This document shows, piece after piece, positions 1-51,595 of a stretch of DNA of 51,595 nt (position 1 is its first letter; each line of letters starts with the position of its first letter). A program made the position numbers and the translations under genes. The notes under the pieces are model-generated. The model had not been told where the DNA came from. It searched no databases and saw nothing but the letters and a program-made list of their open reading frames with translations. The DNA comes from an uncultured Thiotrichaceae bacterium. GTDB lineage: Bacteria; Pseudomonadota; Gammaproteobacteria; Thiotrichales; Thiotrichaceae. Where the stretch lies: assembly GCA_902727985.1 (NCBI GenBank), contig CACVAY010000146.1, forward strand, positions 1-51,595, in the 5' to 3' direction.

Positions 1-656
1 GACTGTCGAAAGCGTTTAAGTATATCGGGAATGCGGTCGAGGCGGGCTTTGGTGGTTTCCACCTGTGCCAGCAGAGAGTCGAGTTTATCGGCGATGACTT
101 TTTGCTCGGCTAGGGGTGGGAGAGGAAAGACATAATTCTCAACAAACTTTCTTGGCACACGGCGCAACCCAACAGCGCCGGTCATATTTTCAGAGCCTAC
201 CTGCATAAAGTTTTGCGATTTAATGACACTGAATATGTATCGCTGTGAAACGTATGATGTATGAGGACGCAATACATAAAACTCCGAACTGCCTGCGCCG
301 ATCCCATTAGGTAGATATTTGACGATAGCGGCTTTACCATTTTCAAAACAAGGGGTTACCTTTGCAAAGATCACATCGCCATTTTGAAAGTTTGTATAAG
401 ACTTCTTTATTTCTCCCCAGCTTTTATTCTCAAACTGCAACTCCCCAAAATAGCTCTGTGGGGCAAGTGACATCGGCACAAATCCCGCATCAGACTCAGC
501 ATTTGCATCAATTTTTTTGGGGTTTACCTGAGCAACTTCGCTTATTGAGCAAACACACCAGCCTTCTGGCACAAGCATATCCGCTGCTTCCGCCTTCGCA
601 GCAGCGACTACTTCGGGTTTTTCTTCCGCTAAAATCTGTTCCAGTGTTCTACCCAT
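1..656 (-). CDS. hsdS: Type I restriction-modification specificity subunit HsdS, 3' end outside window
   Basis: This is the DNA-recognition subunit of a type I restriction-modification enzyme. The frame is open from an ATG at 656 to the window edge, giving about 218 codons of N-terminal sequence and no stop. After a charged 27-residue leader (MGRTLEQILAEEKPEVV...) comes one target-recognition domain that starts at PEGWCVCSISEVAQVNP. It ends in the typical central conserved helix (PLPPLAEQKVIADKLDSLLA, then QVETTKARLDRIPDILKRFR), so only the first TRD and the spacer helix are visible. It is the last gene of the minus-strand hsdR-vapBC-hsdM-hsdS locus. The start is chosen from the GGAAAGGACAATAATG context and from leader similarity to the small ORF just after hsdM. 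The leader is unusual, because most HsdS proteins begin directly at the TRD. Confidence 0.9.
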   Translation of the reverse strand, partial: MGRTLEQILAEEKPEVVAAAKAEAADMLVPEGWCVCSISEVAQVNPKKIDANAESDAGFVPMSLAPQSYFGELQFENKSWGEIKKSYTNFQNGDVIFAKVTPCFENGKAAIVKYLPNGIGAGSSEFYVLRPHTSYVSQRYIFSVIKSQNFMQVGSENMTGAVGLRRVPRKFVENYVFPLPPLAEQKVIADKLDSLLAQVETTKARLDRIPDILKRFRQ

Positions 657-674
657 TATTGTCCTTTCCATGAT

Positions 675-890
675 TTATGTGCTGCATCGACCAGCTTCAT
701 GCTCTACCGCTGCATCCATTTCTTCCAGTGTGAGCTGTTTGGTGACATAAGCGGGTTTATCAGTCGGACATTCAATTTCAGTTTCAGCAAAATACTTGCG
801 TTTTTCATCCAATATCCACGCAAAATCAGCAGATTCTTGCAGCAGTGAAGGATCCTGTTGCTTGGCTTTTATAGTTTCTGTGGTGATCAT
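675..890 (-). CDS. Unrecognised small ORF between hsdM and hsdS (71 aa)
   Basis: I do not recognise this 71-residue protein. It is acidic and rich in Glu/Asp/Lys, with no membrane segment. The central part (DEKRKYFAETEIECPTDKPAYV) and the helix-like QLTLEEMDAAVEHEA have the feel of a small antitoxin or accessory peptide, but no family assignment is justified. It sits on the coding strand of the restriction locus, 18 nt upstream of the hsdS start and about 50 nt after the 61-residue ORF, so it is probably co-transcribed. Near its 3' end a second frame continues as KLVDAAHKSWKGQ and stops in a TAATG overlap with hsdS. The natural C-terminus may therefore have been changed by a frameshift. Confidence 0.45.
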   Translation of the reverse strand: MITTETIKAKQQDPSLLQESADFAWILDEKRKYFAETEIECPTDKPAYVTKQLTLEEMDAAVEHEAGRCST

Positions 891-942
891 GTCTAAATCT
901 CTTCAAGCGTTCGTTGGGGTATCATTCATCAACCAAAGCGCA

Positions 943-1128
943 TTAAAACCGATCCCGCCGATCACGGTAATCGTCAGTATTCGCACCTTTCAGAACCCCA
1001 CGCATGGCTTGCAGCGAGCGAACCGGTGTCCGTTCGATATGCCTTTTCATCTCAGCAGCTTTAGCCTCAGCAGCAGCAACCACTTCCGGCTTCTCCTGCG
1101 CCAAAATTTCATCCAGTGTTCTACCCAT
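943..1128 (-). CDS. Small ORF sharing the HsdS leader sequence (61 aa)
   Basis: This ORF begins 2 nt after the hsdM stop (GAGAGTTAATCATGG), which suggests translational coupling. Its first 27 residues (MGRTLDEILAQEKPEVVAAA, then EAKAAEM) match the leader of HsdS downstream at 21 of 27 positions. The DNA shares only about the first 17 nt exactly and then diverges mostly at synonymous sites, so this looks like an old duplication under coding constraint. The remaining residues (KRHIERTPVRSLQAMRGVLK, then GANTDDYRDRRDRF) are basic and match nothing I can name. It may be a separate accessory peptide, the remnant of an earlier hsdS start, or an antitoxin-like protein. Confidence 0.5.
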   Translation of the reverse strand: MGRTLDEILAQEKPEVVAAAEAKAAEMKRHIERTPVRSLQAMRGVLKGANTDDYRDRRDRF

Positions 1129-1130
1129 GA

Positions 1131-2804
1131 TTAACTCTCCCGTGACTCTCTTACCGCATCAAGTATATCCTGAGTTGAAGCTTCAGTCTGAACTCTGGGA
1201 ACATCAAAAGGAGAACTCCCATTCTCCAAAGCCACCAACAACGCATCCAACTCCCCCAGCGCTGCTGTCAACTCATCCTTAGCCTCTGCCGCTAACACTT
1301 CTGGCTCGGGCAAATTTGCCGCATCGACGCTATCTTTATCTTTCAGCCAGCTAATATCCAGTGAGTCGCCTTTGGTGTCAGCAATCCACTCTCGGCTAAA
1401 GCATCGCCAGCGTGATTTCGCCAGGCGTTCGTCGACACCTTCAGCGGTCGTTTGATCAACTTCCAACGCTTCCACATTAAACGACCATTCGCCTTCTTCA
1501 CGCGGGCTGTTGCCATCTGCATCTTCACCAAAAACTTGTTCAAACGGATGCAAGTGTGATTCCGTAAACGGGGTGCGTTTACCAAAATTTGGCATATTCA
1601 TGCGCAGGTCATACACCCAGACGTTTTCCGTACAGCCTTCGTCTTGCATTTTATCCGTGGCGCTGCCTTTGGTGAAAAATAGCACATTGGTCTTGACGCC
1701 TTGTGCATAAAAAATCCCCGTCGGTAGGCGTAATATCGTATGCAGATTACATTTATTCATCAGGTCGCGGCGTACATCCGTGCCGACGCCTGCCTCAAAC
1801 AAGACATTATCCGGCAACACCACGGCGGCACGACCACCGGGTTTCAGGTTGCGGTAAATATGCTGCAAAAACGCTAGTTGCTTATTGCTGGTTTTATAGG
1901 TGAGGTCATCGCGGGTGTTACTTGCCTCGCCGCCTTTGCTGGTGCCAAAGGGGGGATTCGCCAGAATAATATCCGCTTTTGCCAAGGCTTTGCCTGCATC
2001 ACCTAACGCATTGCCTAAATGCACTACGCCTTCATTATCGCCTTCCATACCGTGCAGTAGACAATTCATCAATGCGAGCCGTCGCGTTCCAGGTACTAAT
2101 TCGACGCCCACAAAAGCTTTGTTTTTCTGAAACGCCTGCGCCTTTGCATCAAGGTCGAACAGTTCGTCGGTTTCTTCCTTGATATAGCCATCTGCCGCAA
2201 TCAAAAATCCTGCTGTGCCCGCTGAGGGGTCTTGGATGATCTCGCCTGCTTGTGGAGCGATGCAACGTACCATGCTATTAATCAGTGCGCGTGGGGTAAA
2301 ATATTGCCCCGCACCGGATTTGGTTTCACCGGCATTTTTTTCTAGCAAGCCTTCATATAAATCGCCCAGTCCGTCTTTTTGCGCACTGAACCAGTCGATC
2401 TGATCCAGCGTTTTTATCATTTGCTCCAGATGGCGCGGCTCACGCAGGCGGGTTTGTGCATCGGCATAAATCGCGCTGATTAAGGGATCTTCATGCACCT
2501 GGACTTCTTTGGTTTGCCCCGGATGGTCGGGGTCCGCCTCATTACGCTTGCCCGTGGATAGGGCGAGCAGCAGAGTTTTGTAATCGTTTAATAAATTGAT
2601 GCCGGATTTGTCATTGATATCGGTCCAGCGACAGCCCTGCGGTAAGGGATGCTTTTTCAGCGTTCCCGCTTCGGTGTTCTCATGCACCATTTTGATAAAC
2701 AACAGCAGCACCAGCTCGGTGACGTAATCGCTGTAGTTAATGCCGTCGTCCCGTAGCACGTCACACAGGTTCCAGAGTTTTTGTACGATGTCGTTGTTGT
2801 TCAT
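1131..2804 (-). CDS. hsdM: Type I restriction-modification N6-adenine methyltransferase HsdM
   Basis: HsdM is the modification subunit. It transfers methyl from S-adenosylmethionine to N6 of adenine and forms M2S with HsdS. An N-terminal HsdM_N helical domain (from MNNNDIVQKLWNLCDVLRDD to about residue 130) is followed by the methylase domain. That domain has the SAM motif DPSAGTAGFLI and the catalytic NPPF (ILANPPFGTSKGG, about residue 283). At 557 aa the length is normal. I place the start at 2804 (MNNNDIV) rather than the longer in-frame ATG at 2855. The upstream 17 codons overlap the end of vapC, and family members begin at this helix. The start lies 4 nt after the vapC stop, and the gene ends 2 nt before the 61-residue ORF, so the block reads as one operon. 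Confidence 0.95.
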   Translation of the reverse strand: MNNNDIVQKLWNLCDVLRDDGINYSDYVTELVLLLFIKMVHENTEAGTLKKHPLPQGCRWTDINDKSGINLLNDYKTLLLALSTGKRNEADPDHPGQTKEVQVHEDPLISAIYADAQTRLREPRHLEQMIKTLDQIDWFSAQKDGLGDLYEGLLEKNAGETKSGAGQYFTPRALINSMVRCIAPQAGEIIQDPSAGTAGFLIAADGYIKEETDELFDLDAKAQAFQKNKAFVGVELVPGTRRLALMNCLLHGMEGDNEGVVHLGNALGDAGKALAKADIILANPPFGTSKGGEASNTRDDLTYKTSNKQLAFLQHIYRNLKPGGRAAVVLPDNVLFEAGVGTDVRRDLMNKCNLHTILRLPTGIFYAQGVKTNVLFFTKGSATDKMQDEGCTENVWVYDLRMNMPNFGKRTPFTESHLHPFEQVFGEDADGNSPREEGEWSFNVEALEVDQTTAEGVDERLAKSRWRCFSREWIADTKGDSLDISWLKDKDSVDAANLPEPEVLAAEAKDELTAALGELDALLVALENGSSPFDVPRVQTEASTQDILDAVRESRES

Positions 2805-2808
2805 AGTG

Positions 2809-3213
2809 TTAAGCTCCCACCCAATTGACCAGACGTAAGCCGTCCACTCGTGCAAACTCCCGTAGGTTATTTGTCACCAGTGTTAGCCCTTCATTACGGG
2901 CATGCCCCGCGATATGCAGATCATTGACGCCAATAGGGGTTCCTTTGCGTTCTAAATCGGCGCGAATATCGCCGTAGTGTGCAGCTGCCCCAGTGGTGTA
3001 ATCGAGCACTTCCAGGCGGGACACAAAGTCTTCAACCTGCCGTAAATTCCGTTCGGCTTGTGCGCTTTTTTCGACACCGTGCATTAATTCTGCCAGCGTA
3101 ATACTGCTGATTGCCATTTGGGTGGCGTAACGATTAAAGGTTTCCAACACGTCTGGCGGGCGGCGTTTGATGACATAAATAACGATATTTGTGTCGAGCA
3201 AGTACTTAAGCAT
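2809..3213 (-). CDS. vapC: PIN-domain toxin ribonuclease VapC
   Basis: This is a VapC-type endoribonuclease toxin with a 134-residue PIN domain. The acidic metal-binding residues are visible as D7 (YLLDTNIVIY), E42 (TLAELMHGVEKS) and D98 (GVNDLHIAGHAR), followed by the TNNLREF segment typical of VapC strand 4. Its ATG overlaps the TGA of the upstream antitoxin gene by one base, the usual coupling in TA operons. The stop is 4 nt before hsdM, so toxin, antitoxin and methylase are probably on one transcript. Known VapC proteins cleave tRNA or rRNA. The specific target cannot be read from sequence. Confidence 0.94.
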   Translation of the reverse strand: MLKYLLDTNIVIYVIKRRPPDVLETFNRYATQMAISSITLAELMHGVEKSAQAERNLRQVEDFVSRLEVLDYTTGAAAHYGDIRADLERKGTPIGVNDLHIAGHARNEGLTLVTNNLREFARVDGLRLVNWVGA

Positions 3214-3446
3214 CAGAAGCTTTCCCTTTCTTGCTGCTGCTGTGAGGCGCGCTCGGTCATAAAGTCATCGCTGACGTTTTCAGGTGATAGAAAGAAGCTA
3301 TCCCACGTATTTTCAACGGGCGAAAGTATGCGGTCTTTTCCCATGATGCGCACCTGTACTTTTTTGATGTTATCAGGAAAGCGGGTGTCGGCGGGTAAAC
3401 GAACTGCCTGTGTGCGGTTGTTAACAAACACTGATCCAAGTGGCAT
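3213..3446 (-). CDS. vapB: VapB-type antitoxin
   Basis: This 77-residue antitoxin partners the adjacent VapC. The N-terminus ([20 protein letters not shown]) is the AbrB/SpoVT-like swapped-hairpin DNA-binding fold with the [10 protein letters not shown] signature of VapB proteins. The C-terminal part (about residues 45-77, ending in QQQQERESF) is the flexible toxin-neutralising tail. The start at 3446 lies 12 nt downstream of a perfect palindrome at 3459-3491, which is its likely autoregulatory operator. A second frame over the same DNA (3257-3439) is a shadow. Confidence 0.92.
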
Positions 3447-3458
3447 GATTGAACTCCT

Positions 3459-3491
3459 ATAGTGCTATATACTTAAAATATATAGCACTAT
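3459..3491. promoter_or_regulatory. Perfect inverted repeat upstream of vapB, likely VapBC operator
   Basis: Two exact 13-bp arms (ATAGTGCTATATA / TATATAGCACTAT) flank a 7-bp spacer. The repeat lies immediately upstream of the antitoxin gene and downstream of nothing else transcribed toward it. VapBC complexes bind such palindromes to repress their own operon. The AT-rich arms could also carry the -10 element. Assigning it to VapB is inference from position. Confidence 0.75.
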
Positions 3492-3563
3492 CTGCCACCT
3501 TGCAACGAATAAAAAAACGTGTCTAATTTTTGGTGTTTTCTATTCATGAACCTCTCTTGTTGG

Positions 3564-6500
3564 CTATGTACCAGCTATCTTCCACATTCCCTCACTTAAT
3601 TCATCTAGTACGCTATCCAGCTGATTCCCTAGCACTTTGTCCAGCTGCTTCGCGCCGCCATGATCAGCAAAACGCTGATTGACAAATTCATGGTCAATAA
3701 TCACTTCATGCACTAATTGTTTGGACAGTCGTTCTAGCCATTTACGTTGTTGGGGTGTCCAGCGCTGACGCTGATAAATTCGCTGCATTGCCTGTGCCAC
3801 CCGTTGCTCAAAGGGCACTAGCGGTTCACCTAAGGCGGCACGGCGAATATGACCGATAATGCTGGCGGCAATGTCCTGATTGGTTTGATTGCGTATCGCG
3901 GTGCGTAGCGTTGCCTCACTATAACCCGCGCCGTCTAGTAGCAGTTTTACTTCCTTTAACTGCTCACGGTTTAGGTCACGTGGCTTATTCACCACTGCCG
4001 CTAGTGCGGTATTTTGATTGAGCTGTTCTTTAATAAACTGGTTAAAGCTATCAAGATAATCTTCGGGGCGTTCATACTGGCCATAGCTCTTGGTGCGCTC
4101 CTGAATCTTATCGTCATGGTCGGATATAATTGGTTGGTAGTCGCTCCCCATGAGGTGGCCTACCTCGCTTAACTGCCCCAGCAAGCCGCTGTGTTGGGTT
4201 AAAAATGCTGAAGCGTGTTGTGGCCCCATGGTGTGCAGGTGTTTATGTAGCAATTTTGGCTCGACTCCCCAGAGGTTTTCTAGCTCACCCAGTTTCTCTT
4301 TCAAGGCGGGCTTCGTCTCGGCCTTCTTTTCGGCTTTTCGTAACACGCGCATGACTTTTTGGCTGAGCTGGCTGAGCACTACATCGGCATGGGTTTCTTC
4401 TGCTTGTTCACCAGGGGCATTTAATGCGCGCTCCAGTTGTTGAGGTTGCGTGAGTTCCTCCAGCAATTGTGCCAAGCTGATTTTTGGATCTTTCACCAAT
4501 GGCTTCATGGTATTCACGTCACTGAGCGCGGCATAAATATCCACAGGGTCGTAAATGCGAAATACGGTTTTGCCAATTTCATCGCAACGCCGCGTGGCAC
4601 GACCGATCATTTGCTCATACAAAATGCGTGATTTTACCCGGCGCATAAAGACCAGATGAGTGATTTTTGGTACATCAATGCCGGTGGTGAGTAAATCGAC
4701 GGTGATGGCAATATTTGGATAACGCTCATTTTTGTAGCGGCTGATCAGTTGCGCGACTTTGTCACTCTGGCCAGTAATTTTTTCAACGGCAGCTTGATTG
4801 TATTCATCGTTGTAGAGGGCCTTAAAGGCTTCATCCAGTAAACGCTTCACCATATCCGCATGGCGATCAGTGGCGCAGAAAATCAGCGTTTTCTCTTCAC
4901 CAAACGGGTCGAGTTCATCGACTAACTGCTCACAGATGACCCGATTGAAATTCTCATTAATCACGCGTCGGTTAAAGGTATCGACTTCAAAACTCAGTTC
5001 GTCATCCAGCTCTGCACTTTCTACTTCACCGGTGTGGGTATTGATGGCACTGACGGTTTCGCCTTTGTTGAAACGGATGCCGTTTTGCGTCAACAGGGTT
5101 TCATAACGAATCGGTGGCTCATGATCAATCAGCCAGTCATCGGCTACCGCCTCACGGTAGGAGTAGGTATACACTGGCTTGCCGAAGATGGCGCTGGTGT
5201 GCTTGGCGGGTGTTGCCGTCAGGGCGATTTTGACCGCATCAAAATATTCCAGTACGCGCCGATAACTGGATAAATACTGTGCGGCATCGCGAGTCGCCAA
5301 CTCGCCTTCAGTCATCTCCTGATCCAGTGTATAACCTCGATGTGCCTCATCAATAATGATGCAGTCGAACTGATCCAGCGGCGGCGGGTTGTCGCTCATA
5401 AAAATACGCTTGACCATTGCCTGTACCGTAGCGACCTGCACGCGAGTTTCGGCTTCGCTGGTCATATCGCCCAATTCAGCGACATTGTAAATTTTCGATA
5501 GGGTGTGGTTTTGTTCCAGCGGTGCTTCGTTAAAGGCATCAATCGCCTGTTGCCCCAAGGCGGTACGGTCGACCAGAAACAGAATGCGCTTAAAACGCTC
5601 GGCTTTTAAGAAGCGATACATCAGACCGATAATGGTGCGGGTTTTACCGGTGCCAGTCGCCATCGCGAGTAAGGCAACTCGGATGTCCCGTTCCAGCGTA
5701 TGTTCCACTGCTTTGATGGCGAGCTGCTGATAATCGCGTAGTTTTAAATAGCCGAAGGGTTCATGTTTCAGCTTTTCCTGTGCGTCTGTTTGGCTGCGTT
5801 TGAGTAAATCCAGCAAACCATCGGCGGTGTGAAATTTCGCTAAGTCACGCTTGAGATTCGATGGGCTGCGCACATCCCGAAACCACGTGCCAGATTGTTC
5901 TTTCAGCTGTGGCACTAGAGGACGACCATTGCAGGAATAGACAAATGGCACTTTATAATGCCCGTCGGCGTCATCCGGCCATGCCACTGTCATGCCTGCC
6001 ACTTCCCATGCACCTGTTAGCGGTGGGGCAACGGTAAAGCCTTTGCTATAACGCTCGGCTTGCGTGATTTTTCCCGATACATTGACGTTTTCCCGCTTGG
6101 CTTCCACTACTGCAATCGGTGTGAGACCCGTAAACAAGACATAATCTGCACGACCGTGTTTGCCCTTGTGTTTTGTCGGCCATTCGGCAATAGCGATATT
6201 TTTTCCTTTTTGCGGACGTGTGCCGTTTTTAAAGCTTAGCGCCTCGCTATCGGCTTCCCAACCAGCTTCCAGCAATTGCTGGTCAATTAAAATACGTGTC
6301 AGTTCTTCATCGAGCACGATATGCTGAGTGGCGACTTCTGTATTGCGAGTAAGCTGTTGACGATTGGCTCTTTTGACCTTCTCATCCTGTTCAGCTAATT
6401 GCATCTGTAGACGTTTGATTCTGGCTTCATAAGCCTGCTGTTGTTGCGCCAACGCGGTTTCATGTTGTTTGGCTTGTGCGGCTAACTCGCGCGATTCTTC

Positions 6501-7097
6501 ATCCATGGCCAGCGCCAGTTCTTCATACTCAGCTTTTTCTCTGGCAATTAATTCGTTGAGTTGCTGACTGGAGTCCAGTTCAATATTCGTCTGTTGTAGC
6601 TCGGCTTTGAGCTTGGTGATGTCGGTGTGTAACTGGCGCAACTGTTCACTTGGGTCACGAATCGGCTGAAACGGGCCTGGTTTGAATTGTGCGCCAGACT
6701 TGCCGAATGACTGGTGGAACCAGATCGCCAGTCGCCGCGCTACAGTCAGGCCGTTCATGGCTTCTTTATGCTGGGTTCTGAATTGGTGGGTGGCGCGGTT
6801 GCCTTCAATACGCAAGGTATGAAAAAGCTCGCGCACCATCGGTTCAAGTTTTAATTCACGATTGACTTTGTGTAACAGGTCTAGCTGCGAGGTGTGTTCG
6901 TCAAACGATACCTCCAAGCGCACTGCAACATGTTGCGCTATCGCTTCACCCAACTGACGTAGCTTGATCAGCGTGGTATTTGGGTCACTGCTAAACGCCC
7001 GCTCAGCAGCACTTGCTAGCTCAACAAACAAGGGATCATGTTCCTTGAGAAAACTGAAATTGCCGGAATCGCTGAGGTGATTTGGCGAGTTGATCAT
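3564..7097 (-). CDS. hsdR: Type I restriction enzyme endonuclease/translocase HsdR
   Basis: HsdR is the ATP-dependent DNA translocase and nuclease of the type I system, 1177 aa and of the EcoEI-like (type IB) class. In order it has: an N-terminal DUF4145-like helical domain (residues about 20-135); a long coiled coil (about 160-260); the HSDR_N nuclease domain with D...EAK (GRADYVLF...VVEAKRE, about 318-335); a superfamily 2 helicase with Walker A MATGTGKT (about 480), DEAH (IIIDEAHRGY, about 582) and motif III LTATPA; the second RecA domain with QMIGRATR; and a C-terminal EcoEI_R_C domain that contacts M2S. All key motifs are intact, so the enzyme should be functional. It is the first gene of the minus-strand restriction locus, and vapBC follows 117 nt downstream with its own operator. 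Confidence 0.96.
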   Translation of the reverse strand: MINSPNHLSDSGNFSFLKEHDPLFVELASAAERAFSSDPNTTLIKLRQLGEAIAQHVAVRLEVSFDEHTSQLDLLHKVNRELKLEPMVRELFHTLRIEGNRATHQFRTQHKEAMNGLTVARRLAIWFHQSFGKSGAQFKPGPFQPIRDPSEQLRQLHTDITKLKAELQQTNIELDSSQQLNELIAREKAEYEELALAMDEESRELAAQAKQHETALAQQQQAYEARIKRLQMQLAEQDEKVKRANRQQLTRNTEVATQHIVLDEELTRILIDQQLLEAGWEADSEALSFKNGTRPQKGKNIAIAEWPTKHKGKHGRADYVLFTGLTPIAVVEAKRENVNVSGKITQAERYSKGFTVAPPLTGAWEVAGMTVAWPDDADGHYKVPFVYSCNGRPLVPQLKEQSGTWFRDVRSPSNLKRDLAKFHTADGLLDLLKRSQTDAQEKLKHEPFGYLKLRDYQQLAIKAVEHTLERDIRVALLAMATGTGKTRTIIGLMYRFLKAERFKRILFLVDRTALGQQAIDAFNEAPLEQNHTLSKIYNVAELGDMTSEAETRVQVATVQAMVKRIFMSDNPPPLDQFDCIIIDEAHRGYTLDQEMTEGELATRDAAQYLSSYRRVLEYFDAVKIALTATPAKHTSAIFGKPVYTYSYREAVADDWLIDHEPPIRYETLLTQNGIRFNKGETVSAINTHTGEVESAELDDELSFEVDTFNRRVINENFNRVICEQLVDELDPFGEEKTLIFCATDRHADMVKRLLDEAFKALYNDEYNQAAVEKITGQSDKVAQLISRYKNERYPNIAITVDLLTTGIDVPKITHLVFMRRVKSRILYEQMIGRATRRCDEIGKTVFRIYDPVDIYAALSDVNTMKPLVKDPKISLAQLLEELTQPQQLERALNAPGEQAEETHADVVLSQLSQKVMRVLRKAEKKAETKPALKEKLGELENLWGVEPKLLHKHLHTMGPQHASAFLTQHSGLLGQLSEVGHLMGSDYQPIISDHDDKIQERTKSYGQYERPEDYLDSFNQFIKEQLNQNTALAAVVNKPRDLNREQLKEVKLLLDGAGYSEATLRTAIRNQTNQDIAASIIGHIRRAALGEPLVPFEQRVAQAMQRIYQRQRWTPQQRKWLERLSKQLVHEVIIDHEFVNQRFADHGGAKQLDKVLGNQLDSVLDELSEGMWKIAGT

Positions 7098-7518
7098 GCT
7101 AAGCCCCGAATGTATTAAACGTTGAGTTATTTTAACGTATTAACGTGGCTATTGTTATTGTATATTCGTTGCTGGAACAGAAGCTTAGGCAGTTAGCCAA
7201 TCTTTGATTGGAACAGTGATTGGATCGTTTCCAGTGTATTGAGGTGGCTCAAACCCTGGCAGAGGCTATACGGCAGGTTTGTCGGTAACTTCTGTTTGAA
7301 TTGATACGTTCGGTTGTCGAAGCAATTTATGCTTAAAAACGAGAAAATATGATCTAAGGATTTTTAATTCCTTATAAATTCCCGCTTTATCTGACAGGAT
7401 CCCTGAAATGATCTATTTATCATAGGGGCTCTAAAACTATCTGGCTTGCAGTTGCAGCAAAACCGTCGTTTTTAGAGGTTCCCCATCATGTTCAATACAA
7501 TTGGAGATTTGGTAAGTC
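7098..7518. other. Intergenic region between divergent hsdR and hydrolase genes
   Basis: About 420 nt with no gene that I can support. It should hold the promoters of hsdR (minus) and of the plus-strand hydrolase. Two short perfect inverted repeats are visible: CCAATC/GATTGG at 7197-7211, and AAGGA/TCCTT around 7356-7373 in an AT-rich stretch. Neither is followed by a T-tract that would make a terminator. Confidence 0.4.
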
Positions 7519-8409
7519 ATGGATAAACAAACACAAGTAGAAATTCCACAAGACGCATTTGACTGGTATGACGAGTACGCTCATGGTGGTATTGATCGGC
7601 GAACTTTCTTGGCGAGGCTTGGGACATTAGCGATTGCTGGGCTGACGATTGGCGCTGTTAGTAATGCTTTGATACCCAATTATGCGCTGGCTGAGCAGGT
7701 GTCTTTTAATGATGAGGACATCACCGCGACTTATGCGGAGTTTGAATCGTCTAAGGGGCATGGCAAGGGTCGAGGTTATTTAGTGGTACCGAGCGATGTG
7801 GGGAGCAGCGCCCCAGTGGTTTTGGTGGTGCATGAAAACCGTGGTCTCAATCCATACATTAAAGATGTAGCGCGGAGACTGGCCAAGATTGGTTATGTCG
7901 CATTCGCACCTGATGCGTTGCATTCTCTGGGGGGGTATCCCGGAAATGATGATGAAGGTAGAGCTATGCAAAAATCCCTTGATCGGGTCAAGATAGAGCA
8001 AGATTTTATTGCGGCAGCGCAATATCTGAAACAACATGAATTATCGAATGGTAAGTTAGGTGTCGTGGGTTTTTGCTTTGGTGGTTATATCAGCAATATG
8101 CTTGCAGCAGCCTTGCCCGATGAGATTGATGCAGCTGTACCTTTCTATGGGACTCCTGCTAGAAGTGGTATTGAACAGATTAAAGGGCCTCTTATGTTGC
8201 AGTTTGCTGAGCTAGATAAACGTGTAAATGCAACATGGCCTGACTATGAGGCGGCGTTAAAGGCCAACAGTGCTAAGTATGAGGCTTTTGTTTATCCTGG
8301 TACGAATCATGGTTTCCATAACGACTCGACTGCGAGATACGATAAGGATGCTGCGGAGCTTGCTTGGTCGCGTACTACCGCATTCTTTGATAAGCATTTA
8401 AAGGGCTGA
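7519..8409 (+). CDS. Exported dienelactone hydrolase family protein
   Basis: This is an alpha/beta hydrolase of the dienelactone hydrolase family, 296 aa. The N-terminus has a twin-arginine-like signal (DRRTFLARLGTLAIAGLTIG, cleavage probably near NYALAEQ), so it is likely exported folded through Tat. The mature domain carries the family's Cys-Asp-His triad: C186 in VGFCFGGY, D233 in AELDKRV and H264 in GTNHGFHND. The oxyanion segment VVLVVHENRGLNPYI is also present. Its substrate is unknown. True dienelactone hydrolases of chloroaromatic catabolism are cytoplasmic and shorter, and no aromatic-catabolism genes lie nearby. It appears monocistronic and convergent with the regulator at 8420. Confidence 0.88.
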   Translation: MDKQTQVEIPQDAFDWYDEYAHGGIDRRTFLARLGTLAIAGLTIGAVSNALIPNYALAEQVSFNDEDITATYAEFESSKGHGKGRGYLVVPSDVGSSAPVVLVVHENRGLNPYIKDVARRLAKIGYVAFAPDALHSLGGYPGNDDEGRAMQKSLDRVKIEQDFIAAAQYLKQHELSNGKLGVVGFCFGGYISNMLAAALPDEIDAAVPFYGTPARSGIEQIKGPLMLQFAELDKRVNATWPDYEAALKANSAKYEAFVYPGTNHGFHNDSTARYDKDAAELAWSRTTAFFDKHLKG

Positions 8410-8419
8410 GCCAGTGTGC

Positions 8420-9331
8420 TTAATCACTAATCGTATATTTTTTTAAGCGATATAAGAACTTATCGCGGCTCAAACCTAATAAACGAGCTGCGTGAGATTT
8501 GTTGCCTTGTGTATTGCTCAGGGCTTGTTCAATCAGGTTACATTCCAGTTTGTTAATATCAATGCCGGAAGCGGGTAGAACAAAGGTGTTTGAGTCTTTG
8601 GGGCGATAATCAACAATATTCGCGGGTAGATTGCTGACATCAACGGTTTGCCCTGACATCAGAATAAAAATCCGCTCACAAAAACTATGCAATTCACGGA
8701 TATTACCAGGCCATGGGTAGTGTGAAAGTTTGTTTACTGTGGCTTTGCTGAGATTTGGAGGGGGCATTTTGTAGCTGGCAACCAAGTCACGAAAGAAGGC
8801 GTCAATCAGAATATTGAGATCGGAGCAGCGTTTGCGCAAAGGCGGCAGATCCAAAGGCACAATGTTCAATCGATAGAAAAGGTCGTCACGGAAATCTCCT
8901 GATAAGACTAAATCCTCTAGATTGTGTTTACTGGCAGCGATAATGCGTACATCATTGTTCACACTGGTGTTTTCAAGAAAATTGAGTAACTGGCTTTGTG
9001 AAGGTAAAGGAAGCTCTGCGACTTCATCAAGGAATAATGTACCACCTTGAACCGCGTTTAACTCATCAACGTTAGTTTGATGTTCAAAAAGTAAAGCGTC
9101 GATTTCACTTGTGTTCAAACTCGAGCAATCCACTGACAGAAAGGTTTTGTTGCCACGTTTACTTTTTTGATGAATGACGCGCGCAAGGAGTTCTTTGCCC
9201 GTTCCGGCTTCACCAGTAATCAGCGCAGTCACATCCGTTATGGCTACTAGGTTGCTTGTTCGCAAGACTTCTTGCAGAGCAGGGGATTCTCCATAGATGT
9301 GATGTGTTTTCTTTGTCATATCTAAAATCAA
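8420..9331 (-). CDS. AAA+/Fis-type transcriptional regulator lacking the GAFTGA loop
   Basis: This 303-residue protein is built like the output half of an NtrC-family activator. It has an AAA+ domain with Walker A (GEAGTGKE), Walker B (GGTLFLDEVAELP), arginine-finger region (FRDDLFYRLNIVPLDLPPLR), and a C-terminal Fis-type helix-turn-helix (NLIEQALSNTQGNKSHAARL). There is no N-terminal receiver or sensor domain. Between LLFEHQ and GGTLFLDE, where activators carry GAFTGA, only a short TNVDELNAVQ stretch is present, so contact with sigma-54 is unlikely. Family members without GAFTGA (for example TyrR) act on sigma-70 promoters or as repressors. Its ATG overlaps the stop of the upstream membrane-protein gene by 4 nt (ATGA), so both are one operon. 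Confidence 0.88.
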   Translation of the reverse strand: MILDMTKKTHHIYGESPALQEVLRTSNLVAITDVTALITGEAGTGKELLARVIHQKSKRGNKTFLSVDCSSLNTSEIDALLFEHQTNVDELNAVQGGTLFLDEVAELPLPSQSQLLNFLENTSVNNDVRIIAASKHNLEDLVLSGDFRDDLFYRLNIVPLDLPPLRKRCSDLNILIDAFFRDLVASYKMPPPNLSKATVNKLSHYPWPGNIRELHSFCERIFILMSGQTVDVSNLPANIVDYRPKDSNTFVLPASGIDINKLECNLIEQALSNTQGNKSHAARLLGLSRDKFLYRLKKYTISD

Positions 9332-10023
9332 TGGTGCATATGCAGTGAATGATCCTCATGGTGACCAAAAATTAAGAACAGGCTAATAATGCCGACAAAA
9401 ACCAAGATTCCACCGCTAACATTTCTCAGCCAGGGGGCTCGATGAAAATGCGTTAACTTTCCGGCAAACATACTAGCGCCTACCATTGGAGCGAGTGTTC
9501 CGGCGCCAAACAGGGCCATAAAAATACCTGCGTCTATGGCGGATTCCGTGGTTAATGCTAACACCAACGCGTAATATACCAAACCACAGGGCAACCATCC
9601 CCAAATTAAGCCAAAGGTAAAAGCATGAGATGGTTTCTTTATTGGCATGACCTTTCGCCCAATGGGCTCTAAATGCTTCCAGATAGGTAGCCCTAATTTC
9701 TCAATCAGAGATATCTGAGGAATCCATCGAGCAATAAAAATGCCAAGAATGATGACTAATATCGCGGTTAGGATACGCAAAAACGTTGCGGTTCCTTCTG
9801 GCATAAAAGCCTGTAAGAATGCTTGCCCCAAAAAGCCCAGGATCACGCCTGCTGTGATATAGCTAACAATGCGTCCGATGTTATAGGCCATACTGTATTT
9901 GAATAGTTGGCGTTTATCATTTCGGACTTTGGGATCCAGACTCATGGTCAATGCACCTACAATTCCACCACACATGCCAAAGCAGTGCAGGGTGCTTAGT
10001 AAGCCAATGGAGAATGCGAGCAT
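9328..10023 (-). CDS. TauE/SafE or DsbD_2-type (UreH-like) integral membrane protein
   Basis: This 231-residue, six-helix membrane protein belongs to the group annotated as sulfite exporter TauE/SafE or DsbD_2/UreH-like. Diagnostic features are the N-terminal CFGMCGG motif in the first helix (LLSTLHCFGMCGGIVGALTM), the Asn-Ile-Gly-Arg segment (YNIGRIVSY) and GLIWGWLPCGLVYYAL in the second repeat. The C-terminus is His-rich (GHHEDHSLHMHH) and could bind metal. Homologues of this type often lie beside cytochrome-oxidase and copper-handling genes. Here the next gene upstream is a copper receptor (oprC), which suggests copper rather than sulfite as cargo, but that is inference. It is translationally coupled to the regulator downstream. 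Confidence 0.85.
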   Translation of the reverse strand: MLAFSIGLLSTLHCFGMCGGIVGALTMSLDPKVRNDKRQLFKYSMAYNIGRIVSYITAGVILGFLGQAFLQAFMPEGTATFLRILTAILVIILGIFIARWIPQISLIEKLGLPIWKHLEPIGRKVMPIKKPSHAFTFGLIWGWLPCGLVYYALVLALTTESAIDAGIFMALFGAGTLAPMVGASMFAGKLTHFHRAPWLRNVSGGILVFVGIISLFLIFGHHEDHSLHMHH

Positions 10024-10156
10024 ATTGAATAAGGTCTGTTATCTGTTAAATGTAAGACAGATTAAAACATGCGAGATGCATTAGGTCATCTCTTTGAGAG
10101 ATCTAAAATGGATAGGTAATGGTCTGTGAATATTTAGACCTGAATCATTGGCTTCA

Positions 10157-10294
10157 CTTAAGGAAGCTCTGATTAGGTCTATTTTTTTGGAATCGGGACT
10201 TTAGTCCCGCCCTTCGTAGGGTATTTTCAATATGTTAGGCGAGGCTAAAGCCTCGGTTCCAATATTGTTTGGGTTTGATCAGAGGTTCCTCAAG
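10157..10294. repeat. MITE-like element of about 138 bp with imperfect terminal inverted repeats
   Basis: The left end CTTAAGGAAGCTCTGATTA (10157-10175) matches the reverse complement of the right end at 10275-10294 (CTTGAGGAACCTCTGATCA) at 16 of 19 positions. The interior holds two perfect hairpins and no ORF. This is the build of a small non-autonomous transposable element. No transposase with matching ends is in the window. Confidence 0.6.
10189..10260. repeat. REP-like double-hairpin sequence, copy 1
   Basis: The sequence opens with GGAATCGGGACTTTAGTCCC and closes with CGAGGCTAAAGCCTCGGTTCC. Each half folds into a 7-bp hairpin (CGGGACT/AGTCCCG and CGAGGCT/AGCCTCG), and GGAA/TTCC pairs the outer ends. 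A related 51-bp copy lies at 22986-23036, with the same outer bases and the same CGAGGCTTTAGCCTCG hairpin in the opposite order. This doublet pattern matches REP/BIME elements that RAYT transposases mobilise. No RAYT gene is in the window. Confidence 0.7.
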
Positions 10295-10301
10295 GGAACT
10301 G

Positions 10302-10331
10302 AGTGGCATGGCTCTGCGTCACCATGCTACT
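10302..10331 (-). terminator. Hairpin downstream of oprC, possible terminator
   Basis: AGTGGCATGG and CCATGCTACT form a 10-bp stem with one wobble, 15 nt after the oprC stop. No T-tract follows on the minus strand, so it may be a factor-dependent terminator or just a stabilising 3' hairpin. Confidence 0.35.
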
Positions 10332-10345
10332 GAGTCCCACGTAGA

Positions 10346-12385
10346 TTAAAAATCAACCGTTAGCTTTGCCCAGACAGTGCGTCCAGGCTCGTTTACTTTT
10401 ACGACTGTTGGGTCAAATGAATTACTACGGCTTGCATGTTCGGCATAGCTTTTATCAAGAACATTATCAATACCTAAGCGGAGATTGGTGTTTTTCTGAA
10501 CCTGATACCTGCCATAGAGATTTAGCGTACCATAACCCGCTGTTTCACCGACCTCGACAGGGCTCAAGTCGTCAATACGGTTTTGCTTGCTAGCGAAGTT
10601 GATACGTGTGCCCACGTCCCATTTGTCCTGCTTATAATCCAGCTGAACTTTACCATTGAGTGGCGGGGTTTGAGCAATAGCTCGGTCATCACTGGTGTTC
10701 GTCGCATGAACATAGGCCAAGGCGCCTGATAACTTGAAAGCATTATTTAATGTGATTGTACTCTCAACTTCTGCACCATAAAGTTGTGCATCAACATTAC
10801 GGTAAATGGTTGCGCCATCCGCTTGTAATATACCGTCCTGGCCTGTTGCGCTATCACGTAAAATGTAATCACTGACCTCATCAAAGAACACGGTGCCGCT
10901 CCAGTACAAGCGATCTGTGCTTTTGCTTAAGCCAACATCAAACTGATGGTGTTTTTCAGGTTTGATCGTTGGATTGCCTACCCAACGCAAGGTTGGATCA
11001 GTGACCCATTTGTTCATACCGCGTTCGGTACTGTCAGCGGTTCTTACACTTCGGCTGATACCTGTGAAAAGGGATAGGTCGTTGGCAAGATCCTTTTCGT
11101 AACGTAATAGTCCTCCAACATTGGCCTCATCCTGATCTGTGTCAGTTGTTCCGTAATAGTGGAGATAGGACTGGTTAGCAGTGCGGCCTGTTACTTGTGC
11201 TGCTACATCTGCTTTACTGCTTGAGGTATCCACGAGATCAACACGTGCGCCGTATTTAATGCGTTGTTTTTGGTCTAAGCGAGTGGTTGCTTCTGCGAAC
11301 AAACCCGTTTGCTCTATCGAGATGTCCGGCCACATCAAGGAGATAGACCTTCCACCCGCTCCATCATTTTGTAGCTGCGCATCACGATCATTGTTTTGCA
11401 TATCAATACCGTATTCGATAAGCGTTTTACGTGCTGTGGATTGCAGAACTAAACGTCCACCTACGGTTTTCGATGTGGTAGGAGTTGCCAGTTGCATGCC
11501 AGTATTTGGGCGCAAACTGTAGTTATCCATCAGATGATCGACATCACTCAAATAAGCTTCTACCTTAATGCTGTCGATGCTACTATTAGCAGGTTTATCT
11601 AAATAGCGTAAACGGACAATATCGCTGTCTTCTTCAGGGCTATCCATACCAGCGCCAGGATAAAGCGCATCGCGGAAGCGGTTTTTCTCAACGCTTAGCT
11701 CAAATAGACGATCTTCAGTAGGGGTATAACCAAAAATCAGCCCAGCCTGTTTGTGATCAAAGGAGGAGCGTACTTCCGTACCATTACCGTCGTCATAGTT
11801 GCCATTCTTTTTAATTTCGCTAATGCCACGCACATAACCTTTCTCAGTAGATGCCACAACATCCGCGATCACATCATGCTCAATGCCATTATGACTCCCC
11901 ATCGTACTGATGCGACCATGAATCCCTGTTTCTTCAGCGAGTTCACGCGTGTCACGTTCGAAAAGTACCGTGCCACCACTCCCGCCACCGCCATTAACAA
12001 GGGTTTGTACTCCTTTTTGTACGATCACATTCTCGTAGGTTTCCAGTGCGGCCCAGCTAGTGGGGGGATCCATACGGTTTGGACAACCGCCATGAATATA
12101 AGCACCATCGAGCAAAACGTTTAAACGTGTTTGCGACTGACCACGCAGAATAGGTTCAAGCCCGCGGCCACCGAAACGACTGACCGACATACCATTAACC
12201 TGCTTTAAGAAATCACCCCCATCAGCACTGGTTGCACGAGTACGGCCATTATCTTCGGCGCTTGCAGTATTGGGATTTATATTGACAGTATCTTCGATAA
12301 GGATGGTGTCCAAATCCTCCGCTGAAACATGCATTGCCAGTAAAATCGATAATGAGAGTAGGGGAATTTTAAAGCTTGCTTTCAT
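10346..12385 (-). CDS. oprC: TonB-dependent outer-membrane copper receptor OprC
   Basis: This 679-residue TonB-dependent receptor matches the copper receptor (OprC/NosA) family. A signal peptide ends near HVSAED. The plug domain contains FGGRGLEPILRGQSQTRLNV and the family-specific GGCPNRMDPPTSWAALE segment. A long beta-barrel ends with an aromatic C-terminal residue (VWAKLTVDF), as barrel proteins usually do. Family members take up copper under limitation. The RBS (AAGGATTAAGAATG) supports the start. A 16-bp perfect palindrome lies about 93 nt upstream. Downstream on the same strand, past a repeat element, are the CFGMCGG membrane protein and the AAA+ regulator, which could form a copper-uptake module. 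Internal methionines and His that could bind Cu are scattered. Confidence 0.93.
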   Translation of the reverse strand: MKASFKIPLLSLSILLAMHVSAEDLDTILIEDTVNINPNTASAEDNGRTRATSADGGDFLKQVNGMSVSRFGGRGLEPILRGQSQTRLNVLLDGAYIHGGCPNRMDPPTSWAALETYENVIVQKGVQTLVNGGGGSGGTVLFERDTRELAEETGIHGRISTMGSHNGIEHDVIADVVASTEKGYVRGISEIKKNGNYDDGNGTEVRSSFDHKQAGLIFGYTPTEDRLFELSVEKNRFRDALYPGAGMDSPEEDSDIVRLRYLDKPANSSIDSIKVEAYLSDVDHLMDNYSLRPNTGMQLATPTTSKTVGGRLVLQSTARKTLIEYGIDMQNNDRDAQLQNDGAGGRSISLMWPDISIEQTGLFAEATTRLDQKQRIKYGARVDLVDTSSSKADVAAQVTGRTANQSYLHYYGTTDTDQDEANVGGLLRYEKDLANDLSLFTGISRSVRTADSTERGMNKWVTDPTLRWVGNPTIKPEKHHQFDVGLSKSTDRLYWSGTVFFDEVSDYILRDSATGQDGILQADGATIYRNVDAQLYGAEVESTITLNNAFKLSGALAYVHATNTSDDRAIAQTPPLNGKVQLDYKQDKWDVGTRINFASKQNRIDDLSPVEVGETAGYGTLNLYGRYQVQKNTNLRLGIDNVLDKSYAEHASRSNSFDPTVVKVNEPGRTVWAKLTVDF

Positions 12386-12477
12386 TCTTAATCCTTCAGT
12401 TTGTAGCTATCTCTGACGACATTATGAAATGCTGATAAGGCCTTTATAAACAACTATTTTGGGTTTCTGAAAATCGC

Positions 12478-12493
12478 TGTGTGATATCACACA
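12478..12493. promoter_or_regulatory. 16-bp perfect palindrome upstream of oprC
   Basis: TGTGTGATATCACACA is a perfect palindrome about 93 nt upstream of the oprC start, in a non-coding stretch shared with the divergent CIA30 gene. It contains TGTGA and TCACA, but they are 2 bp apart instead of the 6 bp of a CRP site, so it is not a canonical CRP/FNR box. A dimeric copper- or oxygen-responsive regulator is possible. Confidence 0.45.
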
Positions 12494-12615
12494 CTTTTAA
12501 TGTTTCCCAGTCATATCGGCCTAATAGGATTTACCGTAAGCGAATTTTCAGCGGTTCAGGTTGGACAGTACTTGCGCATTTAGGTAAAAAAACTTTCTAA
12601 AAATTGCTATATTAT

Positions 12616-12786
12616 CTACCAGATTAGGTAGTATTGCTGAGCTACCCAAACCTTTTCAGCGCAGAGTGTCGCCAGAACATTTACAAGCATCTACTTTACG
12701 TCAATAGGCTTAATTGACGTTATTCAGGTATTGCGAGCTGAGGACTCGGGGGAAAATTATTTGATTTCGAAGGATGAGCCTTCGAA
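12616..12786. promoter_or_regulatory. Upstream region of the CIA30 gene with two inverted repeats
   Basis: Two short perfect inverted repeats lie here: CTACC/GGTAG at 12616-12631, and TTCGAAGG/CCTTCGAA at 12766-12786 with a 5-nt loop. The second would form a hairpin in the leader mRNA ending 14 nt before the preferred ATG at 12801. It buries an alternative in-frame ATG at 12774, which argues for the downstream start. The rest of 12386-12765 shows no gene. Confidence 0.4.
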
Positions 12787-12800
12787 CCATAGGAAAAGAA

Positions 12801-13406
12801 ATGTCATTATTAATACGTTGTTTGCTTCTCTTTGCTTTTGCTACCCCAGTTTCATTAATGGCAGAACAGGCTAGTGTGAAAAAAGAATCCACAAAGCAAG
12901 AGGGTGTGATTGATGATTTGAGTAGGGAAGACGCACAAAGTAGCCTGGGTGGGAAATGGCGAATGCTTTCTGATCAGGTCATGGGGGGTGTCTCTATTGG
13001 AAAGATGGTATTGACGGAACAAGGAGGAAGGCGTTGTCTACAACTTCAAGGCTTGGTTTCTACAGAAAACGATGGTGGTTTCCTGCAGCTGGTACTCGAT
13101 TTAAATCAGGGGAAAGCATTTGATGCCAGTTCATTTCGCGGTGTTGAAATAGACGTCTTGGGCAATGGAGATGATTATGAACTACACCTACGCACATTGG
13201 GATTATGGTTTCCCTGGCAGGCTTACCGTGCAAGTTTCACCGCTACATCGCAGTGGAAAACAGTGACATTACCTTTTACAAAGTTTATGGCTTACAAAAC
13301 CTCAAAACGTTTAAATACGGCAAAATTTAAACGCGTAGGCTTAGTGGCTATTGGCAAAAATTATCAGGCTGATATTTGTTTAGGAGCCATACGTTTTTAC
13401 AAATAA
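12801..13406 (+). CDS. Exported CIA30-family protein (complex I intermediate-associated protein 30 domain)
   Basis: A predicted signal peptide (SLLIRCLLLFAFATPVSLMA) is followed by a CIA30 beta-sandwich domain. Typical segments are WRMLSDQVMGGVSIGKM at its start, GVEIDVLGNGDDYELHLRT in the middle, and the C-terminal GLVAIGKNYQADICLGAIRF. The mitochondrial homologue NDUFAF1 helps assemble respiratory complex I. The bacterial exported versions have no proven role and resemble carbohydrate-binding folds. The start at 12801 has AGGAAAAG at good spacing. The in-frame ATG at 12774 would add nine residues before the signal peptide and lies in a hairpin. No complex I genes are nearby. Confidence 0.85.
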   Translation: MSLLIRCLLLFAFATPVSLMAEQASVKKESTKQEGVIDDLSREDAQSSLGGKWRMLSDQVMGGVSIGKMVLTEQGGRRCLQLQGLVSTENDGGFLQLVLDLNQGKAFDASSFRGVEIDVLGNGDDYELHLRTLGLWFPWQAYRASFTATSQWKTVTLPFTKFMAYKTSKRLNTAKFKRVGLVAIGKNYQADICLGAIRFYK

Positions 13407-13479
13407 TTTTTCAAGCCATTGCTATCACTGCCCGGTAATAGCACGCGTGAAACCTCTCCTAAGCTAAGAGTGATATTTA

Positions 13480-14349
13480 TTATTCTTGAAGTGCAATGGA
13501 TGCCATCTTCATCGTGCTTTCAAATGATTCTGCGCCCGCAATAAATAAACCATTATGGCAGAACATGGCATCATCTATCCCTGTCGCTTCTTGAAGCTCT
13601 TTATCGGATAAGCCAGCCCATGGTTTAGGTAATGATTTTCTGTCTTCAAATGAACCTAGTTCAACAGGGACTGTTTGAATTCTCCATTGGCCTGTCTGAG
13701 AGGGGTAAACCATATACAAGGCCTCTTCCGATAAGGCGTGAACGGTTCTTTTCCATGGAGTATATTTTTCTAAAACAATCACTCGCGGGTCTTCAGCATT
13801 ATCAATCGCTTCAGCCACAATAGATTTTGCACTAATGCCGCCGTTAGCGGATGCGATAAATCGTGCTAAGAGGATAACTGCAAACTCTACTGCCTCGTCA
13901 AAACAGCTATCAAAATGACTCTCTTCTTGCCAAGTCGGGTTAAACATTGAGATCGTTTGGCTAAGGCTAATACCGTCATAAATACCTTCGACATGACCAC
14001 AATCAATCGCATCAATTTTTGATACTAGACCCTTATCAACCGCATTTGCGACGTCTTGATTACCTTCACATATTTCTAAGCCGTATTTCTGCCAAACCAA
14101 TCCAAAAGAAGAATAAGGAATGCCGTTCTCACGCGCGCCTGCGCCCCCCCGTTGATGATGATCAAAACGGCCTGCATCCGCGTTATATTCACCACCGACA
14201 TCAATCACAATATCAGCTTTGGCGATAAGCGCTAAGTCACGTGTGCGAATGAGTTTAAAAGAAGGGAATATGCTTTTAAGTGCAGCGATACTGAAAACAT
14301 CATCTGCATGAAAATTACCGTTGTGAGTCGCTATCGTTAGTTCTGTCAT
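13480..14349 (-). CDS. MYG1-family DHH-type metal-dependent hydrolase
   Basis: This 289-residue protein belongs to the MYG1/GAMM1 family. The N-terminal THNGNFHADDVFSIAALK and the FDHHQRG motif (about residues 63-69) supply the His/Asp metal ligands of the DHH phosphoesterase fold. Further conserved segments are SSFGLVWQKYG and DCGHVEGIYDG. The C-terminal part (WAGLSDKELQEATGIDDAMFCHNGLFIAGA) is also typical. Eukaryotic MYG1 is a 3'-5' RNA exonuclease. The bacterial role is not established. The gene stands alone and converges with the CIA30 gene. Confidence 0.9.
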   Translation of the reverse strand: MTELTIATHNGNFHADDVFSIAALKSIFPSFKLIRTRDLALIAKADIVIDVGGEYNADAGRFDHHQRGGAGARENGIPYSSFGLVWQKYGLEICEGNQDVANAVDKGLVSKIDAIDCGHVEGIYDGISLSQTISMFNPTWQEESHFDSCFDEAVEFAVILLARFIASANGGISAKSIVAEAIDNAEDPRVIVLEKYTPWKRTVHALSEEALYMVYPSQTGQWRIQTVPVELGSFEDRKSLPKPWAGLSDKELQEATGIDDAMFCHNGLFIAGAESFESTMKMASIALQE

Positions 14350-14601
14350 GTGTTGTGTCTTTTTAGAAAAGAAAATTTAAGGTGCTGTTCGTTAAGGGCT
14401 ACTGTTTTGGTGGGATTTTGATTTCGGATTCTAAACGAAGACGGTCAACAAAAATAGTTGATTCTTACAATGCCGGCGTCAACCCCCAAAAGATATGACG
14501 TAAAAGTGAGCCGTTGGTAAACAGTCTAAAGTTCTTCTCTAAAATTTCAGTGGATCAGGTTACCTATGATGCGATTGATAGCTATGGGACGTTGATGGCA
14601 C

Positions 14602-14979
14602 TTACTTGTCGCTGTAATCTGACGTAGGTTCTTCTTTCACCTCTTGTAATTCACCTTCGATATTTTCTAGTGTCTGCTCAATACGGCGAAATTCATCATC
14701 ATAATTCGACGTTTCGACATAATTGACGACCTTATCTTTTATCTGAACTGCGTATTCGCCAATCAGTGGCACATCAACGAACAAGGTGAGCACCCAGATA
14801 ATAAATGCAATAAAAACAGAGGCACCGATAATCGTGCCTAAACCACGAAATAAGCCTGCAACAAAATTTGTCCAGATGATACGCCAAGGGCTAGATGAAT
14901 AACGGATAAATTCCTTGAGTGTCTCATTGGCTCGTCTCTCTGCTTTGTCCATAGGTTGAGTGTTCTTCTTACTAGTCAA
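14602..14979 (-). CDS. DUF5665-type membrane protein
   Basis: A 125-residue protein has a basic cytoplasmic N-terminus and the conserved block FIRYSSSPWRIIWTNFVAGL. One hydrophobic segment follows (about residues 48-70, GTIIGASVFIAFIIWVLTLF). The acidic coiled-coil tail is rich in Glu (RRIEQTLENIEGELQEVKEE). This pattern fits the small DUF5665 family, whose function is unknown. It appears monocistronic. About 250 nt upstream of the MYG1 gene and 160 nt downstream of this gene show nothing further. Confidence 0.75.
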   Translation of the reverse strand: MTSKKNTQPMDKAERRANETLKEFIRYSSSPWRIIWTNFVAGLFRGLGTIIGASVFIAFIIWVLTLFVDVPLIGEYAVQIKDKVVNYVETSNYDDEFRRIEQTLENIEGELQEVKEEPTSDYSDK

Positions 14980-15143
14980 TTGGCTTCTCGGTAGTGTTTG
15001 TTATTGGGTATCGTAGCGATTTTTTTCGATCAGTGCAGGTATTATCATTGTGTATTGGTTACAAGGTTTTCCTTATAGCCTGAAATATGCCCATATAGTT
15101 AAAACACAGTAGTTTATTGGACAAGTCTGCTAATGTTAGCCGA

Positions 15144-15346
15144 ATGAAACTAACTTTTATTTCTGATACACATTCATATCATCATTCAATGATCTTGGAT
15201 TCTGGTGTTGAAATAGAGGGCGTTCTTGCGGCCATATTCACGAAAGTTACGGTCTTCAGGAGCAAGACGGTACGATATTTGTGAATGCTTCTATTCTTGA
15301 TGAAAGATATCGCGTCAAAAATCCCCCAATTGAATTGATCGTTTGA
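15144..15346 (+). pseudogene. Remnant of a calcineurin-like metallophosphoesterase
   Basis: The 5' part encodes MKLTFISDTHSYHHSM, the metal-binding N-terminus (DTH) of class III metallophosphoesterases. About 80 nt later, in another frame, the sequence reads GHIHESYGLQEQDGTIFVNA followed by SILDERYRVKNPPIELIV and a stop. That is the characteristic C-terminal end of the same family. The whole middle of the protein is missing and the two ends are out of frame. This is therefore an internally deleted pseudogene and not two genes. Confidence 0.8.
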
Positions 15347-15478
15347 GTGTTAGTTGCATAGATTACATGATGTTCCTACATTCGTTCTCTTGGGCACGTT
15401 AGTTACTTGGCGAAAAAGTCCAGAGCATAACTCGTAGCATAGATTGGTTTTTCTCGTATTATTGTAAACGAGTTGCAT

Positions 15479-16235
15479 ATGTATCAACGTTACACCGAAA
15501 GCTTGCTAACTGAATTACTTCAGGAATTTCGCATTCTCTACCTCACTGGCCCAAGACAAGCGGGGAAGACTACGCTTGCCAGAAAAATGGTTGATAAGCA
15601 GGGGATGGTCTGCGGATGTATTTAGTTCAGCCAAAACACAGGAGGCGCTGCCTGGGCATATGGCTCGTGTGGAGTTGTATCCTTTATCCGTTTTGCAGGG
15701 GCGTTTGTACAAAGATTTTGAAAGTATTTACACGGCTAAGGGTGATTACCATACCAAATTGGAATCACTGATTCTCTACCTTGCAGGCTTGAGTGGTAAT
15801 TTGTTGAAATATGCGAGTGTGGCTAATGCGTTAGCGCAAAATGATAAGGTCGTTAAGTCCTACATTGAGGTTCTGGAATAGATGTTTATCATTAAGCGGG
15901 TACGTCCATTTGTGAAAAACCGTGCCAAGAGGCAAACGATTGGGATGCCGAAGTTGCAAATGGTGGATACGGGGTTGGCCTGCCACTTGCTTGGTCTTAC
16001 ATCACCTGCACAGTTATTACAGTCGAACTTTTATGGTGGTTTGCTGGAAAGTTTTGTTGTTATGGAGTGTTTCAAACATATGGGGTGGTCACAGCAAACC
16101 ATGAAGGTTTATCACTATCGTGATAAGCGAAAGAATGAGGTGGATATTGTGCTGTATACGGGATCTGCTGTATTGCCCTTTCAGATTGGTGAAAGAACCT
16201 GTTATGCACTTCCATTATCTATGCTTTGGGTGTGA
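15479..16235 (+). pseudogene. Degenerate DUF4143-type AAA ATPase
   Basis: Three pieces of one ATPase/DUF4143 gene follow each other in changing frames. The first is MYQRYTESLLTELLQEFRIL with a Walker A (TGPRQAGKTTLARK), closing soon after in VCGCI-stop. The second (about 15609-15881) has MARVELYPLSVLQGRLYKDF and the AAA-to-DUF4143 linker (LSGNLLKYASVANALAQND). The third (15882-16235) is the C-terminal domain with KLQMVDTGLACHLLGL and GGLLESFVVMECFKH. Intact members are about 400 residues. Here only about 250 codons remain, with internal deletions, frameshifts and a stop. The Walker B region is missing, so the gene is inactive. Confidence 0.82.
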
Positions 16236-16288
16236 TGGGGGATTGATCAAGTCTCTATTCCGGTAATGTTGCCTTGTTCTGGATTTCT

Positions 16289-17554
16289 TTACGTGACTAA
16301 TACCCCAATCACAGCACCCGTACAGCACGTCGTTATTGTCCCCGCCAAAATACTCTTGAAACCCAGCGATAAAATATCATCTCGTCGTTCTGGAGCCATT
16401 GTCGTTAAACCTGCAATCATAATGCCGAGGCTGCCGAAATTGGCGAAGCCGCAAAGGGCATAGATCATGATTAATTGTGAGCGGTCGCTGAGTGTTCCTT
16501 CAGGCAAGTTGGCTAGTTGCAGGTAAGCAAGAAATTCATTGAGTATCGTTTTTACGCCCATTAATGAGCCTGCGGTCATGGCTTCTGACCAGGGAATGCC
16601 CATCAACCAGACGATGGGAGCCATGATATAGCCGAGCATGCGTTCTAGTGTAATGGCTTTACCAGCAACATCAGGCAACACACCCAAACCCAGATTCACC
16701 AGATGTACCAATGCCACCAAGACGATCAATATGGCGATAATGTTGAGGAAAAGTTTCAAGCCGCTTTGTGTGCCTTGAGTTAAGGCATTCATGGTGCTGT
16801 TGGCAGTGTTTTCGATGTCGATTGTTTGGATGCGAGATTGACTGTCTTCTGGCACCATCAGACGGGCAATAACGAGTGCTGCGGGGGCGCTGATGAGTGA
16901 TGCGGTGAGTAAATGTCCGATCGCATTCGGAATAGCGTCACCAATCATGGTGGCATAAAGCACTAGCACTGTACCTGCAATGGTTGCCATGCCTACCGTC
17001 ATCAAGGTAAATAATTCACTGCGCGTGAGTTGTTTGATCCATGGACGAATAAATAAGGGGGCTTCGACCATCCCGACAAAAATGTTGGCCGCTGTCACTA
17101 AGCCCAGGCTGCCGGAAATCCCCATGGTTTTTTCTAGCCCTAAGGAAAATAAACGAATCAGCCAAGGGAGCACTTTCCAGTAGGTGAGTATTGCTGTTAT
17201 GGCACTGATTACAATGACCAATGGCAGCGCTTTGAAGGCAAGAATGAAGCTATTTTGAGGCTTGGTCAGATCATACGGTGTATCACCACCCCCCAGATAA
17301 CCAAACACGAACGAGGTTCCGGCCTCTGTCGATTGCTGTAAGGCCAGCACCAACTGATTCAGCGCCGCCAAGCCGTCTTTTAGTAAAGGGATTTTTAGTA
17401 ATAAGATCGCTAGCAAAAATTGTAGAGCGATGCCCGCTAGCAAAAAGCGAGCATTGACTAGGCGTCTGTTTTCACTAAATAGCCAAGCAATAATAAGCAG
17501 GACAAAAAAACCGAATAGGCTTTGTAAGTTAAGTAGTGGGATATTTTCGATCAT
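16289..17554 (-). CDS. Concentrative nucleoside transporter, NupC family
   Basis: A 421-residue, strongly hydrophobic protein of the CNT (NupC) family, which imports nucleosides by cation symport across the inner membrane. Family signatures are LQSLFGFFVLLIIAWLFSEN at the N-terminus, FVGMVEAPLFIRPWIKQLTR (the nucleoside and cation binding re-entrant loop), and the C-terminal repeat with GVKTILNEFLAYLQL and CGFANFGSLGIMIAGL. The gene stands alone and is divergent from the DUF3179 gene. It faces the ATPase pseudogene convergently. Confidence 0.94.
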   Translation of the reverse strand: MIENIPLLNLQSLFGFFVLLIIAWLFSENRRLVNARFLLAGIALQFLLAILLLKIPLLKDGLAALNQLVLALQQSTEAGTSFVFGYLGGGDTPYDLTKPQNSFILAFKALPLVIVISAITAILTYWKVLPWLIRLFSLGLEKTMGISGSLGLVTAANIFVGMVEAPLFIRPWIKQLTRSELFTLMTVGMATIAGTVLVLYATMIGDAIPNAIGHLLTASLISAPAALVIARLMVPEDSQSRIQTIDIENTANSTMNALTQGTQSGLKLFLNIIAILIVLVALVHLVNLGLGVLPDVAGKAITLERMLGYIMAPIVWLMGIPWSEAMTAGSLMGVKTILNEFLAYLQLANLPEGTLSDRSQLIMIYALCGFANFGSLGIMIAGLTTMAPERRDDILSLGFKSILAGTITTCCTGAVIGVLVT

Positions 17555-17684
17555 TCGGTGATTTTAGTGCATACAAGAGCATCTCGATACTCTAATTCAT
17601 GGGGGGAGATTGGTGTTGCCCTACAACCAATAGATCATTTTGTCCGTATGCATCGAATGATAGGTGTTTCTAGGAGAAGGGATT

Positions 17685-18641
17685 ATGTTTTCAATATTTA
17701 GGCAAATGGGGCTAAAGGTGTTTAGTGTTGTCATTTCAGTGTTATTGAGTGTGGGAGTTGTTCATGCCGCGCCAGAAAAAAACGGCTTCGATCTAGCGAA
17801 TAGCACCATTCCAGTCTCTCAAATTTTAAGTGGAGGCCCGCCTCGTGACGGTATTCCAGCGATTGACCAACCGAAATTTATTCCTGCGAATAAAGCGGAT
17901 TACTTAAAGCCAGATGATCGCGTGATGGGTGTTAAATATGCAGGTGAGGTACGAGCCTATCCGATTAATATTCTCAATTGGCATGAGATTGTGAACGATA
18001 CGGTGAATGGTCAGGCTATTGCTGTGACTTTTTGCCCACTATGTGGAAGTGGTGTTGTTTACTCCGCGCTGATCAATGGCAAAGCGCATAAATTTGGTGT
18101 ATCGGGATTGTTGTATAACAGTGATGTATTGCTCTATGACCGAGAGACAGAAACCTTATGGTCGCAGATTCTGGCAAAAGCTATCAGTGGCAAAATGGTC
18201 AACAGTCCTTTAACAATCATTCCTTCTTCGCATACGAGCTGGAAAGCGTGGAAAAAGCAGCACCCTAATACTAAGGTGCTTTCTAGAAAAACCGGGTTTG
18301 ACCGTGATTATAGTCAGTCACCCTATGGCAATTATACCAGTGATCGTACAACCTATTTTCCTGTGGCGTTTAGCAGTAAGCGTTATCATCCGAAGGAGCG
18401 TGTTTTAGGTCTTACCCTTAATGGGCAGCAGAAGGTTTATCCGTTTGCGGAATTAGCAAAGTTTGAAGGGAATAGCTTACGCGATCATTTTGCAGGAAAA
18501 GATCTGGTGTTGGAGTTTGATGTTGAGAATCGTGATGGTCAGATTAAAGACGCCTCGGGCAAGGTTCTGCCAAGCATAAACACGTTTTGGTTTGCGTGGT
18601 ATGCCTTCCATCCTGAGGCAGAGATTTACTCATACCCCTGA
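17685..18641 (+). CDS. Exported DUF3179 domain protein
   Basis: A 318-residue protein with an N-terminal signal peptide (SVVISVLLSVGVVHAAPEKN) followed by the whole DUF3179 domain. The domain is recognised from VMGVKYAGEVRAYPINILNW, HEIVNDTVNG, the conserved FCPLCGSGVVYS, and GLLYNSDVLLYDRETETLWS. The Cys pair and the LYNSDVLLYD block are the family hallmark. The biochemical role is unknown. I start at ATG 17685 because AGGAGAAGGG lies 4-14 nt upstream. The longer frame begins at a GTG (17664) before that RBS. About 80 nt of featureless DNA separates it from the next gene. Confidence 0.88.
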   Translation: MFSIFRQMGLKVFSVVISVLLSVGVVHAAPEKNGFDLANSTIPVSQILSGGPPRDGIPAIDQPKFIPANKADYLKPDDRVMGVKYAGEVRAYPINILNWHEIVNDTVNGQAIAVTFCPLCGSGVVYSALINGKAHKFGVSGLLYNSDVLLYDRETETLWSQILAKAISGKMVNSPLTIIPSSHTSWKAWKKQHPNTKVLSRKTGFDRDYSQSPYGNYTSDRTTYFPVAFSSKRYHPKERVLGLTLNGQQKVYPFAELAKFEGNSLRDHFAGKDLVLEFDVENRDGQIKDASGKVLPSINTFWFAWYAFHPEAEIYSYP

Positions 18642-18721
18642 AATAAGGGTACGATGTTGATAATGCGGCTGTGAAAGTTAGGCTCGATTGAAACAAGACG
18701 TAATCAACGGATATTAAGTTA

Positions 18722-19393
18722 ATGAATAACAGCATCGACACCTTTGTTGCGCCAGTCTGCGATGAGCAGATTGAGATTCTGTTTGAAGATGAGCATATCC
18801 TTCTTATCAATAAGCCTAGTGGTTTGTTGAGCCTATCAGGTAAAAACCCTTTAAATAAAGATTCCGTGCATTTTCGGTTAGTGCAAGATTTTCCTACGGC
18901 TACTATGGTGCATCGTTTAGACTTTGGGACCTCGGGAATCATGGTGCTGGCATTGAATAAGCCTGTCAATGCGAATCTGACTAAGCAGTTTCAAGAACGT
19001 ACTGTTGTTAAAAGTTATCTGAGTGTGTTGGATGGTCATCTTAGTGATGATCACGGCATCATTGATGTACCGATTGCGAAGGATAAGCCGAATTTCCCGC
19101 TACAGAAGATCTGTTATGAGACGGGCAAGCAAGCGCGTAGTGAATATCACGTTGTAGAGCGTATGGAAACGCCGCAAAGTACCTGTGTTTTATTTACGCC
19201 GCTAACGGGGCGAACTCATCAGTTACGTATTCATAGCCAGTCAATCAATCATCCGATTTTAGGGTGTGATTTGTATGGCACAGCAGAAACACAGGCTAAA
19301 GCGAGTCGTCTTATGCTCCATGCGCTGACGCTGGAGTTTGATCACCCTATAACGGGCGAGCGAATAAAGGGGAAGTGTGAGTGCCCTTTTTAA
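18722..19393 (+). CDS. RluA-family pseudouridine synthase
   Basis: A 223-residue RNA pseudouridine synthase of the RluA type. The catalytic aspartate is D67 in MVHRLDFGTSGIMVLAL. Other family blocks are ILLINKPSGLLSLSGKNP and GRTHQLRIHSQSINHPILGC. It lacks an S4 RNA-binding domain, as RluA (23S U746 and tRNA U32) does and RluC/RluD do not, so an RluA-like substrate is likeliest but not proven. The gene converges with smpB, and a strong hairpin lies between them. Confidence 0.92.
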   Translation: MNNSIDTFVAPVCDEQIEILFEDEHILLINKPSGLLSLSGKNPLNKDSVHFRLVQDFPTATMVHRLDFGTSGIMVLALNKPVNANLTKQFQERTVVKSYLSVLDGHLSDDHGIIDVPIAKDKPNFPLQKICYETGKQARSEYHVVERMETPQSTCVLFTPLTGRTHQLRIHSQSINHPILGCDLYGTAETQAKASRLMLHALTLEFDHPITGERIKGKCECPF

Positions 19394-19434
19394 GCTAGGT
19401 GTTTGGTTATAGCTTTGTTTGCTGCTGTTTATGG

Positions 19435-19467
19435 CAACAGGGTACAGAAAGAGAGTGTACCCTGTTG
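19435..19467. terminator. 12-bp perfect hairpin between convergent genes
   Basis: CAACAGGGTACA and TGTACCCTGTTG pair perfectly around a 9-nt loop in the 83-nt gap between the RluA-type gene and smpB. The position suggests a bidirectional terminator. A long T-tract is absent on both strands, so efficiency is uncertain. Confidence 0.6.
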
Positions 19468-19476
19468 TGTATAAGG

Positions 19477-19956
19477 CTAATGATTTTTGAACATGCGTTC
19501 TTTTTCACGATTCCAGTCGCGTTCTTTAGAAGCCGCGCGTTTATCATGGAGTTGCTTACCCTTGGCGAGACCAATTTCCAACTTCACACGGTTATTCTTC
19601 CAGTACAAAATCAGTGGCACAATCGTATAACCTTTTTGTTCGGTCGCTCTGATGAGACGTGATAACTCATGTGCATTCAGGAGTAGTTTCCGCTCGCGTG
19701 TGGCGTTGGGGTCAACATGGGTTGAAGCAGAAAGGAGTGGAGAAAAATGTGCTTTGCTCAGCCATGCCTCTCCCTTACGTAGAAATACATAGGATTCTTT
19801 GAGCTGTGCACGGCCATCGCGCAAGCTTTTGACCTCCCAACCTTCAAGCACTAAACCTGCTTCAAAAGTATCTTCGATCGTATATTCGTGTCGCGCGACT
19901 TTATTCGATGCGATTGTGAGGCCACCATGACCTTTTTTTTTCTTTCGTTTTGCCAT
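19477..19956 (-). CDS. smpB: SsrA-binding protein SmpB
   Basis: SmpB binds tmRNA and is needed for rescue of stalled ribosomes. The 159-residue protein starts with a lysine-rich stretch ([20 protein letters not shown]). It then has [36 protein letters not shown] and the basic C-terminal tail ([20 protein letters not shown]) that enters the ribosome. I choose the ATG at 19956, not the longer frame to 20034, because the upstream part overlaps the divergent ratA gene and the family begins at this Lys run. The smpB/ratA divergent pair is a conserved gammaproteobacterial arrangement. No ssrA gene is visible in the window. Confidence 0.97.
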
Positions 19957-19998
19957 TCGTCTATTATATACCGTCCGAGTTCCAGAAGGGAAAACTAA

Positions 19999-20430
19999 AT
20001 GCCGACCATTAGTCGCACCGCTTTGGTGAATCATACCCCAGAGCAGATGTTTACACTTGTTGATAGAGTTGAAGATTACCCCACTTTTTTACCGTGGTGT
20101 GGTGCTTCACAGGTGCTTTCGCGTGAGGATGATATTTTAGATGCGTCCATTACGATTGCCAAGGGAGCAGTGAATAAAAGCTTCTCCACGCGCAATATCA
20201 ATCATGCCTTTAATTTGATTGAGATGAGCTTGCTGGACGGCCCTTTTAAGCATTTGAATGGTGTTTGGCGTTTCGATGATTTACAAGGTGAGGCCTGTAA
20301 AATCTCATTAGAGTTAGAGTTTGAATTCTCGAATCGTTTGGTGAGCATGGCGATTGGTCCGATCTTTAATCAGGTGGCAAATACCTTGGTAGATGCTTTC
20401 GTAGAGCGAGCAAATAAAGTTTATGGCTAA
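19999..20430 (+). CDS. ratA: RatA/Coq10-family START-domain protein
   Basis: A 143-residue polyketide-cyclase/START-like protein of the RatA/COQ10 group. The typical N-terminus is present ([20 protein letters not shown], then [17 protein letters not shown]), as is the C-terminal [20 protein letters not shown]. In E. coli RatA was reported to block 70S ribosome association, while the eukaryotic homologue Coq10 binds ubiquinone. The true bacterial role is debated. It is divergent from smpB and overlaps rnfH by 8 nt. Confidence 0.93.
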
Positions 20431-20740
20431 GATAATGGTTGAAGTAGCGTATGGTCATGCTGATGAGCAAGAGTTGCTGTCTCTGGAGCTTGAGGAGGGT
20501 GCAACAATTGAACAGGCTATTGAGCAATCCGGCATTATAACGACATTCCCCGAGATTGATTTGGCGAACAATAAAGTGGGCATTTTCGGCAAGATAGCAC
20601 CTAAAAAACAAGTGCTACGAGCAAAGGATCGCGTAGAAATCTATCGTCCTTTGATTGCAGACCCTAAAGAGGTGCGCAAGAAACGTGCTGCAGAAGGTAA
20701 GCGTATGAAAAAGGGAGGTGGTGAAGATGCAGAAAAATAA
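20423..20740 (+). CDS. rnfH: RnfH-family ubiquitin-like protein
   Basis: A 105-residue beta-grasp protein of the RnfH/RatB family, with MVEVAYGHADEQELLSLELE, the EGATIEQAIEQSGI helix, VGIFGKIAPKKQVLRAKDRV and EIYRPLIADPKEVRKKRAAE. The Lys/Glu tail is typical. The ATG overlaps ratA by 8 nt, and the last 14 nt overlap the next gene, so this is an operon. Its function is unknown in spite of the name. Confidence 0.93.
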   Translation: MAKIMVEVAYGHADEQELLSLELEEGATIEQAIEQSGIITTFPEIDLANNKVGIFGKIAPKKQVLRAKDRVEIYRPLIADPKEVRKKRAAEGKRMKKGGGEDAEK

Positions 20741-21629
20741 AACAACGGTTTCCTTTCTCGGTTTGGGGACGATGGGTTTCCCAATGGCGGGACATTTAGC
20801 CAATGCGGGTTTTGAGGTAATGGTTTATAACCGAACTGAAAGTGTTGCTGATCGCTGGTTGCAAACCTACCAGGGGGTGAAAGCACTCACGCCTGCAGAA
20901 GCGGCTAAAAATGCTGAATTTGTGATTACTTGTGTGGGTAATGACGATGATGTGTTGAATATATTTAGTGGGGAAACAGGCATTTTCTCAACATTGCCTG
21001 ATGGTGGCATTTGCATGGATCACACAACTACCTCAGCAACCTTGGCTGAAGATATGGCGGGTTTTGCCAAAGAGTTAGGACATCAATTCTTAGATGCCCC
21101 AGTCTCAGGTGGGCAAGCGGGAGCAGAGCAGGGTATTTTGACGGTGATGGTAGGTGGTGATGCCGACGCTTATGAGAAAGCTGAGCCTGTCATGCAAGCT
21201 TATGCAAAATCCGTCAAGCGTATTGGTGAAGCGGGTTTTGGGCAGCGTTGCAAAATGGTGAATCAGATTTGTGCGGCAGGCGTGATACAAGGCTTGGCAG
21301 AAGGTTTGGCTTTAGCTCAAAAGTCAGGCATTGATGCAGATACGGTTTTAGGTGCGTTACAACATGGCGCGGCAAGTTCGTGGCAGATGGTGAATCGTAC
21401 CCAAACGATGATGAATGATGAGTTTGATTTTGGCTTCGCTGTTGATTGGATGCGTAAAGATTTAGGTATCTGTCTGGAGGAAGCTGAGAAATTGGGGTTG
21501 GAATTGCCCATGACAAAAGGTGTTGATGACGCTTATGCTTTGTTGCAAAAAGCGGGACATCAACGCAGTGACACCTCGGTGTTAATTAAGCAGTTTGATT
21601 TGTTTGATAAAGAGAATGATGTTTCATGA
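20727..21629 (+). CDS. NAD(P)-dependent beta-hydroxyacid dehydrogenase
   Basis: A 300-residue member of the 3-hydroxyisobutyrate dehydrogenase/tartronate-semialdehyde reductase family. The Rossmann motif is VSFLGLGTMGFPMAGHLANA. The substrate-binding DAPVSGGQAGAEQGILTVMV follows, then the catalytic Lys in RCKMVNQICAAG and the C-terminal KDLGICLEEAEKLGLELPMT. The exact substrate is not decidable. I use ATG 20727 (RBS GGGAGG at 20713-20718), since the GTG codons at 20718 and 20721 sit on or against the RBS. It overlaps rnfH by 14 nt and murB by 4 nt (ATGA). Confidence 0.9.
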   Translation: MQKNKTTVSFLGLGTMGFPMAGHLANAGFEVMVYNRTESVADRWLQTYQGVKALTPAEAAKNAEFVITCVGNDDDVLNIFSGETGIFSTLPDGGICMDHTTTSATLAEDMAGFAKELGHQFLDAPVSGGQAGAEQGILTVMVGGDADAYEKAEPVMQAYAKSVKRIGEAGFGQRCKMVNQICAAGVIQGLAEGLALAQKSGIDADTVLGALQHGAASSWQMVNRTQTMMNDEFDFGFAVDWMRKDLGICLEEAEKLGLELPMTKGVDDAYALLQKAGHQRSDTSVLIKQFDLFDKENDVS

Positions 21630-22630
21630 AGGTAGTAGAGAATCAATCCCTACAGGGCTTGAATACCTTCGGTGTTGTCGCTAAAACACGTTATCTTACA
21701 TCCTTAAATGGCCTTGATGACTTGCCACAGTATGCAGAGTGGTTATCAGCTAATGACGTGCCTTCCTTGGTATTGGGGGGCGGGAGTAATTTACTCTTCA
21801 AGAATGATTTTACGGGGATTGTAGCAAAAGTTGATTTAGCTGAAAAATCGTTGATTGATAGCGATAATGACTTCTACTATGTGCAAGCAGCAGGCGGTGA
21901 AAACTGGCATCAGTTTGTACGTTGGACGATTGATCAAGGCTATGCGGGATTAGAGAACTTATCCTTAATTCCAGGTACTGTGGGCGCAGCCCCGATTCAA
22001 AATATTGGGGCTTACGGTGTTGAGTTAGTCGATGTGTTTGAATCCTTGCAAGCTTTTGATTTGCAGACGGGTGAGGTTCGAGAGTTTTCTAAGGAAGCTT
22101 GTCAGTTTGCTTATCGAGATAGCTTTTTTAAATCCCAAGCTTATGGGCGTTACATTATCCTTTCAGTAACTTTTCGCTTAGCCAAAAAAACTGACTGGAA
22201 GTTGAATTACGCAGGTGTAAAAGATCAGCTTGAGGGTGAGCCTACTGCGCGTGCCATCAGTGATTGCATTATGGCAATCCGCCAAAGCAAATTACCAGAC
22301 CCTGCGGTGATTGGTAATGCAGGGAGTTTCTTTAAAAATCCGATTTTGGATAAGTCAGCATGGGAAACTCTTCGTGCCCAGAATGAAAACCTACCCGGTT
22401 GGGAGCAGCCTGAAAATACCATGAAAACCTCGGCTGCTTGGTTGATTGATCAAGCGGGTTGGAAAGGGCACCGTGAGGGTGATGCGGGGATTTACAAGAA
22501 TCATGCTTTGGTATTGGTGAACCATGCAAACGCAACAGGTGCTGATTTATGGGGGGTGGCACAACAGGTGATTTATTCGGTGCAGGATAAATTTGGTATC
22601 GAGTTAGAGCCTGAACCTCGCGTTCTCTAG
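21626..22630 (+). CDS. murB: UDP-N-acetylenolpyruvoylglucosamine reductase MurB
   Basis: MurB reduces UDP-GlcNAc-enolpyruvate to UDP-MurNAc with NADPH and FAD in peptidoglycan synthesis. The 334-residue protein is of the long, E. coli-like type I. It has an FAD-binding N-terminal half (NTFGVVAKTRYLTSL, SLVLGGGSNLLF, ENLSLIPGTVGAAPIQNIGA) and the C-terminal MurB_C domain. The proton-donating serine is in VIGNAGSFFKNP, and AAWLIDQAGWKGHREGDAGI follows. The start overlaps the previous stop as ATGA, and the next gene follows 2 nt after the stop. Confidence 0.97.
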   Translation: MKVVENQSLQGLNTFGVVAKTRYLTSLNGLDDLPQYAEWLSANDVPSLVLGGGSNLLFKNDFTGIVAKVDLAEKSLIDSDNDFYYVQAAGGENWHQFVRWTIDQGYAGLENLSLIPGTVGAAPIQNIGAYGVELVDVFESLQAFDLQTGEVREFSKEACQFAYRDSFFKSQAYGRYIILSVTFRLAKKTDWKLNYAGVKDQLEGEPTARAISDCIMAIRQSKLPDPAVIGNAGSFFKNPILDKSAWETLRAQNENLPGWEQPENTMKTSAAWLIDQAGWKGHREGDAGIYKNHALVLVNHANATGADLWGVAQQVIYSVQDKFGIELEPEPRVL

Positions 22631-22632
22631 TT

Positions 22633-23001
22633 ATGCGTATTGATGACTTTACACCTGAATCTTTACGTGAATTCGTGGAAGAGCAGGGTGGTTTTCAGAT
22701 TGCTGTAGCGGCGATTTATACTGATCTGTTTGAGGGTGTTGGGGTTGAGGCTCAGAGATTGCATCAACAAATCGAAGAAGCAGGTTATACCGTTTTATTT
22801 CTAGACCGTAAGCAGAAGCCTCGTGATGTTTTTCAAATCATCGAATTCTTGCAAATTCCACATCGCATCGTTGTATCGGGGCGTTCGCTAACTAATGGGG
22901 TGTACGAATATCGACATCTCCTCACCGATCAACATACAAAAATCCCTATTACTGACGCTTTAGATTTTTTCGCCAAAAACATTCAGGAATCGAGGCTTTA
23001 G
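22633..23001 (+). CDS. Stand-alone anticodon-binding-domain protein resembling the ProRS C-terminus
   Basis: This 122-residue protein has no catalytic domain but resembles the HGTP anticodon-binding domain of class II aminoacyl-tRNA synthetases, above all prolyl-tRNA synthetase. The order is FQIAVAAIYTDLFEGVGVEA (strand 1), LHQQIEEAGYTVLFLDRKQK (helix, strand 2, DRK..P), FQIIEFLQIPHRIVVSGRSL and NGVYEYRHLL. In E. coli ProRS the equivalent stretch is DDRKERPG...ELIGIPHTIVLGDR...EYKYR. It follows murB by 2 nt and is probably co-translated. The last codons and the stop lie inside a REP repeat, so the C-terminus may have been altered by repeat insertion. Function is unknown. A tRNA-related or regulatory role is conceivable. 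Confidence 0.72.
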   Translation: MRIDDFTPESLREFVEEQGGFQIAVAAIYTDLFEGVGVEAQRLHQQIEEAGYTVLFLDRKQKPRDVFQIIEFLQIPHRIVVSGRSLTNGVYEYRHLLTDQHTKIPITDALDFFAKNIQESRL

Positions 23002-23036
23002 CCTCGCTTTGCATGCGCGACTAAAGTCGCGGTTCC
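22986..23036. repeat. REP-like double-hairpin sequence, copy 2
   Basis: A 51-bp sequence starts GGAATCGAGGCTTTAGCCTC and ends CGCGACTAAAGTCGCGGTTCC. It contains two perfect hairpins (CGAGGCT/AGCCTCG and GCGACT/AGTCGC) and the same outer GGAATCG/CGGTTCC as the copy at 10189-10260. It overlaps the last codons of the anticodon-binding-domain gene, whose stop TAG comes from the repeat. It may also stabilise or terminate that transcript. Confidence 0.72.
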
Positions 23037-23069
23037 TGTGCTGATGGAGGCTGTGGTTTTTAGAATTAA

Positions 23070-23648
23070 TTACGTTGAGATTTTTAGCGTGGAAGTACCA
23101 TAAGTATCATTGAGTAATTCGGCGAACAGTAATGCGCCTTTTGCAACGTTTTCATGCCATGCGTCTGCCGAATCATCATCTGCTGTATCGGTCACATATT
23201 TGTAGCAGGTGAAGGGTAGTTGATGATGGTCACAGACTGCTTTTAATGCATAGGCTTCCATGTCAATCAGATCAATTTCGATATTCAAGCCTTCCAGATC
23301 TTTTTCGATATTGGTAACAAAGGAATCACCTGTGCCTAATACGACGCCGTTTGCTTCTGGAAGTGTCTCGTTGCTGAATGGGGTTGTGCCGCGCTCAAAA
23401 CCTAAACCTCGAACATCCATATCACGTTGCACGAAAGTGTCTACTTTATAGAGTCCTGCATGTTTGGTGAGGCAGATTGAACCAGCAGTACCATAATTGA
23501 TAATGTGATTGGGTTTGTATTCCAAGATGGCTTCGTACAGTTTGATCGCTGCATTTACTTTGCCAACGCCGGTATACACAATTGGTGCGTGCTGTTCTAA
23601 CCCTTCTGTTTCCGTATCGAGTGCAGAGACAATTAAGTAGTGTTGCAT
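23070..23648 (-). CDS. Nucleosidase/purine phosphorylase family protein (MTA/SAH nucleosidase-like)
   Basis: A 192-residue PNP_UDP_1-fold protein resembling 5'-methylthioadenosine/S-adenosylhomocysteine nucleosidases. Visible blocks are IVYTGVGKVNAAIKLYEAIL (with GVGKVNAA), IINYGTAGSI, VLGTGDSFV and the purine-site DLIDMEAYALKAVC. A later KYVTDTADDDSA has the catalytic-loop Asp. It is shorter than E. coli Pfs (232 aa), so the nucleoside substrate is uncertain. It follows apt with a 1-nt TAATG overlap, which suits a purine-salvage operon: the nucleosidase would release adenine and Apt would convert it to AMP. Confidence 0.87.
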   Translation of the reverse strand: MQHYLIVSALDTETEGLEQHAPIVYTGVGKVNAAIKLYEAILEYKPNHIINYGTAGSICLTKHAGLYKVDTFVQRDMDVRGLGFERGTTPFSNETLPEANGVVLGTGDSFVTNIEKDLEGLNIEIDLIDMEAYALKAVCDHHQLPFTCYKYVTDTADDDSADAWHENVAKGALLFAELLNDTYGTSTLKIST

Positions 23649-24181
23649 TACTCGCCCTCAAACTCGCAAATACAGTAACTAGGGCAATCAATAGCATCGA
23701 GTTTTTTGCGTCCACCTAAGTCGGGGAGATCGATAACGAAACAACTTTCGATGATTTTTCCTCCCTCTTTGCGGAGGAGTTGAACCGCCGCCTCTGCTGT
23801 ACCACCTGTTGCGATAAGGTCATCTACGAGCAGGACATTATCACCTTCTTTGATGACATTTGTATGCATTTCAATGCAATCTTCGCCATATTCGAGTGCG
23901 TAGCATTGTTCGATGGTGTCGCCTGGTAATTTGCCTTTTTTACGCAATGGGATAAAGCCAGCGCCGAGTTCATACGCGATGACGGTGCCAAAAATGAAAC
24001 CCCGTGCTTCAATGCCTGCAACCCATTGAATGTCTTGCTCGCGATAACGTTCAACAAAGGTGTCAATGGTGTGTCGTAACGCGTCTGGGTCTTCAAGCAA
24101 GGTGGTAATGTCGCGAAATTGTATGCCTGCGCTTGGGTAATCGGGGATGGTGCGGATGGCAGCTTTGATACGTTCGGACAT
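23648..24181 (-). CDS. apt: Adenine phosphoribosyltransferase
   Basis: Apt converts adenine and PRPP to AMP. The 177-residue protein has the N-terminal block [40 protein letters not shown], the flexible loop with [12 protein letters not shown], and the PRPP motif [20 protein letters not shown]. Length and all motifs are normal. It is the first gene of the apt-nucleosidase operon. Confidence 0.97.
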
Positions 24182-24535
24182 GGTCTGTTCCCAGCTAGTA
24201 AAATATTCTGCGGATATTACCTGAAATTTCTTGTGTGTTCCATTTTCGATATGATTGCTTCTTTGTCCTGACTTGTTTAGAGGAGATTGATAGTTTGGAA
24301 ATGCAGTTTCATGATCCTGATATGCCTGTTCAGCTCTCTCTATTCGATGATCTCTATTGAGATGAGAAAGTTTTCACCAAAAAACATGCTTTTTTGAATC
24401 CATTTTAAGAGATACGGCGTAAAGGGATTAAGAATATCGACAAAGTCAAAAGTTATGGCGTGTCTTTGTCGACCTTGCTGTAAGTTTCACTTGCAACTTT
24501 TTACATTGAAAGACCCCGTTTATAAGGATGGAATA
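24182..24535. other. Intergenic region upstream of the EGKCG protein genes
   Basis: About 350 nt without a supported gene. A short frame at 24301-24360 ([19 protein letters not shown]) with AGAGGAG upstream may be a gene remnant, but I do not recognise it. A perfect 9-bp inverted repeat, TCGACAAAG/CTTTGTCGA at 24437-24472, lies about 64 nt before the first EGKCG gene and could be a regulatory hairpin or operator. Confidence 0.4.
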
Positions 24536-24757
24536 ATGATCACAAGAAAAAATTTATTAGCAGTCGCTGTTAGTACATCTTTAGCAGCAACAATGGTTGC
24601 GTGTTCTGGAACCAGTGAGGTAGCGAAAGATGGTGCATCTGCTAAAACTGAAGCTTCTGCAAAAGCCATGGAAGGCAAGTGTGGCGAGGGTAAGTGCGGT
24701 GGTGATAAAGCTAAGAAAGAAGGCAAGTGTGGCGAAGGTAAATGTGGTTCTAAATAA
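24536..24757 (+). CDS. HvfA-like EGKCG-repeat exported protein 1 (putative RiPP metallophore precursor)
   Basis: A 73-residue protein starts with a signal sequence (MITRKNLLAVAVSTSLAATM) that ends in a VACSG lipobox-like site. A low-complexity Ala/Lys/Glu linker and a C-terminal region with four EGKCG-type motifs follow (MEGKCGEGKCGGDK, then KEGKCGEGKCGSK). This is the pattern of HvfA-family peptides. In known cases the Cys of EGKCG are converted to oxazolone/thioamide by an MNIO (DUF692) enzyme, HvfB, with HvfC, and the product binds copper. No HvfB/HvfC gene is in this window. I chose ATG 24536 (RBS AAGGA) over the longer in-frame start at 24455, which would place 27 unrelated residues before the signal. 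Confidence 0.78.
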   Translation: MITRKNLLAVAVSTSLAATMVACSGTSEVAKDGASAKTEASAKAMEGKCGEGKCGGDKAKKEGKCGEGKCGSK

Positions 24758-25006
24758 CATATTTGCCACTACTTGAGTTTTTGGGTGTCAACCAGTTTGT
24801 TACTCAAAGATTAAAAAATAGATGGTTTAAAGGGGGGAGTTTTGTGATAATTCCCCATTTAGAATATCTACTAGAAATAGATCAACGTCTCGTTAACTGA
24901 GAAGGTGTTCAAAATACGCTATACTTCAACCTTGGTGTATTGACGAGGCATTGCTTTTATTGAATGTCTTAATTATTTAAAATTTATATCTACATGAGGA
25001 AATATC

Positions 25007-25291
25007 ATGATCTCAAGAAAGAATTTATTAGCAGTTGCGGTTAGTACTACATTGGCTGCTGGCCTTGTTGCTTGTGGCGGTGAATCTCCAGAAGCTAAAG
25101 TTGATGCGGCTGCTGAGAAAGTCGCGGCACCTGCAACTGCTGAAGCGCCTAAGGAAGGTAAATGTGGCGAAGGCAAATGCGGTGGCGATAAAGCTGACAA
25201 AGAAGGCAAGTGCGGCGAAGGCAAATGCGGCGGTGATAAAGCTGAGAAAGAAGGCAAGTGTGGCGAAGGTAAGTGCGGCGGCTCTAAATAA
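25007..25291 (+). CDS. HvfA-like EGKCG-repeat exported protein 2 (putative RiPP metallophore precursor)
   Basis: A 94-residue paralogue of the preceding gene. The signal sequences are nearly the same (MISRKNLLAVAVSTTLAAGL), ending at LVACGG, a fair lipobox. A linker (SPEAKVDAAAEKVAAPATAE) leads to three 16-residue tandem units of the type KEGKCGEGKCGGDKAD, giving six Cys. Both genes have their own upstream gap (about 250 nt between them) and their own RBS, and a good terminator follows this one. The likely role, by analogy with HvfA/bufferin-type peptides, is extracytoplasmic copper sequestration after Cys modification. The modification enzymes would have to be encoded elsewhere. An unmodified Cys-rich metal-binding lipoprotein is the alternative. 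Confidence 0.8.
   Translation: MISRKNLLAVAVSTTLAAGLVACGGESPEAKVDAAAEKVAAPATAEAPKEGKCGEGKCGGDKADKEGKCGEGKCGGDKAEKEGKCGEGKCGGSK
25151..25291 (+). repeat. Three 48-bp tandem repeats encoding KEGKCGEGKCGGDKA units
   Basis: The units start at 25151, 25199 and 25247 (the last is 45 nt, including the stop). They encode the same 16-residue peptide with synonymous differences, so copy number has been stable long enough to drift. The first paralogue (24536-24757) has two shorter units. Confidence 0.85.
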
Positions 25292-25340
25292 GCGAAGTAC
25301 AGACCTTGGGTAGTCCGTGATTGTGATTACCCATGCTGGT

Positions 25341-25370
25341 AAAAAAGCCCCTGTTATGAGGGGCTTTTTT
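25341..25370. terminator. Bidirectional rho-independent terminator
   Basis: AAAAAAGCCCC and GGGGCTTTTTT form an 11-bp perfect stem with an 8-nt loop, with T-runs on both strands. It ends the EGKCG genes (+) and the dioxygenase gene (-), whose stops lie about 50 and 20 nt away. Confidence 0.9.
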
Positions 25371-25390
25371 GTGGGTGAAATGTAAAATAG

Positions 25391-26272
25391 TTACTTGATA
25401 TTTACTGCGTCAAAAAAACGCCCTCGATAAAGCAAACGCTTCATTTCTTTGTTATTATGGTCTTTGAAGGTTGTGCGTGCGTGCAAGACATTATTGGAAA
25501 TAAAACCTTCACCCGCCTGTAGTTTATAGCTCAGTATATATGGTGAATCTGATTCCCAAAGCGTGCGTAAAAAAGCGAGGGCCTCTTGTGTGGCATCATC
25601 ATCTCGCCAAATAATATTTCTCAGGCGTGCGGAGTAACGCATGTGTATACGCCTATCTCGAGTATAGCTAAAGACGGGGCCAGTTTGTTCTGGGCGGATG
25701 ATTTCGCCATTTAGAATATTCGCAGGAATGGTCATCGCGTTAGGATGACAGAGTGCGTCGATATAGGCTGGGTTTTCATCTTTGAGAAGAATGTAAGCGA
25801 TATCGTGATCCAATACATAATTCATGCCTCCCTCAATAGCGGGTCGAGCACAATGGAGTATCACTCCATGAATTTGTTTATCATCAGCATTGTAATAGCC
25901 GTCAGTATGCCAGTTTATTGGGCGGCTAGTGTAGGGAACATATTCGTGTTGTCCTCTATTTTCTCGGACTTCGATCGAAGTGAGGTTGTCAGCATCTGAG
26001 CAAAGGTTGTTATCTACATGTATTAACCCACGATTAGTAGCGAGATTATGTACTGCTTGCTTATTATTTTGATCGGGGTTTTCAAAGCGATAAAAAGAAA
26101 AATTATGCTTGGTTATGTTTTTGCTCATCTGGGAAATAATGTTATGTGTCAAACCGTTTATATCGGGGATGTCGATGATGAGCTGCTCAGGTAATAAAGG
26201 GTAGGTAGAAAGCTTGCTCTGTCGCCATTCAGGGTAGCTAGAGATTGCTGGATGGGGGTTTGAAATCGTCAT
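25391..26272 (-). CDS. TauD/TfdA-family Fe(II)/2-oxoglutarate dioxygenase
   Basis: A 293-residue non-heme iron dioxygenase. The iron-binding facial triad is visible as HxD in PINWHTDGYYN and the distal His in SNNVLHARTTF. The 2-oxoglutarate-binding Arg is in LLYRGRFFD. Other family segments are YVPYTSRPINWH and YILSYKLQAGEGFISNN. Family members hydroxylate sulfonates, herbicides, carnitine precursors or amino acids, so the substrate is open. The gene is divergent from dsrA with a shared 282-nt control region. That makes a link to sulfur metabolism (for example release of sulfite from a sulfonate) attractive, but unproven. Confidence 0.87.
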   Translation of the reverse strand: MTISNPHPAISSYPEWRQSKLSTYPLLPEQLIIDIPDINGLTHNIISQMSKNITKHNFSFYRFENPDQNNKQAVHNLATNRGLIHVDNNLCSDADNLTSIEVRENRGQHEYVPYTSRPINWHTDGYYNADDKQIHGVILHCARPAIEGGMNYVLDHDIAYILLKDENPAYIDALCHPNAMTIPANILNGEIIRPEQTGPVFSYTRDRRIHMRYSARLRNIIWRDDDATQEALAFLRTLWESDSPYILSYKLQAGEGFISNNVLHARTTFKDHNNKEMKRLLYRGRFFDAVNIK

Positions 26273-26554
26273 AGTGAGTATATGAAATATGAATAATTAA
26301 ATTGCAATATTAGAAAATTTGTATATTCTATTACACCACATTTTCAGAGGGGGGAAATACTAATACCTCCTTTGGGGTAGAGATAAATTAGGGTGACCCC
26401 CCATGGGTGGGATTCTCTTGTTGAGGTACTAGGCATAGAATCTCGTACATCATGAAATTATCCGTTGTGGATGGTTTTTGAATGATTTATAACTCATTGC
26501 AATTAGTTATTTTCGCCCATTGGGGCGCTTACCGTTTTATTTGAGGAGACAGGT
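26273..26554. promoter_or_regulatory. Divergent control region between the dioxygenase gene and dsrA
   Basis: 282 nt with several inverted repeats. TACCTCC-TT-TGGGGTA (26364-26379) has the 7-2-7 layout of NarL/NarP sites, each half matching TACYYMT at 6 of 7 positions. TACTAAT abuts it at 26358. GGGT-G-ACCC lies at 26391-26399 and CCCATGGG, followed by TGGG, at 26400-26407. The dsrA RBS is GAGGAGACAGGT, just before the ATG at 26555. No promoter was assigned with confidence. Confidence 0.5.
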
Positions 26555-27823
26555 ATGGCTGATATGAAAAAATATCCAACTCCCATGTTGGATGTTCTGG
26601 AGAGTGGCCCTTGGCCGAGCTTCATCACTGGTTTTAAAAAACTGCGTGATGAACATCCGGATGAAAGAATTAACAACGTGGTTAATGGCCTTATGGGTCA
26701 GTTGGAGCATTCATACGAGACTCGTATGGGTTACTGGAAAGGTGGAACAATCTCTGTATTCGGTTACGGCGGCGGTATCATTCCACGTTTCTCTGAAGTA
26801 GGTGACTCATTCCCTGAGTCTAGAGAATTCCATACACTTCGTGTACAGCCAACGCCTGGCAACTACTACGACACAGGTATGATGCGTAAGCTAGCTGATA
26901 GTTGGGAGAAATGGGGCTCAGGTCTTCAGACTTTCCACGGTCAGACAGGTAACATCATGTTCATCGGTGCTGATAGTGCAAGCTACCAACATTTCTTCGA
27001 TGAAATTAATGAATATGGTTGGGACTTAGGTGGTGCGGGTCCATGTGTTCGTACGGCTATGTCATGTGTAGGTGCTGCACGTTGTGAACAGTCTTGTGCA
27101 AATGAGCATGGTATTCAACGTCACCTAGTCAATAACTTCACTGATGACGTGCATCGTCCTGCGCTTCCTTATAAGTTCAAGTTCAAGGTGTCTGGTTGTC
27201 CTAACGACTGTCAGAATGCTATTGAACGTGCTGACTTTGCTGTTATCGGTACTTGGAGAGATCACAAGAACATCGATCAGGATGCATGGAAAACATACGT
27301 TGAAGAAAAGGGTGTTGAGCATGTAATGGATAACGTTATTTCACGTTGCCATTCAAAGTCTCTTTCGCTTGGCAAAGATAACTCTTTGATTGCTGATGAA
27401 TCTAACTGTGTTCGTTCAATGCACTGCATGAATGTTGTTCCTAAGGCAATAAGCCCAGGTGATGACAAGGGTGTAACTATCCTGTGTGGTGGTAAACGTA
27501 CGCTGAAGATCGGTGACTTGATGGGTACCGTGCTTGTTCCATTCATGAAGCTTGAAACGGAAGAAGATTACGAGACTATCGTTGAACTAGCTGAAGAAAT
27601 CATTGATTTCTGGGCTGAGAACGGTCTTGAGCACGAGCGTACTGGTGAGATGATTGAGCGTATTGGCCTGGTTAACTTCTTAGAAGGTATCGGTGTAGAT
27701 CCTGATCCAAACATGATTGCTCAGCCACGTAACGTATCTTACGTCCGTACTGACGGTTGGGATGAGGCCGCTGAAGAATGGTTCAGCCGTAAGCGTGAAG
27801 AAAAAGCAGCAGCTGCTGGTTAA
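26555..27823 (+). CDS. dsrA: Reverse dissimilatory sulfite reductase subunit alpha DsrA
   Basis: DsrA pairs with DsrB in the cytoplasmic siroheme enzyme that oxidises DsrC-bound sulfane sulfur to sulfite in sulfur oxidisers. The 422-residue protein has the siroheme-[4Fe-4S] ligands CVGAARC (C-x5-C) and GCPNDC (C-x3-C) at about residues 172-215. A ferredoxin insert has DESNCVRSMHCMNVVP (about 285-300). Length and the order of the downstream genes match the Allochromatium-type oxidative enzyme. Oxidative operation is supported by dsrEFH and dsrL in the cluster. A strong RBS (GAGGAG) precedes the ATG, and a hairpin in the 91-nt gap separates it from dsrB. Confidence 0.98.
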   Translation: MADMKKYPTPMLDVLESGPWPSFITGFKKLRDEHPDERINNVVNGLMGQLEHSYETRMGYWKGGTISVFGYGGGIIPRFSEVGDSFPESREFHTLRVQPTPGNYYDTGMMRKLADSWEKWGSGLQTFHGQTGNIMFIGADSASYQHFFDEINEYGWDLGGAGPCVRTAMSCVGAARCEQSCANEHGIQRHLVNNFTDDVHRPALPYKFKFKVSGCPNDCQNAIERADFAVIGTWRDHKNIDQDAWKTYVEEKGVEHVMDNVISRCHSKSLSLGKDNSLIADESNCVRSMHCMNVVPKAISPGDDKGVTILCGGKRTLKIGDLMGTVLVPFMKLETEEDYETIVELAEEIIDFWAENGLEHERTGEMIERIGLVNFLEGIGVDPDPNMIAQPRNVSYVRTDGWDEAAEEWFSRKREEKAAAAG

Positions 27824-27856
27824 TTAACGCTAACTTATACAAATGTGTTCGATTTA

Positions 27857-27876
27857 GGCAGGTTTTATAACCTGTC
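27857..27876 (+). other. Hairpin in the dsrA-dsrB gap
   Basis: GGCAGGTT and AACCTGTC form an 8-bp stem (one G-T pair) with a TTAT loop between dsrA and dsrB. It has no downstream T-tract and may act on mRNA stability or processing, not termination. Confidence 0.45.
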
Positions 27877-27914
27877 TACTATCTCTTTTACCAAGATTAT
27901 TTAGGAGGCAAACC

Positions 27915-28991
27915 ATGGCTGCACCACAAATGCGCGAGCCGATTGAATCAGGATGTCCTGATGGTTTCCAATATATGCACCCCACTATGCGCCGCAACTT
28001 CGGTATGTGGGCATATCATGAAGATCCACAGCCAGGTGTGTTGCTACACGTAGCAAAGAACGGCGACAAAGTATGGACAATTAAAGCAGGTACTCAACGT
28101 ATCCTAGATGTATTCACACTTCGCACGCTTTGCGATCTTGCTGATGAATACGCAGACGGTTATATCCGTTTCACTATCCGTAGTAACATCGAGTTTATTA
28201 CTGATAAAGAAGAAAAAGTACAACCTCTTATCGATGCGGTTAAAGATAAAGGTTTTGCGGTAGGTGGTACGCGTAACTCTGTAGCGTCTATCTCTCATAC
28301 TCAGGGTTGGTTGCATTGTGATATTCCTGGTACTGACGCATCTGGTGTTGTTAAGTCAATGATGGATGAGTTGTACGAAGAATTCACAAACTGGAATATG
28401 CCTAACCGTGTTCATATCACAACTTCTTGCTGCCAAATCAACTGCGGTGGTCAAGGTGATATCGCGATCAATGTACAACACACTAAGCCGCCTAAGATTG
28501 ATCATTCATTGGTTGGTAACGTCTGTGAGCGTCCTTCGGTTGTTGCTCGTTGTCCTGTTGCTGCGATTCGTCCTGCAATGGTTGATGGAAAGCCTTCATT
28601 GGAAGTTGATGAGAAGAAATGTATCTGTTGTGGTGCATGTTATCCTCCATGTCCTCCAATGCAGATCAATGACGCTGAGTTCACTCAGCTAGCTATCTGG
28701 ATCGGTGGTAACCACTCAAATGCACGTGGCAAGCCAACATTCCAGCGCCTAGTTGCTGCTGGTATTCCTAATAACCCACCTCGCTGGCCTGAAGCGACTG
28801 CAGTTGTGAAGAAAATTCTTGAGTGCTACAAAGAAGGCGCACGTGATTGGGAACGTATCAATGAGTGGGTTGAGCGTATCGGATGGCCTCGTTTCTTCGA
28901 AGTAACGGGTCTTCCATTTACCAAATATCACATCGATAACTGGCGCGGTGCTAGAGCGAATCTTAATTCCTCTACTCATATCCGCTTCTAA
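27915..28991 (+). CDS. dsrB: Reverse dissimilatory sulfite reductase subunit beta DsrB
   Basis: The 358-residue beta subunit carries the cofactor motif TSCCQINCGGQGDIAI and C-x-pattern ligands (NVCERPSVVARCPVAAIRP). The inserted 2[4Fe-4S]-like ferredoxin region is KKCICCGACYPPCPPMQIND. Together with DsrA it forms the alpha2beta2 enzyme. The RBS TTAGGAGG lies 7 nt before the ATG. The 23-nt gap to dsrE and continuous plus-strand coding make one transcription unit with dsrEFHC. Confidence 0.98.
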   Translation: MAAPQMREPIESGCPDGFQYMHPTMRRNFGMWAYHEDPQPGVLLHVAKNGDKVWTIKAGTQRILDVFTLRTLCDLADEYADGYIRFTIRSNIEFITDKEEKVQPLIDAVKDKGFAVGGTRNSVASISHTQGWLHCDIPGTDASGVVKSMMDELYEEFTNWNMPNRVHITTSCCQINCGGQGDIAINVQHTKPPKIDHSLVGNVCERPSVVARCPVAAIRPAMVDGKPSLEVDEKKCICCGACYPPCPPMQINDAEFTQLAIWIGGNHSNARGKPTFQRLVAAGIPNNPPRWPEATAVVKKILECYKEGARDWERINEWVERIGWPRFFEVTGLPFTKYHIDNWRGARANLNSSTHIRF

Positions 28992-29013
28992 TTGATTAGG
29001 TATAGGTAACTAA

Positions 29014-29406
29014 ATGAAATTCACAGTAATGGTAAATGAAGGGCCTTATCAGCATCAATCTGCTGATACTGCGCTTCACTTTGTCCGAGCTGCGTTGGAG
29101 AAGGGGCATGAAATCTTTCGTGTCTTTTTCTACCACGACGGCGTAAACAATGGTACGCGTATCGCTGTTCCACCTAAGGATGATCGTTTGATCCAACAAG
29201 AGTGGAGTAATTTGGCGAAAGAGCATGATTTAGACTTGGTTATATGTATCGCAGCTGCGCAACGTCGTGGTTTGATGGATGCTGCTGAGTCTAAGCGCCA
29301 AGGTCTTGATGCAGATAATATCATCGAAGGTTTTCGTATTTCTGGCTTAGGTCAGTTAATCGAAGGTGGTATCCAGTCTGATCGTACTGTTGTGTTCGGT
29401 GATTAG
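29014..29406 (+). CDS. dsrE: Sulfur relay protein DsrE
   Basis: DsrE is one subunit of the DsrE2F2H2 sulfurtransferase that passes sulfane sulfur to DsrC, related to TusD. The 130-residue protein keeps the active-site Cys at position 78 (DLVICIAAAQRRG), the same number as the catalytic Cys78 known in Allochromatium vinosum. Its presence is a marker for the oxidative sulfur pathway. It is followed by dsrF after 11 nt. Confidence 0.97.
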   Translation: MKFTVMVNEGPYQHQSADTALHFVRAALEKGHEIFRVFFYHDGVNNGTRIAVPPKDDRLIQQEWSNLAKEHDLDLVICIAAAQRRGLMDAAESKRQGLDADNIIEGFRISGLGQLIEGGIQSDRTVVFGD

Positions 29407-29417
29407 GAGAGAGATTC

Positions 29418-29822
29418 ATGGCTACTAAGAAATTTATGTATGTGAATCGTAAAGCTCCTTACGGCACGGTTTACGCACTTGAATCTTTAGAGGTTGTTTT
29501 GATTGCCGCGGCATTTGAGCAGGAAGTTAGTCTTGCTTTTATCGACGATGGTGTTTATCAGATCGCTAAAGGACAAAACACAGACGGCATAGGTATGAAG
29601 AACTTTTCTTCTACCTATAACGCTCTAGGTGATTACGAAGTCAACAAATTGTATGTTGAAAAAGAGTCTCTTGAAGAGCGTGGTTTAACAGCCGATGACT
29701 TAATGCCCATTATGTGGGAAGACGAAGATGAAGATTGGGCTGAAAAGCCATCTGTCAGAATCGTTTCTCGTGCAGAAATGGCGGATATTCTTGCTGAGCA
29801 AGAAGTCACTTACAGCTTCTAA
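29418..29822 (+). CDS. dsrF: Sulfur relay protein DsrF
   Basis: A 134-residue TusC-like subunit of DsrEFH (KFMYVNRKAPYGTVYALESL, then EVVLIAAAFEQEVSLAFIDD). It contains no cysteine at all, consistent with a structural role and no sulfur carriage. The RBS GGAGAGAG is close to the ATG, and dsrH follows after 15 nt. Confidence 0.96.
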   Translation: MATKKFMYVNRKAPYGTVYALESLEVVLIAAAFEQEVSLAFIDDGVYQIAKGQNTDGIGMKNFSSTYNALGDYEVNKLYVEKESLEERGLTADDLMPIMWEDEDEDWAEKPSVRIVSRAEMADILAEQEVTYSF

Positions 29823-29837
29823 TTGGAGGGGTTTTAA

Positions 29838-30146
29838 ATGTCAATGTTACATATCGTGAACAAATCACCCTTCGAAAGAAACGCAATGGATAGCTGCTTA
29901 AAGCATGCTAGAGAAGGTGATGCGATTCTTATGATTGAAGATGCGGCAGTTGGTGCAGTTGATGGTTCTACTATCGCTGGTGACATCAAAGCGGCATTAG
30001 CTGATAAAACAGTTTATGTGTTAGGCGGTGATCTTGCAGCTCGTGGTATGAGCGAAGATCGTATTATTGATGGTATCAAAGTTGTTGACTATGCGGGTTT
30101 CGTTGACCTGACAGTAGAAAATGAAAAAACCCAAAGCTGGGTTTGA
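29838..30146 (+). CDS. dsrH: Sulfur relay protein DsrH
   Basis: A 102-residue TusB-like subunit of DsrEFH. The conserved Cys is C20 (ERNAMDSCLKHAREGDAILM), the same number as in A. vinosum DsrH. The C-terminal DYAGFVDLTVENEKTQSWV is typical. RBS GGAGGGG. The gene ends 39 nt before dsrC. Confidence 0.96.
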   Translation: MSMLHIVNKSPFERNAMDSCLKHAREGDAILMIEDAAVGAVDGSTIAGDIKAALADKTVYVLGGDLAARGMSEDRIIDGIKVVDYAGFVDLTVENEKTQSWV

Positions 30147-30185
30147 TTTGACGCCTAATTTTTAATTGAATACTGGAGAATTATT

Positions 30186-30518
30186 ATGGCACTAGTCGTA
30201 AATGGCGCAGAAGTTGCTACTGACGAAGAGGGATACTTAGAAGATCTAAGTGTATGGACGCCTGAGATTGCTGACGCAATGGCTAAAGAAGAAGATGTAG
30301 ACCTTAGCGATGAGCATTGGGATATCATCAACTTCCTTCGTGAATACTATGAAGAATACCAAATCGCTCCTGCGGTTCGTGTATTAACTAAAGCTGTTGG
30401 TAAGAAGCTTGGTAAAGACAAAGGTAACAGCAAGTATCTATACAGCCTGTTCCCTTATGGCCCTGGTAAGCAAGCATGTAAGTATGCTGGTCTTCCAAAG
30501 CCAACAGGTTGTGTGTAA
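30186..30518 (+). CDS. dsrC: Sulfur carrier and DsrAB substrate protein DsrC
   Basis: DsrC carries sulfur as a persulfide or trisulfide between DsrEFH, DsrAB and DsrMKJOP. The 110-residue protein (TusE/DsrC fold) ends in the mobile arm KQACKYAGLPKPTGCV with both redox cysteines, C98 and the penultimate C109 spaced 11 residues apart. It is thus a true DsrC and not a TusE, which has only one. The core DLSDEHWDIINFLREYYEEY is conserved. A long perfect hairpin follows the gene before dsrM and may set higher dsrC mRNA levels. Confidence 0.98.
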   Translation: MALVVNGAEVATDEEGYLEDLSVWTPEIADAMAKEEDVDLSDEHWDIINFLREYYEEYQIAPAVRVLTKAVGKKLGKDKGNSKYLYSLFPYGPGKQACKYAGLPKPTGCV

Positions 30519-30551
30519 CACAGTCTAAACGGTAAATGTTTCAAGTTGTCT

Positions 30552-30614
30552 GGTGGGTTTTCCACCGGGCTTCTTGTAAAGCTCATTATTGATGTTGATG
30601 TGTTTTACAAGAAG
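30552..30614 (+). other. Two hairpins in the dsrC-dsrM gap
   Basis: GGTGG/CCACC (30552-30566) is followed by an 11-bp perfect stem, CTTCTTGTAAA/TTTACAAGAAG (30570-30614), with a 23-nt loop. No T-tract follows, so simple rho-independent termination is not expected. mRNA processing, 3'-end stabilisation of the dsrC part or attenuation is more likely. Confidence 0.6.
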
Positions 30615-30643
30615 TAATCATTCGATTTTCAGGAGTCTTTCAA

Positions 30644-31414
30644 GTGAACTTTTTGGGTATCTTATACGGAGTTCTATTTTGGGTAGCGACGATAATTATT
30701 GTTGTCGGTGTTGCTAATAAAATCCGTATTTACTGGAAAACACCAGCCCCTTTAAAAATCCCTACTATGCCAGCACCACGTACGCAAACGGGTGTCGTGT
30801 TTAGAATGTTCAGAGAGGTATTCTTTTTCCAAAGTCTATTTCGCTCAGACAAAATGCTTTGGCTTTTTGGGATTTTATTTCACTATGGCATGTTGCTTGT
30901 ATTGCTTCGCCATGTACGCTATTTCCAAGAAGAGGTATGGGGTTTTATCGCCTTTATCCAGCCATTTGGTAAGTATGCAGCCTTTATCATGATTGTTGGT
31001 CTTGTGGCCTTACTCGTTAGACGTTTTATTGTTGATCGCGTTCGTTATATTTCAGCGCCATCTGATTACTTGATGTTGGTTTTATTGCTTGTAATTGCTG
31101 GGTCAGGCGCATTGATGACTTTTGTCACTCATGCCGATGTTGTACAAGTGAAAGCATTCTTCATCGCTCTAAGAACATTTGATTTCAGTATGTGGGCGCT
31201 TCCGGGCAGTCCCATATTGTTATTACATCTTACCGCAGTTGCTTTCTTGATGATTATATTTCCTATCAGTAAGTTGTTGCACGCTCCGGGTGTGTTCTTT
31301 AGCCCAACAAGAAATCAGGTTGATAACTCGCGTGAAAAACGGCATGTTGCTCCATGGGCGGCAGAACTTGATGCTCAAGGTGTTGAATACCTTGATCAAG
31401 TTAAACATAAATAA
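30644..31414 (+). CDS. dsrM: DsrM, membrane cytochrome b subunit of DsrMKJOP
   Basis: A 256-residue NarI-like integral membrane diheme cytochrome b that exchanges electrons with quinone. Hydrophobic helices and candidate heme-ligand His are seen in FGILFHYGMLLVLLRHVRYF and ILLLHLTAVAFLMIIFPISK/LLH. It starts with GTG, with AGGAG 9 nt upstream. It is the first gene after the dsrC hairpins and is followed by dsrK after 27 nt. Confidence 0.96.
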   Translation: MNFLGILYGVLFWVATIIIVVGVANKIRIYWKTPAPLKIPTMPAPRTQTGVVFRMFREVFFFQSLFRSDKMLWLFGILFHYGMLLVLLRHVRYFQEEVWGFIAFIQPFGKYAAFIMIVGLVALLVRRFIVDRVRYISAPSDYLMLVLLLVIAGSGALMTFVTHADVVQVKAFFIALRTFDFSMWALPGSPILLLHLTAVAFLMIIFPISKLLHAPGVFFSPTRNQVDNSREKRHVAPWAAELDAQGVEYLDQVKHK

Positions 31415-31441
31415 GTTCTGTAGCGTATTTGAGGATTAATT

Positions 31442-32989
31442 GTGGCAGATTACGAATTACCAGAAATCACCGGTGAAGACGGCATTACAGATGTACCTGC
31501 GGTACAGAAGGATGTAATGGTTGGTCCTGGACCGTTTGTATCTAAACCTGATTTTCAGGTGGGTATGCACTTTCCAAGCGATATCGAAAAAGGTGATGAT
31601 GGAAAATGGTCTCTCATTCCTAATTGGAAAGAAGAGGCGTTAGGCAAGCTTGATGAATTGAGAGGGCGTTATCGTTCTCTACAGGTTTATCTTGATATAT
31701 GTGTGAAATGTGGAGCATGTACAGATAAGTGTCATTACTTTATCGGTACAACTGATGCGAAAAATATGCCAGTAGCTCGCCAGGATTTGCTACGAAAAGT
31801 ATATCGTCGTTACTTTACATTCGCAGGAAAATACTTTCCAAAATTGGTCGGTGCGACAGATCTAACAGAAGAAGTCATTGATGATTGGTACAACTATTAC
31901 CATCAATGCTCTCAGTGTCGTCGTTGTTCAGTGTTTTGCCCTTATGGTATTGACACTGCTGAAATCTCAATGGCAGCACGTGAAATCCTAAACCATGTCG
32001 GTCGCGGTCAGAAATACTGTACTGAGATCATGGGTAAGGTTTACAAAATTGGTAACAACCTCGGTCTTCCTGAACCTGCATTAGCAGATACTCTTGAAGG
32101 ACTAGAAGAGGATATCGAAGACGAAACTGGCGTAAAGGTATTATTACCTTTAGATAAGAAGGGCGCCGATATTCTTTTGATCACACCTTCAGCTGACTTT
32201 TTTGCAGAGCCGCATGTTGATGGTTTGATGGGCTATGCAAAAGTATTCCATGAACTTGGATTAGATTGGACGCTAAGTTCATATGCCTCAGAAGGTGCTA
32301 ACTTCGGTATGTTTATCGGCAGTTACGAAAATATGCGTAAGATTTCATTACGTATTCGTAAAGCTGCTGAAGACCTTGGTGTAAAGCGCATTGTATTTGG
32401 TGAGTGTGGACACGCATGGCGTGTTGCATACAGCTTCTTGAATACATTGGCAGGGCCATTTGACTTCCTAGATCAAAGATACCCGGTGCCTCAGCATGTA
32501 CTTGAAATTACATGGCCTGCAATTCAAGCAGGGAAGTTGAATATCGATAAGTCTCGCAATGATGATATGACACTGACTTTCCATGATTCATGTAATGTTG
32601 CTCGTGCCACAAACATGGGTGATAAACCAGGTGGTCAATTTGATATACCACGTGCAGTTATCGAAGCAGTGTGTAATAACTATGTTGATATGCCTATGGA
32701 TACCATTCACGATGCAACCTTCTGTTGTGGCGGTGGCGGTGGTCTCCTGACAGATGATCTCATGGAGGTTCGTCTTAAAGGTGCTCAACCAAGAATGGAA
32801 GCACTCAAGCATGTGTCCGATAACTACGGTGTTACTCACATGGCAGCAATATGTGCAATATGTAAATCACAATTTACCAAAGTACTGCCTTACTATGGAT
32901 TCTCTATGGATCAAATAGTCAGTGTGCATCAGTTGGTAAGTAGTGCTCTGATCCTTACAGGTCAGGTTGATGAAGAAGATGAAGATTAA
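31442..32989 (+). CDS. dsrK: DsrK, HdrD-like iron-sulfur subunit of DsrMKJOP
   Basis: The 515-residue cytoplasmic subunit is the likely site of DsrC thiol/disulfide chemistry. Two [4Fe-4S] ferredoxin motifs (CVKCGACTDKC and CSQCRRCSVFC, about residues 88-165) are followed by two CCG domains. The second has CCGGGGGLLTDDL and CAICKSQFTK, which bind the catalytic noncubane-type cluster in HdrB/D relatives. It begins with GTG (RBS GAGG). An AT-rich stem followed by T's lies just after the stop. Confidence 0.97.
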   Translation: MADYELPEITGEDGITDVPAVQKDVMVGPGPFVSKPDFQVGMHFPSDIEKGDDGKWSLIPNWKEEALGKLDELRGRYRSLQVYLDICVKCGACTDKCHYFIGTTDAKNMPVARQDLLRKVYRRYFTFAGKYFPKLVGATDLTEEVIDDWYNYYHQCSQCRRCSVFCPYGIDTAEISMAAREILNHVGRGQKYCTEIMGKVYKIGNNLGLPEPALADTLEGLEEDIEDETGVKVLLPLDKKGADILLITPSADFFAEPHVDGLMGYAKVFHELGLDWTLSSYASEGANFGMFIGSYENMRKISLRIRKAAEDLGVKRIVFGECGHAWRVAYSFLNTLAGPFDFLDQRYPVPQHVLEITWPAIQAGKLNIDKSRNDDMTLTFHDSCNVARATNMGDKPGGQFDIPRAVIEAVCNNYVDMPMDTIHDATFCCGGGGGLLTDDLMEVRLKGAQPRMEALKHVSDNYGVTHMAAICAICKSQFTKVLPYYGFSMDQIVSVHQLVSSALILTGQVDEEDED

Positions 32990-32990
32990 T

Positions 32991-33015
32991 AAATAAGTCG
33001 TATTGACTTATTTTT
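32991..33015 (+). terminator. AT-rich stem with T-tract between dsrK and dsrL
   Basis: AAATAAGTC/GACTTATTT pair perfectly around GTATT and are followed by further T's, right after the dsrK stop. The stem is weak because it is AT-rich. It is probably a partial terminator, as dsrL must still be transcribed from somewhere. Confidence 0.45.
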
Positions 33016-33072
33016 AAACAATTAGATTTTGTGTAAAAGGCTCAGGCAGCAATTATCCACAGGAGAAGCAAG

Positions 33073-35088
33073 ATGGCTACATCACCAGATGACAAGAATT
33101 TGACAGCTCATACGTTTAGACGCTTTGATGAAGGCGATGATACATGGGATAGCATGAATGAATTGATCTTCCAGGAAGACACTTCTTATAAGTGCCCAAC
33201 GTATATCCAAAAGACTCCTCCTTGCCAAGGTGGTTGCCCATCTGGTGAAGATATCCGTGGTTGGTTACAGATCGTTCGTGGCATTGAAAAGCCATTAGGA
33301 TACGAAGCACCTGCTGCTGACCTAAGCAAAGAAGAAAAGGCTGCCATCGAAGAGCGTAATATGCAGCACTATGCATTTACGCGTTCAACAACAGCCAACC
33401 CATTCCCATCAATGATGGGCCGTGTTTGTCCAGCGCCTTGTCAAGATAGCTGTAACCGTAATGATGTTGATGACTTCGTTGGTATCAACGCAGTTGAGCA
33501 ATACATTGGTGATTCCGCGATAGAGAATGGTTTCAAGTTCGAATGCCCTACAGAAATGACTGGCAAGAAAATCGCTATTATCGGCGGTGGTCCAGCAGGT
33601 ATGGCTGCAGCATTCCAATTGCGTAAAATGGGTCATGCATCGACGATCTTCGATGATCATGAAGAGCTTGGCGGCATGATGCGCTATGGTATTCCTAACT
33701 ACCGTACTCCACGTCCTCAGTTAAACGCTGAGTGTGATCGTATTCTGGATATGGGCAACATAGAATTCAAAAACAACACTCGCGTAGGTCGCGATGTTGC
33801 TGTAGATGATCTAGAAAAAGAATATGACGCAATCCTTTGGGCCCTAGGCTGCTGGAATGGCCGAGGCTTGTTCCTGGATAATTGGAAAGATGTCCCTAAC
33901 TGCGTGTCGGCTGTTGATTTCCTTGAGAACTTCAATAAAGGTGAGATGAAATACACAGCCAACAAGATTGTTTGTGTAGGTGGTGGTGATACCTCTATCG
34001 ACGTTGTATCTGTTTCTCGTCGTATTGGCACATTGAATGACTATAACGAACTTCCTGAAGATTCTGCGGAAGGACGTATTCAACACGGTGATATTGACGC
34101 TGCGACTAAGAAGACATGTGATAGCGTGGTACTTACCGCTCTATTCCCAGAAGACCAAATGACGGCTGCAGAGCATGAAGTTGTAGATGCTAAACGTGAA
34201 GGCGTTAAGTTGATGAACGAAGTCATGCCTGTTGAAATCATTACTAATGATGAAGGTCGCGCAATAGCACTTAAAGTAGTTGACTGCGAGATGGATGGTA
34301 ATATTCCTAAAGCCAAAGAAGGTGGTAAGGAGTACATCATCGAAGCTGATCTGATCGTTTCAGCGATCGGTCAATATGGCGACATGGAAGGAAATGAAGA
34401 GTATGCGAATGACTATCAGCTGATCGATGCTGACGCATTCTATCAAGTTCCAGGTAAAGAGGGTCACTTCGTCGCGGGCGATATCGTACGTCCACACTTG
34501 CTAACAACTGCAATCGGTCAAGGGTCAATTGCTGCTGAAACTATTGATCATTACCTAAGCAATGAAGCGCTTAAGAAACGTCCTAAAGTTGATAAGCATC
34601 ATTTCCAATTGCTTGAGAAATTACACGCTACTGGTCTTGATCCTAAGAACTATGACGATGGCAAAATGGAAGACTTACGGGGTACTGACAGCCTAGAGTT
34701 TGCTGTGCATAACTTCGATGATCGTTCAGAACAGCAGATTTGTGAATCATCAGAACTGTACCTTGGTCATTTCGAGAAAGTGGATCGTCTACTTCGCTCT
34801 GAAGATGTGCCAGATGAAGTTCAAGTTCTTGGTCACTTCGTTGAGCGTATGAAAGGTCACGCTACAACAGAAGCTGTTGATGAAGCAGAGCGTTGCATGA
34901 GCTGTGGTATGTGTTTCGAATGTGATAACTGTGTTATCTACTGCCCTCAAGACGCGGTTTATAAAGTTGAGAAAAGTAAATCTACAACAGGCCGTTACGT
35001 AGCAACTGACTATGATCGTTGTATTGGTTGCCACATATGTGCCGATGTATGTCCTACGGGATACATCGAAATGGGTCTTGGTGGTTAA
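33073..35088 (+). CDS. dsrL: DsrL, NAD(P)H:acceptor oxidoreductase of the rDsr pathway
   Basis: A 671-residue iron-sulfur flavoprotein related to the small subunit of glutamate synthase. It passes electrons from DsrAB to NAD(P)+. In order: an N-terminal cysteine region (CPTYIQKTPPCQGGCPSGED and RVCPAPCQDSCNR) for Fe-S clusters; an FAD-binding motif (KIAIIGGGPAGMAAAFQLRK); an NAD(P)-binding motif (KIVCVGGGDTSIDVVSVSRR); and a C-terminal 2[4Fe-4S] ferredoxin domain (CMSCGMCFECDNC and CIGCHICADVCPTG). The C-terminal ferredoxin and overall length agree with DsrL of sulfur oxidisers. RBS AGGAG. Confidence 0.97.
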   Translation: MATSPDDKNLTAHTFRRFDEGDDTWDSMNELIFQEDTSYKCPTYIQKTPPCQGGCPSGEDIRGWLQIVRGIEKPLGYEAPAADLSKEEKAAIEERNMQHYAFTRSTTANPFPSMMGRVCPAPCQDSCNRNDVDDFVGINAVEQYIGDSAIENGFKFECPTEMTGKKIAIIGGGPAGMAAAFQLRKMGHASTIFDDHEELGGMMRYGIPNYRTPRPQLNAECDRILDMGNIEFKNNTRVGRDVAVDDLEKEYDAILWALGCWNGRGLFLDNWKDVPNCVSAVDFLENFNKGEMKYTANKIVCVGGGDTSIDVVSVSRRIGTLNDYNELPEDSAEGRIQHGDIDAATKKTCDSVVLTALFPEDQMTAAEHEVVDAKREGVKLMNEVMPVEIITNDEGRAIALKVVDCEMDGNIPKAKEGGKEYIIEADLIVSAIGQYGDMEGNEEYANDYQLIDADAFYQVPGKEGHFVAGDIVRPHLLTTAIGQGSIAAETIDHYLSNEALKKRPKVDKHHFQLLEKLHATGLDPKNYDDGKMEDLRGTDSLEFAVHNFDDRSEQQICESSELYLGHFEKVDRLLRSEDVPDEVQVLGHFVERMKGHATTEAVDEAERCMSCGMCFECDNCVIYCPQDAVYKVEKSKSTTGRYVATDYDRCIGCHICADVCPTGYIEMGLGG

Positions 35089-35112
35089 TTACTGTATAGA
35101 TCAGTAGGAGTA

Positions 35113-35601
35113 ATGATGTTTGGCAAAGCCAGATTTTTCCTGACAGCAATGATTTTGTTGTCAGGCATTATTCTGCAGGGTTGTGACACGAGCCACCCTC
35201 CAGAATCTCGCCTTAAAACTGCCCTCGCTAAGTCAGAGCAGTGTGTTGAGCCGACTGCATTAATGAGAACCAATCACATGGAATTCATTAAGCATATGCA
35301 AGACGATACTGTATATGGTGGTATTCGTGGCACAAAGCATGAGCTAAAAGCATGCATAAACTGCCATGTGCCAGCAGCTTCAGAAGATGGTAAGCCCTTG
35401 AATTATCTTAAGGATAATGAAACGGGTGAACTTAACGAGGAGCACTTTTGCGCAACTTGCCATAAATATGCTGTGGTTAAGCTAAATTGTTTCGAATGCC
35501 ATTCGGACAATCCACAAAATGAAGGTGTAGCTCCCAATACCGCCGCTCATAAAATACCAGCGCTTACTTCTGCACAGGCCAAAGGTGGAAGCCATGAGTA
35601 A
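35113..35601 (+). CDS. dsrJ: DsrJ, periplasmic triheme cytochrome c of DsrMKJOP
   Basis: A 162-residue protein with three heme c motifs: CINCH, CATCH and CFECH. C44 (SEQCVEPTALMRTNHMEF) corresponds to the Cys that is an unusual axial heme ligand in A. vinosum DsrJ. The N-terminus is hydrophobic (FLTAMILLSGIILQGCD), and its end resembles a lipobox (LQGC) with Asp at +2, so a lipid anchor is possible. In known DsrJ the signal is kept as a membrane anchor. It overlaps dsrO by 8 nt. Confidence 0.96.
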   Translation: MMFGKARFFLTAMILLSGIILQGCDTSHPPESRLKTALAKSEQCVEPTALMRTNHMEFIKHMQDDTVYGGIRGTKHELKACINCHVPAASEDGKPLNYLKDNETGELNEEHFCATCHKYAVVKLNCFECHSDNPQNEGVAPNTAAHKIPALTSAQAKGGSHE

Positions 35602-36331
35602 TCCACAAAATATAAATTCTTATCGTCGTAAGTTTATGCAAGGAATCGGTGTGACGGCTGCTGCAGCCACACTTGCTCCGGGTATGCTCTTACGTGAAGT
35701 ACAGGCTTCTAACAAAGAAGGCTATGTAACCGATAAAGTGCGTTGGGGTATGTTAATTGATACCAACAAGCTTGTAGAAGGTGGGCAAGAGGTTGTTAAC
35801 GCTTGTAAGAAAGAGCACGGCTGGGGGGCTGAAGCACATTCTAATGAACGTCAGAAAGCTAGTTGGGTGCGCAAAGTCACTGTTACCGAAAAAACGACTG
35901 GCTATGTGAATCAACTGCCAGTGATGTGTCAGCATTGTGAAACAGCTCCTTGTGTTGATGTATGTCCTACAGGTGCTTCTATGAAGCGTGCAGATGGCAT
36001 TGTTCTAGTTAACAAGCATATCTGTATTGGCTGTCGTTATTGCATGATGGCTTGTCCTTACAAAGCACGTAGTTTTGTTCATGAGTCTTTGTTTGATCAG
36101 CATGCTGATTCTCCGCGTGGTAAAGGTACCGTTGAGTCTTGTACGATGTGTGTACATCGTGTGGATGAAGGCAAGGAGCCAGCATGTGTTGAGGCTTCTA
36201 ATGGTGCAATTGTATTTGGCGATCTTAATGATCCGAATAGCAATATCAGCCAGAAGTTGAAAGCAGAAGATGGCAAACAAATTCGTGCAGATCTGGGCCT
36301 AAATACTGGCGTTAGATACCAAGGCATATAA
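35594..36331 (+). CDS. dsrO: DsrO, periplasmic ferredoxin-like subunit of DsrMKJOP
   Basis: A 245-residue multi-[4Fe-4S] protein with a Tat signal (YRRKFMQGIGVTAAAATLAP). Cluster motifs are CQHCETAPCVDVC, CIGCRYCMMAC and CTMC...CVEAS. It likely relays electrons between DsrP and DsrJ on the periplasmic side. I use ATG 35594. The track-type longer start (GTG 35585) adds only three residues before it. It overlaps dsrJ and is followed by dsrP after 22 nt. Confidence 0.96.
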   Translation: MSNPQNINSYRRKFMQGIGVTAAAATLAPGMLLREVQASNKEGYVTDKVRWGMLIDTNKLVEGGQEVVNACKKEHGWGAEAHSNERQKASWVRKVTVTEKTTGYVNQLPVMCQHCETAPCVDVCPTGASMKRADGIVLVNKHICIGCRYCMMACPYKARSFVHESLFDQHADSPRGKGTVESCTMCVHRVDEGKEPACVEASNGAIVFGDLNDPNSNISQKLKAEDGKQIRADLGLNTGVRYQGI

Positions 36332-36353
36332 CCTGAGCGGATAACGAACGATT

Positions 36354-37565
36354 ATGAGTAACAAAGTTATTTACAAAGAAATCGAGAACAATGGTATCGG
36401 TTTTTATGGCCTTCTAGGTCTGATGGGATTGTTCATCTGGGGTGGTGCTGTTGCATTCTTTACGATGGAGCATCATGGCCACTATATTTCTGGTATGGAT
36501 AACCAGATTGTATGGGGTATGCCGCATATTTTTGCGATTTTCTTGATTGTTGCAGCATCAGGTGCGCTGAATGTTGGTTCCATCGGAACCGTTTTTGGTA
36601 AGAAGGTATATCAACCGCTCGGTCGCCTATCGGGTTTGCTAGCTACTGTATTGTTGGTCGGTGGTCTGATTATTTTATTGCTTGATTTAGGGCGTCCTGA
36701 TCATGTAGTGGAGATGTTCAAAGGCCATTTGAATTTCAAATCAATTTTCGCTTGGAACATGATTCTTTATGGTGGTTTCATTGCATTAGTTGGTCTGTAT
36801 ATCTGGACAATGATGGATCGTAAGGCTAAAAAATATTACAAGCCCGTGGGTTTCTCTGCATTCACGTGGCGTCTAATACTCACCACGGGTACTGGTTCAA
36901 TCTTTGGTTTCTTAGTTGCTCGTCAAGCTTATGACGCCGCAATCATGGCACCATTATTTATCGTACTTTCATTCTCTACGGGTTTGGCTGTGTTTATCGT
37001 GGTTACGATGGCTACGTATAAGATGACTGGTCGTCCCATTGGTGATGTGATTCTCAATAAATTAAGATATCTACTTGGAATATTTATTCTTGGTTTGCTG
37101 TTACTAGAAGCTACACGCCATCTTACAAATCTATATGCAACTGAACATCATGCTGTAGAGGCGTTTATTTTAGATGGTGACAACATCTACACTACTTTGT
37201 TCTGGTTCGGTTTTGTATTGTTTGGCAGCCTATTACCCGTTGCTTTGGTCTATTGTCGTCAGTTGATAAATAATAGAACATCACTATTTGTGGCTGCACT
37301 GCTAACAATTATGGGCGGCTTTAGCTTACTTTATGTCATTGTTATCGGGGGTCAGGCATTCCCATTAGAACTATTTCCTAATGCTGTCGTAACCAGTGAT
37401 TCTTTTGATGGTGTGATGAACCACTATTCACCTAGTATGTATGAGGTCTTGCTTGGTCTGGGAGGTGTTGCTGTCATGCTTGCATTGTTTATGGTGGCAG
37501 TGAAGGTGCTACGCTTTATGCCCACATCATTAGCGGATAATGTCGTTGACCCTCATACAAAATAG
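36354..37565 (+). CDS. dsrP: DsrP, NrfD-like membrane subunit of DsrMKJOP
   Basis: A 403-residue NrfD/HybB-type integral membrane protein with about ten hydrophobic helices (for example GFYGLLGLMGLFIWGGAVAF and FGFVLFGSLLPVALVYC). It interacts with the quinone pool and with DsrO. It closes the membrane-complex part of the cluster. A clear rho-independent terminator follows 18 nt after its stop. Confidence 0.96.
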   Translation: MSNKVIYKEIENNGIGFYGLLGLMGLFIWGGAVAFFTMEHHGHYISGMDNQIVWGMPHIFAIFLIVAASGALNVGSIGTVFGKKVYQPLGRLSGLLATVLLVGGLIILLLDLGRPDHVVEMFKGHLNFKSIFAWNMILYGGFIALVGLYIWTMMDRKAKKYYKPVGFSAFTWRLILTTGTGSIFGFLVARQAYDAAIMAPLFIVLSFSTGLAVFIVVTMATYKMTGRPIGDVILNKLRYLLGIFILGLLLLEATRHLTNLYATEHHAVEAFILDGDNIYTTLFWFGFVLFGSLLPVALVYCRQLINNRTSLFVAALLTIMGGFSLLYVIVIGGQAFPLELFPNAVVTSDSFDGVMNHYSPSMYEVLLGLGGVAVMLALFMVAVKVLRFMPTSLADNVVDPHTK

Positions 37566-37582
37566 ATAATTTTCTATTTTAT

Positions 37583-37608
37583 AAAAACCGGCTTTTGCCG
37601 GTTTTTTT
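37583..37608 (+). terminator. Rho-independent terminator after dsrP
   Basis: AAAACCGGC/GCCGGTTTT forms a GC-containing stem with a TTTT loop and a run of seven T's. It separates the dsrA-P block from dsrN, 35 nt downstream. Confidence 0.9.
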
Positions 37609-37642
37609 GTTTATTAAGACTTAATCATTGTAATTTCCATTT

Positions 37643-39076
37643 ATGTCGCTACCCCGCATATATATATCAGCTGCCCACAAGTCATCAGGTAAGACGACCT
37701 TATCCATTGGGCTATGTGCCGCTCTGACCGCAAAGGGTCTCAATATTCAGCCATTTAAAAAAGGGCCAGATTACATTGATCCGTTATGGCTTGGAGCTGC
37801 ATCTGGTAATCAATGTTACAACCTTGATTTTAACACTCAAGGGAATGATGAAATACTGTCAATGTTTGGTGAGAAGGGATCATCAAGTAACATTATCGTT
37901 ACAGAAGGTAATTTAGGTCTATATGATGGAACTGACGTACTTGGCTCTAATAGTAATGCCGCAATGGCTAAATTAACCAAGAGCCCCGTTATCTTGGTTA
38001 TTGATGCCCAGGGTGTTTCACGAGGTGTTGCTCCATTATTAGTGGGCTATCAACAGTTTGACCAAGAGGTGAATATAGCAGGTGTCATTTTTAATAAGGT
38101 TCGTGGTGATCGACATGCTAAGAAGTTGCGCGATGTAGTAGAGTATTACACCGATATCCCTATTATAGGTTCAGTTCAACAGCACAATGACCTCATGCTT
38201 GTAGAGCGCCATTTGGGGTTGATGCCTTATAATGAGACGGCTAAGGCAATGAATAAAATTACACATATTAGAGATCAAATTGTTGATCAGGTTGATATTG
38301 AAGCCGTTACCCGTATTGCCAATGTTAATCAATCGGGGGATTTAATTATTCCTGATAAAAAAATCGTAAAAGTATCCGTTGAAAATGTAGAACAAGGGCC
38401 ATTGAAAATAGGTATTTGTCGTGATGAGGCTTTCGGGTTTTATTATCCTGATGATCTGGAGTCTTTTGAAAGAGAAGGATGTGAATTAGTTGAAATTGAT
38501 TGTTTGAATGATCAGGAATTACCCGAAATAGATGGTTTATTCATCGGCGGGGGGTTTCCAGAAACGAAGCTCGCTGAGTTATCTGAAAACTATCTATTAA
38601 GACAGCAAATTCATGATGCCATAGAGCAGGGTCTGCCGACTTATGCAGAGTGTGGTGGTTTGATGTATTTAGCGAATCATATCAGTTGGATGGGCGATAA
38701 AGCTGAGATGGTTGGAGTTATCCCTGGGGATGCGGTGCTATATAAAAGGCCACAGGGTAGGGGTTATATTGAAGTGAGTGAAACAAAAGATATGCTGTGG
38801 AGTCGTAAACCTAAAAAATCAGAAACCATTCATGCGCATGAATTTCATTACTCGAAACTGGAAAACCTCACAAAAGATTTAACGGAAAAAGGTCGTTTTG
38901 CCTATTCAGTACAGCGTGGCACAGGTATTGATGGGGAAAATGATGGATGGGTATATAAAAATCTCCTAGCCTCTTATGCACATATGAGAAACACAGAAGA
39001 AAACCAGTGGGTTTCACGTTTTATTGATTTTGTGCGAAAGCAAATACATACTGACAGGGATTCAGTTAATTCATAG
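37643..39076 (+). CDS. dsrN: DsrN, siroheme amide synthase (cobyrinate a,c-diamide synthase family)
   Basis: DsrN performs glutamine-dependent amidation of siroheme for DsrAB. The 477-residue protein has an ATP-binding N-terminal domain of the CbiA type (RIYISAAHKSSGKTTLSIGL and FKKGPDYIDPLWL). Its C-terminal class I glutamine amidotransferase domain has the nucleophile in TYAECGGLMYL and a C-terminal His in HAHEFHYSKLE. It lies after the dsrP terminator, so it needs its own promoter or read-through. No convincing Shine-Dalgarno sequence precedes the ATG. Confidence 0.95.
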   Translation: MSLPRIYISAAHKSSGKTTLSIGLCAALTAKGLNIQPFKKGPDYIDPLWLGAASGNQCYNLDFNTQGNDEILSMFGEKGSSSNIIVTEGNLGLYDGTDVLGSNSNAAMAKLTKSPVILVIDAQGVSRGVAPLLVGYQQFDQEVNIAGVIFNKVRGDRHAKKLRDVVEYYTDIPIIGSVQQHNDLMLVERHLGLMPYNETAKAMNKITHIRDQIVDQVDIEAVTRIANVNQSGDLIIPDKKIVKVSVENVEQGPLKIGICRDEAFGFYYPDDLESFEREGCELVEIDCLNDQELPEIDGLFIGGGFPETKLAELSENYLLRQQIHDAIEQGLPTYAECGGLMYLANHISWMGDKAEMVGVIPGDAVLYKRPQGRGYIEVSETKDMLWSRKPKKSETIHAHEFHYSKLENLTKDLTEKGRFAYSVQRGTGIDGENDGWVYKNLLASYAHMRNTEENQWVSRFIDFVRKQIHTDRDSVNS

Positions 39077-39134
39077 ACAAGTGAATTGATAAAGATACCC
39101 TAAATACATTAAATTTAAAGATGAGACAAAGTAT

Positions 39135-39446
39135 ATGATGACGGTAACTCCTGCAGCCGTAGAACAAATTAGCGCCGCTCGTAAACAATCCAACTGTGAA
39201 AGTATGCCACTTCGAATTGCAGTACAGGCAAAAACTGATGGCAGTCTGCATTATGTAATGGGTTTTGATGACGACAAAAAGCCTGGTGATTTTGTGCTTG
39301 AAGCAGAGGGCGTGAATCTCGTTGTTGACCAGGCTAGCCAGCCATTAGCTAACGGAATGTCCTTAGATTTTGTCGAACTTGAAGGTACGATGGAATTCAT
39401 CTTTATCAATCCTAACGATCCTAAACAAACCCCAGTTAATGGCTAA
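39135..39446 (+). CDS. dsrR: DsrR, A-type iron-sulfur carrier-like protein without cluster cysteines
   Basis: A 103-residue IscA-like fold (TPAAVEQISAARKQSNCES, FVLEAEGVNLVVDQASQPLA). The C-terminal CxC of true A-type carriers is replaced by FIFINPN, and only one Cys (position 20 or 21) remains. This matches A. vinosum DsrR, which lacks the cluster ligands and affects dsr expression after transcription. The start is one of two adjacent ATG codons. The next gene starts 2 nt after the stop. Confidence 0.94.
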   Translation: MMTVTPAAVEQISAARKQSNCESMPLRIAVQAKTDGSLHYVMGFDDDKKPGDFVLEAEGVNLVVDQASQPLANGMSLDFVELEGTMEFIFINPNDPKQTPVNG

Positions 39447-39448
39447 AA

Positions 39449-41092
39449 ATGCCAGCTGATACCCAACCCATCGTTGATTTCACAAAGCGCACTCGTACGG
39501 CTTCTGATGATTCAATACAGAGCTTAAAGGGAGCGATTGAGTTCCCGTGGCAGGCTCGGCTGGGTTTGGCTGTACTCTTTGTAATATTTTTTACCATTGG
39601 TGCCACCTATTACTGGATAGAAAGTGCAGAGCCTGATTTAGCATGGTTGCCTTGGGCGATGACTAGCTTGTGGTTGGTGGCTGGAGCGGGAGTGATGATT
39701 TTACTTTATTGGCTCTGGCGTGAATTTAATCAATTTGGTACAGACTTGGCTGTTTGGGTGGATTGTTTAAGAGCGGGTAATTTATCTGAACGGATGCCTG
39801 TGCGACGATCGGCTTGCCCATCTTTTCAATTACGTAATAGATTGAATAATATTGCAGGCGACTACCAAACCATTGCCAGCAAATTGGAAGGGCGTTTATC
39901 CCGCCAAGCAAAGTACATTCAGCAAAAGAAACATTACCTCAATGTTTTATATGATGTGGCATCCTGTATTAACCGCTCACAAAACTTGGAGGACTTACTC
40001 AATCAGTTCTTATTGACGCTAAAAGATGTGGTAAATGCAGAAGCTGCGACGGTACGTCTGCTGGATAGAGAGGGGCAGATGCGTTTGGTTGCCAGCATTG
40101 GTCTATCCGACGAGGTGATCGAAAAAGAAAAAATCATGCCTGCGCCAGAATGTTTATGTGGCAAAGCCGCAGAATCAGGTGAAATTATTACTCGTGAAGG
40201 CATTCAACGTTGTGGGTTACGCATTGGACAGAAGTTTTTCGATAATAACAATATCGACTTGATTGCGATACCGCTTCAATACCGTGACAAGACCTTAGGT
40301 GTCTATAATCTATTCGTCGATAAAAAGCAGCATCCCACAATTGATGAAGAGCACGAGCTGTTGATGAGTATTGGTCAGCACCTAGGGATGGCCATCGAAA
40401 AGGCGAGTGTTGATGAAGAAGCCCATCTGCTCTCCATCATGGAAGAACGTACCCGTATGGCGCACGAACTTCATGACTCATTGGCTCAAACCCTAGCCAG
40501 TCTCCGTTTCAAAGTACGGCTATTAGATGATTCGCTTCGTTCAGAGAACGATGAGCATATATGGGGTGAGTTGGAAGGCTTGGAAAATAGCATTGATGAT
40601 GCGAATAAAGAATTAAGAAGTCTTATAACTCATTTCCGCGCGCCCATTGATGGCAAGGGGATTGTCCGTGCGGTGGAACGTCTAGCTGAAAGATTCCGCA
40701 TGGAAACGTCGAAGGAGGTCTTTTTCTATCAAAACTGGAATTTCCCGAAAACCCCTCGCGAGATTGAAATAGAAGCCATACGCATCGTGCAAGAGGCGCT
40801 AGTCAATATTCGTAAACATAGCGAAGCTGAAACGGTACGTATTTTGATGTACAGCTCAGAAGCGGGTCAATGCAGTATCCTTGTTGAAGATGATGGAATC
40901 GGTTTGCCTGAACAACGTGTAGAGCCGAATCAAGAAACAGGTGAGCATATTGGGCTAACGGTGATGGAAGAGCGAGCTGCCAGAATTAATGGTGAGATAC
41001 TGTTTGAAAGTGAAGACGGAGAAGGTACACTGGTACAGCTTTGTTTCACCGTATCCCCCCCTGAAGTGAATGACATTATCGGAGATCCTTAA
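39449..41092 (+). CDS. NarX-like sensor histidine kinase with cysteine-bearing GAF domain
   Basis: A 547-residue membrane sensor kinase. Two hydrophobic helices (about residues 37-55 and 68-90) enclose a periplasmic loop of only about 12 residues. A HAMP-like linker with a coiled coil and a GAF domain (about 165-315) follow, then HisKA_3 with phospho-acceptor H342 (MAHELHDSLAQTLASL) and HATPase_c (EALVNIRKH, DDGIGL, GLTVMEERAARINGEI). The GAF domain carries C235 and C237 (ECLCGKAAESGE) and C255 (GIQRCG), like the Cys cluster in the NarX central module. The minimal periplasmic loop argues for cytoplasmic sensing. It begins 2 nt after dsrR, so it is in the same transcript. Sensing of sulfane sulfur or redox state through the GAF cysteines is my inference. 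Confidence 0.9.
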   Translation: MPADTQPIVDFTKRTRTASDDSIQSLKGAIEFPWQARLGLAVLFVIFFTIGATYYWIESAEPDLAWLPWAMTSLWLVAGAGVMILLYWLWREFNQFGTDLAVWVDCLRAGNLSERMPVRRSACPSFQLRNRLNNIAGDYQTIASKLEGRLSRQAKYIQQKKHYLNVLYDVASCINRSQNLEDLLNQFLLTLKDVVNAEAATVRLLDREGQMRLVASIGLSDEVIEKEKIMPAPECLCGKAAESGEIITREGIQRCGLRIGQKFFDNNNIDLIAIPLQYRDKTLGVYNLFVDKKQHPTIDEEHELLMSIGQHLGMAIEKASVDEEAHLLSIMEERTRMAHELHDSLAQTLASLRFKVRLLDDSLRSENDEHIWGELEGLENSIDDANKELRSLITHFRAPIDGKGIVRAVERLAERFRMETSKEVFFYQNWNFPKTPREIEIEAIRIVQEALVNIRKHSEAETVRILMYSSEAGQCSILVEDDGIGLPEQRVEPNQETGEHIGLTVMEERAARINGEILFESEDGEGTLVQLCFTVSPPEVNDIIGDP

Positions 41093-41100
41093 ACTGCCTA

Positions 41101-41766
41101 ATGAATACTCGAATCCTTCTCATAGATGACCATACCCTTTTTCGTGCAGGCCTGGAAGATCTTCTTAAACGTCGGGGTATTGATGTTGTCGCCGCTGTTG
41201 GGAGTGGAGAAGAAGGTCTGCCATTGGTAAAGGAACTTAAACCCGATATTGTGTTGTTAGACATGCGTATGCCAGAGATGGATGGTCATGCAGTGCTTAA
41301 ACAACTGAAGAAAAGCTGCCCAGATCAACGCGTAGCTATGCTAACAACCAGTGCTGCGGAAAAAGATCTCGTAGAGTCTTTACGTAATGGAGCGCAAGGT
41401 TACCTGTTGAAAGACATGGAGCCTGATGATTTAGTCGTTGCCTTACGCGATATTAATTCCGGTAAACAGCCCGTGGTGGCATCTGAGTTATCGAATGTAT
41501 TGGCCAGAGCCGTGCAGGGCGATACTTTAAACGAAAAAGAGGATGATCCATTCTCAGAACTCACGCCTCGTGAATACGAGATTTTGGGTTTACTGGCGGA
41601 AGGGCAAACCAACAAAGTCATTGCCAGGAATCTGGGTATTTCTGATGGTACGGTTAAACTTCACGTAAAAGCAATTTTACGTAAGCTTAATATTAATTCG
41701 CGTATCACAGCCGCGGTTATGGCTGTTGAACATGGCTTAAAAGCCTCTTCAAGATTTAATAAATAA
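41101..41766 (+). CDS. NarL/FixJ-family response regulator
   Basis: A 221-residue regulator with a receiver domain (phospho-acceptor D54 in DIVLLDMRMPEMDG, acidic pocket D9-D10, and the K in YLLKDMEPDD). Its LuxR-type DNA-binding domain is ELTPREYEILGLLAEGQTNK, VIARNLGISDGTVKLHVKAI. It begins 8 nt after the kinase stop and is its obvious partner. A NarL-like 7-2-7 heptamer pair upstream of dsrA makes the dsr operon itself a candidate target. Confidence 0.93.
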   Translation: MNTRILLIDDHTLFRAGLEDLLKRRGIDVVAAVGSGEEGLPLVKELKPDIVLLDMRMPEMDGHAVLKQLKKSCPDQRVAMLTTSAAEKDLVESLRNGAQGYLLKDMEPDDLVVALRDINSGKQPVVASELSNVLARAVQGDTLNEKEDDPFSELTPREYEILGLLAEGQTNKVIARNLGISDGTVKLHVKAILRKLNINSRITAAVMAVEHGLKASSRFNK

Positions 41767-41774
41767 ACAGCCTT

Positions 41775-42239
41775 ATGTCTACAAACTTTAAAAGCCTTGT
41801 TGCTGAGGCGCTAGAAGAAATCGACGAAATTTTCCCGTGGGACTTGGAAGAGCAATTGGATACAGAAAATCCTCCCGTATTGGTGGATATCCGAGAAGCG
41901 GATGAGTTTGACCAGCTGCATATCAAAGGCTCCATCTTTGCACCACGTGGAATTTTGGAGACCTGCTGTGACTGGGGCTACTCAGAAACGATTCCCGAAT
42001 TAGCGAAAGCCAGGGATAAAGAGATTGTGGTGATTTGTCGTTCTGGCAACCGAAGTGCATTGGCAGCTGTGACCATGAAACAATTGGGCTTTAGTAATGT
42101 TATTTCTCTACAAACGGGTGTCCGTGGCTGGAATGATGCCGATTTGCCACTGCTAAATAGTCAACAAAGAGAAGTTGATCCTGATTGGGCAGAAGGATTT
42201 CTCAGTCCAGAGATTACTGAAGAGCAATTCGGTAATTAA
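41775..42239 (+). CDS. Single-domain rhodanese-like sulfurtransferase
   Basis: A 154-residue rhodanese domain with the active-site C88 in VVICRSGNRSALAA, the N-terminal VDIREADEFDQLHIKGSIFA and a C-terminal GVRGWNDADLPLL. A double Cys (LETCCDWGY) lies before it. The 6-residue loop CRSGNR fits sulfur, not arsenate or phosphate, substrates. It follows the response regulator by 8 nt, making a kinase-regulator-rhodanese unit at the end of the dsr cluster. It could feed persulfide to DsrEFH or to the sensor. Confidence 0.92.
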   Translation: MSTNFKSLVAEALEEIDEIFPWDLEEQLDTENPPVLVDIREADEFDQLHIKGSIFAPRGILETCCDWGYSETIPELAKARDKEIVVICRSGNRSALAAVTMKQLGFSNVISLQTGVRGWNDADLPLLNSQQREVDPDWAEGFLSPEITEEQFGN

Positions 42240-42598
42240 TTCGCAATTTGTTTCCCCATGCTATTTCTAAAACGATATGATTTGCTGTTCTAGAGGCTAC
42301 TATTTAGTCAAATCATAGGCGTCTCAATAATCCATAAAGCATACTTACTCTCGTTACCTACAGTGATTTGTAAAAAAACCTAAGTAATGCCTGAATTGAC
42401 AGTGTTTTTTTTGTTCTTTTCTACTACTATTCTAGCTAGGCGATTCAACAAGTAACCCCATGATTGTTGAGCAAGAAGTGTTCTATTTAGTCTATGTATA
42501 TTGTTTGTACAGAGCAGAGGAGCGAGGTCGGTGCAAACCCATACTCGAACGGTAAATAGACCTTCTTAAGAGTTTGTCACTTTTTGTTAGGATAACAA
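42240..42598. other. Intergenic region upstream of the OmpA/BON gene
   Basis: About 360 nt with no supported gene. Immediately before the OmpA-like gene a leader segment (about 42528-42564) could pair AGGTC with GACCT around an interior containing GGTGCAAACCC. I considered a riboswitch but found no class that fits. A T-rich stretch around 42404-42420 could close the rhodanese transcript, though the stem is unclear. Confidence 0.35.
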
Positions 42599-43732
42599 AT
42601 GTACCGCTTTATTATTTTACTGTTAACCCTGTTGGCTTTAGCCGCCATTGGGTATTTTTGTCTCCAAAAAATACAAGCACCTGCCATTCAGGCCGATATC
42701 CAGTCTCGAGCTGCTGATGCACTTCGATCAAATGGTATTGACTGGGCTGATGTTTCCGTCTCAGGTCGAGATATTGTCTTAACAGGCGTTGCGCCTTCTG
42801 AAGACATGCGGGAAGCGGCCACGCGATTTGCTCGTGTCGATGGTTATAATTTTGTTGAAAATAATCTCAGCATAGCAGGAGAGTTATCTGGAGATCCGGT
42901 TGTAGAGCCTTCTGGGGAGACTCTTAGTCATTCACAAGCTGTTAAAAATGCTTTTTCCCTCAAAATTAGTAAACAAAAAGATGGCATGGTGATTCTTGAT
43001 GGTGTGTTAGATAAAACGTCAAAAGCGGATCTACTTGCGATTGCCAAAGAGCAATATGGTGAGAATAAGATAAGCGACAATATCGTGGTGATTAAGGGTG
43101 CTACGCCATCTGCTTTTATAAGTACGGTTGCTAATACACTAGAAAAGGTAAACGGACTCACTGAGGCAGAAGCACTGGTTACCCCTAATAATGTGTATTT
43201 GAGCGGACAAAGTTCATCCAAGATAATGCTTCAGCAGATTCAACATCAACTTCAAGCCATCATTCCAAAGTCGATGAAAAGCGAATTTAATCTGGAGCTT
43301 ACGGATACTGTCGAAAGTGATACTAATAGCCCTGATGCTGATGCGCAAGTCGCTGCATTAAGCGCTAAAGAATGTCAAAGACAGTTTAATCAGGCACTTA
43401 AGAAGCGAATTCAATTTAATAGCTCCAGCTCCGTGCTTAAGAAAAGCAGTTATAAGGTGTTAGATAAGGTGGCTGAAATTTCCAAGCAATGCGAAACCAA
43501 GCAAATTGTTGTTCATGGACATACCGATGCTACGGGCAGGAATAACGCGAATCGTCGTTTAAGCAAGAAGCGGGCCCAAGCTGTTGTGAATTATCTGGCG
43601 AAGAAAGATATCAAAGAGTCTCGCTTTAAAGCAGTAGGACACGGTTCCAGCAAACCTGTTGCAAGCAATAAGACAGAACGCGGCAGAGCAAGAAATCGTC
43701 GCATTGAATTATCGGTTGAGGTAAAAAAATAA
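42599..43732 (+). CDS. Membrane-anchored BON/OmpA-family protein
   Basis: A 377-residue protein with an N-terminal membrane anchor (MYRFIILLLTLLALAAIGYF). Two BON-like lipid or surface-binding domains follow (DIQSRAADALRSNGIDWADV and a second near residues 120-170), then a C-terminal OmpA peptidoglycan-binding domain (IVVHGHTDATGRNNANRRLS, KKRAQAVVNYL, GRARNRRIELSVEVKK). This architecture resembles ArfA-type OmpATb proteins more than porin OmpA. It overlaps the next gene (TAATG), so the two products probably work together at the envelope. Confidence 0.87.
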   Translation: MYRFIILLLTLLALAAIGYFCLQKIQAPAIQADIQSRAADALRSNGIDWADVSVSGRDIVLTGVAPSEDMREAATRFARVDGYNFVENNLSIAGELSGDPVVEPSGETLSHSQAVKNAFSLKISKQKDGMVILDGVLDKTSKADLLAIAKEQYGENKISDNIVVIKGATPSAFISTVANTLEKVNGLTEAEALVTPNNVYLSGQSSSKIMLQQIQHQLQAIIPKSMKSEFNLELTDTVESDTNSPDADAQVAALSAKECQRQFNQALKKRIQFNSSSSVLKKSSYKVLDKVAEISKQCETKQIVVHGHTDATGRNNANRRLSKKRAQAVVNYLAKKDIKESRFKAVGHGSSKPVASNKTERGRARNRRIELSVEVKK

Positions 43733-44952
43733 TGAGTTATCTGCTAACACAGCTATGGATTTGTTTAGGGTTGGCTGCATTAATCGCAGGAATTGCAGGC
43801 TGGTTACTTCGTGGAAGTGGCAGAAACAAATTCAAAAAAATTGAAGATGAAATGAATGCCAAATTAGTGAGTGTTGAAAAGGAACGTGATCACTATATGG
43901 ATGAATTACAAAATTTAGGTGAGATTGAAGCAGAGACAAAGGCACTCACGTCAAAACATATCGAAGAAAAGCAAACGCTGGAAAAGCAATTGCAGGGTAT
44001 GGAAAAGGCAGCGTCAATGGCGTCTCAGAAGTTACATCTACAGGAACAGGAGTTAACGAAAAAAGCGCAACAACTGAATGATGCGAATGCCAGTCTTTCA
44101 ATGAAAATTGATGAGGAACAACAGGTATTCACGCAACGACTAGCAGAAGTTGAGGCAGGCGCAGAACATTCTGATCACCAGATCAAAGAATATGAAGTGC
44201 GTATTGATGCGCTGGAAGCAGAGTTATCACAGACAGCGTCGCAACTTGATGAAGCAAGAATTCAGTTATCCGAGATACATGCAGCCTCAAGAGTAGCACT
44301 TGGAACTTCGGCCGTTAGTTATATAAATACACCTGCAATTTCAACGGCCGCTGACAAAACTGTGCTTTCTGATAGTGAAGGGGCACATGATGACGCCAAT
44401 ATAAAAGGGCTGTTAGGGATCGGGGGGCTGGCTGGTGTAGCAGGGCTAGCTAAATCAACGCTCGATAAAGCTGTTGAGGGTGTTAGTCATGCCAAAGAAG
44501 AGATGATGTACAAGTCGAGTCCTGGTGATACGATCTATGCGCTTAATGAAATCAAATCAATTAGCCGTGAAGATCGTTCCCGTTTAAATGAGATGGGGGT
44601 TGAAACTACAGAAGAACTTCTTAATAAGTGTTCGACGAAGGATGAAATTTCTCTGTTCTCCAAAACCTTGGGTAAAGAGGCGTGGGTGGTGCGTTCATGG
44701 GTGAGTGTAGCTGACTTATTGCGCCTAAACGGTGTTGATGGCATGAATGCCGAGTTGTTAGAATTATCGGGCATAGCTTCCACACAGAGTTTAAAGCTTG
44801 CGAAAGCTGAAAAGCTTCAGGAGAGCATGAGCGTGATTCATCGTCATGTTGGTAAGAATGATAGTATGCCAGAGCTATCTGAGATTCAGACATGGATAGC
44901 GCAAGCATCAAACATCTCCCCTATGGTCGATAACAGTATCGAAAAGATCTAA
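43732..44952 (+). CDS. Membrane-anchored coiled-coil protein with C-terminal DUF4332/HhH-type domain
   Basis: A 406-residue protein. One N-terminal helix (LWICLGLAALIAGIAGWLLR) is followed by a long coiled coil (about residues 35-190, rich in E/K/Q). A Gly-rich stretch (LLGIGGLAGVAGLAKS) leads to a C-terminal DUF4332-like helix-hairpin-helix domain (EIKSISREDRSRLNEMGVET, TEELLNKCSTKDEISLFSKT). DUF4332 domains resemble DNA- or nucleotide-binding HhH folds, but the function is unknown. The TAATG overlap with the OmpA/BON gene points to a joint structural role spanning inner membrane and cell wall. Confidence 0.8.
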   Translation: MSYLLTQLWICLGLAALIAGIAGWLLRGSGRNKFKKIEDEMNAKLVSVEKERDHYMDELQNLGEIEAETKALTSKHIEEKQTLEKQLQGMEKAASMASQKLHLQEQELTKKAQQLNDANASLSMKIDEEQQVFTQRLAEVEAGAEHSDHQIKEYEVRIDALEAELSQTASQLDEARIQLSEIHAASRVALGTSAVSYINTPAISTAADKTVLSDSEGAHDDANIKGLLGIGGLAGVAGLAKSTLDKAVEGVSHAKEEMMYKSSPGDTIYALNEIKSISREDRSRLNEMGVETTEELLNKCSTKDEISLFSKTLGKEAWVVRSWVSVADLLRLNGVDGMNAELLELSGIASTQSLKLAKAEKLQESMSVIHRHVGKNDSMPELSEIQTWIAQASNISPMVDNSIEKI

Positions 44953-44961
44953 TCCCGGAAA

Positions 44962-44991
44962 CACCGTCGTTATTGAATAATAGCGACGGTG
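44962..44991 (+). terminator. Hairpin after the DUF4332 gene
   Basis: CACCGTCG/CGACGGTG forms a perfect 8-bp stem extended by TTATT/AATAA pairs, 10 nt after the stop. There is no strong T-tract. It also covers the GTG at 44989 that would be the longest start of the next gene. Confidence 0.5.
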
Positions 44992-45081
44992 ATATCTTTG
45001 AACATCATACAGATGGTGAGGAAATATACTCGCGCGCTTAAACTTGCTAGGCTTCTATTTTTTAATTTCTGGCACAGTGAC

Positions 45082-45519
45082 ATGATCAATAGAGGTGAAC
45101 AACTAGCAAAACTATCCCAAGAGCATGAAGCGTCATTGGTGCTGGCAAAAGCACTGCTAGAAGTGGCAGAAAGAGCGGATGAGCAAGAATTGTTGGCAAC
45201 GATTGATAAGCTGAAAACCTACAATGATGAGGAGCTAGAGTTACACTTTCAGCATGAAGAGAGAACCGTGTTTGCGCCAATTTTTAAAGAACATCGCGAA
45301 CATATCCCATTTGCAACAGCTCTACTTAAAGATCATGGGGAAATGCGTCGATTGATTCCGAATTTACATATCGGAGCGGCACGAGAACAAATACATTATT
45401 TCGCAGAATTATTAAGAAAGCATACCCTACAAGAAGAACAAGAACTGTTTCCCTTAATCGCTGAACAGTTTACTGATGAGCAATTAGCGGCAATTGTAGA
45501 TTTCACTCCAATTCACTAA
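45082..45519 (+). CDS. Hemerythrin-like (HHE) domain protein
   Basis: A four-helix protein with the His/Glu pattern of hemerythrin HHE domains: LSQEHEASLVLAKAL, ELELHFQHEERTVFAPIF, LLKDHGEMRRLI and LLRKHTLQEEQELFPLI. Such proteins bind a di-iron centre that senses or stores oxygen or NO. The start is uncertain. The frame is open up to a GTG at 44989 and has an ATG at 45013, but the upstream stretch overlaps a hairpin and is not typical of the family. I prefer MINRGEQLAKLSQEHE at 45082. No good RBS decides it. Confidence 0.8.
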   Translation: MINRGEQLAKLSQEHEASLVLAKALLEVAERADEQELLATIDKLKTYNDEELELHFQHEERTVFAPIFKEHREHIPFATALLKDHGEMRRLIPNLHIGAAREQIHYFAELLRKHTLQEEQELFPLIAEQFTDEQLAAIVDFTPIH

Positions 45520-45540
45520 ATAGCCTTGCGGTCATGCTTA

Positions 45541-45882
45541 TCAGCAGCCATCCTCAGAACCACGATCTAAATAGTGTAATTTATTAGGAACGCCGTCCCA
45601 TTCTGCAGCATCTGCAGGTGGGTCAATTTGTAAGGCAATGACCGGCCAGTCTCGCGATAAATCAGCGTTTAGCTGGATAAACTGCTCCTGATCTTCTGGT
45701 ACATCATCTTCATCGAAGATCGCTTCAGCTGGGCATTCAGGTACGCAAATTGCGCAATCAATGCATTCATCAGGGTCGATAACCAAAAAGTTTGGCCCTT
45801 CGTGAAAACAATCCACTGGGCAAACCTCAACACAATCCGTGTATTTACATTTAATGCAGTTATCAGTGACAACAAAGGTCAT
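45541..45882 (-). CDS. fdxA: FdxA-type 7Fe ferredoxin
   Basis: A 113-residue ferredoxin with a [3Fe-4S] and a [4Fe-4S] centre. The N-terminal motif is [20 protein letters not shown] and the second is [16 protein letters not shown]. The C-terminal extension ([20 protein letters not shown]) is typical of the FdxA family. It follows the thioredoxin-fold gene by 13 nt with an AGGAAG RBS, so they form one operon. Confidence 0.95.
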
Positions 45883-45895
45883 AGTAGTCTTCCTG

Positions 45896-46564
45896 TTATT
45901 TCGTCATATGCGGTAAACAGCGTCTGTACCATTCCGCAAAATCGCTGTTATGGTCTGATGCAAGCTGAATTACCCCTAAGTTATGGCTAGAGTGTAAAAC
46001 ACCAAACACACTGCAATCAATAAAGTCAGGTGTCTCACCACCAAAGTAATCTTTTCCTGCCAGGCCATCGTTGACCCATTTATCAATAGCTTGTTTGAAT
46101 TCGGCTTCTGTATCATCAATGCGGTGCTTAATTTTCATTTTTCGAGCGACTTTAGGCATCACCATTGCCCCCATAAAGCCTGTCAATTTCTTCTTGATGA
46201 ACCCCATTGAACCATTCTGCATAATGAAGTGGAAGTTATGCAAAGAGGTTTTGAAGTTGGGATGAATCAAGGGAGGTAAGTAATGGACCAAAACATCATC
46301 GACCCATTTAGACCACTGCTCTGAGTTTTCCTGTTTAGGCAGTTTGCTATAGAAGTCATTGACATAGTTAACAATCGTTGAAGACTCTGTAATTATCTCG
46401 TCATCATCTCTCAGTACAGGGACTTTTTTATGATCAGTGAAGTTGAGTTCCTTCATACCAAAGGGGGACACTTCAACGATGTCGTAAGGTTGCTTGGCGA
46501 AGTTTAGCAATGCTTTAACTTTCCAGCAAAAAGGGCAAGAATCGAATTGATAAAGAGTGATCAT
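45896..46564 (-). CDS. mPGES-2-like glutaredoxin/GST-fold protein
   Basis: A 222-residue protein. An N-terminal glutaredoxin-like domain has the CPFC active site ([20 protein letters not shown]) and the [20 protein letters not shown] segment. Next comes a helical GST-C domain that is related to prostaglandin E synthase 2 ([33 protein letters not shown]). The bacterial function is unknown. Co-transcription with a ferredoxin suggests redox or thiol chemistry. Confidence 0.86.
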
Positions 46565-46649
46565 AGCGCACGCATCTCCCTAGAGCGTATCAGCGTTTGG
46601 GGTAACTATTCTATGGGCAATGCCCGCGTATCTCAAGGTACATGACCAC

Positions 46650-48407
46650 CTACGTTTTGTTCAAGGGAAGATTCTCAGGAAACTCTCCGCTTTGATGTTG
46701 CCACATCTCAAAATATTTCCCGCGTTTTTCCAGAAGCTGATGGTGGCTACCTTCCTCAATAATTCTACCGTGATCTAGCACGATGATTCTATCCATATGT
46801 AAAATGGTGGATAGGCGATGCGCAATGACAATGGCTGTTTTTTGGTCAATTAATTCAAAGATCGCTTTCTGAATTTCCTTTTCGGTCAAAGAATCCAGCG
46901 CACTGGTTGCTTCATCTAACACCACAATAGGCGCATCTTCTAGAAAGGCGCGGGCAATCGCGATACGCTGCTTTTCACCGCCTGACAATTTCACACCACG
47001 TTCACCGACCAACGTTTCGAAGCCCTCCGATAATTGTTCGATAAACTCTAGGCAACGCGCTCGCTTCGCAGCATCTTTAATCTCATCATCCGTAATGTTT
47101 TTCCCTAGACTAATATTATCGCGAATAGAGCGATGGAATAGCTCGGGTTGTTGAGGCACCATCGAAATTTGCTTACGCAATGACAATAAAGAAAATTCAT
47201 TTGCCTGATGACCATCAAAGCTTATGCTACCTTGTTGGGGGTCAAAGAAGCGGAATAATAACTTAGTGAGAGTTGATTTCCCAGACCCTGAATGCCCGAC
47301 CAAAGCCACCTTCTCACCGGGTTTAATGTGCAAAGAGAACTGCTCAAAAAGCGCGGTATCATTGTAGGCAAAATCAACCTGATCGAAGTGAATATCGCCC
47401 CGTTTGATGGTGATCGGTTTTGCATGCGGAGATTCGGTTTCGATATCAGTATTATTAAAGACATCGGCCATCTCACTGGCATCGGCAATCGCTGAAAAGA
47501 AATTACGAAAATACCGTCCAAAGTCCCACAGTCGATGAATCAGCATAAGCAGGATTGATTGGAACAAAACGAATTCACCCACATCGAATGAGCCTTGTTT
47601 CCATTTCTGAATCATCAAATAGATTAGCAAAAGCTCAATGGCAAAGGTTAGAAGGCCTTGTACGGCAAAAGAGATGAATATGAGAATCCAGGCAATGCGG
47701 CGCTTTTCATGCCCCTCATCCGCAATCTGATTGGTTTTGGCTTGCTCCTTCCGTTCTAAGGCAAAACTCTTAACAATGGATATATTGGAAATGGCATCCG
47801 AATAAACCGCGCCGATTTTTGAATTCCACTCAGCAACCGCCTTATCGAAGCGCAATTTCCAGATCGAGAATCCTACATTCCAGCTAATAAAAACCACCAC
47901 CCAAATCAGAAAGTAAATCGCAAACTCAGGTTGTTGCTGATAAAAAATGATGAATGACACGGTGATAACCAAGACATTCTGGAAGAGTTGAAATAGCAGC
48001 CAATCCATAATGCTTTCAAAGGCACTGACAAACCGTCCAGACTGCTTGATCAAACTGCCTGAAAACTGATTCTCAAAAAAATAATGCTTCTGCTGCATTA
48101 ATACGGCAAAAATACGCTTCTCCAGAATCTTAATACCGCCGGATTCAAAGGGAATCATCGCAAATTCCAGTACACGCCAGCTCAACCAAATGCAGCCATA
48201 TATAACCATGATGCTGAAAAAGTTTTCCATCAACATTGTCAAGGTAGAATCGGAATACTCAGAGGCAAAACCATTTGCAATGTTTTTGTAAAACAAGGGC
48301 GTAATAATATCCAGACTTGTTGCCGTAGCGAGTGCGAGAAGGATCACTAAAAAGTAACCTTTCTTTTGCAAGATAATTCGACCGTATTCTTTAAAAATAA
48401 TATTCAT
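46650..48407 (-). CDS. ABC transporter, fused permease and ATPase (exporter type)
   Basis: A 585-residue half-transporter of the B-type exporter class. Six transmembrane helices (about residues 15-310) precede an ATPase domain with Walker A (GHSGSGKSTLTK), signature LSGGEKQRIAIARAF, Walker B (APIVVLDEATSAL) and the H-loop (IVIAHRLSTI). The substrate is not evident. Family members export lipids, peptides or drugs as dimers. It stands alone, opposite in direction to the small secreted protein gene upstream. Confidence 0.93.
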   Translation of the reverse strand: MNIIFKEYGRIILQKKGYFLVILLALATATSLDIITPLFYKNIANGFASEYSDSTLTMLMENFFSIMVIYGCIWLSWRVLEFAMIPFESGGIKILEKRIFAVLMQQKHYFFENQFSGSLIKQSGRFVSAFESIMDWLLFQLFQNVLVITVSFIIFYQQQPEFAIYFLIWVVVFISWNVGFSIWKLRFDKAVAEWNSKIGAVYSDAISNISIVKSFALERKEQAKTNQIADEGHEKRRIAWILIFISFAVQGLLTFAIELLLIYLMIQKWKQGSFDVGEFVLFQSILLMLIHRLWDFGRYFRNFFSAIADASEMADVFNNTDIETESPHAKPITIKRGDIHFDQVDFAYNDTALFEQFSLHIKPGEKVALVGHSGSGKSTLTKLLFRFFDPQQGSISFDGHQANEFSLLSLRKQISMVPQQPELFHRSIRDNISLGKNITDDEIKDAAKRARCLEFIEQLSEGFETLVGERGVKLSGGEKQRIAIARAFLEDAPIVVLDEATSALDSLTEKEIQKAIFELIDQKTAIVIAHRLSTILHMDRIIVLDHGRIIEEGSHHQLLEKRGKYFEMWQHQSGEFPENLPLNKT

Positions 48408-48590
48408 GGCGAGAGGTTTTAGAGGCGAAAAGCAAGCTTAGTGCAAAATTAGATCTTAAGTACATCAAATCTTAAAGAGATATTAGATGAGATACGCGTA
48501 CATCCCCATTGGGATAGTGGGGTATTGCTTTCTGCAATAATATACATTAGAGTTTAATTATATTATTAAATTCTAATATGGGTGTTAAGA

Positions 48591-48923
48591 ATGAAAAAGT
48601 TAATTTTAGCTTCTCTTTTAGCGGCTTCAGCTGCTAACGCAGAGGTTACATTAGATACGAATCAATTTACACAAAGCCTTGATGCGATGACGTCTACAAT
48701 GACGCAGCCAGAGCAGCAGTTATTTTTGAATACGGTTGTGTACTATGGAATGAACAAGTCACAGCCACACGATGTCACATTACCCGTTGATCAACTAGCA
48801 GCAAAAACCTTGAATGAGTTTCACGGTTTGACTGCTTCAGAGATTTTGCGTTCTATCGAGTTATCTAAGGCGATTAAGTTTCAGCAGCAGATTATGAGGG
48901 CGAAGGCAGCGCATAAGCAGTAA
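48591..48923 (+). CDS. Small secreted protein of unknown function
   Basis: A 110-residue protein with a signal peptide (KKLILASLLAASAANAEVTL). The mature part is mostly helical (SQPHDVTLPVDQLAAKTLNE, FHGLTASEILRSIELSKAIK). I do not recognise a family. I use ATG 48591, because the GTG at 48582 would add three residues before the signal. It is followed by a clear terminator and is divergent from the ABC exporter. Confidence 0.75.
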   Translation: MKKLILASLLAASAANAEVTLDTNQFTQSLDAMTSTMTQPEQQLFLNTVVYYGMNKSQPHDVTLPVDQLAAKTLNEFHGLTASEILRSIELSKAIKFQQQIMRAKAAHKQ

Positions 48924-48949
48924 TTTCTGTTTTTGAGTGGTATCCGTAT

Positions 48950-48983
48950 AAAGCGGAGTGGGTCTATCTCACTCCGCTTTTTT
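48950..48983 (+). terminator. Rho-independent terminator after the small secreted protein gene
   Basis: AAAGCGGAGTG and CACTCCGCTTT form an 11-bp perfect stem with a 9-nt loop followed by T's. Confidence 0.9.
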
Positions 48984-49100
48984 ATGGGTGCTTTTTTTGC
49001 CTACCCTATGAAATTTCCAATTTCTTAGTTTAATTATTGCCTTTAGTTTCTTGCTATTTGATAGCGTAAACTCGCGTTTTTTTATCGTGAGAATAGTACT

Positions 49101-51194
49101 GTGCAAACTGCAACGGAAACCATCAAGCATACGACTTGTTATGAATGCGATGCGAATTGTGCCTTTGAGGTGACGTTGAATGCTGAAGGGCATGCGACGA
49201 AAGTAGAGGGTATGCCGAGTTGTCCGCGCGGTCCGATGCAGCTTGAGCGTCAGTATCATAAAGATCGTTTGCTATATCCACTTAAAAGAGTGGGGCCAAA
49301 AGGCTCAGGGGAGTTTGAGCGCATTTCTTGGGAGGAGGCGCTGAATACCATTACTGCTGAGCTAGAAAAAAGCAAAGCGGAACATGGTGCGCCTGCGGTA
49401 GGTTTCTTCGCGGGGTATACAAAAGAAGCACGCCCTCAGCTACAGCGCCTTGCACATGCCTTTGGTAGTCCGAATTATCTCACAGAATCTGGATGCTGTT
49501 TTTCGGCAACCATGGTCGCAGAGCGTCTGACATATGGTTATAAATTAAAAACCACATCTACGGTAGAATCGCCATTAACACGTTGTGTATTGGTATGGTC
49601 TACCAATGCGGTGGGTTCGATTCCGCCTTTCGATGACCATCATCTAAATAAGCGTAAGAAAGGTCGGCGTATGATTGTGGTTGATCCACGTCGTACTGAA
49701 ACGGCTGAACTGGCAGATATTCATTTGCAGATTCGTCCAGGCACAGATGGCGCTTTGGCTCTAGGTTTCCATCATCTGATTTTCAAGAACAACTGGCAGG
49801 CTCAAGAATTTTTGGATGAGTGGGCGAGTGGTTTGGAAGCTTTTCGTGACTATATAAAAGACTTTACACCAGAGCGTGTGGCAGAGATCTGCGGTATTGA
49901 TGAAGCAGATTTACTGGCTGCCGTGGAGATGTTTGCAACAACCTTGCCATCACAAATTGCAATGTCCCCAACGGCGACGGTGCAACACAGCAATGGTTTT
50001 CAGAACCATCGTGCGATGATTCTGTTATCAGCTGTGACGGGGAATATTGATAAGGAGGGCGGTAATCGCTTTTTCAATAATAAGGTCTTACCGAAGCCTA
50101 TTGAAATGTTCGATGTCTGTCTCAATGAACTACCACCACGCATTGGTGATGAAGTTTTTCCAATCTGGACAAAATACTGGCCTGCTGCACAAAGCATGTT
50201 GATGCCTGATTGTATTCTGGAAGGTAAGCCACAAAAGCTAAAATCTCTGTTGGCGATGGGCATTAACACCGCGATGTGGGCAAATTCCAAACGTATGGAA
50301 GAGGCGCTAGGGGCTTTGGATTTCTTTGCGGTTTCTGACTTTTTCCATAATCCTGCAACATTGCAGGCGGATATTGTCCTACCCGCTGCAACGAATTTAG
50401 AACGCTCGGCGCTAATTGCCTATCCTGGTTGTGCGTATCAAGGAGAGATCAAATACCGCCATCCGGTATTATCAACACGTGGTGAAGCTAAAGCGGATGG
50501 AGAGATCTTTTTGGAATTAGCAGTGAAGCTGGGTATGGGGGAGCAGTTTTGGGAAGGTGATGTTGATGCGTCGTGGGCTGAAATGGCAGAAGGTTTGCCC
50601 GAAGGGATGTGGAAAGAAGTTTACGAAAACCCCGAAGGTGTAACGGTTTACAGTGATGTTATTGAAGAACTCGTCGATAAAGGCTTTTTAGATGCAGACC
50701 GACAATGGCGTATTAATGGTTTTAAAACCGCCACAGGTAAGATTGAATTCGACTCAGTGGAATTACGAGAGCAAGGCTATGATGGTTTGCCGGTTTATCG
50801 TGAACCAGCGGAAAGCCCAGTATCAACGCCTGAATTAATGGATGAATATCCCTTGGTTTTAACCTCGGGGGGGCGTCAAAAGTATTTTACCCATTCGCAA
50901 CAGCACAATGTTGATCCGATGCTCAAAATTGACCCTTATCCACGTGTGCAATTACATCCGGCTGATGCCGAAGCGCGAGGTTTACAGCAAGGCGATGTGG
51001 TAGAAATTCGTTCACCAAGGGGGGCTGTTATTTTCAGGGCTGATATCACTGATCGCATGAAGCAGGGCGTCGCGCATTGTTTTCATGGTTGGAATGATGC
51101 CAATATCAATGAGCTAACGGATGACCAACATCTTGATCCCATCAGTGGCTTCCCACCCTTTAAATCACTATTGTGTGAAGTCACAAAGCAATAG
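49101..51194 (+). CDS. Molybdopterin-dependent oxidoreductase, substrate unknown
   Basis: A 697-residue Mo-bisMGD enzyme of the DMSO-reductase family. An N-terminal [4Fe-4S] site (TTCYECDANCAFEV plus SCPRGP) is followed by the Mo domain (VVDPRRTETAELADI, RPGTDGALALGF) and a C-terminal cofactor-binding domain (PLVLTSGGRQKYFTHSQQHN, VQLHPADAEARGLQQGDVVE). The probable Mo ligand lies in ESGCCFSATM, where a Cys pair occupies the usual Cys/Ser/SeCys position. No Tat signal is seen, so it is cytoplasmic. No partner electron-transfer subunit is adjacent. The start is GTG: any later ATG would lose the cluster cysteines. The substrate cannot be told from the sequence. Confidence 0.9.
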   Translation: MQTATETIKHTTCYECDANCAFEVTLNAEGHATKVEGMPSCPRGPMQLERQYHKDRLLYPLKRVGPKGSGEFERISWEEALNTITAELEKSKAEHGAPAVGFFAGYTKEARPQLQRLAHAFGSPNYLTESGCCFSATMVAERLTYGYKLKTTSTVESPLTRCVLVWSTNAVGSIPPFDDHHLNKRKKGRRMIVVDPRRTETAELADIHLQIRPGTDGALALGFHHLIFKNNWQAQEFLDEWASGLEAFRDYIKDFTPERVAEICGIDEADLLAAVEMFATTLPSQIAMSPTATVQHSNGFQNHRAMILLSAVTGNIDKEGGNRFFNNKVLPKPIEMFDVCLNELPPRIGDEVFPIWTKYWPAAQSMLMPDCILEGKPQKLKSLLAMGINTAMWANSKRMEEALGALDFFAVSDFFHNPATLQADIVLPAATNLERSALIAYPGCAYQGEIKYRHPVLSTRGEAKADGEIFLELAVKLGMGEQFWEGDVDASWAEMAEGLPEGMWKEVYENPEGVTVYSDVIEELVDKGFLDADRQWRINGFKTATGKIEFDSVELREQGYDGLPVYREPAESPVSTPELMDEYPLVLTSGGRQKYFTHSQQHNVDPMLKIDPYPRVQLHPADAEARGLQQGDVVEIRSPRGAVIFRADITDRMKQGVAHCFHGWNDANINELTDDQHLDPISGFPPFKSLLCEVTKQ

Positions 51195-51218
51195 TTTTTG
51201 TTGTCATCTGGAGTTCTT

Positions 51219-51595
51219 ATGCCACAGAAAATTGAGCGCTATCTCGCTGTCCGTGAACACTCAGAAGCCCTGTGTTCTCCATTGGAGATAGAGGACTATG
51301 TGGTGCAGCCTGTGGCAGAAGTCAGCCCGCCTAAATGGCATCTGGCGCATACCACATGGTTTTTTGAAGAGCTTTTATTACGCCCGAATTTACCAAACTA
51401 TCAGCGCTTTAATGAGCAATTTCCTTTACTGTTTAACTCCTACTATAAGGCCGCAGGTGATCACTGGATACAAGGGGAAAGAGGGCAGTTATCACGCCCG
51501 ACAGTGAAAGAAGTCTATGCCTATCGTCAATATGTCGATGAGCATATGCAGGTGTTGCTAGCGCGTGATGATTTAAGTGCTGAAGCAGAAGGCTT
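51219..51595 (+). CDS. egtB: Ergothioneine biosynthesis protein EgtB, 3' end outside window
   Basis: The first 125 residues of an EgtB-like protein are present, open to the window edge. The N-terminal DinB_2 domain has the iron-binding HxxH pattern in PPKWHLAHTTWFFEELLL. It continues with NYQRFNEQFPLLFNSYYKAA and RGQLSRPTVKEVYAYRQYVD, as in EgtB. The formylglycine-generating-type sulfatase-modifying domain would lie downstream. EgtB joins hercynine and a thiol donor (gamma-Glu-Cys or Cys) to the sulfoxide in ergothioneine synthesis. The RBS is weak (TGGAGTTCTTATG), 25 nt after the Mo enzyme stop. Confidence 0.88.
   Translation, partial: MPQKIERYLAVREHSEALCSPLEIEDYVVQPVAEVSPPKWHLAHTTWFFEELLLRPNLPNYQRFNEQFPLLFNSYYKAAGDHWIQGERGQLSRPTVKEVYAYRQYVDEHMQVLLARDDLSAEAEG

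Follow-up and report, generated by a model that had tools for sequence, protein, structure and literature searches.

A NarX/NarL-derived two-component system as the probable dedicated regulator of the reverse Dsr operon in gammaproteobacterial sulfur oxidisers

Why should genes resembling a NarX/NarL two-component system directly follow dsrR in a sulfur oxidiser? This question is raised by a stretch of 51,595 nucleotides from an uncultured Thiotrichaceae bacterium (contig CACVAY010000146.1, hereafter the window). Its dsr cluster begins with dsrA (26555-27823; all genes given with coordinates here are on the plus strand), which scores 582.7 bits with the NCBIfam dsrA profile (cut-off 392.85). 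DsrB, DsrE/TusD and DsrK also score above their NCBIfam cut-offs, and DsrM and DsrP are best NCBIfam matches, yet under cut-off. Profile matches identified dsrN (37643-39076), coding for a CobB/CfbB-like protein, and, together with the ORF list, dsrR (39135-39446), coding for an IscA-like protein. Three genes follow, for a NarX-like sensor kinase of 547 residues (39449-41092), a NarL-like response regulator of 221 residues (41101-41766) and a single-domain rhodanese of 154 residues (41775-42239). The ORF coordinates bear out the gene order and the gaps of 2, 8 and 8 nt given in a preliminary description of the locus. This layout goes beyond chance, because the gene order recurs across families.

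The kinase harbours two hydrophobic segments (residues 30-58 and 67-90), predicted to span the membrane, followed by a linker and by GAF_2 (178-317), HisKA_3 (333-399) and HATPase_c (441-533) Pfam domains. As only ~8 residues separate the hydrophobic segments and Pfam revealed no nitrate/nitrite sensor domain, the near-absence of a periplasmic domain, claimed earlier, holds. Pfam detected no PAS domain either, and the sensor module is the GAF. Both Pfam and the structure model place this GAF-like module ahead of HisKA_3 and HATPase_c, as in NarX/NarQ of the Escherichia coli NarX/NarQ-NarL/NarP systems, which share the linker as well. The dsr-linked kinase differs from them in that it lacks the periplasmic nitrate sensor and is encoded beside dsr rather than nar genes; that sensor domain is the defining feature of NarX/NarQ, according to excerpts of a review (PMC8199190). 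The regulator has the features of the NarL/FixJ type, a Response_reg receiver domain (100 bits) and a GerE-type helix-turn-helix (72.4 bits). The next NarL-like regulators encoded in its own genome are 29-34% identical to it.

In principle, this could be an ordinary nitrate/nitrite-responsive NarXL system that stands beside dsr by chance, which we regard as highly improbable. The best NCBIfam matches are indeed NarQ, NarX and NarL, but all scores are below the equivalog cut-offs (170.6 versus 553, 114.2 versus 578 and 217.4 versus 250, respectively), and the short loop of the kinase leaves little of a nitrate sensor. A profile search of the genome to which the window belongs found no NarG or NapA above cut-off. 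It does encode a 737-residue molybdenum reductase (C33) scoring below the NapA cut-off, which could be assimilatory, with nitrate use possible.

To place the kinase in a broader context, 369 gammaproteobacterial genomes were surveyed for dsrL (E<=1e-120; 123 genomes), for dsrN as the anchor gene (E<=1e-60; 123 genomes) and for the kinase (E<=1e-50; 121 genomes). The kinase is present in 114 of the 123 genomes with dsrN and in 7 of the 246 without it (both genes, 114; dsrN only, 9; kinase only, 7; neither, 239; Fisher p = 1.2e-74), and the anticipated co-occurrence with dsr clusters in relatives was thus found. In 81 of those 114 genomes it lies downstream of dsrN and on its strand, at a distance of 239-2263 nt; in 7 it is found elsewhere on the contig and in 26 on a different contig. 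Within the kinase-only group, G376 carries dsrL and G192 carries dsrEFHC next to the kinase gene, and in four genomes (G119, G203, G248 and G294) neither dsrN nor dsrL was detected and no dsr gene is visible nearby; the 3.2-kb contig of G151 is too short for its dsr neighbourhood to be judged. The nine dsrN-only genomes include G345, with genes for a truncated kinase and a regulator beside dsrNR.

With narG as a control, found above cut-off in 60 of the 369 genomes (29 with the kinase, 31 without), the association was weak but not nil, with an odds ratio of 2.2 (p = 0.007) versus 432 for dsrN. The kinase occurs in all 27 genomes with both dsrN and narG and in 87 of the 96 dsrN genomes without narG. 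The weak narG association would speak for a nitrate system; however, 92 of the 121 kinase genomes have no narG above cut-off, and in two others (G092 and G093) a separate, second NarX is encoded beside narG. We therefore disfavour nitrate control on the grounds of domain content, profile scores, the lack of NarG or NapA above cut-off in the genome of origin and the weak association with narG.

Literature on the purple sulfur bacterium Allochromatium vinosum can be read both ways. Excerpts of PMC3368242 assign its NarX/NarL pair, Alvin_1057/1058, to nitrite/nitrate sensing, but also state that no obvious nitrate reduction genes are present 'despite' this pair. Unlike the window genes, Alvin_1057/1058 lie outside the dsr operon. 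They are probably orthologous to the window pair and presumably the same system, and a dedicated dsr regulator would account for a NarXL in A. vinosum in the absence of nitrate reduction. Strain Hiromi 1, a dsr organism that denitrifies with Nap, also carries NarL/NarX according to excerpts of PMC4136832, and not every such pair need therefore be of the dsr kind.

We also analysed the gene neighbourhoods in two collections that overlap in genomes, so that the counts of cysteines, rhodaneses, helix motifs and sites elsewhere drawn from them are not fully independent. In the regional set of 95 genomes, the genome of origin included, 71 encode a protein matching the kinase (E<=1e-10). Among 60 regions around kinase matches, 53 harbour dsrN and/or dsrR upstream on the same strand, although many of the 53 do not reach the rest of dsr; in two of the loci (L084 and L086) dsrN/dsrR are ~1.6 kb from the kinase gene. 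Three of the other seven regions start within the kinase gene, and four (L082, L088, L089 and L091) have neither dsrN nor dsrR. The best 80 kinase loci of a species-level collection present the order dsrN/dsrR-kinase-regulator, often followed by a rhodanese gene, among Thiothrix, Leucothrix, Cocleimonas, Thiohalomonas, Sulfuriflexus and many further lineages; the kinase-regulator-rhodanese block comes without a dsr gene, in the stretch covered, in Thiocapsa roseopersicina, Thiocystis violacea, Sedimenticola and Thiosymbion. The kinase and regulator genes thus show the conserved linkage and co-occurrence with dsr by which accessory genes of the dsr cluster are recognized. In an unrooted kinase tree, the narG-adjoining L343, L344, L089 and L337 group with E. 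coli NarX/NarQ. L346 and L347, two kinases outside the narG search, join this group, and the kinases L338, L341 and L342 are placed among dsr kinases.

What might the regulator bind? NarL is known to recognize the consensus TACYYMT, and its contacts with DNA have been described. The palindrome search began from this general consensus, with TACYYM-N4-KRRGTA as the core. The only perfect match in the window, TACCTCCTTTGGGGTA (26364-26379, no strand assigned), is a NarL-type 7-2-7 palindrome ~191 nt before the start of dsrA, and we propose it as the operator and dsrA as the target; with three mismatches, the strict NarL pattern is near chance in the window (50 matches versus a mean of 40). From the dsrA upstream sequences of 30 genomes with plus-strand dsrA loci, 26 of the family and four from outside (G060, G068, G074 and G078), we derived the consensus TAYCYC-N4-GRGRTA, and we counted its occurrences within 500 nt upstream of dsrA. 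Outside the family, 83 of 99 kinase-bearing genomes have a site within one mismatch (64 perfect, 19 with one mismatch), or 79 of 95 (61 and 18) without the four genomes that contributed to the consensus. Within the family, the site was found in 24 of 26 genomes (15 perfect, 9 with one mismatch). Seven genomes have two dsrA copies and entered the count with the better of their sites; the main copy alone gives 82 of 99. Seventeen dsr genomes were left out, two with 14 and 114 nt upstream (G212 and G265, respectively) and 15 with dsrA absent, cut or unfetched. A Markov null model predicts frequencies of 0.0003 for perfect sites and 0.0106 for sites with one mismatch (3390 random sequences).

By comparison, none of the seven kinase-less dsr genomes has a site within one mismatch (Fisher p = 1e-5 versus the outside-family set). 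These seven form a small set that is AT-rich (upstream GC 0.26-0.39) and partly related, with three members from one family. G345 was grouped here as kinase-bearing for its truncated kinase and regulator; grouping by the 1e-50 cut-off gives one of eight kinase-less genomes with a site. Since 30 of 36 AT-rich upstream sequences (GC<=0.42) of kinase-bearing genomes have the site, composition alone does not account for its absence from the kinase-less set. The site is otherwise scarce: the other loci that were fetched, 2.09 Mb in all, contain four perfect occurrences, including one in a dsrA promoter. The kinase genes of these loci have no perfect site nearby, and autoregulation thus received no support.

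Footprinting cannot name the binder of a site, and 18 of the 125 kinase-bearing genomes (16 of 99 outside the family and 2 of 26 within it) lack one within one mismatch. The palindrome might thus belong to another regulator, with the kinase pair merely linked or co-inherited. We consider this quite unlikely, given the lack of sites in the kinase-less dsr genomes, the at most 34% identity of the closest NarL paralogue in the genome of origin and the NarL-type 7-2-7 architecture, which is shared with the sites of E. coli NarL. The recognition helix is also near-identical to that of E. coli NarL. The helix motif TVKLHVK of the window regulator is present in 130 of the 135 regulators surveyed; three of the others are incomplete, and two differ, L089 with TVKIHVQ and L091 as a distant paralogue. 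E. coli NarL, L344, L346 and L347 have TVKVHVK, the narG-adjoining L337 has TVKLHVK, and L343 gave no match. Compared with the NarL consensus TACYYMT, the dsrA site (TAYCYC) mostly begins with TAT in place of TAC, a difference that would fit the V-to-L change in the helix.

Because the kinase co-occurs with dsrN and the dsrA palindrome tracks the kinase, we propose that a NarX/NarL-derived two-component system is quite probably a dedicated regulator of the reverse Dsr (rDsr) operon in gammaproteobacterial sulfur oxidisers. The control of sulfur oxidation suggested in the preliminary description is supported, at the level of sequence, by the dsr linkage in many lineages and the conserved palindrome. 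In the scenario that we favour, a NarX/NarL descendant was recruited to the rDsr operon; the kinase, devoid of the periplasmic nitrate sensor, would be anchored at the membrane by its two helices, its GAF domain would read a cytoplasmic cue, with a sulfur or redox species as the likeliest candidate, and, judging from the domains, it would phosphorylate the NarL-like regulator. Footprinting and co-occurrence suggest that the regulator in turn would bind TAYCCC-N4-GGGRTA upstream of dsrA and switch the operon. The rhodanese may be an accessory that supplies or removes the signal, which is a guess.

The nature of the cue leads to the cysteines of the kinase. C235, C237 (codons of the CLC motif at 40151-40159) and C255 (40211-40213), as positioned in the kinase alignments, are all inside the GAF domain, as claimed earlier, with a CxC-x17-C spacing. 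Among 52 aligned kinases, 48 have the loop that carries these residues, and Cys is found at the positions of C235, C237 and C255 in 48, 46 and 48 of these 48, respectively. All three occur together in 54 of 57 kinases from the best 80 loci, including all 18 kinases of that set without a visible dsrN or dsrR neighbour (dsr being judged at the locus only). Conversely, the triad is absent from the related kinases L338, L341 and L342 of genomes in which dsr was not detected (G119, G203 and G248). These patterns are among the arguments for a sulfane-sulfur sensor, in which persulfide from C88 of the rhodanese would pass to the GAF cysteines and set kinase activity, adding a signal to the dsr regulator proposed above. 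We nevertheless hold this to be rather unlikely. Of five genus-mates, four (G001, G003, G004 and G005) have lost the loop but keep the kinase and regulator; the palindrome remains perfect in G001 and G005 and has two mismatches in G004 (G003 is outside the palindrome count). The G345 kinase, which adjoins dsrNR, is a 313-residue core without a GAF, and those of G098 and G238 match the window kinase in the catalytic part only, yet their sites have one, zero and zero mismatches, respectively. The kinases L340, L345 and L351, which come from dsr genomes (G192, G376 and G159), lack at least one of the three cysteines. The loss of the loop in genus-mates and the GAF-less G345 argue against an essential part for the GAF cysteines.

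Kinases linked to nitrate metabolism weigh in the same direction. L337 has the three cysteines and L089 a CxC at the same place, both beside narG, which rules out the triad as a dsr-only signature. As E. coli NarX also has a Cys cluster there, with a different spacing, the cysteines of the dsr-linked kinases look inherited from NarX. Their conservation holds for most kinases with the loop, but not for most genus-mates, and is not confined to dsr-linked kinases. The occurrence of Cys clusters in nitrate-linked kinases too is consistent with a redox or O2 sensor, in which the cysteines would bind an Fe-S cluster or form disulfides and dsr expression would follow the supply of electron acceptor rather than sulfur. 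This choice of signal within the dedicated-regulator reading is possible, if doubtful. Excerpts of PMC8199190 cite Fe-S-binding GAF/PAS kinases, and the AlphaFold model (mean pLDDT 85.8 for the kinase, 80.7 for the GAF domain alone) offers some resemblance to the gas-sensing DosS/DosT GAF domains. However, there are three cysteines, not four, and the Foldseek matches of the GAF model are generic PDB GAF folds, including PtsP and free methionine-R-sulfoxide reductase; the full kinase model matches generic kinases.

The rhodanese (PF00581, 63.6 bits versus a cut-off of 22.2) is predicted to have an active site, in line with the earlier description, with C88 (42036-42038) in a catalytic loop, ICRSGNRS. 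C88 is conserved in 79 of 79 aligned sequences, the window included, and C65 in 74 of 79; both counts, and the presence of a rhodanese gene next to the regulator where the block has left dsr (L150, L152, L153 and L155), speak for a link with sulfane sulfur. On the other side, the rhodanese gene directly follows the regulator gene in only ~60% of loci, namely 35 of 52 in the regional set and 41 of 70 from the best 80 loci (38 of 70 without L106, L113 and L146, where it is adjacent). The kinase-regulator-rhodanese block postulated earlier is thus widespread beside dsrN/dsrR for its first two members and variable for the third. Across the sequences compared, the regulator and operator appear most conserved, followed by the cysteines and then the rhodanese. 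A detailed scheme, in which the GAF domain would be a cytoplasmic persulfide sensor, the rhodanese would deliver sulfane sulfur from DsrEFH/Tus to CxC-x17-C and the loaded kinase would turn on dsrA, seems to us unlikely. If it were true, the pathway would read its own substrate, and constitutive or re-wired control would be expected in lineages that lost the loop or the entire sensor.

In A. vinosum, DsrR and DsrS are also encoded at the end of the dsr operon. DsrR differs from the kinase-regulator pair described here in being neither a kinase nor a DNA-binding regulator, and to our knowledge the same is true of DsrS. A. vinosum DsrR is reported to take part in the regulation of sulfur oxidation (excerpts of PMC11406059). 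The nearest functional precedent is NreBC of Bacillus licheniformis, which, in excerpts of PMC9918477, is a two-component system controlling the sulfur oxidation genes sqr and pdo in response to sulfide. It differs by its PAS kinase, Gram-positive host, role in SQR/PDO detoxification and partner repressor YrkD, and the cluster described in those excerpts is without dsr. Among the matches listed in the open-licence literature, as far as their excerpts go, we found no account of dsr being controlled by a two-component system, in agreement with the preliminary description.

Purple sulfur bacteria, Thiothrix-like filaments, animal symbionts and marine chemoautotrophs rely on the rDsr pathway for the oxidation of sulfur. 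The prediction of a specific kinase-regulator pair and operator across gammaproteobacterial dsr organisms makes dsr control directly testable. It also bears on the role of NarX-type GAF modules; excerpts of the review PMC8199190 state that there is no evidence for the sensing of intracellular signals by the GAF-like domains of NarX/NarQ.

The conserved TAYCYC-N4-GRGRTA palindrome upstream of dsrA is a new element. In the 3.54-Mb genome of origin, matches with one mismatch are not enriched relative to the reversed pattern (76 versus 74). Its four perfect sites comprise two within ORFs, the one before dsrA and an intergenic one before a TrpD2-like gene.

The palindrome TAYCYC-N4-GRGRTA, the proposed operator of the NarL-like regulator, is found within one mismatch before dsrA in the small dsr genome G345 (region L353), which retains a kinase devoid of a GAF domain, and in two other small dsr genomes (G098 and G238), in which the kinase match is confined to the catalytic part. 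In the window's own genome, a second intergenic perfect palindrome (contig C148 of G000, 28936-28951) is located ~170 nt before a Glycos_transf_3/TrpD2-like gene (5124-6233 in the fetched region L335). This gene is a possible further target of the regulator.

In some lineages, a gene for a dihydrolipoyl-dehydrogenase-like flavoprotein lies between dsrR and the kinase gene. Such flavoproteins are encoded in regions L084 (10185-11684, minus strand) and L116 (8279-9724, plus strand) of other genomes, with TIGR01350 as their best match at 338 and 391 bits, respectively, below the cut-off of 408.8. An ABC exporter gene immediately precedes the kinase gene in two Chromatiaceae (L150:7731-9596 and L155:7730-9559), the latter exporter being most similar to MsbA-like proteins.

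Other genes of the window, all on the plus strand, include one upstream of the dsr cluster (24455-24757), whose short product resembles HvfA-type RiPP metallophores in their KCGExKCG repeat. Downstream of the rhodanese gene, OmpA/BON and DUF4332 proteins are encoded (42599-44952), and matches to both also lie downstream in regions L032, L075 and L078. After a molybdopterin oxidoreductase gene (49101-51191) comes the 5' part of an EgtB-like gene (51198-51593). Finally, two dsrA-like matches per genome were identified in G004, G114, G205, G214, G252, G276, G391 and G407.
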